From Ferruginibacter lapsinanis (GTDB lineage: Bacteria > Bacteroidota > Bacteroidia > Chitinophagales > Chitinophagaceae), in assembly GCF_020783315.1 (NCBI RefSeq), contig NZ_CP086063.1, positions 868,001-932,000 on the forward strand: a stretch of 64,000 nt of DNA. Direction: 5' to 3'. Shown piece by piece: positions 1 through 64,000 of the stretch. Numbering within the stretch: position 1 is the first letter of the stretch; the number at the start of each line of letters is the position of its first letter. The notes under the pieces were generated by a model that did no database searches, was not told the origin of the DNA, and was given only the letters and a program-made list of their open reading frames with translations. A program made the position numbers and the translations under genes.

Positions 1-1499
1 CCTACTCCCTTCATTTCTTTTTCACGATGATACACCTGCAAAGCTGCAAATGCATGTACCGGAGGATTGACATCACTAAAATTCCATTCATAAGCAGGTA
101 TCTGTCCCGATGGATTCATATACCATTCTCTTGTTAACAGGATCAACTGATTCTTCGCAAAACAAGGATCAATGATACTCATAGCTATACAATGAAAAGC
201 CGAGTCCCATGCAGCATACCATGGATATTCCCACTTATCGGGCATGATAATGATATCCTGATTTTTTAAATACTTCCAGTTATGATTTCTTCCATTAAGA
301 CGTTGATCTGATAATGGAGTAATGCCATCACTGGTATTTATCCAGCGTTCTACATCGTAATGATAAAACTGTTTACTCCACAATAAACCTGCAAATGCCT
401 GGCGTTGAATATTGAACAGATCTTCCGAAGTTTCTTTTGGTAAAATAGAATGATAAAATTCGTCTGCTTCATTTTTTCTTTGCACAAAAATATTTTCGAA
501 GCCTTCCGCAAAAGGAGCATCAAATAATTGGTTGGCCAATCTAAGGTATATCGTTTCGGAATGACCACCTTTTATCGTACGATTAAAAACAGGTGCACAT
601 TTGGTTCCCTGCTTTTTCTCTCTTACCTCTTTTACACGTTTACCATTGATGATTGCCTCATGAAAAGCATCTTTTACAAACGGAGTATCATTGGGTTTAC
701 CGAAAAGCTTTTCTTTATTTGTTTCATTTTCTGTAAAAAACAGATCGTCCGGTTGTTGAAAATACAGATACTGCGAACCTAATTTTTCATGGGTGGTTTT
801 TACCGCGTTACTATTCAAAAATTCAATATTAGGTTTTTGTCTTGCCTTACTGCTATATTGCCAGCGATTATAAAACCAAAGTGTTGGTAATACTGTTATT
901 GGCGCAGCAACCTTCCCTCTGTTAACGATCTCTATTTTAATAAAAATATCATCGCTGTTGTTTTTTGCATACTCTACAAAAACATCAAAATATTTATTCT
1001 CTTTAAAAACATCGGTATCTAACAGCTCGAACTCGACATCATGCTTACTTCTGTGCTGGTTATTACTTTTCAGTTCTTCATATGGAAACGCCGCCTGAGG
1101 ATATTTATACAAGTATTTCATGTAATAATGTGTTGGCACATTATCCAGATAATAATATAATTCTTTTACATCTTCTCCATGATTTCCCTCACCGTTTGTA
1201 AGTCCGTATAATCTTTCTTTCAATATCGGATCTTTGCCATTCCATAACGCAACAGCAAAACATAAATTTTGAAAATAGTCTGAAATACCTGCCAGACCAT
1301 CTTCTCCCCAACGATAGGCTCTGCTTTTAGCATGGTCATGTGGAAAATAATTCCAGGCATCTCCTCCTTCGCTATAATCTTCACGTACCGTACCCCATTG
1401 CCTTTCACTAAGATATGGACCCCACTTTTCAAGTGGAATTGGTTTCAACGCGTTCTCATTCAAACGCTCCTGCTCTGCAGATATATTTGTTGGCCTCAT
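1..1499 (-). CDS. GH63-like / MGH1-type glucosidase, C-terminus cut by window edge
   Basis: An open frame runs from ATG at 1499 to the window edge without a stop, giving about 499 N-terminal residues that start MRPTNISAEQERLNENALKP. Motifs such as EGGDAWNYFPHDHARS-like text near the N-terminus, WGEDGLAG, and PWYAAWDSAFH late in the fragment match the large bacterial glucosidases whose (alpha/alpha)6 barrel resembles GH63. Proteins of this type are about 880-900 residues long, so roughly 380 C-terminal residues lie outside the window. No signal peptide is visible, so a cytoplasmic role on alpha-glucosides or mannosylglycerate-like sugars is likely. It diverges from the operon at 1776. The family call is solid; the substrate is unknown. 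Confidence 0.8.
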   Translation of the reverse strand, partial: MRPTNISAEQERLNENALKPIPLEKWGPYLSERQWGTVREDYSEGGDAWNYFPHDHAKSRAYRWGEDGLAGISDYFQNLCFAVALWNGKDPILKERLYGLTNGEGNHGEDVKELYYYLDNVPTHYYMKYLYKYPQAAFPYEELKSNNQHRSKHDVEFELLDTDVFKENKYFDVFVEYAKNNSDDIFIKIEIVNRGKVAAPITVLPTLWFYNRWQYSSKARQKPNIEFLNSNAVKTTHEKLGSQYLYFQQPDDLFFTENETNKEKLFGKPNDTPFVKDAFHEAIINGKRVKEVREKKQGTKCAPVFNRTIKGGHSETIYLRLANQLFDAPFAEGFENIFVQRKNEADEFYHSILPKETSEDLFNIQRQAFAGLLWSKQFYHYDVERWINTSDGITPLSDQRLNGRNHNWKYLKNQDIIIMPDKWEYPWYAAWDSAFHCIAMSIIDPCFAKNQLILLTREWYMNPSGQIPAYEWNFSDVNPPVHAFAALQVYHREKEMKGV

Positions 1500-1775
1500 T
1501 AATTAATCGTTTGTTGAATATGATGTCAATGTCATAACACGTTCGGACAAAATCAGTTGTCTGCAAGATATTATCAACTACGCAGTTGGGTGATTCCTAA
1601 AAACACTAATCTGACATTATTTGTAAAAGCCTATATTAAAACCTCCGGCTTTCATTTCAATATTGAAAATAACACATTTCTACCGTCTTCTTACATTTTT
1701 TTATAACCATTGATGATGAAATTTGTCACAGCTCTTAGCCGTATAGTTTCTATATTGCACAACAATCTTTGTTAA
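1500..1775. promoter_or_regulatory. Divergent intergenic region between glucosidase and glycan operon
   Basis: This 276-base AT-rich gap separates two outward-facing genes, so both promoters should lie here. Just before the + strand ATG is AATCTTTG (1764-1771), one base from the Bacteroidota -7 consensus TAnnTTTG, which would start transcription almost at the start codon at 1776. No RNA gene or long hairpin was seen. Confidence 0.4.
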
Positions 1776-3461
1776 ATGACCTTTTTCAATAATAATTTTA
1801 AAGCATATCTTTTTTTGAGCTTCTGTGCTTTACTTTATTTTTTCCCATTTTTTATCACCGGAAAAAATACCATTTTCCCAATCGTCGATAATCTGGATTG
1901 TTATTATGTATGGAATAAAATAGCAGCTCAACCTCAGTATGCCTGGGCTAACCCTTCTGCAATTATTGCTGAATATATGAATGGTCTACCGAGATTCACT
2001 TTGATAAACAGCTACTCATTATTCTTTTTTCTGAACATTTTTTTCTCCGCCTTTTATGCTGCTACTATTCATATAATATTGATTCATACGATCGCTTGTT
2101 TTGCGATGTATGCATTTGCAGTTAAATATCTGACCAGAGGAAATATTATTGCTGCCATCGTTGCCGCCATCGTTTTTGGATTTAGAGAATATATATATGC
2201 CTACGGCCTTAGCCTTGCGTTGCTCCCCTTGTTGGCAATGGTATTCATCAATTTTATTAACAATAAACAATCGACTAAAGATTGGCTCTTTTTATTGATC
2301 TACCCGTTCTTATCCAATTTTCAATCTGTAGGTATTTTCATCTTAGGACTTTGGTTCGTTTTATCAGTTTATTTTATCATTGCAAAGAAACTGCCTGTTG
2401 CTAAATTTTTTCTTGCACTGATGAGTATGGGGTTATTGTATTATGCAAATAATTATCCAACTTTAAATAATTTGCTGTTTGATAGTTACTTTATCTCCCA
2501 CAGAAAAGCATTTGCAGTTAACAGTATTGCTCAACGTATGGGAAATATCTTAACTACCGAAGAACCTCACAATCTAGATTTTTACCTGACATTCATCTTC
2601 GACAGAAAGATCTTTGTTCTTTGCGGATTCATTCTTTACAAAATGTATAAGTCGAAACATGAAAGTTTTAAGTTATTCCTTTTTATCACTGTAGCAATGA
2701 TTTTTTTTCAATGCCAATTTATTATTTTAGATAGTGCTGCTTTAAAATATTTACAGGAAAAAGTATTGCTTTTCAGAATGTATCATTTTAATAAATTATT
2801 TGTCTTCGAACTTTTTTTTCAGGCAATGGCTTATGCTATTATTGTGGCTTACCTGTTATCTGTATTTAAAACTAAATGGGCTGGGATTGCGGTTATTTTA
2901 TTGATGCTGCCTTTTGTTGTAAGACTTTCATTATTCTGGAAACCAATCATTGGATTGCAGTGGCAAACAAAAGCCAGGCCATATCAAGGATATTATTCCC
3001 CTGACCTGTTTGAGCAGATTAAACAACGCATTGCTTTACCTGTAAATAAATATAAAGTTGCATCATTTGGAATACAACCTGCTGTTGCCTCTTACAATGG
3101 CTTATATACTGTTGATGGATATATTAATAATTATCCGCTGACGTATAGAAATCAATTCAGAGAGGTCATACAAGAGGATCTTGCTTTGATCAATAAACAA
3201 TTCAAGTTTAGTGAATTTGACACCAGAGGACATTTTTGTTATTTGCAAACTGTTGATCTGATTAAAAACGGCAACATGCAAATTCCAATTGACAAGCTAA
3301 ATCCAATTAGTGTTCCGCAGGAGGTTCATTGGAATTTTGCAGCATTAAGATCTTTAGGTTGCAACTACATTATTTCTTCGATTGAAATTAAAACCAATCA
3401 GGTTGAATTGATCGATCGATTAGAAAATCATTTTTACAAACTTTATTTATACAAAATATAG
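1776..3461 (+). CDS. Polytopic membrane protein, DUF6044/YkoS-like
   Basis: This 561-residue protein is very hydrophobic, with about ten predicted membrane spans over residues 10-400 and a soluble tail of about 160 residues. The early loop has IVDNLDCYYVWNK, then the protein has short charged loops and an extracytoplasmic C-terminal part. The layout resembles GT-C-fold membrane glycosyltransferases and the DUF6044 family (YkoS-like); that assignment is from memory of the family pattern and is tentative. It is the first gene of a six-gene operon that ends in a DPM1-type GT2 enzyme. This fits a model in which GT2 makes a polyprenyl-phosphate sugar and this protein uses it across the membrane. 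The start is ATG, probably with almost no leader. Confidence 0.55.
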   Translation: MTFFNNNFKAYLFLSFCALLYFFPFFITGKNTIFPIVDNLDCYYVWNKIAAQPQYAWANPSAIIAEYMNGLPRFTLINSYSLFFFLNIFFSAFYAATIHIILIHTIACFAMYAFAVKYLTRGNIIAAIVAAIVFGFREYIYAYGLSLALLPLLAMVFINFINNKQSTKDWLFLLIYPFLSNFQSVGIFILGLWFVLSVYFIIAKKLPVAKFFLALMSMGLLYYANNYPTLNNLLFDSYFISHRKAFAVNSIAQRMGNILTTEEPHNLDFYLTFIFDRKIFVLCGFILYKMYKSKHESFKLFLFITVAMIFFQCQFIILDSAALKYLQEKVLLFRMYHFNKLFVFELFFQAMAYAIIVAYLLSVFKTKWAGIAVILLMLPFVVRLSLFWKPIIGLQWQTKARPYQGYYSPDLFEQIKQRIALPVNKYKVASFGIQPAVASYNGLYTVDGYINNYPLTYRNQFREVIQEDLALINKQFKFSEFDTRGHFCYLQTVDLIKNGNMQIPIDKLNPISVPQEVHWNFAALRSLGCNYIISSIEIKTNQVELIDRLENHFYKLYLYKI

Positions 3462-3489
3462 TAAATTCGTTTAAACCTTATCTGTACAA

Positions 3490-4230
3490 GTGTCAATTAT
3501 AAAATCTCCCATACAATATTATAATAATATTCAACTCGAATATTTTAGTCAGAAAATAAAAAAGACTATGGTGCCGGCCAATACTCCATATGTAAACCGG
3601 CATGTAGATGAACTCCTTAGTTATGGTAAAATAACCAGAACAGACAGAATATTGGATGTTGGCTGTGGTATGGGCAAATACACACTTAATATGCTTGCAA
3701 AAGGCTATAAGGTTGAGGGATTGGATCTAAATGCATTTTTATTGCAACAATTTTTAAGATACAACGACAATCGTTTTCCTGTAAAACTTCATTTAGCTGA
3801 TATCATTGAAGCGCCTGAAGAACTAAATGAACAATTTGATTATGTTATTGGATTTATGGTTTTACATCATCTGCATATTTTACACACCTGCTTTCAATCT
3901 ATGTACAGATTATTAAAACCGGGTGGTAAAATTATTTTTTTAGAGCCCAATCCTTACAATCCCTTATTTCATATGCAGATATGGTTTACACCAGGCATGA
4001 GTTACGAAGGAGAAAAAGGATTAAAAGACATGACACAAAAAAATATTACCAAAGCATTGAATTTTGCAGAGTTCACCAATGTTGATATTCATCGTTTTGG
4101 TGCATTTCCTCCGGCAGTGTACAATTCAAATCTTGGAAGAAAAATAGACCATGCGTTTTCCAAGGCTTCTATACTTTCGCCTGTGATGGCATTTCAATTA
4201 ATTTCTGCGACAAAGCCTGTTGCAATTTAA
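3490..4230 (+). CDS. Class I SAM-dependent methyltransferase
   Basis: The 246-residue protein has the SAM-binding glycine loop DVGCGMGKYTLNML near residue 56 and an acidic residue after beta-2 (VEGLDLNAF). Motif IV is DYVIGFMVLHHLH, followed by LLKPGGKIIFLEPNP, the typical post-motif of small-molecule methyltransferases. The start used is GTG at 3490. An ATG inside (residue 27, MVPANTP) is possible but would leave out conserved N-terminal helices. It sits 28 bases after the membrane protein and ends one base before the next methyltransferase. The substrate is unknown; operon context suggests a sugar, hydroxyacid or lipid intermediate. Confidence 0.8.
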   Translation: MSIIKSPIQYYNNIQLEYFSQKIKKTMVPANTPYVNRHVDELLSYGKITRTDRILDVGCGMGKYTLNMLAKGYKVEGLDLNAFLLQQFLRYNDNRFPVKLHLADIIEAPEELNEQFDYVIGFMVLHHLHILHTCFQSMYRLLKPGGKIIFLEPNPYNPLFHMQIWFTPGMSYEGEKGLKDMTQKNITKALNFAEFTNVDIHRFGAFPPAVYNSNLGRKIDHAFSKASILSPVMAFQLISATKPVAI

Positions 4231-4231
4231 C

Positions 4232-4996
4232 ATGAGTACAGCACAAGTATCATACCCGGCAGAAGCACACCGACTTACTAGGGAGCTGGAAGACGCTTCA
4301 TTCTGGTATCGTCATCGCACAACTATGATCATTAAAGCCTTACAAAAATATGTTACAGGTAAGCCTGTAATATATGATCTGGGGGGCGGCAATGGCCCTG
4401 TTACAAAAGCTTTGATGAATGAGGAATATCCCTGCGTATTGGTAGAAGCAATGCCAGATGCCATTATAATAGCCAATGAAAGAAACATTGAAGCAACTAT
4501 TCAATCTTCCATTCAGGATTTTAAGCAGACTTCGTTACCGGTAGTTGTATTAGCAGACGTTTTAGAACATATAGAAGATGATGCTGCAGTATTAAAACAA
4601 CTGTATGAACAAATAATATCCGGAGGAACTATCATTATTACAGTTCCTGCATTTGAGCACCTTACAACAGATATTGACAAAGAAATTGGTCATTACAGAA
4701 GATACCGAATCAATGACCTGTCAAAGAAATTAATGAATGCAGGATTTGTAGTCAGTCACAAAACATACTTTTTCTCTTTGCTTTATTTGCCTTTTCTTTT
4801 ATTCAGAGTACTGCCATATAAATTCGGAGTAAGAAAAAGAAAAAGTGCAACACGTAGAAACAATGAGCATTTATCTAAAACAACATGGCTGAATAAGCTG
4901 GCATTAAAGACCCTACAATGGGAAGCAGATTGGATAGGATCAGAACGCATTATTCCTTTTGGCACTAGTTGCTTATTGGTAGCAAAAAAACCTTAA
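4232..4996 (+). CDS. Second class I SAM-dependent methyltransferase
   Basis: This protein of 254 residues carries YDLGGGNGPVTKAL as motif I and VLADVLEHIEDD as motif IV, then GGTIIITVPAF, which is the UbiG/Coq3-like pattern. ATG at 4232 is preferred because it follows the upstream stop by one base; a TTG at 4220 would add four residues and overlap it. The C-terminal part has a hydrophobic stretch (YFFSLLYLPFLLF) that could lie on the membrane. It shares little obvious sequence with the preceding methyltransferase, so the two probably act on different substrates rather than being a recent duplication. Confidence 0.8.
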   Translation: MSTAQVSYPAEAHRLTRELEDASFWYRHRTTMIIKALQKYVTGKPVIYDLGGGNGPVTKALMNEEYPCVLVEAMPDAIIIANERNIEATIQSSIQDFKQTSLPVVVLADVLEHIEDDAAVLKQLYEQIISGGTIIITVPAFEHLTTDIDKEIGHYRRYRINDLSKKLMNAGFVVSHKTYFFSLLYLPFLLFRVLPYKFGVRKRKSATRRNNEHLSKTTWLNKLALKTLQWEADWIGSERIIPFGTSCLLVAKKP

Positions 4997-5005
4997 ACAG
5001 TACGA

Positions 5006-5785
5006 ATGAAATTTAATAGCAATACTTTTGAACTTTTTTTATTTACCACCAATGTGTCCACGGCAAAGGAATGCCTTGCTGCGGGAGTAAATGCAATTAT
5101 TATTGATTGGGAAAACAAGGGGAAAGATAAAAGACAAAACGGCTACCCTACTCAAATAAACTACGATACAACAGATGATCTGATCAATATGCGCAATAAT
5201 ATTTCTGAAAAAATAATTTGCCGCATTAACAAATTTGATCCGGAATACTCTGCTGATGAAATTGACCTAGCGATCAGCTGTGGTGCTGATGAGATCTTTT
5301 TACCGATGGTAGAAAATAAAGAAGAGGTTTGCAAAGTTATTGATATGATAAAAGACAGATGCAAATTGGGGATTTTAATTGAAACTGATACGGCTGTAAA
5401 AAACACCCCTCATTTCACAACATTGCCACTTTCCAGAATTTATATCGGCTTAAATGACCTCCAAATCAGCAGGCAATCTTCTAATATGTTTTTACCGTTG
5501 ATAGATAACACAGTAAAAAACATTAAAGAACAGTTTATTAATATTCCTGTTGGCGTTGGTGGCATTACACATCCTGATGAAGGAAGTCCTATCCCCTCAA
5601 AGCTATTAATCCAGCAATACATCAACTTAAATATAAATTTTAGTTTTTTGAGAAGAGCATTCCTGGGTGATCTGAATAAGTATGGTGCTGAAAAATTACT
5701 TGGAGAGATACGAGCACACCTAAACCGATCTGATCAAACAGCAATAGCAGAAACACATGAGCAGTTAAAATCATTTTTATTGTAA
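5006..5785 (+). CDS. HpcH/HpaI aldolase / citrate lyase-like enzyme
   Basis: The 259-residue protein fits the HpcH/HpaI TIM-barrel family. It has the early IIIDWENKGK (metal-site acidic residue), then CRINKFDPE, GADEIFLPMVE, LGILIETDTAV and IYIGLNDLQIS along the barrel. Family members cleave or form C-C bonds of 2-keto acids or malyl/citryl thioesters using a divalent metal. It lies between methyltransferases and a 2-hydroxyacid dehydrogenase, so it may make or split a keto acid that the next enzyme reduces. Start ATG is 9 bases after the previous stop. The exact reaction cannot be read from sequence. Confidence 0.7.
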   Translation: MKFNSNTFELFLFTTNVSTAKECLAAGVNAIIIDWENKGKDKRQNGYPTQINYDTTDDLINMRNNISEKIICRINKFDPEYSADEIDLAISCGADEIFLPMVENKEEVCKVIDMIKDRCKLGILIETDTAVKNTPHFTTLPLSRIYIGLNDLQISRQSSNMFLPLIDNTVKNIKEQFINIPVGVGGITHPDEGSPIPSKLLIQQYINLNINFSFLRRAFLGDLNKYGAEKLLGEIRAHLNRSDQTAIAETHEQLKSFLL

Positions 5786-5793
5786 CCTCCTTA

Positions 5794-6747
5794 ATGAGTA
5801 AAACATTATTATTATTATATAAAGCCAGCGTAGCGCATCTGAATAATCTGCAAAAGATTGCTCCCGACTGGAGCATTTTACATACTACCGAAAAAGTAGT
5901 GGCCGAAAAAATGATAGAAAACGCTGAGGTAGTTATGGGTAATCATCATCTTTGCGAAAGTCTTCCTTTTAATAAACAACAATTAAAATGGGTGCAAACA
6001 AATTCTGTGGGCATCGATTTCATTTTAAAAAAATGTGGCAGCAATCTTGAAGGAAAAATTGTTACCAATGCAAAAGGTGTATATAATAATGAAATATGTG
6101 AACATACGATTGGGCTTATATTAACCTTACAAAGAAATCTTCATTTAATAAGAGATGCTCAACAGGAGCACCGTTGGGAAAGACCAATGCAACTTCCTTT
6201 ATTATCCGGCAAGCAGGCAATGATCATCGGCTATGGAAGTTTAGGAAAAGCGATAGAAGAAAAGCTAACAATGTTTGGAATGAAAATTTTTGGTGTAAAT
6301 ACCAATACACAATATTTTTTTGATGAAACCAACACAACAAAAAAACACTGGAAAGAACTACTTCCTGCAATAGAAATTGTTGTATTGGCCCTACCTTACA
6401 CAAAAGATACCATTAACTATTTTGGAGAAAAAGAAATAGTACAATTATCCCCTAATGCTATTATAATAAATATTGGCAGAGCCGGTACATTGGATGAAAA
6501 AACTTTATATACACAATTAATTGCAGGAAAAATTCGTGGTGCAGCATTAGATGTATTTAATGATGAGCCATTAGATGCTACACATCCGGCCTGGGACATA
6601 AAAAATTTATTTGTTTCGCCACATATGGCAAGAAGCAGAGAAATCAACCCTCCTTTTCAATTCGAAAAGTTATTTGAAGAAAATTTTAGCAGGTATATCA
6701 ATAAAAAGCCTCTGTTAAATATTGTAGATACAATCAAAGGATATTGA
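5794..6747 (+). CDS. D-isomer-specific 2-hydroxyacid dehydrogenase
   Basis: The 317-residue enzyme has the NAD-binding loop IIGYGSLGKAIEEKL near residue 147. It also has the three catalytic residues of the family: Arg in NIGRAGTLDE, Glu in VFNDEPLD and His in SPHMAR. It should interconvert a D-2-hydroxyacid and the matching 2-keto acid with NAD(P)H. It follows the HpcH/HpaI-like gene by 8 bases and is joined directly to the GT2 gene, whose ATG follows its TGA without a gap. This suggests the hydroxyacid is part of the product assembled by the operon. Confidence 0.85.
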   Translation: MSKTLLLLYKASVAHLNNLQKIAPDWSILHTTEKVVAEKMIENAEVVMGNHHLCESLPFNKQQLKWVQTNSVGIDFILKKCGSNLEGKIVTNAKGVYNNEICEHTIGLILTLQRNLHLIRDAQQEHRWERPMQLPLLSGKQAMIIGYGSLGKAIEEKLTMFGMKIFGVNTNTQYFFDETNTTKKHWKELLPAIEIVVLALPYTKDTINYFGEKEIVQLSPNAIIINIGRAGTLDEKTLYTQLIAGKIRGAALDVFNDEPLDATHPAWDIKNLFVSPHMARSREINPPFQFEKLFEENFSRYINKKPLLNIVDTIKGY

Positions 6748-7464
6748 ATGAAAATCAGTTTTGTGATCCCCATTTTTAATAATGCTGCAACTATATTGAT
6801 GCTTAAGGATCAACTTGCAGGCCTAAGTGTAAAAAACAACTGGGAATACGAAATAATTTTTGTGAATGATTGCAGCAGAGATAATTCATTACAAATTCTT
6901 TCCTCTTTAAAAGACCATTCAACAGTCATTCATTTAAAAAATAACAAGGGACAAAGCACAGCTGTACTCATGGGGTTAAAATTTGTTACAGGAAATATTG
7001 CTGTTGCAATGGATGCAGATTTACAAGACCGCCCTGATTTTATCCCCCTGCTGGTTGAAAGAATAAACGATAGTACGGACGTGGTTTTTAGCGGCAGAAG
7101 CGGCAGATACGAAGAGCAAACAAAATTAATATCCGCAAAAAGTTTTAAGTTCATCCTGCACCTGTTAAGCCGTAAAAGACTACCGGCTGATGCCTGTATG
7201 TTTTTTGCAATTAAACAATCGGCTATCGCCCCACTGTTAGCTTATACCGGATCTAAACCCTATTTACTTTCTTTAATAGCAAAGCAACAGTTACGTTGTA
7301 TCAGTATACCGTATATTAGAGCGGCAAATAATCTTACTAAAAGCAATTACACATTTATTAAAAGATGGAAAGTTGGTATAAAGGGAATTATGAACTTCTT
7401 TGTGTTAAAAGAAAAAGACCTCCCGATTGACGAGTATTTGATCATTCATCAAAACAAGGATTAA
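6748..7464 (+). CDS. GT2 glycosyltransferase, DPM1-like
   Basis: The protein of 238 residues has the GT-A start FVIPIFNNAATI, the nucleotide-sugar motif FVNDCSRDNS and the DxD-type metal motif MDADLQDRPD. It has no membrane spans at the C-terminus, as in short dolichyl-phosphate-mannose-synthase-like enzymes that load a sugar onto a polyprenyl phosphate. Its ATG directly follows the upstream TGA, so translation is likely coupled. It is the last gene of the operon and is followed by a terminator. The likely partner is the polytopic protein at 1776. Confidence 0.85.
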   Translation: MKISFVIPIFNNAATILMLKDQLAGLSVKNNWEYEIIFVNDCSRDNSLQILSSLKDHSTVIHLKNNKGQSTAVLMGLKFVTGNIAVAMDADLQDRPDFIPLLVERINDSTDVVFSGRSGRYEEQTKLISAKSFKFILHLLSRKRLPADACMFFAIKQSAIAPLLAYTGSKPYLLSLIAKQQLRCISIPYIRAANNLTKSNYTFIKRWKVGIKGIMNFFVLKEKDLPIDEYLIIHQNKD

Positions 7465-7465
7465 A

Positions 7466-7506
7466 TAAAAAACGCCTCAGGTATTTCTACCCGAAGCGTT
7501 TATTAT
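7466..7506. terminator. Bidirectional terminator between convergent genes
   Basis: AACGCCTCAGGT and ACCCGAAGCGTT form a stem (with G-U pairs) around ATTTCT, flanked by A-rich and T-rich tracts on the two sides. It can end both the + operon and the - lipoprotein gene. Confidence 0.75.
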
Positions 7507-7530
7507 CAGCAAGCAATCATGAACAAAAAA

Positions 7531-8526
7531 TTATAAATTATTTAAAAAATCCTTAATCGCTTCTAAAGATAGTCTCGTAGGGTTAATATTTACATTTTGA
7601 TACCTGCCATCAGACGGCTTGTTGGTTACAAAACTGTTGTGACCTAAATAATAAAAATTCCCTTCTTTTGTGATACTTATTACTCTCACAGATTTGCCAC
7701 CGGGCAAAGCGCTACTAATAAATTTTTTGGACGCTACATCTGCCGACATACCTAACACAGATACTTCATCATTTGAAATCACATACGATACAGTATTTGC
7801 ATTGGTGAAATTTGTTGGCAAGGTTAAAGAAATTTTTACAGAATCGCTTGCACCAATATTATAAAAATAATTGCAATTCAACCATTGCAGGCGATTGGTA
7901 TAAATATCATATCCGCCACTGAAAGGAACGACTTTGTTATTCCCATTTAATGTATCGCTACACTGCAGCCAGTTAAACAACTGCGGATCCGGATTAACAT
8001 CATCCGGATTAAATAATTTCATGGCTGATGAAATATATGCATCATTTGTATAGTGCAGTTTTATTTTTTTATCAGTACCTAATTTCAATTTAACTCCATC
8101 TTTTTTAGCCTGAATAAATACAGACCCTCCTGATATAAGCATTCTGTTGTTAGATACAGTTGGTTTAGACATTCTTATCAGATCACCTTTTTTCTTTAAC
8201 AAATATGACTCCAGCTGAACTTTTCCCGTTGTTACAATCCCATTGTTATCAACGAAAGGGCTACCTGGAAAAGTACATTCTAATCCCGATGCAAATGCAA
8301 CCGTATAATTAGTATTTACAATATCGAAGCTATCTTTATCAGCAGTAAATGTGAGGGAATTTCTTAAAAGATTTACCGGCATAGCCGCAGTCACAGTAGT
8401 ATACCAGGTATCATCCGGACCCGTGATCTGCCCGGGATCGGGAGTGAATATATCCGAATCTTTAGTGCAGCCATTGAAAATCAATCCCCCGAATAATAAA
8501 ACCGATAAATATAAAATTTTTCTCAT
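7531..8526 (-). CDS. Secreted lipoprotein, unknown function
   Basis: The 331-residue protein begins MRKILYLSVLLFGGLIFNGC, a type II signal peptide with lipobox ending at Cys20, followed by TKDSD, so it is lipidated and probably exported to the outer membrane. The rest is beta-rich with no motif I recognise, including DSFDIVNTNYTVAF and repeated Ser/Thr/Asn-rich strands. It is 55 bases downstream of the barrel protein at 8582 on the same strand and probably belongs to the sigma-factor operon. Function unknown. Confidence 0.7.
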   Translation of the reverse strand: MRKILYLSVLLFGGLIFNGCTKDSDIFTPDPGQITGPDDTWYTTVTAAMPVNLLRNSLTFTADKDSFDIVNTNYTVAFASGLECTFPGSPFVDNNGIVTTGKVQLESYLLKKKGDLIRMSKPTVSNNRMLISGGSVFIQAKKDGVKLKLGTDKKIKLHYTNDAYISSAMKLFNPDDVNPDPQLFNWLQCSDTLNGNNKVVPFSGGYDIYTNRLQWLNCNYFYNIGASDSVKISLTLPTNFTNANTVSYVISNDEVSVLGMSADVASKKFISSALPGGKSVRVISITKEGNFYYLGHNSFVTNKPSDGRYQNVNINPTRLSLEAIKDFLNNL

Positions 8527-8581
8527 TGCTAAATTACTATGTCCTTTTTGTAGATTCCTTAAAGTGTTGGAATGTTGCCTG

Positions 8582-9931
8582 TTATTTTAAATCCAGCCTT
8601 ACCCCTACGTGTAACCCGACTGTATTGTATTTTTGTTGGAGCGTAAGGCCAGCCTTGCTCATTGGTTGTAAATTGTATCTGAAGTATGGCTCTGCCAGTA
8701 CATGCAGTTGATCTGTTATTTTATAATAAACTCCGATCCCACCCGTTAAACCAACACCTACATTGTTTTTAAATTGATAGGGAGAAGTTGTTGATTTACC
8801 TGTGGTAATTGTCACTGGCTGATAAGTAGTATCTAATACCTCACCTTTTTGCCAGCTATATATATTTATCATAGCTCCTGCATTGATATTTACATGCAGT
8901 CTTCCATTTCCCAATTCATATCCTACTAATAAAGGAATATCCAATGTGCGGTATTTATTATAAGTAGTTTTTGTTCTTGTTCCTGTCACTGTGTAACTGG
9001 CGGTAGTATCGCCGGAAACAGGATCAACAATATAAGTTGTTTGTATAAGATTGCTTTGTACAAAACTGAATTTTTCATTTACCTGACTATAATTTACCCC
9101 GGCTTTTATACTCATGCCGTTGTTAAACACTCTGGTATATCTGATACCAGCACTATATGCGGAAGATACTTTTGTACTTGCTTTCCTTTTTTGCAGATAC
9201 TCAGATTTTGATGTGTCTTTAAAGTTTCTTAAAGTAAAGTCTGGGCCGGCGTACATTTCAATATATCTCTTATTTCCTGCAGCAGCTTCTTCTACAGTAG
9301 GGCATCCTGGTAATGCTACATTTGGAAATTTTCGATTTTGAAGCATTGCAGATGATTGTTCAGCAGCTGCAGTATTCATAGTGCCAAATAATAATCTGCT
9401 CATTAATGTTTCTCCATAAGTATGTGCATTACCATCATCCAGCAATTCAGTTTCTTCATCAGGTTTTTGTATACTCGTTAGCGGATAAATTGCAACTGAA
9501 TTTTGTTGTTGATTATTCTTTATTTCCCCTGTTTGATAAATATTATTATTTTGATTTTTTTCTATCCCTGATACCAATTGTTGATCTGGTGATAGCAAGC
9601 TTTTCGTTGCATCAGCTCCCGTAATATTTTTTTGTGAATTGACTGTAGTACTTTGCGCTATTGAAGCTATTGCATTTGTATTAGTTGCTCGTTCTGCTTT
9701 TTTAGAATAATCAGACCTATTCAAAAATAATATTGCGGAAGACACAATCACCAATCCACCCAATACTAACATTACATTTTTGGTAGTAAAAAAGCTTATC
9801 CAAAAACCTACAGGTTTTCTTTTTCTTCTTTCCGCAACAATATTTTCCCATATACGAGGAGATACTGTCGGAGAAAGATCTGCCAACTCTGATTTCACAA
9901 AAAAATCAAAATTCCTCTCTTCACTCATCAT
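8582..9931 (-). CDS. Anti-sigma-like N-terminus plus outer-membrane barrel protein
   Basis: The 449-residue protein starts with a soluble segment of about 45 residues (SEERNFDFFVKSELADLSP), then a basic stop-transfer stretch and one membrane span (NVMLVLGGLVIVSSAILFL). A Gln/Asn/Ser-rich linker follows, and residues 230-449 have alternating strands ending in VGLHVGVRLDLK, typical of Bacteroidota outer-membrane beta-barrels. ATG overlaps the sigma-factor stop by four bases (ATGA), so the pair is translationally coupled. Partner proteins of ECF sigma factors often carry such an N-terminus and span as an anti-sigma domain; that role here is inference. A single chain with both an inner span and a barrel is topologically odd. 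Confidence 0.65.
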   Translation of the reverse strand: MMSEERNFDFFVKSELADLSPTVSPRIWENIVAERRKRKPVGFWISFFTTKNVMLVLGGLVIVSSAILFLNRSDYSKKAERATNTNAIASIAQSTTVNSQKNITGADATKSLLSPDQQLVSGIEKNQNNNIYQTGEIKNNQQQNSVAIYPLTSIQKPDEETELLDDGNAHTYGETLMSRLLFGTMNTAAAEQSSAMLQNRKFPNVALPGCPTVEEAAAGNKRYIEMYAGPDFTLRNFKDTSKSEYLQKRKASTKVSSAYSAGIRYTRVFNNGMSIKAGVNYSQVNEKFSFVQSNLIQTTYIVDPVSGDTTASYTVTGTRTKTTYNKYRTLDIPLLVGYELGNGRLHVNINAGAMINIYSWQKGEVLDTTYQPVTITTGKSTTSPYQFKNNVGVGLTGGIGVYYKITDQLHVLAEPYFRYNLQPMSKAGLTLQQKYNTVGLHVGVRLDLK

Positions 9932-10470
9932 ACGGCAATTTTTTGAAGTTGTATAATCTGCTTTTGTAACATTATCCTTGCTTTTACTAATTGACTTCTA
10001 CTGGTACCCGGTTGTATGCCCAACATTTCTGCAATCTCGTCATGTTGATATCCTTCGATAACATACAGGTTAAAAACCATCCGGTATCCATCCGGTAAAT
10101 TATTTACCAGTTCCATCAATTCCTTTTGTGTTAAATGAGAATAAGCTGACGGCTCGAGAGCACTTTCATCTTTATCCTTTATTTCATATCCAGATATTTC
10201 TTTAGAATATCTGGTAAGCGTATATTTTTTCAGGGCTGTGTTTACTACAATCCTTCTAATCCATCCTTCAAACGATCCCTCGAACTTGAACTGGTGCATT
10301 TTATCAAAAACTTTGATAAAAGCATCCTGCAAAATATCTTCTGCGTCCTCTGCATTACGGGCATAGCGGTAACACACGCCCAACATTCGGCCGCTGAAAC
10401 GGTTGAATACCTCTTTTTGGCAAGCGGCATCTTCCTTAATACAGGCTTTTATCAATTGCTCTTCGGTCAA
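9928..10470 (-). CDS. ECF-type RNA polymerase sigma factor
   Basis: The protein of 180 residues has sigma region 2 (YRYARNAEDAEDILQDAFIKVF and the -10 recognition segment FEGWIRRIVVNTAL) and region 4 (LPDGYRMVFNLYVIEGYQHDEIAEMLG, a helix-turn-helix ending SRSQLVKARIML). The start is TTG at 10470, supported by the purine-rich AGAAAGGA just upstream; no ATG lies in frame nearby. It heads an operon with the anti-sigma-like barrel protein and probably the lipoprotein, and likely controls surface genes through that partner. The signal is unknown. Confidence 0.9.
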   Translation of the reverse strand: MTEEQLIKACIKEDAACQKEVFNRFSGRMLGVCYRYARNAEDAEDILQDAFIKVFDKMHQFKFEGSFEGWIRRIVVNTALKKYTLTRYSKEISGYEIKDKDESALEPSAYSHLTQKELMELVNNLPDGYRMVFNLYVIEGYQHDEIAEMLGIQPGTSRSQLVKARIMLQKQIIQLQKIAV

Positions 10471-10680
10471 TTTCCTTTCTGTTTATCCGAGCCGTTTATA
10501 TTATGATACTTTACAGATATAATACGCTGCCCGGCTCAGTTTATTACTATTAAGGTACAAAAATCAGGCAATATTTTGCGATTTTAACATAAAAACCTGA
10601 TTTGAATACTATCTTTATAGCCTGTTGATTTTTACAAAAACATTTATAGTCAACCACTTACATCAAGTTGCAAACCTCAG

Positions 10681-11175
10681 ATGGAAACCGCTTATAACAA
10701 AGAAGAGTTAATAAAAGCATTAAGTCGTGCTACCGCACTGAATGAAAGCCTTAAGGAACAACTGCAGGATTGTGAAAATACATTATCCAAACGAAACAGA
10801 CAGATCGATTCCCTTGAAAAAAAAATAGATGAATTAACCCTGTCTAACAGCCAATTGAATAATTATCTGATAGAAGTTAAACAACTGGAAAGTAATATAG
10901 ATACTTTAAAATACAATATTGACCAGGCTAAATATATAAATTCTGATCTGGAAAAACAGGTAGACATCGCCGTTAGTTCCGGACATAGCCTGTCTGATCT
11001 GGAACAAAAATATACTCACTTGCAAACACAACTTACCGATCTGCAAAATCAAATACAAAATCTCAACGACCGTAATCTTATATTACAGCAGAAAAACAGT
11101 CGCATTGCTGAGCTGGAAAGTCTTTTAGCGGAAAGAGAAGGGCGAACAGATTTTAACGAAGATGAGTCTATCTGA
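10681..11175 (+). CDS. Small coiled-coil protein, unknown function
   Basis: The 164-residue protein is almost entirely heptad-patterned coiled coil, with leucines and isoleucines spaced through residues 15-150 (LKEQLQDCENTLSKRN, LTDLQNQIQNLNDRN). There is no signal peptide, membrane span or catalytic motif. ATG at 10681 follows an AT-rich gap of about 210 bases shared with the divergent sigma gene. It may be a cytoplasmic scaffold. The next gene, a Yip1-family membrane protein, follows after 81 bases on the same strand. Confidence 0.6.
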   Translation: METAYNKEELIKALSRATALNESLKEQLQDCENTLSKRNRQIDSLEKKIDELTLSNSQLNNYLIEVKQLESNIDTLKYNIDQAKYINSDLEKQVDIAVSSGHSLSDLEQKYTHLQTQLTDLQNQIQNLNDRNLILQQKNSRIAELESLLAEREGRTDFNEDESI

Positions 11176-11256
11176 GCAAAGGGGGCAAAAATAACGAGAT
11201 AAAACCTTGCGAACCTCATTTCCTTTTTCTATTTTACTATTCTAAAATTTACTACC

Positions 11257-11850
11257 ATGAATTTAATAGAAAGAGTAAAAAATATTATCATCACCCCAAA
11301 AACAGAATGGGAGAAAATAGCAACTGAAGAACAATCTCTCTCATCCGTGATCAGCACGTACGTTGTCCCGCTTGCTGTAGCAGGAGCTATCGCTACTTTT
11401 ATCGGTTGGGCATTCATCGGTATCGATTATGGATTTTTTAGAATGAAAGGTATCGGCTGGGGTGTAAAAATGGCTGTCATCCAACTTATCTCATCTATAG
11501 TTGGCGTTATTGTTACTGCATTTATCGTGGATGCGCTAGCCCCTTCGTTCGGATCTGAAAAGAATATCAATAGATCGGCCCAATTGGTAGCATATGGTTA
11601 CACTCCCTCCTTTATCGGTGCATTATTAGGCGTGTTACCCTCCATTGGTTGGCTGGGAGGACTGTTTGGGCTTTATGGCATTTACCTTATATACCTGGGA
11701 CTCGGTCCAATGAAAAAAACGCCAGAGGACAAAAAAGTAATTTATATGGTAGTTACTATTGTCATCCTTATTGTCGTTTATCTCATCTTAGGATTGATAT
11801 TAGGCAGCCTACTGGGCACAAGGTTACCTGCCGCCAGTTTATCACTTTAA
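11257..11850 (+). CDS. Yip1-family membrane protein
   Basis: The 197-residue protein starts with the amphipathic NLIERVKNIIITPKTEWEKI, a hallmark of bacterial Yip1-domain proteins. About five membrane spans follow (around residues 32-55, 70-95, 110-140 and 160-185) with glycine-rich loops. It is an integral inner-membrane protein, and the biochemical role of the family is not established in bacteria. A strong terminator follows its stop. Confidence 0.75.
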   Translation: MNLIERVKNIIITPKTEWEKIATEEQSLSSVISTYVVPLAVAGAIATFIGWAFIGIDYGFFRMKGIGWGVKMAVIQLISSIVGVIVTAFIVDALAPSFGSEKNINRSAQLVAYGYTPSFIGALLGVLPSIGWLGGLFGLYGIYLIYLGLGPMKKTPEDKKVIYMVVTIVILIVVYLILGLILGSLLGTRLPAASLSL

Positions 11851-11871
11851 CATATCAGTATAAAAAATTAT

Positions 11872-11912
11872 AAAAAAGCGTCTTCCCTTAAGGGAGATGC
11901 TTTTTTATTTGG
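11872..11912 (+). terminator. Intrinsic terminator after Yip1-family gene
   Basis: AAAGCGTCTTCCC and GGGAGATGCTTT pair around TTAA (one G-U pair), and the stem is followed by TTTTTTATTT. Confidence 0.85.
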
Positions 11913-11943
11913 TAATTTAGCGTAACCTTAAACCAATACTCTA

Positions 11944-12585
11944 ATGAGCAATATAGCCGACATCCGAAAAGAATACAAGTTACGCAGTCTCGATGAAGCA
12001 GATGTTTCACAAAATCCTATTTCACAATTTGCAACCTGGTGGGATGACGCCGTACACAGTAAGATCGATGAAGTAAATGCAATGACTTTAGCAACAGTAA
12101 AAAGCGATGGTACTCCTAACGGACGAATTGTGTTGCTTAAAGGTTTTGATGAAAATGGATTTACATTTTACACTAATTATAACAGTGATAAGGGAAAAGA
12201 GTTACTTCACAATAAGAAAGTATGCTTGATCTTTTTCTGGAAAGAATTGGAAAGACAAGTGAAAATTATAGGATCTGTTGAAAAAAATAGTGATGCAGAA
12301 AATGATGAGTATTTTAATTCAAGGCCTGAAGGAAGTAAGATAGGAGCCTGGTCATCTCCTCAAAGCACACCCATTCATGACAGATCAGTGATTGAAGATA
12401 ACGTATTGAAATTCCAAGCGCAATTTAAAGATAAAGCGATTCCCCGACCTCCTCATTGGGGTGGATATAAAGTGATCCCTGAGTTAGTAGAATTTTGGCA
12501 AGGCCGCCCGAGCAGGCTACACGACAGGATCTTGTACACATTACAGAATGAAGAAAGCTGGAAAATAGAAAGGTTGGCTCCGTAA
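11944..12585 (+). CDS. pdxH: Pyridoxamine 5'-phosphate oxidase
   Basis: At 213 residues the protein matches PdxH size. It has the FMN-binding N-terminal region (MTLATVKSDGTPNGRIVLLKGFDENGFTFYTNY), SRPEGSKIGAWSSPQS and the C-terminal signature EFWQGRPSRLHDR. It oxidises pyridoxamine- or pyridoxine-5'-phosphate to PLP using FMN and oxygen, the last step of vitamin B6 salvage and synthesis, in the cytoplasm. It appears to be a single-gene unit, with its own promoter region after the upstream terminator and a repeat-rich hairpin downstream. Confidence 0.95.
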   Translation: MSNIADIRKEYKLRSLDEADVSQNPISQFATWWDDAVHSKIDEVNAMTLATVKSDGTPNGRIVLLKGFDENGFTFYTNYNSDKGKELLHNKKVCLIFFWKELERQVKIIGSVEKNSDAENDEYFNSRPEGSKIGAWSSPQSTPIHDRSVIEDNVLKFQAQFKDKAIPRPPHWGGYKVIPELVEFWQGRPSRLHDRILYTLQNEESWKIERLAP

Positions 12586-12590
12586 TAAAA

Positions 12591-12673
12591 TACGAATTAC
12601 GAATGTTGAATTACGAATATAACCTCAGTGAAAATACATTCGTAACCCTTATCTCGTAATTCGTAAATTATAA
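12591..12673. repeat. 7-nt-period repeat, inverted pair
   Basis: The left arm reads TACGAAT-TACGAAT-GTTGAAT-TACGAAT and the right arm reads ATTCGTA...GTAATTCGTA. The arms are complementary, so the transcript can fold into a long AT-rich hairpin between pdxH and the THX gene. See the repeat-family finding. Confidence 0.8.
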
Positions 12674-12784
12674 TTAATCTTTTTTCTTAGCAGCTGCTTT
12701 TTTTACAACTTTAGCTGGCCTGCTTTTACCAAAAGAACCTTTTGTAATTTTTCCTTTTTTAGTTTTGATATCTCCACGTCCCAT
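12674..12784 (-). CDS. 30S ribosomal protein THX
   Basis: This very short gene encodes 36 residues beginning MGRGDIKTKKGKITKGSFG and ending in a Lys/Ala-rich tail. MGxGDxKTKxGKI...G..G..RP is the signature of the THX family, a basic peptide that sits in the head of the 30S subunit in Thermus and Bacteroidota. ATG is at 12784 and TAA at 12674-12676. It lies between pdxH (convergent) and the HU gene (same strand, upstream). Confidence 0.85.
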   Translation of the reverse strand: MGRGDIKTKKGKITKGSFGKSRPAKVVKKAAAKKKD

Positions 12785-12820
12785 GATTATATAATTTAAG
12801 TAGTTGACAAATTAAGATGA

Positions 12821-12858
12821 AAAAAGCAAGACATAATAAATTATATCTTGCTTTTTAA
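12821..12858 (-). terminator. Terminator of the HU gene
   Basis: AAAAAGCAAGA...ATA and TAT-ATCTTGCTTTTT form an AT-rich stem just after the HU stop, with T-tracts on the minus strand. The A/T symmetry makes it usable in both directions. Confidence 0.7.
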
Positions 12859-12874
12859 TTAGTTTGCGTAAGCA

Positions 12875-13144
12875 TTACAATTTAGCTGATAATTCTTTAC
12901 CTGCTTTAAACTTAGCAACTTTTTTAGCTTTGATTTTGATAACAGCTCCTGTTTGAGGATTGCGACCATTACGTGCAGCTCTTTTAGATACTGAGAAAGT
13001 ACCAAAACCTACTAAAGTAACTTTACCGCCACCTTTTAAAGTTTTAGTTACAGCTTCTACAAAAGAATCTAAAGTAGCGTTTGCCTGAGTTTTTGTAATA
13101 CCTGCATCATCAGCAAGTTTTGCAATTAATTCTGCTTTGTTCAT
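12875..13144 (-). CDS. HU-family DNA-binding protein
   Basis: The 89-residue protein starts MNKAELIAKLADDAGITKTQA and has the signature VTLVGFGTFSVSKRAARNGRNPQTG, which covers the DNA-gripping beta arm, and then a Lys-rich C-terminus. It is a dimeric nucleoid protein that bends DNA with little sequence specificity. The length is normal for HU. It is transcribed from a consensus promoter at 13176-13183 and closed by its own terminator. Confidence 0.95.
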   Translation of the reverse strand: MNKAELIAKLADDAGITKTQANATLDSFVEAVTKTLKGGGKVTLVGFGTFSVSKRAARNGRNPQTGAVIKIKAKKVAKFKAGKELSAKL

Positions 13145-13175
13145 GATATTTTTTTTAAAATTTTTTTAACTGCAA

Positions 13176-13204
13176 CAAATATAGAAGGTTTTTAATTGCA
13201 ACAA
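13176..13204 (-). promoter_or_regulatory. Consensus Bacteroidota promoter of HU
   Basis: The minus strand has TATATTTG at 13183-13176, a perfect TAnnTTTG, with TTGTTG (13204-13199) upstream as the -33 element. The predicted start is near 13172, giving a leader of about 28 bases. Confidence 0.75.
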
Positions 13205-13268
13205 AATTTTTTTATCAAAATAAATTCACAAAAAATCGCTGCAAACCGCAAGGAACAAGGGATTTGTA

Positions 13269-13302
13269 GAATGAAAAATGAAAAATGAAAAATGAAAAAA
13301 TT
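13269..13302. repeat. 7-nt-period tandem repeat (AAAAATG)
   Basis: About four copies of the heptamer AAAAATG lie upstream of the HU promoter, between convergent and divergent transcripts. It is a member of the window-wide heptamer repeat family. Confidence 0.8.
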
Positions 13303-13435
13303 AGAAGAACCGGCCCAAACCCTTTACTGCACTGCATTTCAGCGAAATATTAATGAAATCCTTTACCCATGCGGATTTGGAGTAATATACAAACCTTTTT
13401 TAGTAATCAAAATGAAATTTATTTGTTTTGCACAT

Positions 13436-13741
13436 TTAGTTAACAACCTGCATAACCGACCTGAATGCGATGAATTGATTGCCCCATTTTTGGTAAGATT
13501 TTTCTCTTAGTCGGGTAGAATGATTTTCGATATAATTATTATACAAAGCTTTACTTTCCGCATGATACTGGACTGCATAAGTTGGACCCTCGCTTTCATC
13601 AACTTCCAGCAACCGCAAAATTGTAGCATGTGTAAAACAGCCTGTTTGAATCACTTCCGGAATGTGCTCTTCCTTTAGCCAGACTAGCCATTCATTTTTT
13701 ATTGATTCGTGCACTTTTATAGTAACATTGTATACTATCAT
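13436..13741 (-). CDS. DUF4286 family protein
   Basis: This 101-residue protein starts MIVYNVTIKVHESIKNEW and continues with WLKEEHIPEVIQTGCF and TYAVQYHAES, the pattern of DUF4286, a small dimeric alpha/beta ferredoxin-like fold of unknown role in Bacteroidota. ATG at 13741 overlaps the exonuclease TGA by four bases (ATGA), so it is translated together with the exonuclease. A longer frame with nine more residues lacks family similarity. Confidence 0.75.
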   Translation of the reverse strand: MIVYNVTIKVHESIKNEWLVWLKEEHIPEVIQTGCFTHATILRLLEVDESEGPTYAVQYHAESKALYNNYIENHSTRLREKSYQKWGNQFIAFRSVMQVVN

Positions 13742-14505
13742 GGTTTTATTTCTACATATACCGGACAATGATCGCTGTGCTTTACATCAGGGAAAATATC
13801 TGCATCTTTTAGCTGTTTTTTTAATGGTTCCGTCACTGTGATATAATCTATTCTCCAGCCTTTATTATTTAGTCTTACTGTTGGAAAACGCTGACTCCAC
13901 CAGCTATAGCGATGAGGTTCTGTGTGAAATTCTCTGAAAGTATCGATCCAGCCACTTGCTAAAAATTTCGTCATCCATGCCCTTTCTTCAGGTAAAAAAC
14001 CGGAGGAATTTTTATTGCCTTTAGGATCATGTATGTCTATTTCATTATGTGCAATATTATAATCGCCTACCAGAATTATCTTAGGATATTTCTTTTTTAA
14101 TTTATTCAGGTATGCATGAAATTCATCCAACCATACATATTTGAACGATTGTCTTTCATCCCCACTGGTACCGGAAGGAAAGTATGCGTTGATCAATCTT
14201 ATATCACCAAAATCCAATTGTATCACACGTCCTTCATCGTCGCTTTCTGCATGCCCGTTACCAAATTCTACATTATCAGGTTTTATCTTAGAGAAAACAG
14301 CTACGCCACTATACCCCTTTTTTTTTGCACTATACCAATGATGATGAAATCCCAATGCTTCGAATTGCTTTACATCCACATCATCTTTTGTAGCTTTTGT
14401 TTCCTGCAAACAAATAATATCAGCAGGATTCGTTTTCAACCAATCAATAAACCCTTTTTTAATAGCGGCACGAATGCCATTAACATTATAGGAAATGATA
14501 CGCAT
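13738..14505 (-). CDS. xth: Exodeoxyribonuclease III
   Basis: The 255-residue enzyme starts MRIISYNVNGIRAAIKKGF and has the AP-endonuclease/exonuclease III motifs: ICLQETKA (metal Glu), LINAYFPSG, LVGDYNIAHNEID (catalytic Asp/Asn), GWRIDYITVT and KHSDHCPV (catalytic Asp-His). It repairs abasic sites and 3' blocks in DNA. ATG at 14505 is chosen because a longer frame would start upstream of the promoter element at 14531-14538. It is followed by the overlapping DUF4286 gene. Confidence 0.95.
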   Translation of the reverse strand: MRIISYNVNGIRAAIKKGFIDWLKTNPADIICLQETKATKDDVDVKQFEALGFHHHWYSAKKKGYSGVAVFSKIKPDNVEFGNGHAESDDEGRVIQLDFGDIRLINAYFPSGTSGDERQSFKYVWLDEFHAYLNKLKKKYPKIILVGDYNIAHNEIDIHDPKGNKNSSGFLPEERAWMTKFLASGWIDTFREFHTEPHRYSWWSQRFPTVRLNNKGWRIDYITVTEPLKKQLKDADIFPDVKHSDHCPVYVEIKP

Positions 14506-14530
14506 AACTATTTTCTTTTTTCTTGTAAAA

Positions 14531-14538
14531 CAAACATA
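14531..14538 (-). promoter_or_regulatory. -7 promoter element of exonuclease III
   Basis: TATGTTTG on the minus strand matches TAnnTTTG and lies 25 bases before ATG 14505, which rules out the longer reading-frame start at 14553. The -33 element is not clear. Confidence 0.55.
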
Positions 14539-14609
14539 CAAAATGCGAAACAATAACTATAGAAAATAATAAAGAGGTAACCCTCTATGAAGAAAATATT
14601 TCTGTGCAG

Positions 14610-15431
14610 TTATTTTTTTACTTTGCCGCCAACAGGAAATGTAACGCCTAAACTGGCTACCATTTCATAAGTGCCAAAAGCGTGCTTAGCAGTACCTTCA
14701 TATACCTTTAGATCTGAATAGCGAGCATAATCCAACTTGTTAGAGTATTCTAAAAATATATAATCGAAGAAAGTGGCTCTTACGGCAGCTTCCACTCCTA
14801 TATTCCAGCCGCCTAACTGAAATCCTGCTTTATTAGCGTCGCCAAAAAGAGTATTCTCCACATGAGGTATTACCGGCCCAATACCAGCTTTTCCTAAGGC
14901 ATCTACTTTTATGGTTTGCTTTTTATTTTGTACCCAATGCCAACGTTTTACAATATTAAAAAGTAAAAAATTTGCTCCATTATTCAAATAATAATTGAAT
15001 CCATTAGGCTTATTGAAATTCACAATAGTATCAACCACTCTATTGCCTAATGTACCTTTTACTCTTGCTTGCTGATCTGCAAAAATGAATTTAGTATGAT
15101 CAAAATTTATTTCGACCGCCAGCCCTTTTTTCTTGTTGATAAAAAGACCTAGTCTGTAATTATATTGCGGTATACTAATAGCTTTTGTGAAAAGAGCTTC
15201 GTCCCACCCCGGATGGTCGTGTCCTTTTATATTTACAAAACTATAATGATTCCCCAATGATGGTTGATTGACTTTTACTGTGCTCTTTGTATACCACTCC
15301 TTGTTATATCCCCAGGAAAAATAGAATTCTTTTTTACGCTCCTTTTTTTTGCTCTGGGCCTGAATAGAAAAAGTAAAAAATAAAAAAGTGAAAAATAAAA
15401 AAGATCTAAATAGGACCGCTTGTATGTTCAT
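14610..15431 (-). CDS. Predicted outer-membrane barrel protein, unknown function
   Basis: The 273-residue protein has an N-terminal hydrophobic signal (FLFFTFLFFTFSIQAQ) with likely cleavage after IQA-Q. Alternating aromatic-rich strands follow (FYFSWGYNKEWY, YNYRLGLFINKK, FNYYLNNGANFLLF, FGTYEMVASLGVTF) and suit an eight- to ten-stranded barrel. I recognise no specific family. It lies 18 bases downstream of the FKBP gene on the same strand, so the two may be co-transcribed. Confidence 0.6.
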   Translation of the reverse strand: MNIQAVLFRSFLFFTFLFFTFSIQAQSKKKERKKEFYFSWGYNKEWYTKSTVKVNQPSLGNHYSFVNIKGHDHPGWDEALFTKAISIPQYNYRLGLFINKKKGLAVEINFDHTKFIFADQQARVKGTLGNRVVDTIVNFNKPNGFNYYLNNGANFLLFNIVKRWHWVQNKKQTIKVDALGKAGIGPVIPHVENTLFGDANKAGFQLGGWNIGVEAAVRATFFDYIFLEYSNKLDYARYSDLKVYEGTAKHAFGTYEMVASLGVTFPVGGKVKK

Positions 15432-15449
15432 TGAAAAATTATTATTTGT

Positions 15450-15884
15450 CTAACGGAAAGAAATTAATTCTACATCAAAAATAAGTGTGCTGTTTGGACC
15501 AATCACTGAACTGACTTGTCTTTCCCCGTAACCTAAATGCGGAGGAATAAAGAAACGCCATTTGCTGCCTACAGGCATTAGCTGCAAGCCTTCTACCCAT
15601 CCTTTTATTACAGCATTCAAAGGGAAACTTGCTGGGGTGCCTCTTTGCACAGAACTGTCAAAGATACTTCCGTCGATCACTGTACCATGATAATGGCAAG
15701 TAACAGTATTTCTGAGAGTCGGTTTTTCACCTTCGCCCATTTTTAAAACCAAATATTGTAAGCCGCTAGGCAAAACAACAACATTTTCTTTCGTTGCATT
15801 CTCTGTTAAAAATTTTTCTCCCGCTAATAAATTAGCTGTTGCTTTTTCGTCTCTCATTGCTTTTAGTTTATCTGCTACTGACAT
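15450..15884 (-). CDS. FKBP-type peptidyl-prolyl cis-trans isomerase
   Basis: The 144-residue protein has a short helical N-terminal segment and a complete FKBP domain: GLQYLVLKMGEGEKP, VTCHYHGTVIDGSIFDSS, GWVEGLQLMPVGSKWRFFIPPHLGYGE and STLIFDVELIS. It accelerates proline isomerisation in folding proteins. No signal peptide is visible, so it is probably cytoplasmic, like FklB. A repeat hairpin separates it from metH upstream. Confidence 0.9.
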   Translation of the reverse strand: MSVADKLKAMRDEKATANLLAGEKFLTENATKENVVVLPSGLQYLVLKMGEGEKPTLRNTVTCHYHGTVIDGSIFDSSVQRGTPASFPLNAVIKGWVEGLQLMPVGSKWRFFIPPHLGYGERQVSSVIGPNSTLIFDVELISFR

Positions 15885-15891
15885 TTTTTTT

Positions 15892-15963
15892 GAGTTATAA
15901 GTTGTAAGTAATAAGTTTTAAGTTTGTGCCTTTTATTTACTTAGTACTTAAAACTTATTACAC
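15892..15963. repeat. 7-nt-period repeat, inverted pair
   Basis: Units ATAAGTT-GTAAGTA-ATAAGTT-TTAAGTT face ACTTAGTACTTAAAACTTATT; the arms are complementary. It lies between metH and the FKBP gene. Confidence 0.8.
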
Positions 15964-15969
15964 TAATTA

Positions 15970-18690
15970 TTATTCTAGAATTGGCCTTAACCATCTTGTT
16001 GCATCTTCAATACTCATTCCTTTTCTGCCGGCGTAATCATTCAATTGATCTTCACTGATCTTACCCACTCCAAAATATTTACTTTCAGGATTAGCGAAAT
16101 ACCAACCTGCTACTGATGATGCAGGATACATAGCTAATGATTCTGTCAATTCTATACCGGTCGCTTCTTGACCACCTAATAGTTCGAACAGTTTATATTT
16201 TTCCGTATGATCCGGACAAGCGGGATAGCCAGGTGCCGGACGAATGCCTAAATATTCTTCTCTGATCAATTGTTCATTGGTAAGATGCTCATCTGTAGCA
16301 TAACCCCAATACTCTTGCCTTGTTTTTTTATGCAATACTTCAGCAAATGCCTCTGCCAACCTATCGGCCAACGCTTGCAAAATAATTTTATTATAATCAT
16401 CATGAGCCGCTTCAAATCTTTTGATATGCGGTTCAATGCCTTCTATTGTTACTGCAAAAGCTCCGATATGATCTTGATAGTTCATCTCTGCAGGGGCAAT
16501 AAAATCTGCCAGTGACAAATTAGGTTGTCCGTCTGCCTTTTTAATTTGCTGACGAAGGAATTCCAGTTTTACCACTTCTTTATCAGCCAAAACATCTACA
16601 GAATCAGGAGCAACCTTATTAGCGGGCCAGAAACCAATTGCTCCTCTTGCATTCAGCCATTTCTCAGCTATGATCTGTGTCAATAATTTTTGAGCGTCAT
16701 TGTACAAATTGGTAGCAGCTTCACCAATTACTTTGTCCGTTAGTATTGCAGGAAACTTGCCATGCATTTCCCATGCAATGAAGAAAGGTTGCCAATCAAT
16801 ATATTCAGCTATTTCGGCAAGGTCATAGTTGTTAAATGTTTTTGTTCCGGTAAATGTTGGAGCAACCGGCTTAAATTTGTTCCAGTTAATTGCTGCCGGA
16901 TTTTTTTGTGCTTCGGCAAAGGTCAAAAATGCTTTGGTCGATTTTTTATTACCAAAATCAACTGCCAATTTTTCGTATTCGTTTTTGATACTATTTAAAA
17001 AATCAGGCTTTTGTTCTTTACTTAACAAACTACCGGCCACGGTTACACTACGACTGGCGTCTAATACATGCACTACTCCTTCATCGTATTGCGGAGCAAT
17101 TTTAACAGCGGTATGCATACGGCTTGTTGTAGCTCCTCCAATCAACAAAGGTAATTTCATCCCTCTACGTTTCATTTCATGTGCCACATGCACCATTTCA
17201 TCTAATGAAGGTGTGATCAATCCGCTTAAGCCAATAATATCAACATTTTCTTTGATCGCCGTTTCTAAAATTTTATCGGTTGGCACCATTACGCCTAAGT
17301 CAATGATATCATACCCATTACACCCCAACACAACACCCACAATATTTTTACCGATATCATGCACATCCCCTTTTACGGTCGCTAACAAAATCTTTGCGGC
17401 TCCTGCAGCTTCTTCATTTGTTGTACCTGCAGCCAAATGCGCTTGTTTTCTATCTTCTTTTTCCTGTTCGATGTATGGTGTTAATACAGCTACGGCTTTT
17501 TTCATTACCCTTGCACTTTTTACTACCTGCGGTAAGAACATTTTTCCTGCACCAAACAGATCTCCTACCACATTCATCCCATCCATCAAAGGACCTTCGA
17601 TCACATCCAATGGCTTCGGATATTTTTGTCTTGCTTCTTCAGTATCAGCATCGATATAATCTGTAATACCATTTACCAATGAATGTGATAAACGTTTTTC
17701 AACAGGTTCTAAACGCCAACTTTCGTCTTTTACAGTTTCTTTTCCTTTCGCTTTTACCGTATCGGCGAAAGCAATTAATTTTTCTGTTGCTTCGTTATTA
17801 TCATTGTTTCTGTTGAGCAATACATCTTCGCAAAGATTTCTTAATGTAGGTTCAATTTCATCATACACTACCAACTGGCCTGCATTAACAATACCCATAT
17901 CCATACCGGCTTTGATAGCATGATATAAGAACACACTATGTATTGCTTCTCTAACGTGGTCATTACCTCTGAAAGAAAAAGACACATTACTTACGCCCCC
18001 ACTTACTTTAGTAAGCGGCATCAATCTTTTTATTTCCCTAGTTGCTTCTATAAAATCTACTGCATAATTATTATGCTCTTCGATACCTGTTGCTACTGCA
18101 AAAATATTCGGGTCAAAAATGATGTCTTCAGGATCGTACCCCACTTGTTCAGTTAGTATCTTGTATGCTCTGTGACAAATTTCAATTTTGCGATCTTTTG
18201 TATCTGCCTGCCCTACTTCATCAAAAGCCATTACAATTACTGATGCACCATAACTTTTACAAATAAATGCCTGCTCAATGAATTTTTCTTCGCCTTCTTT
18301 CATGGAGATAGAATTCACGATACATTTTCCCTGTACGCACTTCAACCCGGCTTCTATGATCTGAAATTTAGAAGAGTCGATCATGATCGGCACTTTGGCA
18401 ATATCAGGCTCGGCTTGTACTAAGTTTAGAAAGGTGGTCATTGCTTCTACACCTTCCAACATAGCGTCATCCATATTGATATCGATGACCTGTGCGCCAC
18501 TTTCTACTTGTTGTCTTGCAACAGACAAAGCTTCTTCATACTGACCATCTCTGATCAGGCGTGCAAATTTTTTACTTCCTGTAACATTGGTACGTTCACC
18601 AACGTTCACAAAATTTGTTTCGGGACGAACGACCAATGGCTCTAATCCGCTCAGGCGTAAAAAAGGTTTTATATGTGTTTGTTCACTCAT
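15970..18690 (-). CDS. metH: Methionine synthase, pterin/cobalamin/activation domains
   Basis: The 906-residue protein covers MetH from the pterin-binding domain onward. Residues 1-290 hold [20 protein letters not shown] and the methyltetrahydrofolate barrel. Residues about 340-580 hold the cobalamin cap and B12 domain, with the lower-ligand motif [11 protein letters not shown] near 441 and [13 protein letters not shown]. Residues about 620-900 hold the SAM-dependent reactivation domain ([26 protein letters not shown]). It transfers methyl from methyl-THF to homocysteine through B12. The homocysteine-binding part is the separate gene at 19281, a split often seen in Bacteroidota. Its ATG overlaps the stop of the broken ORF6N gene by four bases. 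Confidence 0.95.
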
Positions 18691-19229
18691 GTTCTATTTT
18701 TTATTTGGATATGGAAATCCAATACTGTCTTTTTCTTTGGTTCTGGCTGTTGTAATAATTTTTTTAATACTTTGAAAACTGTTTCCAACCCTTCATCATG
18801 CTGAACCAATTTCCTTTCAAGTTTTTCAATACGTAATAAGATCTCTTTATTATCCAACAACGCCTGTTTCATTTTTGTAAATACCCGAATGATCTGGATG
18901 TTTACCTGGATGGCCGTTTCAGAATTTAAAACACTTGAAAGCATTGCCACCCCTTGTTATGTAAAAACGTAAGGCATTTTTCTCGTGCCGCCCCAACTTG
19001 AAGTCGCAAATTGCGACTTCAAGTTTTGCCATTCTTCAATTGTCAGTTGAAACATAAAATCTTCAGGGAAACGAGTACTATTTCTTTTTACTGCCTCGTT
19101 TAACCTTTTTACTTCAACACCATACATTTCTGCCAGATCTTTATCAAGCATTACTTTTTGGTCACGAATCATGTATATTTTATCTACAATCATTGTGTCC
19201 GCCTCTTTAAGAACTTCTTTTTTAGTCAT
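18687..19229 (-). pseudogene. ORF6N-domain gene broken by one stop codon
   Basis: Two in-frame pieces make one protein of about 180 residues. The first (18957-19229) begins TKKEVLKEADTMIVDKIYMI and contains RDQKVMLDKDLAEMYGVE and a RFPEDFMFQLT segment typical of ORF6N/KilA-N DNA-binding domains; it ends at MPYVFT. TAA at 18957-18959 sits where the family has Glu (FTEQGVAMLSS), and the frame then continues QGVAMLSSVLNSE with a coiled-coil tail. One base change (GAA to TAA) explains it. A GTG at 18950 could restart the tail. It lies between the two metH genes and overlaps the second by ATGA. Readthrough is possible but unproven. Confidence 0.8.
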
Positions 19230-19280
19230 GATAATAGTTTTAAAATTAAAACGGTATCATCAGGCTAAGGTTTATAGATA

Positions 19281-20294
19281 TTATAAAGCTTTTTCCAACA
19301 CAGGCCTTTGCCTTGGTTGAAATTTCGCTACTTCGTCTGCAATATGTTTGATATGATCCGGTGTTGTACCGCAACAACCGCCTACAATATTTAACCAGCC
19401 ATTTGCAGCCCACTCTTCAATAATATGTGCTGTTTGATGCGGTTGTTCATCGTATTCACCAAATGCATTTGGTAACCCAGCATTTGGATAAGCTGATGTG
19501 TAACAACTTGCTATTTGTGATAGTTCTTCAATATGCGGACGCATTTCACTTGCACCCAATGCACAGTTCAAGCCAACACTTAATGGATTGGCATGTGACA
19601 CAGAAATGTAGAATGCTTCTAATGTTTGTCCGCTTAATGTACGTCCGCTAGCATCAGTGATGGTGCCGCTGATCATGATCGGCAGTTCAGGTAAATTATT
19701 TTTTCTGAAGAAATTCTTTGCCGCATAAATAGCCGCCTTTGCATTGAGTGTATCAAAAATTGTTTCGATCAATAAAACATCTACGCCACCTTCAACCAGT
19801 CCTTTTATTTGTTCGGTGTACGCTTCGGCCACTTCATCAAATGTTACTGCTCTGAAACCCGGGTTATTTACATCCGGCGATAAGCTGAGTGTTTTATTCA
19901 ATGGGCCGATAGCACCAGCAACAAATCTTGGTTTGGAAGGATTTTTTGCAGTGTATTCATCGGCAGCTATTCTTGCGCATTTTGCAGAGGCTACATTCAT
20001 TTCGTACGCCACAGCCTGCATATCGTAATCTGCCTGAGCAATAACGGTACTGCTAAATGTATTCGTTTCAATAATATCTGCACCGGCTTCCAAATATTCT
20101 TTGTGTATGCCTATGATGATTTCAGGTTGAGTGATACTCAACAAGTCATTATTTCCTTTAACATCGGTATGCCAGTCTTTGAATTTTTCGCCGCGATAAT
20201 CCGCTTCGGTCAATTTATGACGCTGTATCATGGTACCCATTGCACCATCTATGATCAGGATTCTCCTTTGTAGTTCGTCTTTAATATTAGCCAT
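19281..20294 (-). CDS. metH: Methionine synthase homocysteine-binding subunit
   Basis: The 337-residue protein is the N-terminal module of MetH as a separate gene. It starts with [26 protein letters not shown], has [16 protein letters not shown] and carries the zinc ligands Cys in GLNCALG and the pair [10 protein letters not shown] near the C-terminus. It activates homocysteine as a zinc thiolate for methyl transfer by the downstream metH gene. It is the first gene after the structured leader, so the leader would control both halves. Confidence 0.93.
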
Positions 20295-20425
20295 TCCTTA
20301 AATTTTTATTTTACTTGTTGAAATCACAAAACATAATAAAAGTTCAAAAAAGAACAAATAGTACAAGTGAGTGACACAACGATGATGACCAAGGCGGTAA
20401 TGCTTGTTTCAAAATAAAAAAACTT

Positions 20426-20498
20426 ATAAACGATGGAGACTTACTAAAAGATAGAAGTGTTGTCGTTTATTAGTTCTGATACAGGCTGAACAATAAAC
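20426..20498 (-). promoter_or_regulatory. Attenuator-like alternative hairpins in metH leader
   Basis: On the minus strand, ATAAACGA (20470-20463) can pair downstream with TCGTTTAT (20433-20426), a stem followed by AAG and a run of seven T, like an intrinsic terminator. Part of it (ATAAAC) can instead pair upstream with GTTTAT (20498-20493), helped by GTTC/GAAC, in a competing hairpin. The two folds exclude each other. No known riboswitch core was recognised. Confidence 0.5.
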
Positions 20499-20520
20499 AA
20501 ATCCGCCCTGAATGCGGCTG

Positions 20521-20548
20521 CAAAGTTACTATAAGTATATGGTTTGGC
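20521..20548 (-). promoter_or_regulatory. Consensus promoter of the metH leader
   Basis: TAACTTTG (minus strand, 20528-20521) is a perfect TAnnTTTG with a TTG about 19 bases upstream. Transcription would start near 20517, leaving a leader of about 220 bases before the ATG at 20294. Confidence 0.7.
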
Positions 20549-20582
20549 AAAAATATGCTATCGATGCTTTTTGAGCTTTACA

Positions 20583-21014
20583 TCATAGCAGATAGCAGTT
20601 TATGAGGTTGATAGCTCCGGGCACCTGCGTCTCCGGATTTCCGGTATCATATGTATCAAAAACTCCTTTTACAGTGATGGATGCCCCTCTTTTTACGTTG
20701 ACTTCTTTTTGATCAAGTGTACAATTGATAAAAACTCCCGGAGTGCCTGTTGTAAGTAATATGATCGTCCGGTATAGATGATCTGCGAATGTATCAGCTA
20801 CTTCCCCACTTACTTGCAATGTTTTTGAAATATAATATTGTTTTGCCTGTATGGCATCCTTTACAAATTCGCCCAGTAAAATATCCGGAGAAGTTTTTAT
20901 GATACCGGCATCATCTTCATCTTTAAGCCCCTTGGTCCAGATCACTGATCTGATCAATACTATAACCACTACTAACAAAAAGGTTAATAGCATTATCTTA
21001 TTAGTATTACTCAT
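20583..21014 (-). CDS. Membrane-anchored OB-fold (tRNA_anti-like) protein
   Basis: The 143-residue protein has one N-terminal membrane anchor (KIMLLTFLLVVVIVLIRSVIW). A soluble domain follows with VSGEVADTF, GVFINCTLDQKE and GASITVKGVFDTYD, the strand pattern of the tRNA_anti-like OB fold common in Bacteroidota. The ligand is unknown. It lies 13 bases downstream of recR on the same strand and is probably co-transcribed with it. Confidence 0.6.
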   Translation of the reverse strand: MSNTNKIMLLTFLLVVVIVLIRSVIWTKGLKDEDDAGIIKTSPDILLGEFVKDAIQAKQYYISKTLQVSGEVADTFADHLYRTIILLTTGTPGVFINCTLDQKEVNVKRGASITVKGVFDTYDTGNPETQVPGAINLINCYLL

Positions 21015-21027
21015 TATTTGAAATTGA

Positions 21028-21651
21028 TCAGCTTTGCGATGTAATGTAATTTTCTACAGCAATTCTGTTGCTGATACTTTTAGCCAGGGTCATTTCATCT
21101 GCATACTCCAGTTCTCCGCCAAAAGCGATACCACGAGCAATAGTAGTTATTTTTACAGGAATGTTCTTTAGCTTTTTGCTTATGTAATAAATAGTTGTAT
21201 CGCCTTGTATATTGGCATTCAATGCAAAGATTATTTCTTCGATACCTTCTTTCTCGATTCTTTGTAACAACGAATCTATTGTTAATTGCTCCGGGCCCAC
21301 ACCATCTAAAGGTGAAATAATACCTCCTAATACATGATAGGTTCCGTTGAATTGTTGGGTACTTTCTATAGCGATCACATCTCTTATATTTTCTACCACA
21401 CACAACATTTGTTGTTTACGGGATGGATTATTGCAGACATTACATAATTCGGTATCGGAAATATTATGACAGCGGCGACAGAATTTTATCTCTTTACGCA
21501 TTTGACTAATGGCTTCACTGAAAGCATCAACATCATTCTCATCTTGCTTAATCAAATGTAACACCAAACGCAATGCTGTTTTTTTTCCAATGCCCGGAAG
21601 CTTGGCAAACTCATTAACTGCATTTTCTAAAAGTGTGGAGGAAAAAACCAT
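21028..21651 (-). CDS. recR: Recombination protein RecR
   Basis: The 207-residue protein starts MVFSSTLLENAVNEF and has the helix-hairpin-helix region LPGIGKKTALRL, a four-Cys zinc site (CRRCHNISDTELCNVC) and the Toprim segment (LCVVENIRDVIAIE ... YHVLGG). With RecO it loads RecA in gap repair. ATG at 21651 matches the usual start; a TTG six bases upstream is less likely. The promoter element ends only three bases before this ATG, so the transcript may be leaderless. Confidence 0.95.
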   Translation of the reverse strand: MVFSSTLLENAVNEFAKLPGIGKKTALRLVLHLIKQDENDVDAFSEAISQMRKEIKFCRRCHNISDTELCNVCNNPSRKQQMLCVVENIRDVIAIESTQQFNGTYHVLGGIISPLDGVGPEQLTIDSLLQRIEKEGIEEIIFALNANIQGDTTIYYISKKLKNIPVKITTIARGIAFGGELEYADEMTLAKSISNRIAVENYITSQS

Positions 21652-21654
21652 GGG

Positions 21655-21662
21655 CAAATATA
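21655..21662 (-). promoter_or_regulatory. Promoter element abutting recR start codon
   Basis: TATATTTG is a perfect TAnnTTTG on the minus strand. Its usual distance to the start site puts +1 at or within a base or two of the ATG at 21651. Confidence 0.65.
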
Positions 21663-21774
21663 ATTGATAGTTGAGAATTGATTAATGATAATTCCTACGC
21701 ATTGAAAATACTTTTTAACCCAGAAAAGAAATTGAATTAAAAGCGTTATCAACTATCATTTATCAATTCTCCGT
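21661..21774. repeat. 7-nt-period repeat, inverted pair
   Basis: The left arm has ATTGATA-GTTGAGA-ATTGATT-AATGATA (21664-21691). The right arm (21742-21774) is its near complement, containing TATCATTTATCAATTCTC. It lies between recR and the Ig-like lipoprotein gene and overlaps the recR promoter. Confidence 0.7.
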
Positions 21775-23162
21775 TAAAGCTGTATTTCTCTTTCGTTATC
21801 CCAATTGGCCTTGATGGACAATTTCTTATCAAGTGTAATCACCTTTTCAGGCTGAAGTTTTTGAGTGTAATTGCCAGGTGTAAATAACCCATCATTATTG
21901 GTGTCGTATAAAATACGCAGTTCATACTCACCTGGGGGAAACAATTTATCGCTCCATTGCCCGGTTGTGATTGGAAGTGACTTTTTGATTTCGTCACCCT
22001 GTACAAATTGCAAAACAGGATGATTGGCAGTTACAAGGTTTTTAAACCTAAGGACCAAGCTTCCATAATCATCTTCTTCTTTTGTTTTGAATTTGATGGT
22101 ATCAGACTTAGCGAGGGTATTATTCATTGAATCAGCAACTGACTCTTTATTAAGTGTCAGAATATAGCGGGTGCCGGCACTCCATTTTGTTTTAATCACA
22201 ATCTTTTTGTTAGTGCTATCCGGCGCTACTGTATATACTAATGGTTTATAATTTGTATCAGTCAAAATAATTTTTTGTGCATCGAGATTTTTGATCGGTC
22301 GTGAAAAATCTAATTCGAGATCAGTAATAAGCTCTTGCATATTACCGGTTAATGAAGTGATATATTTAAATTTCTTTTCTGCCGGAACCGAAGCGGCATT
22401 ATTTGGTTTAGTATCTTTCTCCAAAGCAAATGCATATAGTGTTTGTGCACTATCCATGCCGCTTACTGTAACAGCTCCATTTAAAAAAGCAAACGATTCT
22501 ACCGTAGAATTATAGGTTTTACTGCCATCTCCATCTTTTAATGCATACAGTTTGTATACACCTGCGGAAAGATTTTTAAATAAAAATTTACCCTCTGCAT
22601 TTAGTTTTGCCAAATAATCGGGTTTTCTTTTTTGAACTGCAGAATCATCCATTGACCTATACAACATAGCAAAAAAAGTGCTGTCTGTTTTACCTGTATT
22701 AGCGACGATGACTTTACCGCTTAATTGCAATGTATCAATGGTTCTTCCTGTAGAAAAAACATAGGTGAAGTTCTTATAGGGGTTGCCTTCATTATTGTCT
22801 CTGATAGCATTACCAAAATCGATCGAATAAGTTGTATTAGGTTGTAATGTGTCTTTTAGCTTAACAGTTACGGTCTTTAATTTAAACTCAATTACCGGAT
22901 TTATCCTGGGATATGGTGATACAAGTACATTGGTCAACACATCTTTCACATCTACATATTCATCAAAAGTCAATACAATTTTATTATCAGTTACATTAGT
23001 GCTATTAAGTGCCGGTATTGCTTTTACAAGTGTTGGCGGAATAGAATCTTTTGGGCCACCCGTTGGTGCCCCTATTTGTGCACAGCCCGATTCAAGCGTT
23101 ACAAAAGAAAAAACAGAAAAAATAAAAAGTAAAAAATAAAAAGTATTTACAGCTGATTTCAT
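21774..23162 (-). CDS. Ig-like (Big_5) domain lipoprotein
   Basis: The protein of about 462 residues begins MKSAVNTFYFLLFIFSVFSF and has a lipobox ending in Cys (LESGCAQIGAPTGGPKDS), so it is an exported lipoprotein. PPTLVKAIPALNSTNVTDNKIVLTFDEYVD is the opening of a Big_5 Ig-like domain, followed by further beta-sandwich modules (NTGKTDSTFFAMLYRS, GEYELRILYDTNNDG). The GCAQIGAPTGGPKD start is common to a widespread Bacteroidota family of unknown role. Start 23162 leaves 19 bases after the helicase gene; a start at 23207 would overlap it. Confidence 0.75.
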   Translation of the reverse strand: MKSAVNTFYFLLFIFSVFSFVTLESGCAQIGAPTGGPKDSIPPTLVKAIPALNSTNVTDNKIVLTFDEYVDVKDVLTNVLVSPYPRINPVIEFKLKTVTVKLKDTLQPNTTYSIDFGNAIRDNNEGNPYKNFTYVFSTGRTIDTLQLSGKVIVANTGKTDSTFFAMLYRSMDDSAVQKRKPDYLAKLNAEGKFLFKNLSAGVYKLYALKDGDGSKTYNSTVESFAFLNGAVTVSGMDSAQTLYAFALEKDTKPNNAASVPAEKKFKYITSLTGNMQELITDLELDFSRPIKNLDAQKIILTDTNYKPLVYTVAPDSTNKKIVIKTKWSAGTRYILTLNKESVADSMNNTLAKSDTIKFKTKEEDDYGSLVLRFKNLVTANHPVLQFVQGDEIKKSLPITTGQWSDKLFPPGEYELRILYDTNNDGLFTPGNYTQKLQPEKVITLDKKLSIKANWDNEREIQL

Positions 23163-23181
23163 AGTCTTGTAAAAATATAAA

Positions 23182-26100
23182 TTATGCATCTTCGGGTTCT
23201 TCTTCATTTAATTCGTGTAAAGCTACTGCCATATTATTATCCTTTACAAAATTACACCAATGGCAATCCTCCTTACCACATCCTGTATAAAAATCTCTGT
23301 TTTGAATTTTATCCCACACTGCTGTAAGTTGTTGTTTTACGGTTTCTATATCCTCGGGGTTAATAACGATCTTTTCTTTTCTGTATTCCTTCTTTTTATC
23401 GGGTTCTACAAAATCAAATTCTGTGCTTATCACCTTCCAGTCCTTTTGACCATAATTATCTACCAATATTTTGTAAAACACCGCCTGCCTCCAATAATCG
23501 CCGCCATTGGGATCTTTGTCGTGCGGAGGTTTTAATTTAGGAATAGCCTTATCAATATCTCCACTCTTGTAATCTACCACATTCACATTTTTCCCATCAA
23601 ATTCCAGTTTATCTAGCTTTCCTTTAATTGGCACTCCATTAACCACCACACCACGAATATTACGTTCCACTGCCACCACCTTATTCCATGTATTAATATA
23701 TTTATCGTAATAATTTTTTAGCACCTCGTCCCCATATTCCACTCTGCGTTCAAATGCTTCTTTGGTGAAATTTTCTCTATGTCTTTTCATGTACCAGTTA
23801 AAATCGGCAATAACTTCTGTTGCCGGAGGAAATGTATCCTTTTTGCCATCCTGCATTTTTCTGAAAAGGCACTCCAATGCATGGTGTATGGCACTACCAA
23901 ATACAGTAGCTTCATTTTTACCGGCAGGGATCCTGATAAGGTTTTGATAATAAAATCCTAATGGGCATTTTAAATAACTGTTCAATGCAGTAACATTCAT
24001 CACGAATTTATCGAGAATGCCGGAGATAAAATCTTCCTCTGCCTTTTCTATCTCAGGTGCCTGAGCCGTAAAATGCAACAGATCAAAATCCATTAATTGT
24101 TCCGGAGACAATGCTATTTTTTCTATTGGCAAAGGGTGTTGTTCGAGAATTTCGGCGATAAACATAGATGGCTCCATTTCTTTTCCATCATTTTTATACT
24201 TTGCATACGAGATGTATAAATTTGTTTCGGCCCTTGTCAGTGCTACATAAAATAGCCGACGCAATTCTTCTTCATCGCTAGAGTTGGGCTGTGATGAAAA
24301 CATGGTGTCCGGAAATTTATACCCGCCACCTGGCTTGCGTTTTTTCTCCCAACTTGTTGCATTGCAACCTACAAAGAAAACATGATCGAATTCTAATCCT
24401 TTAGAACCGTGTGCTGTAAGCAGGTTTACTCCTTTGTCATTACCGGCAACCTGCACCAATGGCAATGATAACCCTTCTTTTTCCATCAGGTCAATAATGT
24501 TGATCAACTCCTTTAAATCCAAAGCAGCATTCCTGCTGGTTTCTTCTTTAATGAAATTAAACAGCGCCGTAAGCAATTGCATCAATTCTATCTTGTTGTT
24601 ACTTTTCATGATGTACGGCAACACTGCTGCATGTTGAACAACATTTTCAAATAACTGTTGTAATGTAACATTCGACACATCTCCTATCAGTTTTTCCAGC
24701 ATAGAACTTATATTCTTTAAGCCCACGTTCATTCCGGTATCAAATAGATCAGTTGGTGGCTTATTGGCCTTATCGTTCAACAATTTTCTGATGGAAGTAA
24801 GTTCTCCGTTATATTTTTTTTGATTTGTCTCTACTGTGATTTTTGCAATTTCAATTGGAGGAATATTATAAAAATCATAATGTAAAATTTCAAAGAGCAT
24901 TTCATCACCACCATAAGGTATGTCATGCTCAGCATTCAAATACCGAAGCAGGTTGATGATCTTTTTTATAAACGGATTTTCTAAAATATTGATGTTTCGC
25001 TTACTGTAAACAGGCAAATTTTTTAGCCTGAAATATTTTGCCAACTCCTCGCCATATTTATTCTCTTTATAGATGATAGCGATCTTTCCCGGAACTACCT
25101 GTTGATCTAATAATGCTTCTACCTTGAATGTAGTAGATGCCATTTCATCTTTTACAGAATTATATTCTGCAATAACCGGCAAATGTTTTAATCCGTTGAT
25201 CTTAGTGTTCGCCGCCAGCAGATCCTTTGTCAATCCATCGATCTTATTGATCAATCTTTCCTGGTTCCTGTTGATGACCGTTTTGGAAACATCCAGGATA
25301 GGCTGTGTGCTTCTATAGTTAGACGTAAGTACCACTGTTATCAGGTCTTTGATATAGGCATTCGCAAACTCCAGCATGTTCTCTACATTTGCTCCCTGAA
25401 AACGATAGATACTCTGATCATCATCTCCCACCACAAACACATTGGGTTTTTCCCAGTAGTTGATCAGCAGTTGAACCAACTTGTTCTGCGTACCACTTGT
25501 ATCCTGGTATTCATCTACTAGTATGTATTGAAATTTTTCCTGATAATTAGCTAATACAATCTTATTTTCTTCAAACACCCGTATCACCCAATTGATCATA
25601 TCATCAAAGTCGTAACGATTTCGTTTACGCATGAGCGTTTGATAATTTTCAAACTCGTTGACAGCGGCTCTGAGTTTTTCCATCTTTTCTTTCTCTTCTT
25701 CGATCTTATCTGTACGAACATCTCCTTTTTTAAATTCCTTCACTGCTCGTTTGGCAATATATTCATCTCTTGCAGGCAGTTCGTTGATATATTCATCTAT
25801 CTTTTGGTTGATGTACTCAGGTGTCCAACCTTCTCTTTTCATAGAAGAAAATAAATTCTTCAAATTCTTCACTTCAAAATAAACATCTCCCCTATATCGT
25901 TTTAATGGATGATTTTTTGGAAAATTATCTATTAATGTTTTGAATAATTCAATACTTTCTAATTCTGATATCGCATCTAAACTGTTCTTTTCAAACAAGG
26001 ATAAATTATCCTGTATCACATCATTACAAAAAGCATGAAAGGTGTAGATATTTACTTTGTATGCATCGGCACCAATAAATTGCACCAAACGTTTACGCAT

Positions 26101-26334
26101 AGCAATGGTACCTGCATCTGTATACGTAAGACAAAGAATATTTTCGGGTAAGGCATCTGTTTCCAATAATATTTTACCGATACGTGCTGCCAGGATTTGG
26201 GTTTTGCCAGTACCCGGACCAGCAATTACCATTACCGGACCTTCAATTGTATCTACAGCTTTTTGTTGCTGTGGATTAAGCCTTTCATATTCCTGTGTGA
26301 ATTTATTCAATAAAATATCCCGGTAATTCTGCAT
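23182..26334 (-). CDS. UvrD/Rep-type helicase with C-terminal PD-(D/E)XK nuclease
   Basis: The 1050-residue protein carries superfamily 1 helicase motifs: Walker A GPGTGKTQILAARI near residue 38, motif II LVDEYQDTSGTQ, motif III VVGDDDQSIYRFQGAN and motif V LLTAHGSKGLEFDHVFF. From about residue 780 it has an AddB/Cas4-like nuclease domain with Cys (LNSYLKCPLGFYYQ), active-site VVDYKSGD and a final C-x5-C-x2-C group (CGKEDCHWC) that may bind a 4Fe-4S cluster. It likely processes DNA ends or stalled forks, combining in one chain the roles of an AddAB-type complex. It stands near recR. Confidence 0.85.
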   Translation of the reverse strand: MQNYRDILLNKFTQEYERLNPQQQKAVDTIEGPVMVIAGPGTGKTQILAARIGKILLETDALPENILCLTYTDAGTIAMRKRLVQFIGADAYKVNIYTFHAFCNDVIQDNLSLFEKNSLDAISELESIELFKTLIDNFPKNHPLKRYRGDVYFEVKNLKNLFSSMKREGWTPEYINQKIDEYINELPARDEYIAKRAVKEFKKGDVRTDKIEEEKEKMEKLRAAVNEFENYQTLMRKRNRYDFDDMINWVIRVFEENKIVLANYQEKFQYILVDEYQDTSGTQNKLVQLLINYWEKPNVFVVGDDDQSIYRFQGANVENMLEFANAYIKDLITVVLTSNYRSTQPILDVSKTVINRNQERLINKIDGLTKDLLAANTKINGLKHLPVIAEYNSVKDEMASTTFKVEALLDQQVVPGKIAIIYKENKYGEELAKYFRLKNLPVYSKRNINILENPFIKKIINLLRYLNAEHDIPYGGDEMLFEILHYDFYNIPPIEIAKITVETNQKKYNGELTSIRKLLNDKANKPPTDLFDTGMNVGLKNISSMLEKLIGDVSNVTLQQLFENVVQHAAVLPYIMKSNNKIELMQLLTALFNFIKEETSRNAALDLKELINIIDLMEKEGLSLPLVQVAGNDKGVNLLTAHGSKGLEFDHVFFVGCNATSWEKKRKPGGGYKFPDTMFSSQPNSSDEEELRRLFYVALTRAETNLYISYAKYKNDGKEMEPSMFIAEILEQHPLPIEKIALSPEQLMDFDLLHFTAQAPEIEKAEEDFISGILDKFVMNVTALNSYLKCPLGFYYQNLIRIPAGKNEATVFGSAIHHALECLFRKMQDGKKDTFPPATEVIADFNWYMKRHRENFTKEAFERRVEYGDEVLKNYYDKYINTWNKVVAVERNIRGVVVNGVPIKGKLDKLEFDGKNVNVVDYKSGDIDKAIPKLKPPHDKDPNGGDYWRQAVFYKILVDNYGQKDWKVISTEFDFVEPDKKKEYRKEKIVINPEDIETVKQQLTAVWDKIQNRDFYTGCGKEDCHWCNFVKDNNMAVALHELNEEEPEDA

Positions 26335-26410
26335 CTATCAAAGTTAATCGTTCGCAACTAAAGCAATATATTTTACAACAAATCTTTTCATGTTTTGTTA
26401 TGTTCGTATT

Positions 26411-26884
26411 ATGAGCAAAGTATACAGTATTAAAACCATACAAAAAATTCCCATTTCTTTAGATACAGCTTGGGATTTTTTCAGTAGTCCTGATAATTTA
26501 AAAAAAATAACTCCTGATAATCTTGGATTTGAGATCATCTCAAAACATCATGGAGATAAAATGTATGCCGGACAGATCATCGAATATACCGTGAGGCCTG
26601 TTCTCGGTATTCCGCTTTACTGGATGACTGAAATTACGCAGGTAGATGATAAAAAATTTTTTATAGATGAACAACGTTATGGCCCATATAGCTTATGGCA
26701 TCATCAACATCATTTTAAAGCAATTGAAGGTGGTGTGGAGATGATGGATATTGTACATTACAAGTTGCCATTATGGTTTATCGGAGACATTGGCAATGCT
26801 ATTCTTGTAAAACATCAACTCAAAAACATATTTGACTTCCGCTATAAAAAAGTGGAAGAATTATTTGGTGTGATGGAACACTAA
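26411..26884 (+). CDS. SRPBCC-family ligand-binding protein
   Basis: The protein of 157 residues starts MSKVYSIKTIQKIPISLDTAWDFFSSPDNL, the opening of the START/Bet v1-like SRPBCC fold, and ends in the long helix that closes the pocket (AILVKHQLKNIFDFRYKKVEEL). It probably binds a small hydrophobic ligand; which one is unknown. ATG 26411 is preferred over a start seven codons earlier. The gene diverges from the helicase gene. Confidence 0.8.
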   Translation: MSKVYSIKTIQKIPISLDTAWDFFSSPDNLKKITPDNLGFEIISKHHGDKMYAGQIIEYTVRPVLGIPLYWMTEITQVDDKKFFIDEQRYGPYSLWHHQHHFKAIEGGVEMMDIVHYKLPLWFIGDIGNAILVKHQLKNIFDFRYKKVEELFGVMEH

Positions 26885-26940
26885 TGACACTGATTCTCAA
26901 TAAGTGATAATAAGTAAAATAAGTTCAATCGGTGTTCAAT
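26884..26940. repeat. Inverted repeat shared with 62.6 kb
   Basis: ACACTGATT (left) and AATCGGTGTT (right) flank ATAAGT-rich sequence. The segment AAGTTCAATCGGTGTTC recurs, on the opposite strand, at 62630. It lies between convergent genes. Confidence 0.65.
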
Positions 26941-26941
26941 T

Positions 26942-27613
26942 TTACCCCGGCATTCTGCTTATGTACTTTTCCATTTGTTTGATCTGATCAGCAATTTGAG
27001 GCGTAGTTGGTTTTAGTCCTTTTGCCTTTCTGAAATAATCTTTTCCCGCTCTGAATTCTCTTTTATTGATCATGATAGAAGACAATTGTAAATAAGCAGC
27101 CGCTTCATTTTCTTTATCGGGCAACCCACTTCTGATAGCACCACGGATATAAGTTTCCGCCTCTTTCATATTTCCTTTCTGTATCGCTAACATCCCTAAT
27201 TGTAATTTATTAGCACCCTCAGCCTGCTTCATTTGTGCACCCAGCAAGCTGCTATTTCCCATCAGCTCCTGGCTTTTTTTAAGGTTTGATTCTGCCCCTT
27301 CAAAATTTTGAGCAGCCATATCCAAGTTACCTTTAATAGTATAATAAACTGAACGGATAGGTTTTATTAATAAACCCGGAAACCATATCGAAGCCAATAC
27401 TTTTTTTGACCCTTCCAGATCACCTTCTTCCATGTAAGACTGTATCAAACGCATTGGGCCAAAAATAAAATGACCAACAATTAATATAACAGCTAAAAGA
27501 TATAAGACAAATGATGGCCAGAAACCTGCTTGTACATTGGTAAAAATTGCCAATGCCAACAGTACAATTCCTATCCATAAACGGTATTTAATAAAAACAT
27601 TCAACCACTTCAT
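26942..27613 (-). CDS. Membrane-anchored TPR protein
   Basis: The 223-residue protein has two N-terminal membrane spans (IGIVLLALAIFTNV and FVLYLLAVILIVGHFIF). About four tetratricopeptide-like helical repeats follow (NFEGAESNLKKSQELMGN, LGMLAIQKGNMKEAETYI, AAAYLQLSSIMINKREFRAG). It is likely a scaffold facing the cytoplasm. The start is ATG 27613, because a promoter -7 element (27632-27639) overlaps the alternative ATG at 27634. Confidence 0.75.
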   Translation of the reverse strand: MKWLNVFIKYRLWIGIVLLALAIFTNVQAGFWPSFVLYLLAVILIVGHFIFGPMRLIQSYMEEGDLEGSKKVLASIWFPGLLIKPIRSVYYTIKGNLDMAAQNFEGAESNLKKSQELMGNSSLLGAQMKQAEGANKLQLGMLAIQKGNMKEAETYIRGAIRSGLPDKENEAAAYLQLSSIMINKREFRAGKDYFRKAKGLKPTTPQIADQIKQMEKYISRMPG

Positions 27614-27631
27614 ATACTTAAATTTGGAGTG

Positions 27632-27639
27632 CAAAGATA
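27632..27639 (-). promoter_or_regulatory. -7 promoter element of the TPR gene
   Basis: TATCTTTG on the minus strand matches TAnnTTTG. Predicted +1 is near 27628, 15 bases before ATG 27613. Confidence 0.65.
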
Positions 27640-27649
27640 GGGCTTAGAA

Positions 27650-27682
27650 ATTATGATTTATGAATTACGAATTACGAATTTA
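27650..27682. repeat. 7-nt-period tandem repeat
   Basis: Units ATTATGA-TTTATGA-ATTACGA-ATTACGA-ATTTA lie immediately upstream of the TPR gene promoter. The heptamer ATTACGA is also found at 12591-12673. Confidence 0.85.
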
Positions 27683-27807
27683 AGAGGCAGAAACGTCTTA
27701 TAATTGGAAACTTAGTGCCGGATGGCTATTTTTGCACCCTGAATCTGAAATTGGGATGTTTCGCTTTCTTATTCAATGTTTTTCATTCCTTATTTCTTAT
27801 TTCAACT

Positions 27808-27882
27808 GGTCCCGTAGTTCAATGGATAGAATAGAAGTTTCCTAAACTTTAGATACAAGTTCGATTCTTGTCGGGACTACCA
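27808..27882 (+). tRNA. tRNA-Arg (anticodon CCT)
   Basis: A full cloverleaf is visible. Acceptor GGTCCCG pairs with CGGGACT (first pair G-U), D-stem GTTC pairs with GAAT, and anticodon stem GAAGT pairs with ACTTT around TTCCTAA, with anticodon CCT at 27841-27843. The T-arm is ACAAG-TTCGATT-CTTGT, with discriminator A and encoded CCA at 27880-27882. It decodes AGG. AACTGGT before it and ACCAGTT at its end would extend the acceptor helix in the precursor. Confidence 0.95.
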
Positions 27883-28111
27883 GTTTTCAAATCCATCCTT
27901 TCTTTACTGAGTATTTAAAACGATTTTATTAAAAAACAGGAGGTTTATCCTGTAAATCTTCGATCCTAATAAAATATATTAAATAAAAAATAAATACGTT
28001 TTCTCTGATAGTATTACTATAGGCCTTCAATAAAAAGGTTCATTTTTTTTACTATACAAACTTTATTACCTTCATCCATCAAATAAACCTTATCGCTATA
28101 ATTAAAACTTT
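27883..28111. other. Intergenic region after tRNA-Arg
   Basis: AT-rich spacer up to the small lipoprotein gene. No gene or strong hairpin was seen; it must contain that gene's promoter. Confidence 0.4.
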
Positions 28112-28546
28112 ATGAAAAGGATATTCCTGGCATCCCTTGTTATCATTATTACATTAATGAGTAGTTCTTGCAAAAAAGACAAATCCACCAAATGCTATAT
28201 TTCTATAAAAGATATTACCGGTTTTTATAGAATAACCAAGGTAATGATTGGCGGAGCTGATGTTACCTCAACTTATATGACACCCTGCAGACAAAGCGCT
28301 AACCTGCAATTATATAATGACAAAACTGCTATTTATGAAGAGACGGGTGCTTCTTGCACAGGTACTTCCGGGGGTACATGGGATCTTAATCTAACAACCA
28401 ATAAAATATCAGTTGCCACCGGTGGTAATATCGTAAATATTACTGATGCCACCGTAACCTCATGGGATTGCTCTTCGCTGGTTGTATCAGGTAACTATTC
28501 AGGATCAGATTATCAGGTAACACTTGTTCGATATCAAATTCCTTAA
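28112..28546 (+). CDS. Small lipocalin-like lipoprotein
   Basis: The 144-residue protein has a lipoprotein signal (MKRIFLASLVIIITLMSSSC) and then KKDKSTK, so it is lipidated at Cys20. The rest (ITGFYRITKVMIGGADVTSTY, GGTWDLNLTTNKISV) suits a small lipocalin-like beta-barrel as in many Bacteroidota surface lipoproteins. The ligand is unknown. It is a single gene, with convergent DHOD-like gene downstream. Confidence 0.65.
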   Translation: MKRIFLASLVIIITLMSSSCKKDKSTKCYISIKDITGFYRITKVMIGGADVTSTYMTPCRQSANLQLYNDKTAIYEETGASCTGTSGGTWDLNLTTNKISVATGGNIVNITDATVTSWDCSSLVVSGNYSGSDYQVTLVRYQIP

Positions 28547-28598
28547 TAAACAGCTGTTATGGTATACTTAAAGAAATGTGCTGTATAAATGTAAGATG

Positions 28599-29588
28599 CT
28601 ACTTTACTCTTTCTAATATTTTTATATAGTTAGCTCTTTCATATGCAGTAGGGTCTGCTATATGCTGTTGGCTCATAATGCCCTTAAACGAATCAATACT
28701 CTCAAACTTCATTTTGTACATCCAGTCTTCCAGTTCTCTATTCATTGTTTTTAAATAAGGTATCCCGTTTTTATACAACGAAGAGGCGGTCATTGCTACA
28801 TCGGCACCGGCAAGAATATATTTAATTATTTCAACAGATCCCTGCACACCAGTTGTGGCAGCCAACGACAAATTTACTTTTCCATACAATAATGCGATCC
28901 AAAGTAATGGCAACCTTATTTCACTGGATTCACTATAATGCAGATCGGTTTTAATAAGGAGTTCATTAATATCAAAATCCGGTTGATAAAACCGATTGAA
29001 TAAAACCAGGGCATCTGCTCCTGCATTCTTCATTTGTAAAGACATATTACCCATGGCACTGAAATACGGATTTAGTTTTACAGCAATGGGAATCTTTACC
29101 GTTTGTTTGATTGACTCAATAATACTGAGATACCGTTGCTCTACTTCAGCAGATGGCATTGAAATATCCGCAGGAATGAAAAAAATATTCACTTCTATTC
29201 CATCTGCACCGGCTTGTTCCATTTGCTTTGAATAATCAATCCATCCTTCATTGGTAATTCCATTCAGACTTGCAATAACGGGAATATCAACTCTTTCCTT
29301 TGCTTTACGAATATTTTCAAGGTATTCGTCTGTTCCAATATCAAACTCATCCAGATCAGGAAAATAATCCAATGCTTCGGGAAAAGCATAACTCGTTTCC
29401 GACATTACGCCTCTGTAAGAGGCTTCTTCTTTTCGTATCTGCTCTTCGAACAATGAAAACAGTACAACTGCACCTGCACCAAAATCTTCCATTTGCACAA
29501 TATTCTCTGTTTTTTCAGAAAGTGTGCAGGCCGATACCACGATCGGGGAGCGTAACTCCAGCCCCATATAGTTTGTCTGTAGTTTCAT
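28599..29588 (-). CDS. Dihydroorotate dehydrogenase-like flavoprotein
   Basis: The 329-residue protein fits the FMN TIM barrel of DHOD/PreA: MGLELRSPIVVSACTLSEKTENI at the start, EVNIFFIPAD, IPIAVKLNPYFSAMGNM, ALVLFNRFYQPDFD and GVQGSVEIIKYILAGADVAM near the phosphate site. The C-terminal ferredoxin domain of PreA is absent. Bacteroidota commonly carry this form next to nifJ. It is the last gene of a three-gene operon with a GltD-like flavoprotein and NifJ, 13 bases after nifJ, so an electron-transfer role tied to ferredoxin is likelier than pyrimidine synthesis. Confidence 0.8.
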   Translation of the reverse strand: MKLQTNYMGLELRSPIVVSACTLSEKTENIVQMEDFGAGAVVLFSLFEEQIRKEEASYRGVMSETSYAFPEALDYFPDLDEFDIGTDEYLENIRKAKERVDIPVIASLNGITNEGWIDYSKQMEQAGADGIEVNIFFIPADISMPSAEVEQRYLSIIESIKQTVKIPIAVKLNPYFSAMGNMSLQMKNAGADALVLFNRFYQPDFDINELLIKTDLHYSESSEIRLPLLWIALLYGKVNLSLAATTGVQGSVEIIKYILAGADVAMTASSLYKNGIPYLKTMNRELEDWMYKMKFESIDSFKGIMSQQHIADPTAYERANYIKILERVK

Positions 29589-29601
29589 AACATTTATTTT
29601 A

Positions 29602-32600
29602 TCAGGCTATCGGAACAAAATCACTTGCTTTTTTAGTGGCCAGTTCTTCATAATTCTTCCATTTAAGATTTACCAGGTCCTGTGCATGCGACATTAATTC
29701 TTCGGCTACCTGCGGATTTGTAACTGTCAACACTTTATACCGAAGTTCATTATATGCATAATCTTTCAATCCTATTTTTGGCCTCGGCGAATCTAGTACA
29801 AATGGATTTTGATTTTTCTTTCTTAACATAGGATTGTATCGCAATAAAGGCCAGTGACCACTGGATACAGCTTTTTGCTGTTGATCCAATCCATTCTTCA
29901 GATCATATCCGTGTGCTATACAATGACTGTACGCCAATATCAAGGATGGTCCATCATACGCTTCTGCTTCTCTGATTGCCAATAATGTTTGTTGAGGATT
30001 AGCGCCAAAGGCTACTCTCGCCACATATACGTTACCGTAGGATATCGCCTGCATTGCCAGATCTTTTTTACCTACTGTTTTACCACCGGCTGCAAATTTT
30101 GCTGTTGCTGCTGTTGGTGTTGATTTAGACATTTGTCCTCCTGTATTTGAATACACTTCTGTATCCAATACCAGTATATTGATATTTCTTCCACTCGCCA
30201 ATGCATGATCCAATCCTCCATAACCGATATCGTAAGCCCATCCATCACCACCTACTAACCAAACACTTCTGCGGACCAATTGATCTGCTACAGATAACAA
30301 ATGCGCTGCAGGCGATGAGGTCATTGAAGCCAATTGCTTTTTCAAGAGTTGAACTCTTTGCAACTGTTCGGCCAGATCAGATTCATGAATTTGTTTTGCA
30401 GTCAATATTTCATTAACAACATTTTCTCCCAACTCACTTTTCAGTTCCAATAAATATTGTTTTGCAATTTCTAGTTGCTTGTCGGCAGTAATACGCATAC
30501 CCAATCCAAACTCTGCATTATCTTCAAACAATGAGTTTGACCAGGCCGGCCCTCTGCCTTCTTTATTCATCGACCATGGTGTGGTTGGCAGATTACCTCC
30601 GTAAATAGATGAACAACCCGTAGCATTTGCGATCAGTAATCTATCACCAAACAATTGGGATAATAATTTTAAATATGGAGTTTCTCCACAGCCGGCGCAT
30701 GCTCCCGAAAACTCAAACAATGGTTCAAGGAATTGTGCTCCGTGTACTGTTGAGAAATCAATTTTAGATCGATCGTTCCAGGTTATATTTTCAAAGAATT
30801 CAATATTTGTCTTTTCCTGTTCTAGTATCGGTTCTTTTTCTCCCATATTGATCGCCTTACGGGAACGGTTAGACGGATCTGATGCAGGACAAACTTCCAC
30901 ACACAAATTACAGCCAGTACAATCTTCTACATATACCTGTAATGAATAGAGTGTTTCCGGAAAACCTCTGGCATTGATAGGTGCAGATTTAAATCCTTCC
31001 GGCGCTTTTTTCACATTGTCTTTGTGATAGAATTTAGCTCTTATCACACTATGAGGACATACATACGCACAGTTACCACATTGTATACAAAGGTCCGGCT
31101 CCCACTGAGCTACAATATCTGATACATTTCTTTTTTCCCACTGTGTTGTACCACTTGGATAAGTACCATCAATAGGCATTTGGCTTACGGCCAATTGATC
31201 TCCGTGATCAGCCATCATCATGGCTGTTACTTGTTTTACAAAATCAGGAGCCTTATCAGATACTGTCAACAGATTGTGATCTTTTGCAGAAACATGTGCA
31301 GGATAATCCACTTCATACATATTAGCCAATGTGGCATCTACCGCTAAGAAATTCTGATCGATAACTTTTTGTCCTTTTTTGAAATAGGTTTTTTCAATCG
31401 CTTTTTTAATCTGTTTGATCGCTTCTTCTCTTGGTAATACACCCGACAAAGCAAAATAACAGGTTTGCATGATGGTATTGATACGGCCTTTCATTCCGGT
31501 ATCTCTTGCCACGGTTGTAGCATCGATCACATAAAATTTAATTTTCTTATCGATGATAAGTTTTTGAACCTGGCCTGTCAGTTTACTCCACACTTCATCT
31601 TTACTGTAAGGACTATTTAATAAAAAGGTAGCGCCTTCGCCGGCAAATTCCAGCATCTCTACTTTTTCTGTAAAATTAAATTGATGACAAGCAATGAAAT
31701 CTGCTTTTGTAATGAGATAAGGTGCCCGAATAGGTTTTGGACCAAATCTTAAATGTGATACTGTTCTTGCTCCGGATTTTTTTGAATCATATACAAAATA
31801 ACCTTGTGCATACAAATTGGTGTTTTCTCCGATGATCTTAATAGTATTTTTATTAGCGCCTACAGTTCCATCTGATCCCAAACCAAAGAATAGACCTTGT
31901 CTCCATTCAGATTCATCTAATTTATACGAAGGATCATAGGTTAAACTTAAATGTGTAACATCATCATTGATCCCTACTGTAAAATTATTTTTAGGATGTT
32001 CTTTCTTTAATTCATCATACACTGCTTTTACCATCGCCGGGGTAAACTCCTTAGAAGATAGTCCGTATCTGCCACCAATCAATTTAGGGAGTTTTTTAAT
32101 TTTTCCTTGTTGCAGAGCGTCTACTAAAGTGGATAATATGTCCTGATACATTGGTTCTCCAGATGCACCGGATTCTTTCGTTCTATCGAGTATTGCAATT
32201 GATTTCACAGATTCTGGCAATACTCTTAATAAATGTTCCAGCGAAAATGGTCTGTATAAACGAACCTGTATCACACCAACTTTTTCACCGGCGGCATTCA
32301 ATGCTTCAACGGTTTCCGAAACAGTTTCTCCTCCGGACCCCATTACAACTGTAATACGTTCGGCATCTGCTGCACCGGTATATTGAAAGAGCTCATATTT
32401 TCTTCCGGTCATCTTTTCAAAATCGATCATTGCTTCTTCTACAATACCTGACATGTTATTGTAAAAAGTATTTGCTGTTTCTCTCCCCTGAAAATATACA
32501 TCCGGATTTTGTGCAGTACCTCTTATAAAAGGATGTTCTGGATTCAATCCTCTATTACGATGTGCAATTACCAGATCATCGGGTACCATTGATCTTATCT

Positions 32601-33177
32601 GATCATCAGTCAATAATTCCAATTTATTTACTTCATGCGAAGTACGGAATCCATCAAAGAAATGCACGATCGGTATCCTGGATTTTAATGTTGCCGCCTG
32701 TGCTATCAATGCAAAATCATGTGCTTCCTGCACACTTGCCGAACTCAACAATGCAAAGCCTGTGGTTCTTGCTGCCATTACATCCTGATGATCTCCAAAA
32801 ATTGAAAGACCTTGTGTAGCTAATGAACGTGCCGCTACATGAAATACAGTAGCCGTTAATTCTCCGGCTATCTTATACATATTTGGCAACATCAGCATCA
32901 ATCCCTGCGATGCCGTAAAAGTGGTTGTTAATGCGCCGGTTTGCAAAGCACCATGCACTGTGCCCGCAGCCCCTCCTTCACTTTGCATTTCCATTACATC
33001 GGGTATATTTCCCCAGATATTTTTTATCCCTTTTGCAGACCATTCATCTACTAATTCTGCCATGGTAGACGACGGAGTGATGGGATAGATGGCACAAACT
33101 TCATTAACACGATATGCTACATAGGCAGCAGCTTCATTTCCATCTATCGTTGCGATAGTATTTTTATTATCAGACAT
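29602..33177 (-). CDS. nifJ: Pyruvate:ferredoxin (flavodoxin) oxidoreductase
   Basis: This single-chain PFOR has about 1191 residues. The N-terminal domain has AAAYVAYRVNEVCAIYPITPSS. Two ferredoxin clusters follow near residue 694 (CIQCGNCAYVC) and 750 (CTGCNLCVEVC), then CAGCGETPYLKLL near 826 and the thiamine-diphosphate motif GDGWAYDIGYGG near 980. It converts pyruvate and CoA to acetyl-CoA and CO2 and reduces ferredoxin. ATG 33177 overlaps the upstream gene by eight bases; ATG 33201 is possible but adds residues absent from typical starts. An oxygen-sensitive enzyme suggests life under low oxygen at times. Confidence 0.95.
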   Translation of the reverse strand: MSDNKNTIATIDGNEAAAYVAYRVNEVCAIYPITPSSTMAELVDEWSAKGIKNIWGNIPDVMEMQSEGGAAGTVHGALQTGALTTTFTASQGLMLMLPNMYKIAGELTATVFHVAARSLATQGLSIFGDHQDVMAARTTGFALLSSASVQEAHDFALIAQAATLKSRIPIVHFFDGFRTSHEVNKLELLTDDQIRSMVPDDLVIAHRNRGLNPEHPFIRGTAQNPDVYFQGRETANTFYNNMSGIVEEAMIDFEKMTGRKYELFQYTGAADAERITVVMGSGGETVSETVEALNAAGEKVGVIQVRLYRPFSLEHLLRVLPESVKSIAILDRTKESGASGEPMYQDILSTLVDALQQGKIKKLPKLIGGRYGLSSKEFTPAMVKAVYDELKKEHPKNNFTVGINDDVTHLSLTYDPSYKLDESEWRQGLFFGLGSDGTVGANKNTIKIIGENTNLYAQGYFVYDSKKSGARTVSHLRFGPKPIRAPYLITKADFIACHQFNFTEKVEMLEFAGEGATFLLNSPYSKDEVWSKLTGQVQKLIIDKKIKFYVIDATTVARDTGMKGRINTIMQTCYFALSGVLPREEAIKQIKKAIEKTYFKKGQKVIDQNFLAVDATLANMYEVDYPAHVSAKDHNLLTVSDKAPDFVKQVTAMMMADHGDQLAVSQMPIDGTYPSGTTQWEKRNVSDIVAQWEPDLCIQCGNCAYVCPHSVIRAKFYHKDNVKKAPEGFKSAPINARGFPETLYSLQVYVEDCTGCNLCVEVCPASDPSNRSRKAINMGEKEPILEQEKTNIEFFENITWNDRSKIDFSTVHGAQFLEPLFEFSGACAGCGETPYLKLLSQLFGDRLLIANATGCSSIYGGNLPTTPWSMNKEGRGPAWSNSLFEDNAEFGLGMRITADKQLEIAKQYLLELKSELGENVVNEILTAKQIHESDLAEQLQRVQLLKKQLASMTSSPAAHLLSVADQLVRRSVWLVGGDGWAYDIGYGGLDHALASGRNINILVLDTEVYSNTGGQMSKSTPTAATAKFAAGGKTVGKKDLAMQAISYGNVYVARVAFGANPQQTLLAIREAEAYDGPSLILAYSHCIAHGYDLKNGLDQQQKAVSSGHWPLLRYNPMLRKKNQNPFVLDSPRPKIGLKDYAYNELRYKVLTVTNPQVAEELMSHAQDLVNLKWKNYEELATKKASDFVPIA

Positions 33178-34813
33178 TGTTGGTTGAATTAATTGGTTCA
33201 TTAATCATTTCTATAGCGTGACAAGGACATTGTTCATAACATACTGCACAACCGGTGCAGGCATCTAAATTGAATTTGTATCGGTTGCCTTTACCTAATT
33301 TAATAATTGCATCTTCGGGACAAGCTCCAAAACATCCATCACACTCAAAACAATTACCACAACTCAAACAACGTTGTGCTTCAAATCTTGTTTCAGATTC
33401 TGACAGTCCGCCGATCACTTCTTCAAAACTTTGCACTGCCACATCAGGAGCAAGTTTATCCTGTTCTTTTTGTGGCGCATCGGTCTTATACCACATATGC
33501 AATTTTCTATAGCCGGCAGTAGGATGCTTCTCGGGTTTTAAATAGGGATCCTGCATTATATAGCCATTAATATATTTGGCCGCTTTTTTTCCGTGTCCTA
33601 TTGCTATGGTAGAGCTTCTGTTTTCGCCTGGTAGCATATCGCCTCCGGCAAAAATTCCTTCATAACCAGTCATCCTTTGTGCATCAATAACTACAGTTCC
33701 GTCTGTATTGGTTACAATGCTACCGGCAGAACGCAAGTAGCCGGAATCAGACTCCTGCTGATTTGCTATAATTACTATATCAGCATCTGTGATCTCAAAT
33801 TCATTTGTACCTGCAACTTTCCCCTTCTCCACCTTTGTTAGCTCCAGCACTACTTTTTTATTTTCTATTTTACTGATGCGTCTGAACAATTGCACATCTA
33901 CTCCTTCTGCCAAGGCATCTTCTGTTTCGTAATCATATGCCGGCATCATTTTTTTATCTCCATGAAAATATACAGCCACCTGTGAACCCAATCTTTTGAT
34001 TATACGAGACAGGTATAAAGAGAGTTTACCTCCTCCATATACCACTACTTTTTTACTTTCATAAATAGTTGGGTTAGATTTTACTTCTTTAAAAAATGAA
34101 AAGGCATCCGTTACATACAATGAGTTATCATTTTGAAATGATTCCCGATGAATTAACTGTGCGCCGGTAGAAAGATATACAGCATCAAAGTTGCCATCTT
34201 GCTTTTCCATCAATACATCATGCACTTTATAATTCACACGAATGGTAACCCCCATTTTTACAATACGATTCACTTCTGCATCTAAAATTTCTTTAGGCAA
34301 CCGATAATCAGGAACACCTGTCCACAGTAATCCTCCGGGATTATCATTGGCATCAAATACTTCAACCGTATGTCCCATTCTTGCTAATTGATAAGCGGCT
34401 GATAAACCTCCTGGACCTGCTCCAACAACCAACACCCTTTTACCAGTTGGTTTAGCTTTATAGCGAATAGGCCATCCTTGTTGTATGGCCTCATCTCCGA
34501 TATATCTTTCTACAGCATGAATATTTACTGTTGTATCGATATGATTTCTGTTACAACCTGTTTCGCATGGTTTCACACAAACCCTCCCCATGATTCCAGG
34601 AAACGGATTATCTTCTACCAGTGTTTGAAAAGCTTCGAAATAATCTCCGGCCTGGGCATGCGCCATCCAACCCTGAATATTTTCACCCGAAGGACAAGCG
34701 CTATTGCAGGGAGGCATAAAGTCAACATATACAGGTTGACGAAGACGTTTGGGACCTGTACCTTCTGCATGCGTTAAAAGGTCGACGGGCTTGGTAATGT
34801 CAGTTAAAGACAT
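33170..34813 (-). CDS. GltD-like FAD oxidoreductase with iron-sulfur domains
   Basis: The protein of 547 residues has an N-terminal iron-sulfur domain (CNSACPSGENIQGWM, RVCVKPCETGCNR) and FAD/NAD(P) Rossmann motifs VVGAGPGGLSAAYQLARMGH near 130 and VVYGGGKLSLYLS. The flavin-domain end is IFAGGDMLPG. The C-terminal end has two 4Fe-4S groups (CLSCGNCFECDGCFGACP and CTGCAVCYEQCP). It resembles the glutamate synthase small subunit and NfnB/PreT-type proteins. It begins the operon with nifJ and likely moves electrons between NAD(P)H and ferredoxin. Confidence 0.85.
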   Translation of the reverse strand: MSLTDITKPVDLLTHAEGTGPKRLRQPVYVDFMPPCNSACPSGENIQGWMAHAQAGDYFEAFQTLVEDNPFPGIMGRVCVKPCETGCNRNHIDTTVNIHAVERYIGDEAIQQGWPIRYKAKPTGKRVLVVGAGPGGLSAAYQLARMGHTVEVFDANDNPGGLLWTGVPDYRLPKEILDAEVNRIVKMGVTIRVNYKVHDVLMEKQDGNFDAVYLSTGAQLIHRESFQNDNSLYVTDAFSFFKEVKSNPTIYESKKVVVYGGGKLSLYLSRIIKRLGSQVAVYFHGDKKMMPAYDYETEDALAEGVDVQLFRRISKIENKKVVLELTKVEKGKVAGTNEFEITDADIVIIANQQESDSGYLRSAGSIVTNTDGTVVIDAQRMTGYEGIFAGGDMLPGENRSSTIAIGHGKKAAKYINGYIMQDPYLKPEKHPTAGYRKLHMWYKTDAPQKEQDKLAPDVAVQSFEEVIGGLSESETRFEAQRCLSCGNCFECDGCFGACPEDAIIKLGKGNRYKFNLDACTGCAVCYEQCPCHAIEMINEPINSTNNV

Positions 34814-34828
34814 AATAATTATTTTGAT

Positions 34829-34850
34829 ACAGTAGGCAACAAGCCTACTT
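34829..34850 (-). other. Small hairpin in leader of the redox operon
   Basis: AGTAGGC and GCCTACT pair around a five-base loop about 20 bases before the GltD-like ATG. It could affect translation or mRNA stability. Confidence 0.4.
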
Positions 34851-35021
34851 ATGAATAAGGAAATTAAACTTCAGCAAATTATAAACTGAATTCAATATCG
34901 AGGCTGACGGAATTCAATCAATCAAATGATTCCTATCATATTCCGTAAGCATGAGTTGCATTACAACATTTATAGTAGATAGAAATATACGGGCAGGATC
35001 TTTGTAGTAAGATTACAGCAA

Positions 35022-35050
35022 TAAAAAAAGGCATCTGGTTAGGATGCCGA
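35022..35050 (-). terminator. Terminator of the candidate small RNA
   Basis: GGCATC and GATGCC form a six-pair stem with a seven-base loop, followed by TTTTTTT on the minus strand. It could also end read-through from the DUF3616 gene. Confidence 0.8.
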
Positions 35051-35208
35051 ATGCTTTTGTTTTTAGGATTTTAAGAAAAAATAGAAGTTGATCGATATTG
35101 GATTTCGTTACGGTTTTTTCGTAAAAATTGGATTTAATACTTTTGGTTTAACTGGATCTTTGGATATTGTATGATTGATATTGTTGTAACTGTATCAATC
35201 AACTTCTA
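35022..35208 (-). ncRNA. Candidate structured small RNA with own promoter and terminator
   Basis: Just after a perfect -7 element (TATCTTTG, 35219-35212) the minus strand has TAGAAGTTGATTGATA (35208-35193). This pairs over 16 positions with 35097-35082, with one G-U. Inside, GTTAC (35190-35186) pairs with GTAAC (35111-35107), leaving a large A/C-rich loop. Downstream is a textbook terminator, GGCATC-loop-GATGCC plus seven T (35048-35023). No reading frame fills it. The closed long stem with an open centre and a total near 186 bases recall 6S-type RNA, possibly 6S-Flavo, but I cannot confirm the family. Confidence 0.5.
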
Positions 35209-35211
35209 ACA

Positions 35212-35219
35212 CAAAGATA
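35212..35219 (-). promoter_or_regulatory. -7 promoter element of the candidate small RNA
   Basis: TATCTTTG exactly fits TAnnTTTG and lies four bases before the closing stem of the RNA. The nearest upstream TTTG is about 26 bases away, somewhat far for a -33 element. Confidence 0.5.
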
Positions 35220-35340
35220 TATCTGATTACTATGATAGAATAGAGCAAAACTGCCCTTTCTTTTTGCTTCTGAAATTACATCCGGAGTCGTAATACTTCC
35301 AGTAAAAGCTATCGTAAAACTACGTGTGTTTTTTTCGATT

Positions 35341-37311
35341 TTAGTGTACAATTGTTAATGTATAGCCTGAATTGACCTTTACAGAGGCGGTTGGCCTTAC
35401 AGTCAGGCTCCTTATTGATCGGTTGGAACTTAGCACCGGCGTACCTTGATTGATATAAACGTCTGTATTAATATCCGGCACAATATTGCAACCCCAGTTT
35501 GCAGGTGTTTCCCAGGCATTGCTTACGGTACCTTTCCAATAAGCCTTAAACTGCAATGTAAATTCATTACTATAGGTGACAGATGCTCCGTTTGTTATTT
35601 TGCAACGGTAGGTATACCCATAGATAGAGGTTGGTGCATTCGCTAATTGTAATGTGTCGTTTGTGGCTCCGGAATAAAGTGCATTATCAGTAACATCCGT
35701 ATATCCGCTACCACTATTTACCTGCCATTGATATGTATCACCGGCAACATAAGTAGTATTTGTTATAAACGGAATATTTGCATTGGTACAGTTGGCTACA
35801 TAATTGGTCATATCATACACAAAATTATCGTAGCGAAATTTTTTGTGTTGATTATTCGCTAAAGATTTAGCCTCAGTATTGTTTCCGTAATAATCAATTG
35901 TCCCGTTGTCGCAAATTACATGGATGTAGAGTATTTCGCCAACCTGTTCGGCCACTAATGCTTCGGGATGCCCTTCTGCCACTCCATCTACAGATACCTG
36001 AACCAGATTCGTATATCCGGGTAAATCCAGTTTTGTAAGTTTTGAAAAAGTGCTATTTATGGTTATAGGATTTATTCCTGGATTTGCAGGGATCTTCCCA
36101 TCCCACAAATACAAAGCCGGTGTGCCGCCACCCGTATATAAGCCAGCAACTATTAAATATAAATTGGTTCCTACTTTTTCGATGCTTCTTATGCCTAATC
36201 CATTCAGATCAAATAATATGGGCGCTTTTATTATAGGAGTAGTAGTCACAGGCACTACCGTTCCATTCATCAACGTTTCAAAATTGGCGACCGGAGCTAC
36301 AATAGCATATTTTCTGTTTGATGAATTAGGTATAGTTCCTTTGATAGGTACGCAAGGAGCTCTGAAACCAATATATCCGGTGTCACCGCCATGCGTTACA
36401 GTCAACCCTTCTATATTAAATCCGTCAATTCTTTTTGGTTCGATGCCATCGGCTGAAGACGCAGAAAAATTCCACGAGCAGGTGTCTCCCCATGAAATTA
36501 ATGCTGATCTGAATTTAGCAGAGTAAGTTCTCACACTTAAAGTACTGGTTGCGCCTGTTCCGCTAACATCGGTTGCTATTACCCTATCTCTATCTGGTTT
36601 CAGCTTACCGCTTTTATTATTTCCTAATGAGCCTATCCAATAGATCCGTTTACCGGTATTATACTTTACGCTGGTGGACGCCCCTTCCAGATCACATTCT
36701 GCCGAAGCCCCCACTGCAGAGGTTATATCCATATTGTATAGATCTATTCCTGAATATTTTCTGCTATACAACCTTAACACATTCGTTTCGTCATCACAAA
36801 CAAACATATAATCATTATCGATTGAGGCTGCACCAGAAGCATCTGCCATCATCGTTGGCCATATTGTTTTATCTGGAAAAGATGATGCTGCTGAAACAGC
36901 ATAAGAAATTTTGTATGTGGATGAATTCTGTCCTGCATTAGTAGCAACGATGGAAATAGTATCAAGCCCAACCATCGCAGGATTGATCTTTAATATATAT
37001 ATCCCACCGGATTCTGTAAATGTAATATTTGCATTGGGTACTACCAAGACATTACTGCTCGTAAGAGATACAGAAGTAAATGTGCCTGTTATCGTGAAAT
37101 AAATACCAAAAACTGAGGCAGGATCTGTAGGGTCATTTAACACCCCACTGACATAAGATGTTTTTCCACTTCCCGAAATTATATTCAGATAAGGTTTTGT
37201 AGTACCTGGATAGACCGGCTGTATTGCATTAGCAGATAAAGTTGGTGCAGCAGAGAAAGCGCAAACGCTTATCAACAGAAAAGAAAAAAATAAACAAGTA
37301 AACTTTGTCAC
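35341..37311 (-). CDS. Secreted DUF3616-like protein with Ig-like C-terminus
   Basis: The 656-residue protein has a signal peptide (CLFFSFLLISVCAFSA). Residues 25-135 look like a beta-sandwich. Residues about 150-480 have ECDLEGAS, KRIYWIGSLGNNKSGKLKPDRDRVIATDV and GFNIEGLTV, the pattern of DUF3616, a beta-propeller-like domain of unknown role. The C-terminal part has an Ig-like segment (YQWQVNSGSGYTDVTDNA) and WKGTVSNAWETPANWGCNIVPD, a module common in Bacteroidota surface proteins. No clear type IX tail follows; the chain ends LTIVH. Confidence 0.65.
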   Translation of the reverse strand: MTKFTCLFFSFLLISVCAFSAAPTLSANAIQPVYPGTTKPYLNIISGSGKTSYVSGVLNDPTDPASVFGIYFTITGTFTSVSLTSSNVLVVPNANITFTESGGIYILKINPAMVGLDTISIVATNAGQNSSTYKISYAVSAASSFPDKTIWPTMMADASGAASIDNDYMFVCDDETNVLRLYSRKYSGIDLYNMDITSAVGASAECDLEGASTSVKYNTGKRIYWIGSLGNNKSGKLKPDRDRVIATDVSGTGATSTLSVRTYSAKFRSALISWGDTCSWNFSASSADGIEPKRIDGFNIEGLTVTHGGDTGYIGFRAPCVPIKGTIPNSSNRKYAIVAPVANFETLMNGTVVPVTTTPIIKAPILFDLNGLGIRSIEKVGTNLYLIVAGLYTGGGTPALYLWDGKIPANPGINPITINSTFSKLTKLDLPGYTNLVQVSVDGVAEGHPEALVAEQVGEILYIHVICDNGTIDYYGNNTEAKSLANNQHKKFRYDNFVYDMTNYVANCTNANIPFITNTTYVAGDTYQWQVNSGSGYTDVTDNALYSGATNDTLQLANAPTSIYGYTYRCKITNGASVTYSNEFTLQFKAYWKGTVSNAWETPANWGCNIVPDINTDVYINQGTPVLSSNRSIRSLTVRPTASVKVNSGYTLTIVH

Positions 37312-37357
37312 TTTATCTATAGTGTTTTCAAAAAATTAATTGATTTAAACTGCCGAA

Positions 37358-38071
37358 TTACCCTCTTACTAAAGTACCTACTCTTTCACCTGTTACTACA
37401 CGCATTAAATTCCCTGGTTTATTCATATCGAATACGATGATAGGTAATTCATTTTCCATGCAAAGTGTAAATGCGGTCATATCCATCACTTTCAGATTTT
37501 TGCTGATGCAATCTGCAAAAGATATGTTTCCGAATTTTGTAGCAGCAGGATCTTTTTCAGGATCTGCAGTGTAAATACCATCTACTCTGGTTCCTTTTAA
37601 AATAACATCGGCTTTTATTTCAATGGCTCTTAATGAACCAGCTGTATCTGTTGTGAAATAAGGATTCCCTGTACCAGCTCCAAAAATAACCACTCTGCCT
37701 TTTTCCAAATGCCTCATAGCTCTTCTTCTGATATATGGCTCAGCAATTTGTTCCATTTTTATAGCACTTTGTAAACGAGTGTAAACCCCGGCTTTTTCTA
37801 ATCCGCTTTGTAAAGCCATACCATTAATTACGGTAGCCAGCATACCCATATAATCTCCCTGAGCTCTTTCAATTCCGGTTTCAGCCTCATTCATTCCTCT
37901 GTAAATATTACCGCCGCCGATCACAATTGCCACCTGTACTCCTAAGTCTGTTATAGATCTGATATCCTTTGCATATTGAGCTATCACATCACTGTCAAGA
38001 CCAAAATTTTTATTACCCATTAAAGATTCGCCTGATAATTTGAGTAGGATTCGTTTGTATTTAGGAAGCAT
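37358..38071 (-). CDS. pyrH: UMP kinase
   Basis: The 237-residue protein has [13 protein letters not shown] at the start, [37 protein letters not shown] and [23 protein letters not shown], all typical of the hexameric bacterial UMP kinase. It phosphorylates UMP to UDP and is feedback-controlled by UTP. Its leader holds a 7-nt-period repeat and a near-consensus TATCTTCG promoter element (38122-38115). Confidence 0.97.
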
Positions 38072-38074
38072 GGG

Positions 38075-38109
38075 ATAATTAAGAATTAAAAATTAAGAAT
38101 TAAAAATTT
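38075..38109. repeat. 7-nt-period tandem repeat in pyrH leader
   Basis: Units ATAATTA-AGAATTA-AAAATTA-AGAATTA-AAAATTT lie between the presumed pyrH promoter and its ATG, so they are transcribed as 5' untranslated RNA. Confidence 0.85.
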
Positions 38110-38272
38110 CATTGCGAAGATATAGCTTTTAGATGGCTTGAATAATTTTGACTACAAAAAAGCAGTTTACATACATAAATGCAAATGACATTTCTGTAAA
38201 ATGCATTTCTTTTAGTTATAAAGCGAAAAGTTGAATAATCTTTAGCACTTGCAACCTATTCACATCCAAAAT

Positions 38273-38296
38273 AAAATACCCTCTCACGGGTATTTT
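38273..38296. terminator. Perfect hairpin in divergent pyrH region
   Basis: AAAATACCC and GGGTATTTT form a nine-pair stem around TCTCAC, with T-rich sequence after it on the minus strand. Its position between two divergent genes is unexpected for a terminator. Confidence 0.45.
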
Positions 38297-38352
38297 ACTT
38301 AAGAAATCCTGGATGTATTTTAGATAAATTAATTATCATAAAAACTTATTGT

Positions 38353-38907
38353 ATGAGCAATGTTTCTAAATGGATGAGTTGGGAAGGTGGTGTTGACCTG
38401 GTAGCTGTAACCAGCCCCGATCTGCAAATGCCAAATGTAATTGTACACCTGGGCCGCATGGTAAATACACCTGTAGGCAATGCCGCCAGCGGAATGATCC
38501 TTTGGCAACCAGATCCTAATGCTATGCCTGCTGTAATGGGTTTTGTTAGTACTAACCCGGCTGTTGGTGCATATTTCGGACCAAATATTTTTGCAGGAAC
38601 TCCTTTTGAACAAGCTCCGGTACTGAATGCACAAATTGACATTAAAACTGATGGAAAATCAGCACACTCAAAATGTGTAGTGGGTGGCTTCACTTTTGAG
38701 GTTGAGATGACTGATCTTTCTGCTCCATATTTAATTAATCGTGAGCCTTCGGCAATGCCGCCGTTTTATCAGCAAGGTGTTGAAATGAGTTGCGGTAAAA
38801 CTGTATTAAAAGTTAACGGAGAAGTTATCAATATCATTATCCCTCCCGTTGGTATCACCGGCGGACCAGCAAGTGTGGTTTCACCCAACGGAGTATATGC
38901 AAGATAA
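38353..38907 (+). CDS. Conserved-looking protein of unknown function
   Basis: The 184-residue protein has no signal peptide or membrane span. It is rich in Gly, Pro and beta-strands (PNVIVHLGRMVNTPVGNAAS, GFTFEVEMTDLSAPYLI, VNGEVINIIIPPVGITGG). MSNVSKWMSWEGGVDLVAV is a distinctive start, but I recognise no family. Codon use and base composition fit the neighbours. A hairpin that may be its terminator follows the stop. Confidence 0.6.
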   Translation: MSNVSKWMSWEGGVDLVAVTSPDLQMPNVIVHLGRMVNTPVGNAASGMILWQPDPNAMPAVMGFVSTNPAVGAYFGPNIFAGTPFEQAPVLNAQIDIKTDGKSAHSKCVVGGFTFEVEMTDLSAPYLINREPSAMPPFYQQGVEMSCGKTVLKVNGEVINIIIPPVGITGGPASVVSPNGVYAR

Positions 38908-38926
38908 AATTGTTTAACATTAATAA

Positions 38927-38952
38927 AAGGAGCAATTGAAATATTGCTCCTT
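38927..38952 (+). terminator. Hairpin after the 38.4-kb gene
   Basis: AAGGAGCAAT and ATTGCTCCTT form a ten-pair stem. There is no long T-run after it, so termination may be partial. It covers the TTG at 38936, arguing for the ATG at 38960 as start of the next gene. Confidence 0.55.
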
Positions 38953-38959
38953 CCTTACA

Positions 38960-39559
38960 ATGAAACGTTTTTTTACGATCTGCTTTTTTATTCTCTCTTC
39001 TCTTTTTTGTACTGCACAATTAAATGCCGAACAAAAAAACATACAACAGCTCTTTTTCAGCTTTCTTAAATTTTATCAGAAGAATGAAAAAAAATTCAAT
39101 TCATTTGAATTATACAAGGGAAAGGGTAAAGAAAACGGGCCTCCATATAAAATACAATGGAAAGAAGCTGAAAGATATTTCGCTTATCTGCGAAAATATG
39201 TGCCGTATGTTGGCGAAGCTTATATCAAAGCAGAAAGAGAGCACTTCAAAAATGCAGAAAAAAATTTTAAAGAATATCCCGAAGAAGAAATTGTTATGGG
39301 ATTTGATTATGATAGATGGGCGGGAGGACAGGAAAGTATTTCGTACACCTATAAATGGTATACATCTCCACAAAACAAATATATTGTAACGATCTCCGGC
39401 GATAAAGCATTTTTAAAAATCGGCGGAGAGCTTTGGGAAGGTGCAACAGAAAATGACAGGGCGTGGAGCATCGTACCTTTTGTAAAAGAAAAGGGGAAAT
39501 GGAAAATGGCAGACAATGTTTACCCTGCAGACATAGAAGAAATCGAAAAAATAAAATAA
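38960..39559 (+). CDS. Secreted protein, DUF3828-like
   Basis: The protein of about 199 residues has a signal peptide (MKRFFTICFFILSSLFCTAQ). A basic, aromatic-rich mature part (FYQKNEKKFNSFELYKGKGK) and a beta-rich C-terminus (NKYIVTISGDKAFLKIGGELWEGA, WSIVPFVKEKGKWKMADNVYP) follow, resembling DUF3828-type secreted proteins. That link is weak. It probably forms a two-gene unit with the lipoprotein that follows after nine bases. Function unknown. Confidence 0.6.
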   Translation: MKRFFTICFFILSSLFCTAQLNAEQKNIQQLFFSFLKFYQKNEKKFNSFELYKGKGKENGPPYKIQWKEAERYFAYLRKYVPYVGEAYIKAEREHFKNAEKNFKEYPEEEIVMGFDYDRWAGGQESISYTYKWYTSPQNKYIVTISGDKAFLKIGGELWEGATENDRAWSIVPFVKEKGKWKMADNVYPADIEEIEKIK

Positions 39560-39568
39560 TACCATTTT

Positions 39569-40000
39569 ATGAAATATTTTTTGATATGTGGTTTCATTTT
39601 ATTTTCAGCTTGCAAACTAACAACTTACGAAAAATTGGAAAAAGAATTAAAAAACCATGTTCAACCAAAAGACAGTATTATCAACGAACTTAAAATCGGC
39701 GAAACTATCTCATTAGAAGAAAGTGAAAGACAAGGTGTAAATAATAGGTTTAGAGAATTTGATTATTGGAGTGAAATAGATGAAAAAAACTTTGAATTTA
39801 CAGAGAGTAAAGCATTCAGTGATCCAGATGAGGCCGGAGGAATGTCATACACATTACACATATATAAAGCCAAACAAAAGGGATATACAGAGATAAGATT
39901 TTTTAAAAGAAAAAATCATTTAATGAGTGGAATGACTGACACAACAAAAAAAGATACCGCTACAATTTTATATAATACTTACAGGTTCAACATCAAGTAG
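39569..40000 (+). CDS. Small lipoprotein, unknown function
   Basis: The 143-residue protein begins MKYFLICGFILFSAC, a lipoprotein signal with Cys15, followed by KLTTYEKLEKELKNH. The rest is charged and beta-rich (FREFDYWSEIDEKNFEF, YTEIRFFKRKN). No family is recognised. It is likely co-transcribed with the preceding secreted protein. Confidence 0.55.
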   Translation: MKYFLICGFILFSACKLTTYEKLEKELKNHVQPKDSIINELKIGETISLEESERQGVNNRFREFDYWSEIDEKNFEFTESKAFSDPDEAGGMSYTLHIYKAKQKGYTEIRFFKRKNHLMSGMTDTTKKDTATILYNTYRFNIK

Positions 40001-40181
40001 CAAAAAAACACACTAAAGTGACAAAGATAATTTTACCTGCTTGTATATTATTATGTTTTTAAATTACTACTATTTCTCTTTTTTAAATATCAATTACAAA
40101 TTGATTTATGATGTAAATACCGGCTGTAGTACTTATAGTTTTCTGCGAAAATTAAATCATTAGGTTTCATTAATTAAAAAA

Positions 40182-40217
40182 ATTAAAAGGCCGCTCATTT
40201 TGAGCGGCCTTTTAATT
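40182..40217. terminator. Strong bidirectional terminator before tsf
   Basis: AAAAGGCCGCTCA and TGAGCGGCCTTTT form a perfect 13-pair stem around TTT, with A-rich and T-rich flanks. It closes the tsf transcript from the right and the lipoprotein genes from the left. Confidence 0.92.
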
Positions 40218-40233
40218 TTATCGTAAGAATAAT

Positions 40234-41058
40234 TTATCCTAACGCAACTCTTTTAAATTCGATAACTTTTAAATCTGCATCGATAGATTTTAGAAAATCT
40301 GATACTGATTTTGCATTATCTTTTACAAAAGGTTGAGCTAACAAAGTATTTTCTTTTAAGAATTTATTTACTTTACCGATAGCAATTTTTTCTGCCATCT
40401 CAGCTGGTTTCCCTTCTGCTTTTATTTGTTCGATAGCGATATCTTTTTCTCTTGCTATAGTTTCAGGAGCAATAGATGATTCATCAACTGCTAATGGATT
40501 CATTGCCGCAATTTGCATAGCAACATCTTTTCCTGCTTCGGCAGCTGGTTTATTAAATCCTACTAAAACACCCATGCGGTTAGCACCATGTATATAACTA
40601 GCTACAAATTCTGCATCAATTCTTTCGAATCTTGAGATAGCAATTTTTTCGCCAATTGCAGCTAATTTATCATTGATCAGATCAGCAACTTTAGCGCCGT
40701 TAACTGATACTTCATTCAATTCTTCTGCAGTTTTTACATTATTAGCGATCGCTGCATCAGCAATACCTTGTGCAAAAGCAACAAACTCTGCATTCTTGCT
40801 TACGAAATCAGTTTCGCAGCTGATGCATAATACGATACCTGCTTTGTTATCTGCTGTAGTATTAGCTAATACTACACCTTCTTTAGCTTCTCTGTCGCTA
40901 CGTTTTGCAGCAACTTTTTGCCCTTGTTTACGCAACCAGTCGATGGCTGCTTCAAAATCACCATTGCTTTCTGTTAAAGCTTTACGACAGTCTAACATAC
41001 CGGCTCCGGTAGTTTGACGTAATTTATTAATATCTGCGGCTGTTATTGTTGCACTCAT
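40234..41058 (-). CDS. tsf: Translation elongation factor Ts
   Basis: The 274-residue protein starts with the UBA-like domain and signature INKLRQTTGAGMLDCRKAL. Then come ASKRSDREAKEGVV, CISCETDFVSKNAEF (the TDFV nucleotide-exchange motif) and the C-terminal dimerisation part (NTLLAQPFVKDNAKSV). It exchanges GDP on EF-Tu. It lies downstream of rpsB in the same direction, the classic rpsB-tsf order, with a 7-nt repeat in between. Confidence 0.97.
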   Translation of the reverse strand: MSATITAADINKLRQTTGAGMLDCRKALTESNGDFEAAIDWLRKQGQKVAAKRSDREAKEGVVLANTTADNKAGIVLCISCETDFVSKNAEFVAFAQGIADAAIANNVKTAEELNEVSVNGAKVADLINDKLAAIGEKIAISRFERIDAEFVASYIHGANRMGVLVGFNKPAAEAGKDVAMQIAAMNPLAVDESSIAPETIAREKDIAIEQIKAEGKPAEMAEKIAIGKVNKFLKENTLLAQPFVKDNAKSVSDFLKSIDADLKVIEFKRVALG

Positions 41059-41059
41059 G

Positions 41060-41094
41060 AAAATTAAAAATTAAAAATTAAAAATTAAAAATTG
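41060..41094. repeat. 7-nt-period tandem repeat between rpsB and tsf
   Basis: Nearly perfect copies of AAAATTA (about five) lie just upstream of the tsf start codon. Confidence 0.88.
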
Positions 41095-41143
41095 GAGAGG
41101 TTCGATAACATCAAACGTCCAACTTCAAACCATAACCCTCCAA

Positions 41144-42028
41144 CTATTTTCCAGCTGGTTTTCTACCACCTGCCGCAGGACCAGGCACTCTTCTTTTTGG
41201 TTGAGCTGCTACTCCTTTACCGCCACCACGTCTGTTTCTGTCTTCGCTACCATCAACTTTTTGTTCAAAACGAGCCGCTTTTGCTTCTGCAGATTCTTCT
41301 GCATCGCTGCTGCTGTCATCCTCGTCTTTTTCTGCCTGACGTTCAGATAAACCTTCGGCAATTGCTGCTGTAATATAGTTAGCAATTATTGCGATTGATT
41401 TTGTTGCATCATCATTTGCAGGAATAGCGAAATCAATTTTATTAGGATCACAATTCGTATCAACCATACCAAAAGTGGTAATGTTCAAACGTTTTGCTTC
41501 AGCCAAAGCGATATGTTCGTGACCAATATCAACTAAAAATATTGCGGCCGGTACACGACTGATCTGTGCGATACCACCCAATACTTTCTCCATTTTGTCT
41601 TTATCACGTGTAAGTGTTAATCTTTCTTTTTTAGTAAGATTATCAATACTTCCGTCATTCAACATTTTTTCGATGCTCTGCATTTTTTTAACACTCTTAC
41701 GAACAGTATTAAAGTTAGTAAGCATACCACCTAACCAACGTTCAGTAACGTAAGGCATATTAACACGCTTAGCGCAATCAGAAACGATTTCTTTTGCTTG
41801 TTTTTTTGTAGCAACAAACATTATTTTTTTTCCGCTTTTTGCAATTGATTTCAATGCAGCTGCAGTTTCTTGTAAACCTTCTACGGTTTTATTCAAGTCG
41901 ATAATGTGAATGCCTTTTTTCTCAGCAAAAATGTATGGCAACATTTTAGGATTCCACTTTTTCTTTAAATGTCCGAAGTGTACGCCTGCTTCTAAAAGCT
42001 GTTGTTGTAAGGAAGTATTATTTTCCAT
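41144..42028 (-). CDS. rpsB: 30S ribosomal protein S2
   Basis: The protein of 294 residues has the S2 signature at the start (LLEAGVHFGHLKKKWNPKM), PYVTERWLGGMLTNF, IFLVDIGHEHIALAEA and GMVDTNCDPNKIDFAIPANDDA. S2 is usually about 230-260 residues; here a C-terminal tail of about 60 residues is acidic (EKDEDDSSSDAEES) and then basic and Gly/Pro-rich. Such tails occur in Bacteroidota. It is part of an rplM-rpsI-rpsB-tsf run. Confidence 0.97.
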   Translation of the reverse strand: MENNTSLQQQLLEAGVHFGHLKKKWNPKMLPYIFAEKKGIHIIDLNKTVEGLQETAAALKSIAKSGKKIMFVATKKQAKEIVSDCAKRVNMPYVTERWLGGMLTNFNTVRKSVKKMQSIEKMLNDGSIDNLTKKERLTLTRDKDKMEKVLGGIAQISRVPAAIFLVDIGHEHIALAEAKRLNITTFGMVDTNCDPNKIDFAIPANDDATKSIAIIANYITAAIAEGLSERQAEKDEDDSSSDAEESAEAKAARFEQKVDGSEDRNRRGGGKGVAAQPKRRVPGPAAGGRKPAGK

Positions 42029-42066
42029 TGTATATTATTGAAGTAGTTTTTAAAAATTGTTCTCTT

Positions 42067-42135
42067 AGTTCCTGGTTTTTAGTTTTTAGTTCGCCGAGTT
42101 TATTGACTGAGAACTAAAAACTAAGAACTGGAAAC
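42067..42135. repeat. 7-nt-period repeat, inverted pair between rpsI and rpsB
   Basis: The left arm TTTTTAGTTTTTAGTTC and right arm GAACTAAAAACTAAGAAC are complementary and each repeats every seven bases. The RNA would form a hairpin between the two ribosomal genes. Confidence 0.85.
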
Positions 42136-42143
42136 TAATAATA

Positions 42144-42533
42144 TTAACGTTTGCTGAACTGGAAGCTTCTTCTTGCTTTTTTGCGACCTGGTTTTTTACG
42201 TTCAACTGATCTTGAATCTCTTTTAAGCAACCCGGCTGCTTTTAATACAGGACGATAGTCTGCACTTACTTCTAATAAAGCACGTGCAATACCTAATTTA
42301 GCTGCTTCTGCCTGGCCTTTAACACCGCCACCTTGTGCATTTACAACTATATCAAATTTATCTGAAGCCTCTACTGTTTTCAAAGGAGCTTCAAGTTGAT
42401 TTTGCAGGTATACTAACGGGAAGTAATTTTTATAATCCTTTCCGTTAACAGTTATTTTACCATCACCTTTACTTAAAAAAACCCTTGTTACGGCTTCTTT
42501 ACGGCGACCAACTGCATTTTTTTGTTTTTCCAT
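42144..42533 (-). CDS. rpsI: 30S ribosomal protein S9
   Basis: The 129-residue protein has AVGRRKEAVTRVFL at the start, GGGVKGQAEAAKLGIARAL and the basic C-terminal tail ending RRSFQFSKR that reaches the P site. Length and motifs are normal. It follows rplM by 44 bases, the usual L13-S9 pair. Confidence 0.98.
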   Translation of the reverse strand: MEKQKNAVGRRKEAVTRVFLSKGDGKITVNGKDYKNYFPLVYLQNQLEAPLKTVEASDKFDIVVNAQGGGVKGQAEAAKLGIARALLEVSADYRPVLKAAGLLKRDSRSVERKKPGRKKARRSFQFSKR

Positions 42534-42577
42534 GTTATTATGCTTAACGCATTAATTTTTTAGATTAATGCAATGTT

Positions 42578-43021
42578 TTAAAATTTTAATTCGGCAGGTT
42601 TTTGTGAAGTGTGCGGATGCTCAGCACCTGCATACACAAATAATTTTTTATACATTTTGCGACCTAATCTGTTTTTAGGTAGCATACCTTTTACTGCTCT
42701 TTCGATAAGCACTTCAGGTCTGCGTTTTTGTAGATCTTTGGCGATCTCTTCTTTACGACCACCAGGATATCCAGTAAAATGATCATAAATTTTTTCGTCC
42801 ATTTTGTTACCGGTAAGTTTTACCTTTTCGCAGTTAATTACAATTACATTATCTCCGCAATCAACGTGAGGAGTGTAATAAGCTTTGTTTTTGCCACGCA
42901 ATACAGCTGCAATTTTTGAACACATACGTCCAACGGTTTGATTAGTACCATCTATTACATACCAATTGTGTGTAACGGTAGCCTCGTTTGCATGTTTGGT
43001 GGTGAAATGTAGTTTACTCAT
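42578..43021 (-). CDS. rplM: 50S ribosomal protein L13
   Basis: The 147-residue protein has NWYVIDGTNQTVGRMCSKIA, YYTPHVDCGDNVIVINCEKV, ERAVKGMLPKNRLG and YAGAEHPHTSQKP, all typical of L13, an early assembly protein of the large subunit. It is the first gene of the L13-S9-S2-EF-Ts run and has a leader of over 100 bases that may fold. Confidence 0.98.
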   Translation of the reverse strand: MSKLHFTTKHANEATVTHNWYVIDGTNQTVGRMCSKIAAVLRGKNKAYYTPHVDCGDNVIVINCEKVKLTGNKMDEKIYDHFTGYPGGRKEEIAKDLQKRRPEVLIERAVKGMLPKNRLGRKMYKKLFVYAGAEHPHTSQKPAELKF

Positions 43022-43150
43022 TGTTTTATTTTTTGCTCCGATAAAGAAGCGATTTTAGAAATAAGAGCTTTTGCTATCCCAAAGGCTCTCCCGTAAAAGA
43101 TCAATACAAAAAGGTCGATTCTTTTTTTAGGAGTGCGAAGGTAGCATGAT
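43022..43150 (-). promoter_or_regulatory. rplM leader with hairpin, possible autoregulatory site
   Basis: The minus strand has TACCTTCG, one base off the -7 consensus, near 43145-43138. A leader of about 115 bases follows, with a hairpin AGAGC-CUUU...AAAA-GCUCU around GGGAUAGC. Ribosomal protein leaders often bind their own product; here that is only a possibility. Confidence 0.35.
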
Positions 43151-43256
43151 GAATATTAATTTCCTACAAAACAAGGGATTATTTTTTACCGAACCTTTAT
43201 AACAAATTGATTTTCAGTAAATTTTTTGACAACTATTTAATATCATACCCTCAAAT

Positions 43257-43292
43257 ATGCAAAAAGGCTGCTAAAAATAGCAGCCTTTTTAT
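43257..43292 (-). terminator. Terminator of the sus operon
   Basis: AAAAAGGCTGCTA and TAGCAGCCTTTTT form a perfect 13-pair stem around AAAA, 18 bases after the last SusE-like gene. Confidence 0.92.
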
Positions 43293-43309
43293 AAAAACTA
43301 TAATAATTA

Positions 43310-44467
43310 CTATACTTTGGTAATAGTGTAAAGTCCTGTATAAGTGTTCACATGAATTTTATAATTACCAGCTTCGGCAGGTGAGTCCATTGTAGGAGAA
43401 TCGCCTGGAGTGGCATATTGTAATGCACCACCGGTAGAACTTGTACTGCCTAATTGCGGATGCCAATCGGGTGCAGAAGTTGCTGTTGGTCTAACTAAGA
43501 ACTTATATTGATTTCCCGGAGTTAAAGCAACGGTCAATTCATATTCAACAGCATTTAATCTGGTGAATTTTTGATTAGATGGAGGGTCATTTGTCCAGTT
43601 ACTTGCTGTAGCGCTTCCGGTAATATATAACCCGTCAAATTCAGGTATAGAAGAAGGTACCACTGTAAAGGTTCCGAATTGGAAATCAAAAGTAACTTTA
43701 TATGAACCCGCTGTTGCAGGTGAAACCAGATCACTTCCTTGTGGTTTAAAGGTGTCTCCTGCCGGATCATTACTGCCATTCGTTGTTCCTGTTCCACCAT
43801 ATTTATTATCCCAAACACCATCATTTACAGGTAATAACAAATACCCCTGTGATGAAGCGAATTGGAAAACACCTCCGAATGTTGTTTCATCAATTTGTGC
43901 AAATTGACTTCTTGGTGCATTAGAGGATGAATTGTTCCAGAAATATGGATCTGCAAAACCTCCAACGATAAACAATTTTGACGGTACTGTATATTTTGGA
44001 GGAATCTTGTACGGAGTCATTCTTACAGTAATTGGAGTAGAATAAGACAGATCATTGTTATTACCATAAGAAGAAACCAGTCTTATTGATATATCATGTG
44101 CTGTATTGAACGCAAATCCCCAAGCTAATAACATTGCATTAAGTTCTTTTGCTTTGTATGCTTTAGAAAATTTACCGAATATAGCTTCGCTTTTAATTGG
44201 GTTAGCAAAAGTTGCTGGTGTAGAAGGATCCATTTCTATCACAAATTTTTGATGTGCTAAAGATGTTCCCAACTTAGGATCTTCCCATGTAAAAGTAAGC
44301 ACAGTGTCTTCTGCCTGCGTAGATGTTGCGGCTACTGTGGTAACCGAACTAACTAAAGCAGGTTTTAGTCCTTTAGCATACGATTGCAGATCATCGGCCT
44401 TATCGCAAGATGCAAATGTTGCAACTAAGCCTACTAAAATTGCAAAGAGTTTGAAAGTATGTTTCAT
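43310..44467 (-). CDS. SusE/SusF-like starch-binding lipoprotein
   Basis: The 385-residue protein has a lipoprotein signal (FKLFAILVGLVATFASC, Cys20) and an N-terminal Ig-like SusE domain (residues about 35-150). Two tandem SusF-type carbohydrate-binding modules follow: LFIVGGFADPYFWNNSSSNAP and LYITGSATASNWTNDPPSN...YKFLVRP. It probably sits on the cell surface and holds starch chains for the SusCD transporter. It is the last gene of the operon, after a shorter homologue. Order and domain count make it the SusF-like partner. Confidence 0.85.
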   Translation of the reverse strand: MKHTFKLFAILVGLVATFASCDKADDLQSYAKGLKPALVSSVTTVAATSTQAEDTVLTFTWEDPKLGTSLAHQKFVIEMDPSTPATFANPIKSEAIFGKFSKAYKAKELNAMLLAWGFAFNTAHDISIRLVSSYGNNNDLSYSTPITVRMTPYKIPPKYTVPSKLFIVGGFADPYFWNNSSSNAPRSQFAQIDETTFGGVFQFASSQGYLLLPVNDGVWDNKYGGTGTTNGSNDPAGDTFKPQGSDLVSPATAGSYKVTFDFQFGTFTVVPSSIPEFDGLYITGSATASNWTNDPPSNQKFTRLNAVEYELTVALTPGNQYKFLVRPTATSAPDWHPQLGSTSSTGGALQYATPGDSPTMDSPAEAGNYKIHVNTYTGLYTITKV

Positions 44468-44516
44468 AAAAAAAATTTAATAATTAAAGTATCTTATAAT
44501 TTTTAGTTAGGCTGTT

Positions 44517-45371
44517 TTACAATTTTGTTAGTTTGAACGTTCTTGTAGCCAAATTAACCTCTATTTTATATGTTCCTGCGGTAGCTGGTGATGGAATTGC
44601 ATCAGGATCACTTGTTGTACCATCATTTACATCCAATGGACCTCCCATTGGGTCTGCTGTAGTTCCTTTAGGAATACCCCACTGAGGTTGCCAAGCACCA
44701 TTCTTTGTTAAGAATTTATAGTACTTACTTGAAGGTAAATCCATCGTTATTTCAAATTTCTTTGCACTTATCCAAGTAAATTGTTGACTTGATGGTGGTG
44801 CATTTGTCCAATTTGAAGGACAAGCCTCTCCTGTTATCCATAAAGTTGGAGGTGGTGGAGGTGGGATGTAATATGTTTTAACCCAGATACTTTTGATTTC
44901 TGAAACAAAAGGAAAATATCCTGCTGCAGAAGGCTCTTTCAAAGTAGAAGTTACCCTGAAATCCAACTTTTTTTCTACAGAAGTATCGAGATTCAGATTA
45001 ACAATCATTGCATTCAACTCTTTAACAGTGTATACCACATTTAAGTCAATTGCCTGAGCGTATATTTTTGCATTGGGATTTGTGAAGCCTGCTCCACTTG
45101 AATCCATTTCCAGTACATAGTTAACATCCTGTGAACTTACCCCCGTAGTAAATGTATACTCAGGATTGGTCCATTTGATATTAAGAGCCGGTTTGTCCTC
45201 ATCTGCCTTTAACAGCATAAGATGCTCGGAACTCCCTGAATAAAGATTTACCAATTGTAGTACAGGCGCAGTGCCTCCCGTATAGTATATCTTGTTTTCT
45301 TCTTTTTTACATGATGACACTCCAACTAAAACTAAAAGCAGAGCGATAATCAGTTTTGAAATATTTTTCAT
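44517..45371 (-). CDS. SusE-like starch-binding lipoprotein
   Basis: The 284-residue protein has a lipobox (LVLVGVSSC, then KKEENK), an N-terminal SusE domain (ALNIKWTNPEYTF, VYTVKELNAMIVNL) and one C-terminal binding module (LWITGEACPSNWTNAPPSSQQF ... YYKFLTKNGAWQPQWG). The SNWTN.PPS pattern also occurs in the next gene, showing a common origin. It follows susD by 27 bases. Confidence 0.87.
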   Translation of the reverse strand: MKNISKLIIALLLVLVGVSSCKKEENKIYYTGGTAPVLQLVNLYSGSSEHLMLLKADEDKPALNIKWTNPEYTFTTGVSSQDVNYVLEMDSSGAGFTNPNAKIYAQAIDLNVVYTVKELNAMIVNLNLDTSVEKKLDFRVTSTLKEPSAAGYFPFVSEIKSIWVKTYYIPPPPPPTLWITGEACPSNWTNAPPSSQQFTWISAKKFEITMDLPSSKYYKFLTKNGAWQPQWGIPKGTTADPMGGPLDVNDGTTSDPDAIPSPATAGTYKIEVNLATRTFKLTKL

Positions 45372-45398
45372 TATTGATATGTTTTGTTTAGTAAGAGA

Positions 45399-47102
45399 TT
45401 AATATCCTTGAACAGTTTGTTTAATATTTGGATTAGAAGACAATTCTGTAGCCGGAATTGGGTAAAGATTGTATTTGCTATCTACACCTGTACCGTTTAC
45501 AACACCGCCTTTCCATGCCCATAAATAATCACCACTAGTGAATTTTTTAAACCTGATCAGGTCAGTTCTTCTACAACATTCCCACATCATTTCTCTTCCT
45601 CTTTCTGCCAAGATATATGGTAGTGTTAACTCAGAAATAGTATTACCGTTAGGATCGCTAGGACGGGCTCTTTTACTTAATTGATTCAGATAATCCAGCG
45701 CTACTGTATTATCTGGACCTGAAGATCCACGACGTACCACTGCTTCCGCAAAATTCAGATACACTTCAGCTAATCTGAATAAAGGAAAATCTACGTCAGA
45801 GAAGTTACCAGCAGGGTCTGCATGAGGAGCTTTTCCGCCAACATTGATCCATTTCCCTGTACCAATAATCGGAGTTGGGTCATTCAATGTTTCAGTAGTA
45901 GTGTTTCTGAATTTGAAAGAAGAATAACCGTATTTAGATTCTCCCAACAATACTGTCATATTTATTAATTGGCTATCAACTTTACCGGTTGAAGGATCTG
46001 GTTCCTTAACCTTACCATCATAGAATTGACCACGGATATCTTTACTATCAAAAAGACTAACAAATTGTTGTGTGATCCTTATACAATTCCAGCTTCCGTT
46101 AGTACCGGAAACCTCTTTTTCTACCCCAGCCGGACCATGCACTAAAAATGTTGTTCCACCATAGTTTTGGCCATATGTACCATCATAAGGAATCGCATAA
46201 ATGAACTCATTGGTAAGTCTGTTATTATCTGCCAACATTAATTCTTTGTAGTTATTATGCAGACTGTATCCACCTTCATCTATTACTTTTTTGCTATACA
46301 CAATACAACTGTCATACAGATGAACATCCACCGTGTCTTTATATACTTCTGCATTCAAATACGCTCTTGATAATAAAGCCCAGGCAGCAGCTCTGTCAAC
46401 ACGGCCATATTCATTTGTTCTAGGAGCTTTTAATAACGTTGAAAGATCTTTTAATTCTGATACAACGTAAGCAAAAAGATCTTTACGACTGATCTGTGAT
46501 GGCAATCCGGCACCTATTGCATTAGCTTCTGTTGCAAACGGAACACTTCCAAACAGATCCATCAATACCCAATATTGATAGGCCCTTAAAAAACGGGCTT
46601 CTTGTTTATACATACGTATATTATCTGCATCAGTTCCAGTGATCCCTCTTTCAGCAAGTTTTGCATCAGACGACTGACGAATAAAATCATTACATAAAGT
46701 GATCTGGAAATAACTACGGTAAAATAACCCAGCTACTGTTGCATTTGAAGCAGACCAACTCATTTGATGTATACCCAAAGGATCGGTGTCTTTGTAATAT
46801 GTCCAACCGGCTTCGTCTGTAGAGAGACATTGCAAATACCAGAACATACGCAGAAAATCAGAGTTACCTTCATCACTGATTACTTCCTGAGAAATATCCC
46901 TGCTCCCGCTACCTCCCGTATTACCGGTGTTTTGCATGGAAGAATACACTTTAGCAAAAGCTGATCTGTATCCCAATGCGGTTTTATAAATATCATCCGC
47001 AAGTTTGTCATTAGTAGGTCGTAGATCCAATTTGGTACAACCACTGGAAATCGCAATAACTAAGCTTAGTGCAACAACCGACTTTAAAATATTATTTTTC
47101 AT
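45399..47102 (-). CDS. susD: SusD/RagB-family nutrient-binding lipoprotein
   Basis: The protein of 567 residues has a lipobox (VIAISSGCTKLDLRPTND), the helical TPR-like core of SusD (EARFLRAYQYWVLMDLFGSVPFAT, RVDRAAAWALLSRAYLNAEVY) and the conserved end (ILAERGREMMWECCRRTDLIRF, YPIPATELSSNPNIKQ). It forms the lid of the SusC channel and binds glycan. Substrate here is inferred as starch or a related alpha-glucan from the SusE-like genes and the GH13 amylase. Confidence 0.95.
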   Translation of the reverse strand: MKNNILKSVVALSLVIAISSGCTKLDLRPTNDKLADDIYKTALGYRSAFAKVYSSMQNTGNTGGSGSRDISQEVISDEGNSDFLRMFWYLQCLSTDEAGWTYYKDTDPLGIHQMSWSASNATVAGLFYRSYFQITLCNDFIRQSSDAKLAERGITGTDADNIRMYKQEARFLRAYQYWVLMDLFGSVPFATEANAIGAGLPSQISRKDLFAYVVSELKDLSTLLKAPRTNEYGRVDRAAAWALLSRAYLNAEVYKDTVDVHLYDSCIVYSKKVIDEGGYSLHNNYKELMLADNNRLTNEFIYAIPYDGTYGQNYGGTTFLVHGPAGVEKEVSGTNGSWNCIRITQQFVSLFDSKDIRGQFYDGKVKEPDPSTGKVDSQLINMTVLLGESKYGYSSFKFRNTTTETLNDPTPIIGTGKWINVGGKAPHADPAGNFSDVDFPLFRLAEVYLNFAEAVVRRGSSGPDNTVALDYLNQLSKRARPSDPNGNTISELTLPYILAERGREMMWECCRRTDLIRFKKFTSGDYLWAWKGGVVNGTGVDSKYNLYPIPATELSSNPNIKQTVQGY

Positions 47103-47127
47103 ATAAATTTATTTGTACAATGAGTTA

Positions 47128-50112
47128 TTAAAAGTCAAGATTTAAACCTAAAGAGAACACTCTTGGTCTTGGATAAAAATTATTATCAACACCACTACTG
47201 ATCTCAGGATCTAATCCTCTGTATTTAGTGATAACGAATACATTTTGAACTGTCAGAGAAGTACGTAATGTAGCTTTGTTATTAAATACACTTCCTACAT
47301 TATACCCTACATTAAAGTTGTCCATTCTCAAGAAAGAAGCATTTTCAAGGTAGAAATCACTTGATCCCTGTAATTGTGATACGCTTCCGGTAAATCCTGT
47401 TTCTAAATAATTTTTAGACCCGTTAGTTACAACTGTTCCTCCAACTATAGTACTCAATCTTCCCATATTACTGAAAATGTTATTATTCACATAGTTGTTC
47501 AAACTTGAACGCATTACAAACCCGGCATTCCATTTTTTGTAGGAGAAGTTTGTACTAAAGCCCATGTAAATGTTAGGATCTGCAGTTTTGCCTTTATACT
47601 TATCCTGATCATTGATGATTCCATCTCTGTTCAGATCTTCAAATAAACCCTCGATTGGTTTACCCGTAGCCTGATCATATACTTGTTTGTATAGATAGAA
47701 AGTATTTTTTGGAGATCCTACAGCATTAATATAGGCGAAGCCTGATGTTCCTGCTAAATTATAAGAAGGGAAACCAAGGTAATTAGGATCGTTAGGTATC
47801 ACTGTTAGGTTAGTGATGGTATTTTTATTGTAAGTAATATTGAAGTTTGCATCCCAAGTCATATCTCTGGTACGTATTGGTTGTACATTCAAATTAAACT
47901 CAACCCCTTTATTTTCCATGCTACCTACATTTTTAAGTGCGTAAGCAGAAAAATTAGATCCTACTGCCTGAGGTACACTGTTCAACAAGTCTTTGGTTTT
48001 TTTCAAGTAAAAATCAACACTACCTGAAATGCGATTGTTCAAGAATCCAAAGTCTAAGGCGATGTTTGAAGTAGATGTTTCTTCCCATTTCAAATCTCCT
48101 GTTACACCACCTGGTCTAACACCTTGTACATAATCATTACCAAATTGCGCTGATGCATTTAAACCCGCTGTTGAATAATATGCTAAATAGTTATAGTTAC
48201 CAATACCATCTTGTTGACCTGTAACACCATATCCAAGACGAAGTTTAAGATCTGATACTGTACTGCTGTTTTTAAAGAAATCATCCTTCATTCTCCAGGC
48301 TAATGCCACAGAAGGGAATGTTCCCCATCTGTAATCAGGAGCAAATCTTGAAGAACCATCACGACGTAATGTTCCGGTAAGAATATATTTGTCATTAAAA
48401 GTATAAATAGCTCTACCAAAGAACGATATTAATCTGTTAGCTGGTTTATCGTAAGCATATAGAACATAATCGCTAGCCGATTTTTTCTGTCCTTTTGCAT
48501 TTAAACCAATAAAGTTGTAATTGGTAGTAGTATAATTATTGTAAGAATAACCACCAGTAACATCTATCCTGCTTTTTATTGATTTCAAATCTTTAGCATA
48601 ATTCAGATAAAACTCAAGTAAAGAGTTGTTTTTATCTTGCTGACCAACACTCATAGTTCCTCCGGAAAAATAATCCTGAGCTGCACTATCTGAAACCTTT
48701 ACTAACCCGTGGTTTCTTGAAATATCATATCCAAGATTAAGATTAGCTCTCAACTCAGGTAAGAAATGGAATTTATAATCGAATTGAATATTACCAACAC
48801 TTCTTTTTGGATGTTGGTTATCGAATCTTTGTTCCAACAGACCCAAAGGATTTCTTCCTGCATTCAACTGCAATGATCCATCAGGGTTTGTATATTCTTT
48901 ATACCCGCCATACCTGTTGTTACCAGAGTATATTGGTTGAGTAGGATCATATCCTATAGCCGAACCAATTACATCTGCTGCAAAACGGGTGTTTTGCGCA
49001 ATTGCTTTAAGATTAACATCAATTTTAAGATGATTATTAAAAAAACTAGGATTAAGCGCTAAAGCCAAACTTATCTTTTCGAGATTATCAGTTTTTACCA
49101 CCCCTTGTTGGTTTTGGTAACCAAGCGATACCCTGTATGGTAAACCCTCAATTCCTCCTGTAAGACTAATATTATTATCGGTGGAAATTGCAGTTCTGTA
49201 AATTACATCCTGCCAGTTTGTATTTGCTGTACCTAAAGAAGCTTTTTGAGCTGCTGTACCATTTGCATTTACTATTGTTCTTATCTCATCCGCACTTAAT
49301 ACATCTACATTTTTAATAACACTGGCTATTGAGTTAACAGAGCTGAATGCTACTTTAAGTTTCCCTCCTCTACCTTTTTTAGTAGTAATAAGAATTACAC
49401 CATTGGCAGCTCTTGTACCATATATAGCTGCTGCTGATGCATCTTTTAAAATAGTGAATGACTCAATATCATTTGAGTTGATCAAACTTAACGGATTGGC
49501 TGCTCCATTAATTGCATCACCCAGATCCGGAAGAGGTACTCCATCAATTACTATTAACGGGTTATTACTTGCATTCAAAGAAGAACCTCCCCGCACACGG
49601 ATCGTACTTCCTGAACCAGGTTTACCACTATTTGATATGATAGATACACCTGCAACTTTACCAGCAATCATTTGCTCGGGAGTTGTGATAGCACCCTTTT
49701 GGAAATCTTTTTGTGAAACCACATTTACAGCACCGGTCAAATCTTTCTTTTTCGCAGTACCATACCCTACCACTACAACTTCTCCCAGATTCTGCGTAGA
49801 TTTTACCAGTCCTATATCTCCTGAAGGTCCTGTTGTTCGTAATTCTTGTCTGCCAAATTCAGTAGACGTAAACACCAAAACAGGGTTTGGCGAAGGGGCG
49901 CTTATTCTATAAACCCCGTTAGCATCGGTCTTAGTAGCAACAGTAGTGCCCTTAACCGTAACAGTTACACCAACAGCCGGAGATCCATCTTTGCTGTCGG
50001 TTACTTTACCGGAAACAACATTTTGCGCCATCGCTGCCATAGAAAGCAACAAAAACGCAAACGTTCCCGATAAAAACTTAGAGATTTTTTTCATGCTCTT
50101 TTTCATCTGCAT
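47128..50112 (-). CDS. susC: SusC/RagA TonB-linked outer-membrane transporter
   Basis: The 994-residue protein has a signal peptide (FLSGTFAFLLLSMAAMAQ) and a carboxypeptidase-like domain (VVSGKVTDSKDGSPAVGVTVTVKG). A TonB-dependent plug follows (GEVVVVGYGTAKKKDLTGAV, STIRVRGGSSLNASNNPLIVIDGV, AAAIYGTRAANGVILITTKKG), and then a long 22-strand barrel ending FSLGLNLDF. It imports oligosaccharides with energy from TonB. The start is uncertain among three nearby ATGs. It begins the susCDE operon; its upstream region carries two palindromes that may be operators. Confidence 0.95.
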   Translation of the reverse strand: MQMKKSMKKISKFLSGTFAFLLLSMAAMAQNVVSGKVTDSKDGSPAVGVTVTVKGTTVATKTDANGVYRISAPSPNPVLVFTSTEFGRQELRTTGPSGDIGLVKSTQNLGEVVVVGYGTAKKKDLTGAVNVVSQKDFQKGAITTPEQMIAGKVAGVSIISNSGKPGSGSTIRVRGGSSLNASNNPLIVIDGVPLPDLGDAINGAANPLSLINSNDIESFTILKDASAAAIYGTRAANGVILITTKKGRGGKLKVAFSSVNSIASVIKNVDVLSADEIRTIVNANGTAAQKASLGTANTNWQDVIYRTAISTDNNISLTGGIEGLPYRVSLGYQNQQGVVKTDNLEKISLALALNPSFFNNHLKIDVNLKAIAQNTRFAADVIGSAIGYDPTQPIYSGNNRYGGYKEYTNPDGSLQLNAGRNPLGLLEQRFDNQHPKRSVGNIQFDYKFHFLPELRANLNLGYDISRNHGLVKVSDSAAQDYFSGGTMSVGQQDKNNSLLEFYLNYAKDLKSIKSRIDVTGGYSYNNYTTTNYNFIGLNAKGQKKSASDYVLYAYDKPANRLISFFGRAIYTFNDKYILTGTLRRDGSSRFAPDYRWGTFPSVALAWRMKDDFFKNSSTVSDLKLRLGYGVTGQQDGIGNYNYLAYYSTAGLNASAQFGNDYVQGVRPGGVTGDLKWEETSTSNIALDFGFLNNRISGSVDFYLKKTKDLLNSVPQAVGSNFSAYALKNVGSMENKGVEFNLNVQPIRTRDMTWDANFNITYNKNTITNLTVIPNDPNYLGFPSYNLAGTSGFAYINAVGSPKNTFYLYKQVYDQATGKPIEGLFEDLNRDGIINDQDKYKGKTADPNIYMGFSTNFSYKKWNAGFVMRSSLNNYVNNNIFSNMGRLSTIVGGTVVTNGSKNYLETGFTGSVSQLQGSSDFYLENASFLRMDNFNVGYNVGSVFNNKATLRTSLTVQNVFVITKYRGLDPEISSGVDNNFYPRPRVFSLGLNLDF

Positions 50113-50268
50113 AGTTTTTCGTTTTTAATGATTGATGAAATGCTTAAGAACGTAAGCTGAGATGGAGAGGGTGGTAACAAGCACCGGGATCCCTTTTTCA
50201 TATACAAGCGTGTTCATCGTCATTTCATAAACAAACATTATCGTTTGTAAAGTTGTTTGATTATGATG

Positions 50269-50285
50269 TGTGTAAAAAATACACT
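50269..50285. promoter_or_regulatory. Putative operator 1 upstream of susC
   Basis: TGTGTAAAAAATACACT has arms GTGTA and TACAC five bases apart. It lies 26 bases from a second site of the same form. Confidence 0.5.
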
Positions 50286-50294
50286 AAGTAGGAA

Positions 50295-50309
50295 GTGTAA
50301 ATTTTACAC
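50295..50309. promoter_or_regulatory. Putative operator 2 upstream of susC
   Basis: GTGTAAATTTTACAC is a perfect palindrome with arms of seven and a single central T; it shares GTGTA-N5-TACAC with operator 1. Confidence 0.55.
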
Positions 50310-50466
50310 AATATTAAGCGTTTTTTTGATAAATCAAATATTTGTTAAAGTTTTTATTTTATTTTCTTAGGAAGGTATTAAACAGACGTCAGAGGTTAAT
50401 CGATTTAATGACAATAACTTGCTATAAATTGCTGCATTTCTACAACTTTTTATTTAAAAAATTGAC

Positions 50467-51213
50467 TTAAAAATCAATACCACTCCACTTTTTCTTTTTC
50501 TTTTCGTACTTCTCATAATTAAATTTATAGAGTTTCCCCGGACGATGTGGAACATCCTGTTCCATTTCTCCGGTATCGATTAAAAAGTCCATGGCAAAAA
50601 ACTTTTTGCGGAAATTTCGTCTATCCATTTTGACGTCTAAAATGGCCTCATACAGATTTTGCAACTCCCTCAAAGAGAACTTTTTAGGAAGCAAACTAAA
50701 TCCGAGCGGATGCTCTTGTACTCTTTTCTGTAACTGGCTTAAGCAGGTGTCAAAAATTTCCTGATGGTCAAACGCCAGATCAGTTACATTCTTGATGTCG
50801 TGCCAATGTAATTCGTTATCTAAAATATTTAATTTATGATGTTGAACATTTATCAATGAGCAATACGCTACCGTTACAACCCTTCCAACCGGGTGCCTTC
50901 CTACTGTACCAAATGTTTTCACTTGTTCCAGATACAGATCGTTTAATCCTGTACGTTCTTTTAATACCCGATAAGCCGCATTTCTAAGATCTTCCGTTGG
51001 ACCTACCAGATCTCCCAGTAGAGACCACTTGCCTTTGTAATTGGTCAGATCACTTCGGATCAATAATACCTTTAATTTATTTTCGTCAAATCCAAAAATC
51101 ACACAGTCAACTGATAAGGCAATACGGTTACTGTTTTCAAATTCAGATTGAATGATCTGTAATGTCTTGGTGTTCTTTGCGCTGGCTTTTTTATGTGACA
51201 ATTGATGTTCCAT
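50467..51213 (-). CDS. Nudix-domain transcription regulator (NrtR/AraR-like)
   Basis: The 248-residue protein has a Nudix fold (ALSVDCVIFGFDENKLKVLLIRSD, KWSLLGDLVGPTEDLRNAAYRVLKERTGL) and a C-terminal winged-helix domain (SLRELQNLYEAILDVKMDRRNFRKKF). The Nudix box has no REUxEE catalytic core (YRVLKER instead), so hydrolysis is unlikely and the fold probably senses a sugar. The same form is known for Bacteroides AraR-type regulators. It follows the amylase gene by 18 bases and precedes susC, so it likely controls both. Palindromes at both promoters may be its sites. Confidence 0.85.
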   Translation of the reverse strand: MEHQLSHKKASAKNTKTLQIIQSEFENSNRIALSVDCVIFGFDENKLKVLLIRSDLTNYKGKWSLLGDLVGPTEDLRNAAYRVLKERTGLNDLYLEQVKTFGTVGRHPVGRVVTVAYCSLINVQHHKLNILDNELHWHDIKNVTDLAFDHQEIFDTCLSQLQKRVQEHPLGFSLLPKKFSLRELQNLYEAILDVKMDRRNFRKKFFAMDFLIDTGEMEQDVPHRPGKLYKFNYEKYEKKKKKWSGIDF

Positions 51214-51231
51214 GTAAAGTAATATGGGTTG

Positions 51232-54200
51232 TTAAGGTTTAATGAATTTAGTAAAATTTGTCAAATTTCCTTGTCTGATTTTTAGGAAATAAGTTCCATG
51301 TGATAATTGTTGAACCAGATCTGCCATGCTTATTTCATATTGTCCTTTTAATACATTTTGGTTCAAAATTACTTTTATTTTTTGTCCGAAAGAATTATAC
51401 AATATAATTGAACAATTGCCATCTGCCGGAACTATATAAGCTAGTTTACTGGCCGGGGTAACAGGGTTTTGATAGACCATTATACCTAAGCCGTTTCTAA
51501 GATTATTTATGCTAAATGAATTTGTGGTGAATTGCGCTGAAGAATAAGCCCCCCCGTTATTTGCATCACAGTTGGCCCTCACTCTCCAATCGTAACTTGT
51601 AGTAGCTGTTAATCCGGATATCGTTATAGACAGGCCTGTTACAGGATTTGCCAATGCAGTCCAATTAACAGCACTTGTTAATTTGTATTCTACTGTGTAA
51701 GAACTTGCCCCCACTACGTTGGACCAGGAAACAATGGCCGCAACGTTGGTGATTCCGGTCGTATTCAGTCCGGTAGGAGCTGAAGGTGTTTCGTTTACAT
51801 TCACAATTATTTGTGCTCTTTGGCTTTCTCCACAATCAGTAGTTTGACTAACGTAATAGATAGTACTACCGGATAAGCTGGTAGATGGTATTATGCTTGA
51901 AGTACTACTTTGCCCGGTTGGAGATGTATACCATTTTAATCCTGTACCGGTAGCTGTTAAAGCAGAAGCTGTTGCATTCTGACAATAATTGATTGGAGAA
52001 ATTACTCCCGGAGGATTTGGCGGCCCCGGAATTGATGCAACATTCCCTGTCGCAGGAGATGAAACACAGCCGGCTGAATTTTTTGCTGTAATACTATAAG
52101 CAGCTCCGGCATTTATATTTGTAAATATTCCACTTGTATTCGTGTAATCTACCCCGTTACTACTGAATGTTAAACCGGTTTTATCAGAAGTTACTGTTAT
52201 CGTTGCTGTAGTAATCGTACAGGTTATTGTAGTCACACTCACCTGTGGCGTTGCCGGTGCTCCTGGAATAACCGGCACCACTATTGATCTTACGGCTGAT
52301 ACACAAGTTGAGTTGATATCCTTCGCCGTGATATTATAACTGGTACCCGGTGTTAAACCTGTAAATACGCCATTTGTATTTGTGTAATCTGTCCCGTTGA
52401 TTGAGTAACGGATATTGCTACCTGTTGGAGCTGTTACCGTTATAGTTCCCGTTGGAGCTATACAGGTAGGCGCTGTTGTTACGGATGCAGTCGGTTGTCC
52501 CGGAACATTCGGTTGAGCTGTGATCGTTCCCGTTCTGGCTGGTGAAACACAACCTCCGTTGATCGTTTTTGCTGTGATGCTGTATGCAGCACCGGCATTT
52601 ATATTTGCAAATACTCCACTGGTATTCGTATAATCTACGCCGTTACTACTGAAAACAAGTCCTGTTTTATCAGAGGTAACTGTTATCGTTGCTGTAGCTG
52701 TTGTACAGGTTGGTTCTGTTATACTTACTTGTGGAGCTGTTGGCGTGATTGGTTGTGCATTCAATGTTCCCGTCACTGGAGTTGAAACACAGCCGGATGA
52801 ATTTTTAGCCGTAATACTATATGCTGTTCCTGCTGCAATTGTAAATACTCCGCTTGTATTCGTGTAATCTACCCCGTTACTGCTAAATGTTAATCCTGTT
52901 TTATCAGAGGTAACTGTCACCGTTCCTGTGGCAACTGTACACGTAGCTTGCGTTACACTCACCTGTGGAGCCGCAGGTGCTCCCGGAACTGCAGGAACTG
53001 CTACAGACCTTACTACTGATACACAAGTTGAGTTGATATCTTTTGCGGTAATATTATAGCTGGTGCCAGGTGTTAAACCTGTAAACGCGCCATTCGTATT
53101 TGTATAATCTGTTCCGTTTATTGAATAACGGATATTTGCCCCGGTTGGTGCTGTTACAGTTATTGTTCCTGTTGGTGCAATACAAGTTGGCGCTGTTGTT
53201 ACTGAAGCTGTGGGTTGGGTAGGCACATTTGGCTGTACATTAACCGTTCCTGTTCTGGCAGGAGATACACAACCACCATTTATTGTTTTAGCAGTAATAC
53301 TATAAGAAGATCCTGCAAGAATATTACTAAAAACTCCTGAAGTATTTGTATAATTCGTTCCGTCGCTACTAAACACCAATCCGGTTTTGTCAGATGTGAT
53401 GGTTATAGTTGCTGTGGCTGTTGTACAGGTTGGTTGAGTGACATCCACCAGCGGTGCCGCCGGAGTTACAGGTTGTGCATTCAATGTTCCTGTTGCTGGA
53501 GATGAAACGCAGCCGGCTGAATTTTTTGCAGTGATGCTATATGCAGCACCGGCAGCAATCGTAAACACCCCATTTGTATTCGTGTAATCTACCCCGTTAC
53601 TACTAAACGTTAACCCTGTTTTATCAGAGGTAACTGTCACCGTTCCTGTAGCAACTGTACAGGTTGCTTGTGTCACACTCACCTGTGGCGTTGCCGGTGC
53701 TCCCGGAACTGCCGGAACTGTTACTGATCTTATTACAGATACACAAGTTGAGTTGATATCCTTCGCCGTGATATTATAACTGGTGCCCGGTGTTAAACCT
53801 GTAAATACGCCATTTGTATTTGTGTAATCTGTCCCGTTGATTGAGTAACGGATATTGCTACCTGTTGGAGCTGTTACCGTTATAGTTCCCGTTGGAGCTA
53901 TACAGGTAGGCGCTGTTGTTACGGATGCAGTCGGTTGTCCCGGAACATTCGGTTGAGCTGTGATCGTTCCCGTTCTGGCTGGTGAAACACAACCTCCGTT
54001 GATCGTTTTTGCTGTGATGCTGTATGCAGCACCGGCATTTATATTTGCAAATACTCCACTGGTATTCGTATAATCTACGCCGTTACTACTGAAAACAAGT
54101 CCTGTTTTATCAGAGGTAACTGTTATCGTTGCTGTAGCTGTTGTACAGGTTGGTTCTGTTATACTTACTTGTGGAGCTGTTGGCGTGATTGGTTGTGCAT

Positions 54201-57200
54201 TCAATGTTCCCGTCACAGGAGTTGAAACACAGCCGGATGAATTTTTCGCTGTAATACTATATGCTGTTCCTGCTGCAATTGTGAATACACCACTTGCATT
54301 CGTGTAATCTACGCCGTTACTGCTAAATGTCAACCCTGTTTTATCAGAGGTAATTGTCACGGTTCCTGTGGCAACTGTACACGTAGCTTGCGTCACACTC
54401 ACCTGTGGAGTCGCCGGTGCTCCCGGAACTGCAGGAACTGCTACAGACCTTACTACAGATACACAAGTTGAGTTGATATCTTTTGCGGTAATATTATAGC
54501 TGGTGCCAGGCGTTAAACCTGTAAACACACCATTCGTATTTGTATAATCTGTTCCGTTTATTGAATAACGGATATTTGCCCCGGTTGGTGCTGTTACGGT
54601 AATGGTTCCTGTTGGTGTTGTACAGGTAGGCGCTGTTGTTACCGAAGCCGTGGGCTGCTCGGGAGCCGCTGTAATATTTACTACCAAAGAAACTCTTTGG
54701 CTTTCGCTACATCCTCCGGTTGTTTGAGTAACATAATATGTTGTTCCTCCTGCAGTGGTTGTAGATGGTGTAAGCGTAGCTACACCAGTGCCGTTTGTTG
54801 GCGTTGTGTACCATAATAGTCCGCTACCCGTAGCTGTTAGTGATTGTGCTATTGAATTTTGGCAATAGGATATTGGTGTTACTACTGTAGGATTAGCTGA
54901 AGTACAAGGAGGTACTGATACATAAATATGATATTCTCCAGGAGCTAAATTAATTGTTTGGCTTGCATTTGTAATAGTAAAAGTGCTGCCGGTAATTCCA
55001 TTAAGACCTGCTGTTGTAGAGCCGGTTCCAGTGGTATTATTGCTGATCAAATTATACCAACCTCCTGTTTTTTGAAAACTCAATGTAACAGATTGGGTAG
55101 TTATTCCAAAGTTAGCGACAACTGCCACTTTAGTAGTTGCATCACCAATTTGTAGTGTTTTTAAATAACCGCCTCCAAAATCATATGCAGAAGGGGTACT
55201 CGTAAAAACGGAAGGATTATCCGTTCTGAACTTGATCATTTTAGCCCATGCATCATACAAATGTTTGCGGTCTGCATTTGTTAGATAATCCCATCTTGGT
55301 GGTTTATTAGATACATTAGATCCTCCGTAACCGATAGAATAATCGTATCCCATTTCACCAAATTGCCAGATCATTTTTGGCCCCGGAACAGTGAAAAATA
55401 CCGCACCTGCAGCTTCCATTCTTTCCAATGCAGTTGCCAATGTTTTTACATTATAAGGACCGGAAGAAGCTCCATACAGTAAGTTCTTAGCCATTAAACG
55501 CTCTTCATCATGACTTTCCATATACCCAACTAATCCGGGTGAAGAAACCTGGTTGTTGTAATTCCACATTACATTACCAATGTTTTTATTCCCTGTTTGC
55601 CCCATTGTGTTTTCATTATAAGGATCGGTCATTTTACGCCAGGGCAACATACCTCTGTTTACATAATCCTGCTCTTCGCTTAATGCACCTAAAAATTCTA
55701 ATATGAAATACGGTGAGTATCCTTTATTATTTACATAATCTTTATAGCCTTGCATATAACCAACCCTGCTGGCGTCGTATGTACCTTCTGTTCCGGAATT
55801 TTGTGTAAAGCCTTTAACCAGATCAAATCTGAAACCATCAACTTTATATTCTTTCAACCAATGTTCTAAATTTCTTTTTACAAAATACTGAGTTGCAGCA
55901 GAACTGTGATTAAAATCATTGAACACACTAAACATGTGAGGAGCCGTAGGGTTTAGCCAGGGATTGTTAGTTGCCGGCCTGTTGTTTACCGCATCCCAAT
56001 ACAATTTGCCATGCGGTGTGTTATATGCATCTTCCTGATTGTATACTACATCTAAAATAACGGCCATTCCATTTTGATGTAACAGATCTATCAGCTCTTT
56101 TAATTTATTTTTTGAACCATATACTTTATCGGGAGCAAAGTAAAATGTAGGATTATACCCCCAGCTTTGATTACCGCTAAATTCCTGTACAGGCATTAGT
56201 TCTACCGCATTTATCCCAAGACTTTTTAAGTAGTTAATTGAATCGATGACGGCTTGAAAATTTCCTATACTATCATAGCCTGAACCTGGCGGATTTAGTT
56301 TTACAAAATCTCTTACCAATAATTCATAAACAATCAATTGTTTACTATCCGGCTTGGAGAAATTAGTAACATTCCAGTTATATTGAGGTTCGCAAATTTG
56401 TAACACACTTACATACCCATTGGTGTTACCTGCAGCCTGCGAAGGGTATGGCCTTAAGTTAGGGTAAGAGTTTGGATTAATATGTGAATCATTCCAGGGA
56501 TCAAGAATTTTTTCACAATACGGATCTGCCACATAAATTGTATTATCTACAAGATACTGATATGCATATTCAGTACCGGGAGTAAGCCCATGCAGGGTTA
56601 TCCAAAAATAATTCCCATCCTTGTACATTTGATATTGTGCCTGAGGAGCCCAGTTGCTTCCTGCAAAATCACCCAATAACATACAACTTGTTTTATTAGG
56701 CGCATACAAAACCAGGGTGAGTGAATCTGTACAATTATAATAATTGATCCCTTCTACAGCCGTGGCTGGTTTGGGCGCATTCACTGTGGCAATGGATTTG
56801 AAAAAATTAATAGTATCATAAGCCACCCCATTCAAAGACGCAATGATCTGGTTATTTCCTGCTGCCACTGTAGCATTACCACTAATGGTAGTTCCGGTTG
56901 TAGTTGCAAAAACATTTCCGTTTAATGATAAGGTTAGATTTCCACTTACTGATGCCTCTGCTGTTACGGGCATTGAACTTCCAATTGCTGGTGGAGTTGA
57001 TTCTAACAGTCTGTTGTAAGTTGGTTGTGAAATGGGTGTGGTAATACGAATATTATTAGCTCCTGTGTAAAGCGGAATATACATATCTGTTCCATCAGTA
57101 TTTGCCTGCTTTTTAGCTCCGGGACCATCTCTGAAAAGAACAGCTATCTTTTGAATTGTTTCGCCTGCAGGAACACCAAAAAAGGTTCTTGGGTTATTAA

Positions 57201-57501
57201 TTGTAAAACTCCACTTATTGGTTCCGGCCGCCGTAGCTGCTGGAGCTGTTGTTGTTCCCCAAACACAGGATGCTGGTACATATTTCCAGGGAGTTGCTCC
57301 TGTACTCAGATTGGTCAATACGCCTATGTGCATATACACTCCGCTTGTTACACCTAATAAACCCTGATTACCTTTTGTGGCATCAACAGTTATAGTTATT
57401 GATGATGTTTCCGTCGGAAACTGTGGAGACCAGGTAAGTAATTGTGAAAAAGACGTAGTTACTACAAATAAAGCAACACACAGAAGTACATATTTCTTCA
57501 T
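51232..57501 (-). CDS. Giant secreted GH13 amylase with repeat array and type IX tail
   Basis: The 2089-residue protein has a signal peptide (MKKYVLLCVALFVVTTSFSQ), a starch-related N-terminal sandwich and an E-set domain (about 235-335). The GH13 barrel (about 370-780) has DVVYNQ, DGFRFDLVKGF (nucleophile Asp560), ILEFLG (Glu602) and ESHDEERL (Asp665), so the catalytic triad is complete. Residues about 947-1830 are eleven related units of about 80 residues in a three-unit higher-order repeat. A C-rich Ig-like part, a fibronectin III domain (about 1905-2000) and a type IX sorting domain (about 2003-2089) follow. It cleaves alpha-1,4-glucans outside the cell and feeds SusCD. Confidence 0.9.
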   Translation of the reverse strand: MKKYVLLCVALFVVTTSFSQLLTWSPQFPTETSSITITVDATKGNQGLLGVTSGVYMHIGVLTNLSTGATPWKYVPASCVWGTTTAPAATAAGTNKWSFTINNPRTFFGVPAGETIQKIAVLFRDGPGAKKQANTDGTDMYIPLYTGANNIRITTPISQPTYNRLLESTPPAIGSSMPVTAEASVSGNLTLSLNGNVFATTTGTTISGNATVAAGNNQIIASLNGVAYDTINFFKSIATVNAPKPATAVEGINYYNCTDSLTLVLYAPNKTSCMLLGDFAGSNWAPQAQYQMYKDGNYFWITLHGLTPGTEYAYQYLVDNTIYVADPYCEKILDPWNDSHINPNSYPNLRPYPSQAAGNTNGYVSVLQICEPQYNWNVTNFSKPDSKQLIVYELLVRDFVKLNPPGSGYDSIGNFQAVIDSINYLKSLGINAVELMPVQEFSGNQSWGYNPTFYFAPDKVYGSKNKLKELIDLLHQNGMAVILDVVYNQEDAYNTPHGKLYWDAVNNRPATNNPWLNPTAPHMFSVFNDFNHSSAATQYFVKRNLEHWLKEYKVDGFRFDLVKGFTQNSGTEGTYDASRVGYMQGYKDYVNNKGYSPYFILEFLGALSEEQDYVNRGMLPWRKMTDPYNENTMGQTGNKNIGNVMWNYNNQVSSPGLVGYMESHDEERLMAKNLLYGASSGPYNVKTLATALERMEAAGAVFFTVPGPKMIWQFGEMGYDYSIGYGGSNVSNKPPRWDYLTNADRKHLYDAWAKMIKFRTDNPSVFTSTPSAYDFGGGYLKTLQIGDATTKVAVVANFGITTQSVTLSFQKTGGWYNLISNNTTGTGSTTAGLNGITGSTFTITNASQTINLAPGEYHIYVSVPPCTSANPTVVTPISYCQNSIAQSLTATGSGLLWYTTPTNGTGVATLTPSTTTAGGTTYYVTQTTGGCSESQRVSLVVNITAAPEQPTASVTTAPTCTTPTGTITVTAPTGANIRYSINGTDYTNTNGVFTGLTPGTSYNITAKDINSTCVSVVRSVAVPAVPGAPATPQVSVTQATCTVATGTVTITSDKTGLTFSSNGVDYTNASGVFTIAAGTAYSITAKNSSGCVSTPVTGTLNAQPITPTAPQVSITEPTCTTATATITVTSDKTGLVFSSNGVDYTNTSGVFANINAGAAYSITAKTINGGCVSPARTGTITAQPNVPGQPTASVTTAPTCIAPTGTITVTAPTGSNIRYSINGTDYTNTNGVFTGLTPGTSYNITAKDINSTCVSVIRSVTVPAVPGAPATPQVSVTQATCTVATGTVTVTSDKTGLTFSSNGVDYTNTNGVFTIAAGAAYSITAKNSAGCVSSPATGTLNAQPVTPAAPLVDVTQPTCTTATATITITSDKTGLVFSSDGTNYTNTSGVFSNILAGSSYSITAKTINGGCVSPARTGTVNVQPNVPTQPTASVTTAPTCIAPTGTITVTAPTGANIRYSINGTDYTNTNGAFTGLTPGTSYNITAKDINSTCVSVVRSVAVPAVPGAPAAPQVSVTQATCTVATGTVTVTSDKTGLTFSSNGVDYTNTSGVFTIAAGTAYSITAKNSSGCVSTPVTGTLNAQPITPTAPQVSITEPTCTTATATITVTSDKTGLVFSSNGVDYTNTSGVFANINAGAAYSITAKTINGGCVSPARTGTITAQPNVPGQPTASVTTAPTCIAPTGTITVTAPTGSNIRYSINGTDYTNTNGVFTGLTPGTSYNITAKDINSTCVSAVRSIVVPVIPGAPATPQVSVTTITCTITTATITVTSDKTGLTFSSNGVDYTNTSGIFTNINAGAAYSITAKNSAGCVSSPATGNVASIPGPPNPPGVISPINYCQNATASALTATGTGLKWYTSPTGQSSTSSIIPSTSLSGSTIYYVSQTTDCGESQRAQIIVNVNETPSAPTGLNTTGITNVAAIVSWSNVVGASSYTVEYKLTSAVNWTALANPVTGLSITISGLTATTSYDWRVRANCDANNGGAYSSAQFTTNSFSINNLRNGLGIMVYQNPVTPASKLAYIVPADGNCSIILYNSFGQKIKVILNQNVLKGQYEISMADLVQQLSHGTYFLKIRQGNLTNFTKFIKP
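52030..54670 (-). repeat. Tandem repeat array inside the GH13 gene, period 720/240 bases
   Basis: Units of about 240 bases (80 residues) come in three types ordered C-A-B and repeat every 720 bases. Stretches 52298-52776 and 53738-54216, exactly 1440 bases apart, differ at one position over 479 bases, so they were copied recently. Confidence 0.9.
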
Positions 57502-57517
57502 GGCAAAAGCAATTTAA

Positions 57518-57532
57518 TGTGTAAAATACACA
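57518..57532. promoter_or_regulatory. Putative operator upstream of the GH13 gene
   Basis: TGTGTAAAATACACA is a perfect palindrome (arms TGTGTA/TACACA) between the amylase ATG and ligA. It has the same GTGTA/TACAC arms as the susC sites, with three bases between them instead of five. Confidence 0.5.
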
Positions 57533-57621
57533 CATTGGTTGATATGGCAAAAGATTATTGTGTATTTTTTGATACCATGAGCCTTTTTAACAAAAACCGC
57601 ATTTTAAAATATCTATCGGAC

Positions 57622-57629
57622 TAACTTTG
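57622..57629 (+). promoter_or_regulatory. -7 promoter element of ligA
   Basis: TAACTTTG is a perfect TAnnTTTG. Predicted +1 near 57633 makes the TTG at 57627 impossible as a start and supports ATG 57645. Confidence 0.7.
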
Positions 57630-57644
57630 CAGACACAGAAATTT

Positions 57645-59735
57645 ATGTATACAGCTACACAAACCAAAGAATTACAGCATTTAACATCCGCAGCACTTCA
57701 AAATCCGGATAATACTGCTATTACTATTTTAAAAGAGATACTAAGATTTCACGAATACAGGTATTATATATTGAATGATCCGCTTATCAGTGATGCAGAA
57801 TATGATAATTTATATAAACAGCTTGAAAAATTTGAAAAGAACGATCCCACATTAATTACACCCGATAGCCCTACTCAAAGGGTCGGCAGTAGTTTAAACA
57901 ATGCGTTTGTCACCATTCAGCATTTGGTCCCTATGCTGAGTTTGGAAAACAGTTATAATGTTGCTGATCTGTTGGATTGGGACAGAAAAGCGAAAGAGTT
58001 AACCGGGCTAGAAACAGTTGAATATTGCATTGAACCAAAATTTGACGGTGCAAGCATCTCTCTTATTTATGAAAATGACCTGCTCTCCAGGGGAGCCACC
58101 AGAGGTGACGGTGTAGAAGGTGAAGAGATCACCAATAATATCAAACAAATAAAATCAGTACCGCTTTCTGCTAAATTTTCTGAGTATGGTATTGATCAGA
58201 TCGAAATAAGGGGAGAGGTGCTGATCAATAAAAATAACTTTAAGAAATATAACGATCAGTTAACTGAACAAAATCTTCCTCCGTTGGCCAACCCCCGCAA
58301 TGCCGCTGCAGGATCTTTAAGAATGAAGGACCCGAAGGAAGTGGGGAAACGTAATTTAGAGGCCTTCTTATATCATGTAAGTTATATAACAGGTAATAGG
58401 CAACTGGCAACTGGCAATAAGCAGCCAACAACACATTATGGCATGCTCGAAATGCTTTGGCAGCTTGGCTTTAAAAGTCCTATTAAGGAAATGACCGTGG
58501 TAAAAGGAATTGATGGAGTTATCAACTATGTACAGGCGTTTGAAGCCAAAAGAGATGGTTTGCCTTACGAAATTGATGGCATGGTGATCAAAGTAAATGA
58601 ATTGGCCTTACAAGATAAAATGGGAATGACAACACATCATCCCCGTTGGGCCATTGCATACAAATTTAAAGCACGGCAAGCCACAAGTAAATTATTGAAA
58701 GTAGAATTTCAGGTTGGCCGTACCGGTAGTATTACACCGGTAGCCAAAATTGAGCCGGTGCCAATAGGCGGTGTTACCGTTTCATCAATTTCTCTTTTTA
58801 ATGAAGATGTGGTTAGAGAAAAGGATCTGCGTATAGGCGATACTGTTTTGGTGGAAAGAGCTGGCGATGTGATCCCATATATAGTAAAGCCATTAACTGA
58901 ATTGCGATCCGGAACCGAAGAGGCTATTATCTTCCCTAAAAAATGTCCGGTATGCCACGACGAGCTATACAAGCCGGAAGATGAGGCTGTATGGAGGTGC
59001 ATTAACATTAATTGTGAGGCACAGGTGGTAGAAAGGATCATTCATTTTGTAAGTAAAGATGCCATGGACATAAAAAGTTTTGGCGAAGCCAACGTAAGAA
59101 AGTTTTATGAACTTGGTTTACTGAAAGATATTCCGGGCATCTATACGCTCGATTTTGAGGCTGTAGCCAAACTGGAAGGCTTTGGTAAAAAATCTATAGA
59201 CAATTTACAGCTAGCTGTTGAGGCATCAAAAAGCCAGCCGTTGCATCGTCTGATATTTGCCCTTGGTATCCGTTATGTTGGAGAGACGACAGCAAAAACA
59301 CTGGCAAACGCTGTATCCAAACTCACAGATTTTGCTGATTACACCGAAGAGCAGCTGCAGGCATTAGACGATGTAGGCGTAAAAGTATCTGCCAGCATTT
59401 ATCGATTCTTCCGAAACGAAGACAATTTAAAAATGCTAGAAAAGCTTGAACAGCTGGGCATTTCATTAACCAATACCAAAAAGAAGGAACACGAGGCATC
59501 CACTACCTTTGCTGGCAAAAGTTTTTTATTTACCGGTACATTAACTCAATTAAAAAGAAGTGAAGCAGAAGCGATGGTAGAGGATAAGGGTGGCAATATC
59601 CTTGGTGGCGTTAGTAGCAAACTAAATTACCTTATTGTAGGTGCAGACGCAGGCAGTAAGTTAGAAAAAGCAAAAAAAATTCCCACTATAAATATCCTTA
59701 CTGAAGAAGATTTTTTAAAAATGCTTTCGAATTAG
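57645..59735 (+). CDS. ligA: NAD-dependent DNA ligase
   Basis: The protein of 696 residues has domain Ia (HEYRYYILNDPLISDAEYDNLYKQL) and the adenylation motif EPKFDGASISLIYEN near 130, where Lys is adenylated. It also has the OB fold, a four-Cys zinc site (CPVCHDELY...CININCEA), helix-hairpin-helix repeats and a C-terminal BRCT domain (KSFLFTGTLTQLKRSEAEAMVEDKGG). It seals nicks in replication and repair. Around residues 247-262 it carries an unusual insert (TGNRQLATGNKQPTTHYG) encoded by 7-nt-period repeat DNA. The start is set by the promoter element. Confidence 0.95.
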   Translation: MYTATQTKELQHLTSAALQNPDNTAITILKEILRFHEYRYYILNDPLISDAEYDNLYKQLEKFEKNDPTLITPDSPTQRVGSSLNNAFVTIQHLVPMLSLENSYNVADLLDWDRKAKELTGLETVEYCIEPKFDGASISLIYENDLLSRGATRGDGVEGEEITNNIKQIKSVPLSAKFSEYGIDQIEIRGEVLINKNNFKKYNDQLTEQNLPPLANPRNAAAGSLRMKDPKEVGKRNLEAFLYHVSYITGNRQLATGNKQPTTHYGMLEMLWQLGFKSPIKEMTVVKGIDGVINYVQAFEAKRDGLPYEIDGMVIKVNELALQDKMGMTTHHPRWAIAYKFKARQATSKLLKVEFQVGRTGSITPVAKIEPVPIGGVTVSSISLFNEDVVREKDLRIGDTVLVERAGDVIPYIVKPLTELRSGTEEAIIFPKKCPVCHDELYKPEDEAVWRCININCEAQVVERIIHFVSKDAMDIKSFGEANVRKFYELGLLKDIPGIYTLDFEAVAKLEGFGKKSIDNLQLAVEASKSQPLHRLIFALGIRYVGETTAKTLANAVSKLTDFADYTEEQLQALDDVGVKVSASIYRFFRNEDNLKMLEKLEQLGISLTNTKKKEHEASTTFAGKSFLFTGTLTQLKRSEAEAMVEDKGGNILGGVSSKLNYLIVGADAGSKLEKAKKIPTINILTEEDFLKMLSN
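58392..58429 (+). repeat. 7-nt-period repeat inside ligA coding sequence
   Basis: GGTAATA-GGCAACT-GGCAACT-GGCAATA-AGCAGCC repeats every seven bases while staying open in the ligA frame. It has the same design as the intergenic repeats in this window. Confidence 0.8.
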
Positions 59736-59826
59736 CAAAAAAAAAAATTATATTTATATCCGAACCTTGTCATCAAAAATCAGAAAAACGAAATTTCTTT
59801 ACAAAATTCACTAAAATCATCTTGTT

Positions 59827-60390
59827 ATGATTAAAAAAAATGCCGGAGAAACGTGGAAACAATTGCTGTTCAGCGGCCACAAAAATCTTCGAAAAAAATA
59901 TGCAATCTCTTCGCTCGGAAGAACAGCGAGTTATACAGATAATGTATCTGAAGATGGAAAACTTTTAAAAGGATCACTTACATCCGGATACAGAACTTTA
60001 AACTTACATGTAGCTGATGGTAATGGTACCATTTATGTACATAGAGAAGTGGCTAAGCTTTTCTGTAAAAAAACTTCACCGAAGCAGAAGTATGTTATTC
60101 ATCTTAATCATAAAAAAGATGATAACAGTTTTAAAAATTTAAAATGGGCTACCCTCGAAGAGGTAAGTTCACATCAGCAAAAAAGCCCGTCTAAAATTGC
60201 TTACAAAAAAATACAGGCAAGTAAAAGTAAAGGGCTAAAACTCACTGCCACACAGGTTAAAGCAATTAAGGAAACCATCAAAAATCCTAAAAGAAAATTG
60301 ACTTACAAACAAATTGCCGAAAAGTACAAGGTGAGTGAAATGACTTTGTATAGAATTAAAAGCGGTGAAAACTGGAGTAAGGTTAAATAA
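59827..60390 (+). CDS. NUMOD4/HNH-derived protein with C-terminal helix-turn-helix
   Basis: The 187-residue protein begins with a NUMOD4-like region (GETWKQLLFSGHKNLRKKYAISSLGR). An HNH-type segment follows (VHREVAKLFCKKTSPKQKYVIHLNHKKDDNSFKNLKWAT), then a basic linker and a helix-turn-helix (KLTYKQIAEKYKVSEMTLYRIKSG). In active HNH homing nucleases the core reads VDHIDGN...NNR.ENL; here IHLNHKKDDNSFKNL lacks the first Asp, so nuclease activity is doubtful. It may be a domesticated DNA-binding protein. It follows ligA by 91 bases and ends with its own terminator. Confidence 0.7.
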   Translation: MIKKNAGETWKQLLFSGHKNLRKKYAISSLGRTASYTDNVSEDGKLLKGSLTSGYRTLNLHVADGNGTIYVHREVAKLFCKKTSPKQKYVIHLNHKKDDNSFKNLKWATLEEVSSHQQKSPSKIAYKKIQASKSKGLKLTATQVKAIKETIKNPKRKLTYKQIAEKYKVSEMTLYRIKSGENWSKVK

Positions 60391-60417
60391 TAAGTTATTA
60401 GTATTAAGTTATAAGTA
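60387..60417. repeat. 7-nt-period tandem repeat
   Basis: ATAAGTT-ATTAGTA-TTAAGTT-ATAAGTA lies directly after the HNH-derived gene and before its terminator. Confidence 0.8.
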
Positions 60418-60449
60418 AAGGAGTTGCTGAAAAGCAATTCCTTTTTTAT
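60417..60449 (+). terminator. Terminator after the HNH-derived gene
   Basis: AAAGGAGTTGCT and AGCAATTCCTTT pair (one G-U) around GAAA, followed by TTTTTATT. Confidence 0.85.
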
Positions 60450-60466
60450 TAATTTTAAAGAAAAAA

Positions 60467-61129
60467 ATGATACACCCATCCACTATAAAATTTTTAAAAG
60501 ATCTTAAGAAGAATAATGACAAATCCTGGTTTGATGCAAACAGGAAAACATATGATGCAGCCAAAGCAGATTTTATTGCGTTTGTTGATGCATTGATAAA
60601 AGATATGTCAACATTTGATTCTTCACTTTCTGAACTCACCGCAAAGAATTGTATTTTTCGTATAAACAGAGACGTTAGGTTCAGTAAAGATAAAAGTCCA
60701 TATAAAACAAATATGGGGGCATCTATTAATAAAGGAGGTAAAAAAGTCAGCGATGCCGGATATTATTTCCATCTGGAGCCAGGACAAAGTTTTATTGCCG
60801 GCGGCTGTTATATGCCCGAACCCGAGGACCTGAACAATATAAGACAGGAAATAGACTATGGTTTTGAAGAGTGGAAGACGATCATCAATAATAAAACCTT
60901 TAAAAAATATTTCCCCAATGGAATAGAAAGCCCCGGTACCCTGGTTCGTCCGCCAAAAGGTTACGATGAAAGCAACCCTGCCATTGAGTTTATAAAAATG
61001 AAGGGATTTATAGTAAGTTGCCCTATATCAGATGCAGCATTGACCGATCAAAAAAACTTTAAAGCGATCATTAAAACCTTTGAAGCGATAAAACCATTGG
61101 TAGATTTCATGAATAAAGCGATGGGATAA
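60467..61129 (+). CDS. DUF2461 family protein (TIGR02453-like)
   Basis: The 220-residue protein has FLKDLKKNNDKSWFDANRKTYDAAKADF, CIFRINRDVRFSKDKSPYKTNMGAS and GYYFHLEPGQSFIAGGCYMPEPEDL, the full pattern of DUF2461, a widespread cytoplasmic family without a known biochemical role. Length is normal. It ends three bases from the convergent cupin gene, leaving no room for a separate terminator. Confidence 0.9.
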   Translation: MIHPSTIKFLKDLKKNNDKSWFDANRKTYDAAKADFIAFVDALIKDMSTFDSSLSELTAKNCIFRINRDVRFSKDKSPYKTNMGASINKGGKKVSDAGYYFHLEPGQSFIAGGCYMPEPEDLNNIRQEIDYGFEEWKTIINNKTFKKYFPNGIESPGTLVRPPKGYDESNPAIEFIKMKGFIVSCPISDAALTDQKNFKAIIKTFEAIKPLVDFMNKAMG

Positions 61130-61132
61130 GTG

Positions 61133-62008
61133 TTATCCTCCCTTTTTCAGCGCCTCATCAGCAAGTGCATATACTTTTTTTCGTTTACGGTTATACCACC
61201 ATTTAGGCGCCGTCTTTTTCATTAATGTATCAATACTACGCATACCGAATAAATTCCATACACCATTAAGTTTACCACCCAAACTGCTTTGCATAGCCCG
61301 TAAACTCATTGCAAAACCACTCTGGATATACTCCATATGATGCCAATAACCCGCCGGCATGAATAATGTATCGCCATGTTCCAGAATTACTTCGTACCCC
61401 TTTGCCAGTTTGGTAGCCGGAAAGTTTTCATAATCGAACTTATCGTAGTAATTGGTATAATCAGCCACACTTAATACCTCCCATGGCTTACGATACAATT
61501 TATGTTGTTCCTCAAACGGAAATAGTAATACTCTTTTTTTGCCCATAAACTGAGTATGGAAGATATGACTCATATCAATATCAAAATGCATATGTGTAAT
61601 CGAGCCTTCCCCACCCACAAAAAGCATAGGATATCCTTTTACAAAACCTTTTGCATAGGCATCCGGCCATGTAAAATCTTTTACCAATTGCGGAGCATGC
61701 TGAAAAATATTGAAAAGAAAAATTCTCAATCCCAAAGGCCCTTGTTTTACCTGCTTCAAATAATCTCCAAATTTCATGTAATCATCAGCAGTATTTATCG
61801 GCGTATAGGCATCGCTTTTTATATTGTTATATACACCCACTTCTTTATCTCCAACTATATCAATAAAATAATCCCAATTCCATTTGTTATAGCCTGGCCA
61901 TTGTTTAGCCATTCCTTTAATAACCAATGGCTTCATCGCAGTGTAATAATTTTTTTTAAAATCCTCTGGGCTGATATTTTCAACCGTATCTACAGCTTGT
62001 AATTGCAT
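61133..62008 (-). CDS. JmjC-like cupin protein (Cupin_8)
   Basis: The 291-residue protein has KPLVIKGMAKQWPGYNKWN, the metal motif THMHFDIDMSHIFHTQFMGKK (His-x-Asp) and the second His in LFMPAGYWHHMEY. These are the Fe(II)/2-oxoglutarate site of JmjC/Cupin_8 oxygenases, which hydroxylate proteins such as ribosomal proteins or peptides. The target is unknown. It diverges from the DUF5606 gene. Confidence 0.85.
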   Translation of the reverse strand: MQLQAVDTVENISPEDFKKNYYTAMKPLVIKGMAKQWPGYNKWNWDYFIDIVGDKEVGVYNNIKSDAYTPINTADDYMKFGDYLKQVKQGPLGLRIFLFNIFQHAPQLVKDFTWPDAYAKGFVKGYPMLFVGGEGSITHMHFDIDMSHIFHTQFMGKKRVLLFPFEEQHKLYRKPWEVLSVADYTNYYDKFDYENFPATKLAKGYEVILEHGDTLFMPAGYWHHMEYIQSGFAMSLRAMQSSLGGKLNGVWNLFGMRSIDTLMKKTAPKWWYNRKRKKVYALADEALKKGG

Positions 62009-62079
62009 AACAAATAGTTAAGATGCAAAATTACATATTTATTTTTTCATTTATCAAGCCCCAAATGATTCCATAAGAG

Positions 62080-62087
62080 TATATTTG
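62080..62087 (+). promoter_or_regulatory. -7 promoter element of the DUF5606 gene
   Basis: TATATTTG is a perfect TAnnTTTG. Predicted +1 near 62091 fixes ATG 62106 as start and excludes the TTG at 62085. Confidence 0.72.
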
Positions 62088-62105
62088 CGGCAGAAAAAAA
62101 TACAT

Positions 62106-62621
62106 ATGGAATACAATAAATTAGTATCAGTAACCGGCTTAAGCGGTTTGTTTGAATTATTATCATCGAAAGCCGATGGCGGTATCGTTCGTTCTTTGGA
62201 AGATAAAACTACAAAGTTTGTGAGCACACGTGTTCATAGCTTTTCTCATTTGGAAAGCATCGAAATTTTTACTACAAAAGACAATGTAAATCTTGTTGAA
62301 GTATTTACCGCTATCCAAAATAGTAAAGAAAAATTACCTGATGCAGGAGATGCAAAAGCAGTAAAAGCTTATTTCGAAAAAGTATACCCCGATATGGATT
62401 TTGCAAGAGTATACAACAGCGATATGAAAAAGATCGTAAAATGGTATCAGCAATTAGTTGCTCATAATATTGAAATAAAATTATCTGAACATTCTGAAGA
62501 AGAAGTTGCAGCGCCTGAAGTTGTAACTACTGCAAAAGCAAAACCTGCTGCCAGCACCAAAGCTGCAACGACTAAAGCTGCACCGCCAAAAAAGATCAAT
62601 TCGCCACGTAAAATGGCATAA
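62106..62621 (+). CDS. DUF5606 family protein
   Basis: The protein of 171 residues begins MEYNKLVSVTGLSGLFELLSSKADGGIV and contains AVKAYFEKVYPDMDFARVYNSDMKKIVKWY, typical of DUF5606, a Bacteroidota family of unknown role that may resemble a SH3-like domain. The C-terminal tail is Ala/Lys/Thr-rich (KAKPAASTKAATTKAAPPKK), likely disordered and nucleic-acid-friendly. The start is set by the promoter element. Confidence 0.82.
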   Translation: MEYNKLVSVTGLSGLFELLSSKADGGIVRSLEDKTTKFVSTRVHSFSHLESIEIFTTKDNVNLVEVFTAIQNSKEKLPDAGDAKAVKAYFEKVYPDMDFARVYNSDMKKIVKWYQQLVAHNIEIKLSEHSEEEVAAPEVVTTAKAKPAASTKAATTKAAPPKKINSPRKMA

Positions 62622-62626
62622 TATAG

Positions 62627-62704
62627 AACACCGATTGAACTTATTAAACTGATTTATACAGATAAGTAATTAGTGATGATAAGTTCAATCAGTGTTATCT
62701 GTGT
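62627..62704. repeat. Inverted repeat shared with 26.9 kb
   Basis: TAGAACACCGATTGAACTTAT on the left faces ATAAGTTCAATCAGTGTTATC on the right, forming a long hairpin between the DUF5606 gene and the peptidase. The core also occurs at 26884-26940. Confidence 0.75.
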
Positions 62705-62725
62705 TCTATTCCAAAAAATATTCTT

Positions 62726-64000
62726 ATGTACACCGCAGATATAAAGAAAACTCCTCGTCATTTTGTCCCTAAAAATTTTACGGTAACTGATTGGCAACAT
62801 TTAGAACCATTCTTCAAAGATCTGCTTGCCCGTAATATTGATACTATGGCCAACCTTGAACAATGGTTAAAAGATCAAAGCGAATTGGAAGCCGTTATCA
62901 ATGAAGATGCCTGCTGGCGCCAGATCAAGATGACCTGCGACACAGAGAACAAAGCCCTGGAAGAAGCGTTCACGTATTTCTGCATGGAGATTCAGCCAAA
63001 GATAGAGCCATTTGCGGATGCACTAAACAAAAAGCTGATCAACCATACTTACTCTAAAGAGCTGAACAAGGAAAAGTATTTTACTTATCTACGTAGCATA
63101 AAAAAGAATATTGAATTATTTAAGGAAGAAAACATCCCTTTACAGGCAGAACTTGCCGTAATGCAGCAGCAGTTTGGTGTTATCTCTGGTAAGATGACCG
63201 TTACTGTTAACGGAAATGAATACACGCTGCAACAGGCAACCAAATTTTTGGAAAGCCACGACAGAGCTTTGAGAGAAGAGGTTTACAGGAAGATAAATGA
63301 AAGAAGGTTATTGGATAAAGAAGCGTTGAATGAGCTGTATAACAACCTTATTCAAAAACGCAACCAGATAGCCATCAATGCAGGCTTTGCAAATTATGGT
63401 GAATATCGTTTTAAAGAATTAGGAAGATTTGATTACACCAAACAAGACTGTACTAATTTTCATGAAGCAGTAAAAAAATATGTGCTTCCATTAGTAAATC
63501 TTATCTATAAAAAAAGAAAAGAAAAATTAGGATTAGAAACTCTACGTCCATGGGATATTGAAGCACAACCTGAAGGCACAGAACCTTTGCATCCTTTTAC
63601 AACAAGCGATGAGCTGATCAATAAATCAATCGAATGTTTTTCCAAGCTTCGTCCGTTCTTTGGCGAATGTTTGAAAAAGATGCAGGAACTAAAACACCTT
63701 GACCTGGAAAGCAGAAAAGGCAAGGCTCCCGGAGGATACAACTGTCCTTTGGCAGAAAGTGGCGCTCCGTTCATTTTCATGAATGCTGCCGGACAAATGC
63801 ATGATGTAACCACCATGGTACATGAAGGTGGCCATGCAATACATTCATTCTTGGCACACCATTTAGAATTGAATGGCTTTAAAGAGTACCCGATGGAAAT
63901 TGCTGAAGTAGCCAGCATGTCGATGGAGTTATTCAGTATGGAACACTGGGAAACATTCTTTAATAATGCCGAAGATCTGAAAAGAGCAAAGGAACATCAG
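62726..64000 (+). CDS. M3-family oligoendopeptidase, C-terminus cut by window edge
   Basis: The open frame runs 425 residues from ATG 62726 to the window end. The N-terminal helical part (EQWLKDQSELEAVINEDACWRQI) and the zinc site VHEGGHAIHSF at residues 366-370 (HEGGH) identify an M3 metallopeptidase of the PepF type. The second Glu ligand is expected downstream (AEVASMSMELF starts this region at 63902). Family members are about 560-600 residues, so 150 or more are missing. It has no signal peptide and should cut short peptides in the cytoplasm. Confidence 0.9.
   Translation, partial: MYTADIKKTPRHFVPKNFTVTDWQHLEPFFKDLLARNIDTMANLEQWLKDQSELEAVINEDACWRQIKMTCDTENKALEEAFTYFCMEIQPKIEPFADALNKKLINHTYSKELNKEKYFTYLRSIKKNIELFKEENIPLQAELAVMQQQFGVISGKMTVTVNGNEYTLQQATKFLESHDRALREEVYRKINERRLLDKEALNELYNNLIQKRNQIAINAGFANYGEYRFKELGRFDYTKQDCTNFHEAVKKYVLPLVNLIYKKRKEKLGLETLRPWDIEAQPEGTEPLHPFTTSDELINKSIECFSKLRPFFGECLKKMQELKHLDLESRKGKAPGGYNCPLAESGAPFIFMNAAGQMHDVTTMVHEGGHAIHSFLAHHLELNGFKEYPMEIAEVASMSMELFSMEHWETFFNNAEDLKRAKEHQ

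Follow-up and report, generated by a model that had tools for sequence, protein, structure and literature searches.

A multicopy RNA family predicted in Chitinophagaceae and its possible control by a two-component response regulator

In the genome of Ferruginibacter lapsinanis we found a predicted small RNA gene that belongs to a multicopy family with a nearly invariant closing stem, and this family appears to be new and missing from Rfam 15 as searched. The gene lies on the minus strand (35219-35023) of the window, i.e. the whole 64,000-nt stretch of DNA that was analysed, and shows, in this order, a TATCTTTG box, a stem that pairs end to end, a centre rich in A and C, and a terminator (Table 1). 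As an explanation of the whole we propose, with a probability of about one half and from sequence comparison, a two-component-controlled trans-acting RNA that runs from a regulated promoter to protein capture. A sigma-A-type promoter would start the RNA, and a NarL/FixJ response regulator would switch this promoter through upstream palindromes. The closing stem would then present the A/C-rich centre, together with a long tail in many relatives, bearing repeated (A/G)UCC(A), and the repeated UCC motifs would most likely capture an RNA-binding protein. A signal would thereby relieve (or impose) the control that the captured protein exerts on mRNAs, with a capacity set by copy number and motif number.

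Table 1. Features of the predicted RNA gene and its upstream region (positions in the window)
Feature	Position	Strand	Basis
Distal palindrome CGTA-N4-TACG, presumed operator	35313..35324	-	genome-wide and family upstream counts
Degenerate proximal putative operator GTAATTTC (GTA-N2-TAC in relatives)	35272..35279	-	family upstream regions
GGGCAGTTTTGCTC palindrome, -33 region	35243..35256	-	position counts of upstream regions
TATCTTTG, -7 box, Bacteroidota sigma-A type	35212..35219	-	TAnnTTTG in position counts
Predicted RNA, ~186 nt	35023..35208	-	5' end deduced from -7 box, +/- few bases; folding, homologous copies
Closing stem, 5' strand TAGAAGTTGATTGATA	35193..35208	-	folding, family alignments, sequence
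Competing hairpin, 5' arm GATTGATA (inner half of stem 5' strand)	35193-35200	-	
Competing hairpin, 3' arm TATCAATC	35173..35180	-	pair counts across 101 copies
A/C-rich centre, mostly unpaired	35100..35165	-	sequence; motif enrichment across family copies
Four AUCC motifs of the centre	35162-35165, 35154-35157, 35130-35133, 35100-35103	-	
Closing stem, 3' strand TATCGATCAACTTCTA	35082..35097	-	folding, family alignments, sequence
Intrinsic terminator GGCATC-N7-GATGCC + T7	35023..35048	-	sequence

A sequence-only reading had described a non-coding small RNA gene here, and the promoter, the long closing stem and the terminator that it named are all present on the minus strand at this place, with a predicted transcript that agrees with the size of about 186 bases it had estimated. 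The whole predicted RNA folds with a z-score of -4.07 and the core alone with -4.62, and in neither case was any of 200 shuffles equally stable; the predicted fold also has a short stem GUUAC/GUAAC. The RNA strand holds no notable reading frame, as had been claimed. Across 101 family copies, core lengths modulo 3 are spread 40/34/27, and an ATG ORF of at least 20 aa lies inside the core in 3 copies, both of which oppose a coding role. The same-strand upstream neighbour (35341-37311) encodes a protein of 656 aa whose start looks signal-like by eye and which has no match in Pfam or NCBIfam, and the downstream gene (33170-34813) encodes a flavoprotein of the glutamate-synthase-small-subunit kind, which is followed by pyruvate:ferredoxin oxidoreductase. 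The locus is real and conserved, and its recurrence in relatives (below) is more than chance would give.

Searching the whole window against Rfam 15 at gathering thresholds returned one distant tRNA and nothing at the RNA locus, and with E up to 10 there were 4 matches in the window, none of them credible at the RNA locus. Eleven more loci (ten from relatives and the one with the tandem copies of the same genome) gave no Rfam match either. No description of the RNA and no occurrence of its stem sequence strings was found in the literature searched, from which preprints and most subscription papers fall out of coverage. The F. lapsinanis genome carries four copies: besides the one in the window, there is a tandem array of three at C1:2080114-2080951. 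When 59 genomes of the genus, F. lapsinanis among them, were searched at the DNA level, 44 had matches. A covariance model (R1) built from 53 genus copies found the RNA under strict filters in 97 of 294 genomes of Chitinophagaceae, which belong to 34 of the 101 genera sampled, with up to 10 copies per genome. Three of 295 genomes matched in a class-wide sample (F. lapsinanis and two more Chitinophagaceae), and a broader model (R2) matched 33 of 298 genomes of an order sample, every one of them Chitinophagaceae. In the samples searched the family seems confined to Chitinophagaceae. The strict filters, used in searches of more than 40 genomes, undercounted copies, as seen from the targeted search of regulator loci. 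Genera among the best 80 of 119 stretches include Ferruginibacter, Flavisolibacter, Ginsengibacter, Cnuella, Flavihumibacter, Flavitalea, Paraflavitalea, Terrimonas and Pseudobacter. Named carriers include Flavisolibacter ginsengisoli DSM 18119 and Cnuella takakiae; Ferruginibacter, Cnuella and Flavisolibacter are classified as Chitinophagaceae, and we take Ginsengibacter, Flavihumibacter, Flavitalea, Paraflavitalea, Terrimonas and Pseudobacter to belong there too.

Two alignments were used for the stem. The first kept 53 core copies of 81 nhmmer rows (the 28 excluded rows were 20 duplicates and 8 failures, two of which were the same stretch) and demanded exact GAAGTTGATTGA and CAACTTC, so that the stem invariance seen in it comes partly from selection of the copies. 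The second contains 101 copies from 82 sources across Chitinophagaceae, which were picked by R1 without exact strings, yet fitted to R1. The family stem has 15-16 bp with the nearly invariant consensus GAAGUUGAUUGAUA / UAUCAGUCAACUUC, and in the window copy it has 16 pairs, one of them a wobble. Its conservation in relatives, on which the earlier description was to stand or fall, is high, as 97.0% of 1482 stem cells in the 101 copies are paired, with 9 both-side changes. In the inner 13 pairs there are 1186 Watson-Crick, 99 G-U, 4 A-C and 2 other cells, i.e. G-U accounts for 99 of the 105 that are not Watson-Crick, and upon exclusion of one wobble-prone pair the inner stem still has 28 G-U against 4 A-C. 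A DNA inverted repeat would predict equal numbers of G-T and A-C mismatches, whereas G-U far exceeds A-C here; thus, selection on the stem seems to act at the RNA level. In some regulator-linked copies the 5' strand has gained an A and the 3' strand a T opposite it, giving stems that are one base longer in step on both strands (AGAAAGTTGA / TCAACTTTCT); other copies compared there pair poorly in the stem. Against the proposed reading, a stem sequence that hardly varies may point to a function that titration by the loop would explain only in part.

For upstream regions, neighbours and tails, copies were collected by a loose core pattern, which misses the window copy (TATCGATC as 3' strand) and matched both strands for 21 copies. 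Sets with wrong-strand doubles comprise 251 copies, 229 upstream regions and 231 tails, and sets without them 232, 215 and 212. Position counts from the 229 upstream regions (doubles included) showed TAnnTTTG, a GCTCTTG element, an A tract and a GGCA..TGCTC palindrome; the first of these is presumably the -7 box of the Bacteroidota sigma-A consensus. Further upstream, CGTA-N4-TACG occurs in 83 of 215 upstream regions, compared with a shuffle expectation of 0.75 sites in total; this distal palindrome falls at -160 to -80. GTA-N2-TAC at -90 to -55 occurs in 94 of 215. In the 229 downstream stretches CGTA-N4-TACG was found 10 times, some of these being the promoter of a next copy. Within the 3.46-Mb genome of F. 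lapsinanis there are 8 sites of the palindrome CGTANNNNTACG, against 46 of the pattern read backwards; a perfect palindrome precedes the window copy and the third tandem copy, and the remaining two copies have none.

The candidate for the protein that would act at these palindromes is a NarL/FixJ response regulator. In 60 Chitinophagaceae genomes, the RNA lies divergently 218-430 bp upstream of 18 of 56 response-regulator genes, in 14 genomes (compared with 41 RNA places), and 5 of these 18 pairs were found by targeted inspection of regulator loci. One conserved regulator (76-95% identity, with the next matches at 50% or less) is present in 24 of the 60 genomes, namely in 21 of 22 RNA-bearing genomes and 3 of 38 others (Fisher p 5e-12, uncorrected for phylogeny or genome size), so the co-occurrence may come partly from relatedness. 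The RNA-bearing state was assigned by R1 in 21 genomes and by R2 in one (G085). A re-search with laxer filters covered the response-regulator loci of G095, the one RNA-bearing genome without the conserved regulator, and of the three regulator-bearing genomes counted without the RNA: the loci of these three gave weak R2 matches (E 8e-6 to 5e-4), and all four genomes have an R2 match next to a response-regulator gene, with E of 8e-6 to 7e-4 for the best of each. In F. lapsinanis itself the regulator belongs to a cluster at C1:2306633-2311279 (L274 5633-10279), in which three NarL/FixJ response-regulator genes lie together with those of a HisKA_3 histidine kinase and an unassigned membrane-like protein (C1:2306635-2311263); this locus has no RNA copy and no perfect palindrome. 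The perfect palindrome was also found in 0 of 9 regulator-linked upstream regions inspected, of which 6 carry looser GTA-N2/N4-TAC forms. Since the palindrome is missing from the linked regions and from the F. lapsinanis regulator locus, the tie between regulator and operator is not firm. Thirteen regulator loci examined contained 3 perfect CGTA-N4-TACG sites (two in G062, one in G077), each of which precedes the conserved regulator gene by 146-402 bp.

The part of the RNA that would be presented by the stem is enriched in short UCC-containing motifs. In the interiors of the 101 copies, RTCC occurs 3.7 times per interior where dinucleotide shuffles give 1.8; TATCC, TCCAA and AAAACC are likewise enriched. 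Many relatives extend past the stem into a long tail. A simple rule, which overlooked terminators visible by eye in L031, called a terminator in 134 of 212 copies, and tails reach at least 120 nt in 99; RTCC in these 99 tails amounts to 633 against 245 in shuffles, and AAAACC to 277 against 84. The copy in the window is of the short kind and has four AUCC motifs.

Proteins with an RRM domain are natural candidates for the captured protein, but none of them is singled out. They were found in 54 of 60 genomes, RNA-bearing or not, with three in F. lapsinanis, and two or more are present in 22 of 22 RNA-bearing versus 21 of 38 other genomes, a difference confounded with genome size and relatedness. 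Near RNA copies, RRM genes occur in 3 places in 1.2 Mb versus about 1 by rough estimate. These genes lie ~0.2-1.2 kb downstream on the same strand (L243 6738-7013, L090 4000-4314 and L036 2081-2497).

The GacS/GacA-RsmX/Y/Z system of other bacteria has a similar layout, and BarA/UvrY-CsrB/C is a further system of this type. Going by the description of Gac/Rsm in PMC7911923, the likeness covers a LuxR-type response regulator, here a candidate activator, an upstream activating site, here putative, several RNA copies, some of them in tandem, and short exposed repeated motifs. The Rsm RNAs have a GGA motif, in contrast to (A/G)UCC and a near-invariant closing stem here; moreover, the palindromes here differ in sequence and spacing, the RNA is often divergent from the regulator gene, and the family was found in Chitinophagaceae only in the samples. 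CsrA/RsmA (PF02599) was found in 0 of 98 Chitinophagaceae genomes, with positive controls in 3 of 14. Membership among Csr/Rsm antagonists was rejected from the absence of CsrA and from a sense strand enriched in UCC motifs, in place of the ANGGA repeats of those RNAs. By analogy, we tentatively suggest, at somewhat less than even odds, that Bacteroidota have an equivalent of Gac/Rsm that works without CsrA, in which a multicopy RNA with a near-invariant clamp stem and modular UCC-rich arms would be the main output of a two-component system and would sequester an unrecognised global RNA-binding protein.

Bacteroides is said to be without Hfq, ProQ and CsrA in PMC12119571, and the RNA possibly belongs to a new signalling route of bacteria in which a common RNA regulator is missing. 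As a system it would be a new version of a two-component-controlled regulatory RNA. It combines a conserved multicopy RNA, clear RNA-level covariation, a named candidate activator and named isolates, and it may offer an entry point into global post-transcriptional control in CsrA-less bacteria. Due to the named isolates and the candidate activator, direct tests are feasible for the input signal as well as for the protein that would be captured.

Among other explanations, the one that survives best is a response-regulator-controlled family of antisense RNAs, in which conserved unpaired UCCAAUAUC would pair with the translation starts of many mRNAs in the manner of FopS; we consider this unlikely, though more plausible than any of the readings below. 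As described in PMC11697453, the phylum has multicopy base-pairing sRNAs associated with an RRM protein: FopS of ~65-70 nt, with a single-stranded 5' seed stretch followed by a terminator, is connected with RbpB, an RRM protein of Bacteroides, and is reported as deposited in Rfam. FopS/GibS with RbpB are likewise multicopy paralogous sRNAs of Bacteroidota in genomes with RRM proteins (PMC11697453), and ATCCAATATCC stretches are recurrent in the centre of the RNA studied here. In contrast to FopS/GibS, this RNA has paired ends, a length of ~186 nt or more and a link to response regulators; a FopS-type single-stranded 5' seed is absent, as the ends pair, and there was no Rfam match (FopS being compared by its description). 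The motifs are short, repeated and variable in spacing and number, unlike a single seed. The complement GGATATTGGA is mildly frequent in the F. lapsinanis genome, with 11 sites on both strands versus 3 for a control, which is weak either way, and an SSU search of this genome found no rRNA.

That the RNA acts in cis, as leader or attenuator of the gene that follows, is improbable. Many copies do precede a same-strand gene by a few hundred bases, often the same BtuF-like receptor gene, and in the window 210 bases separate the terminator from the start of the gene at 34813. However, tandem copies each have a promoter of their own, and in some cases a terminator as well, and the neighbourhoods vary. 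Among 232 copies, genes of a CBS-domain PLP enzyme and of a BtuF-like receptor are both nearby in 68, the former only in 43 and the latter only in 27 (CBS and/or BtuF-like in 138), a NarL/FixJ response regulator in 14 (2 of these being a different, convergent one), and none of these in 80.

The sequence-only reading had also compared the RNA with 6S RNA while allowing for a new class, and it is the latter that the evidence favours; a 6S-type RNA, binding RNA polymerase as a mimic of an open promoter, is very improbable. Length and end pairing resemble those of 6S and 6S-Flavo (RF00013 and RF01685), but the RNA here differs in the lack of a model match, the multicopy state, the absence of a second arm and the patchy spread. 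Neither model matched the window at gathering threshold, and relaxing the cutoff to E of 10 gave 4 matches, none of them to either model. RF00013 was found in 0 of 60 Chitinophagaceae genomes with positive controls in 5 of 14, so the slot is perhaps empty, and RF01685 in 0 of 147 genomes with controls that were silent too, so the latter result says little. According to PMC7366714, Bacteroides possesses a 6S RNA. The 6S RNA of Chitinophagaceae was probably either lost or is too divergent for RF00013, as far as the 60 genomes tell. 6S RNA has helical arms on both sides of a promoter-like bubble, whereas conservation across this family is confined to the terminal helix: the A/C-rich centre is variable and little paired, and a conserved apical arm is absent. 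Moreover, there are several copies per genome in a patchy distribution (97/294), and copies are coupled to response regulators.

A mobile MITE-like element whose terminal inverted repeats would be the stem is hardly credible: inverted-repeat ends, several copies and tandem arrays speak for it, but the promoter and palindromes are conserved well upstream of the repeat, the stem departs to G-U rather than A-C, and the CBS/BtuF-like gene context recurs.

Returning to the structure of the trans-acting RNA that we favour, the earlier reading of a second short stem needs a correction: the conserved short hairpin takes its 5' strand from the inner half of the long stem's 5' strand, which makes them mutually exclusive alternatives. 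For the top pair of this competing hairpin, the 101 copies have the commonest pair in 31, changes on both sides in 30, no pairing in 28 and gaps in 12. The hairpin is absent from the regulator-linked copies L128, L135, L139, L140 and L144. Switching between the long stem and the competing hairpin is possible.

Divergent paralogues were seen near standard copies at L005 566-725, L029 785-921, L039 5022-5162 and L022 2178-2314. These keep the promoter and the UCC motifs and have lost the standard stem, and the one at L005 has another hairpin, TAATTAATG/CATTAATTA, where the stem would be.

Several loci, mostly of the genus of the window, contain a repeated tail module that consists of CCAATATCC and then a small hairpin, and 62 of 69 such modules lie within 900 nt downstream of a same-strand core. 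Two positions per arm agree in 67 of the 69 modules, the 2 exceptions being wobbles, and the pair classes are GCC/GGC 40, GCU/AGC 16, GUC/GAC 8 and GUU/AAC 3; in this pattern the third pair is fixed, with pyrimidines only on one side and purines only on the other. Such pairing suggests that the tail hairpin is possibly a separate RNA-structure module. The hairpin GYYUAUGC..AGCGAUGAURRC repeats downstream of the cores at L003, L050, L211 and other loci.
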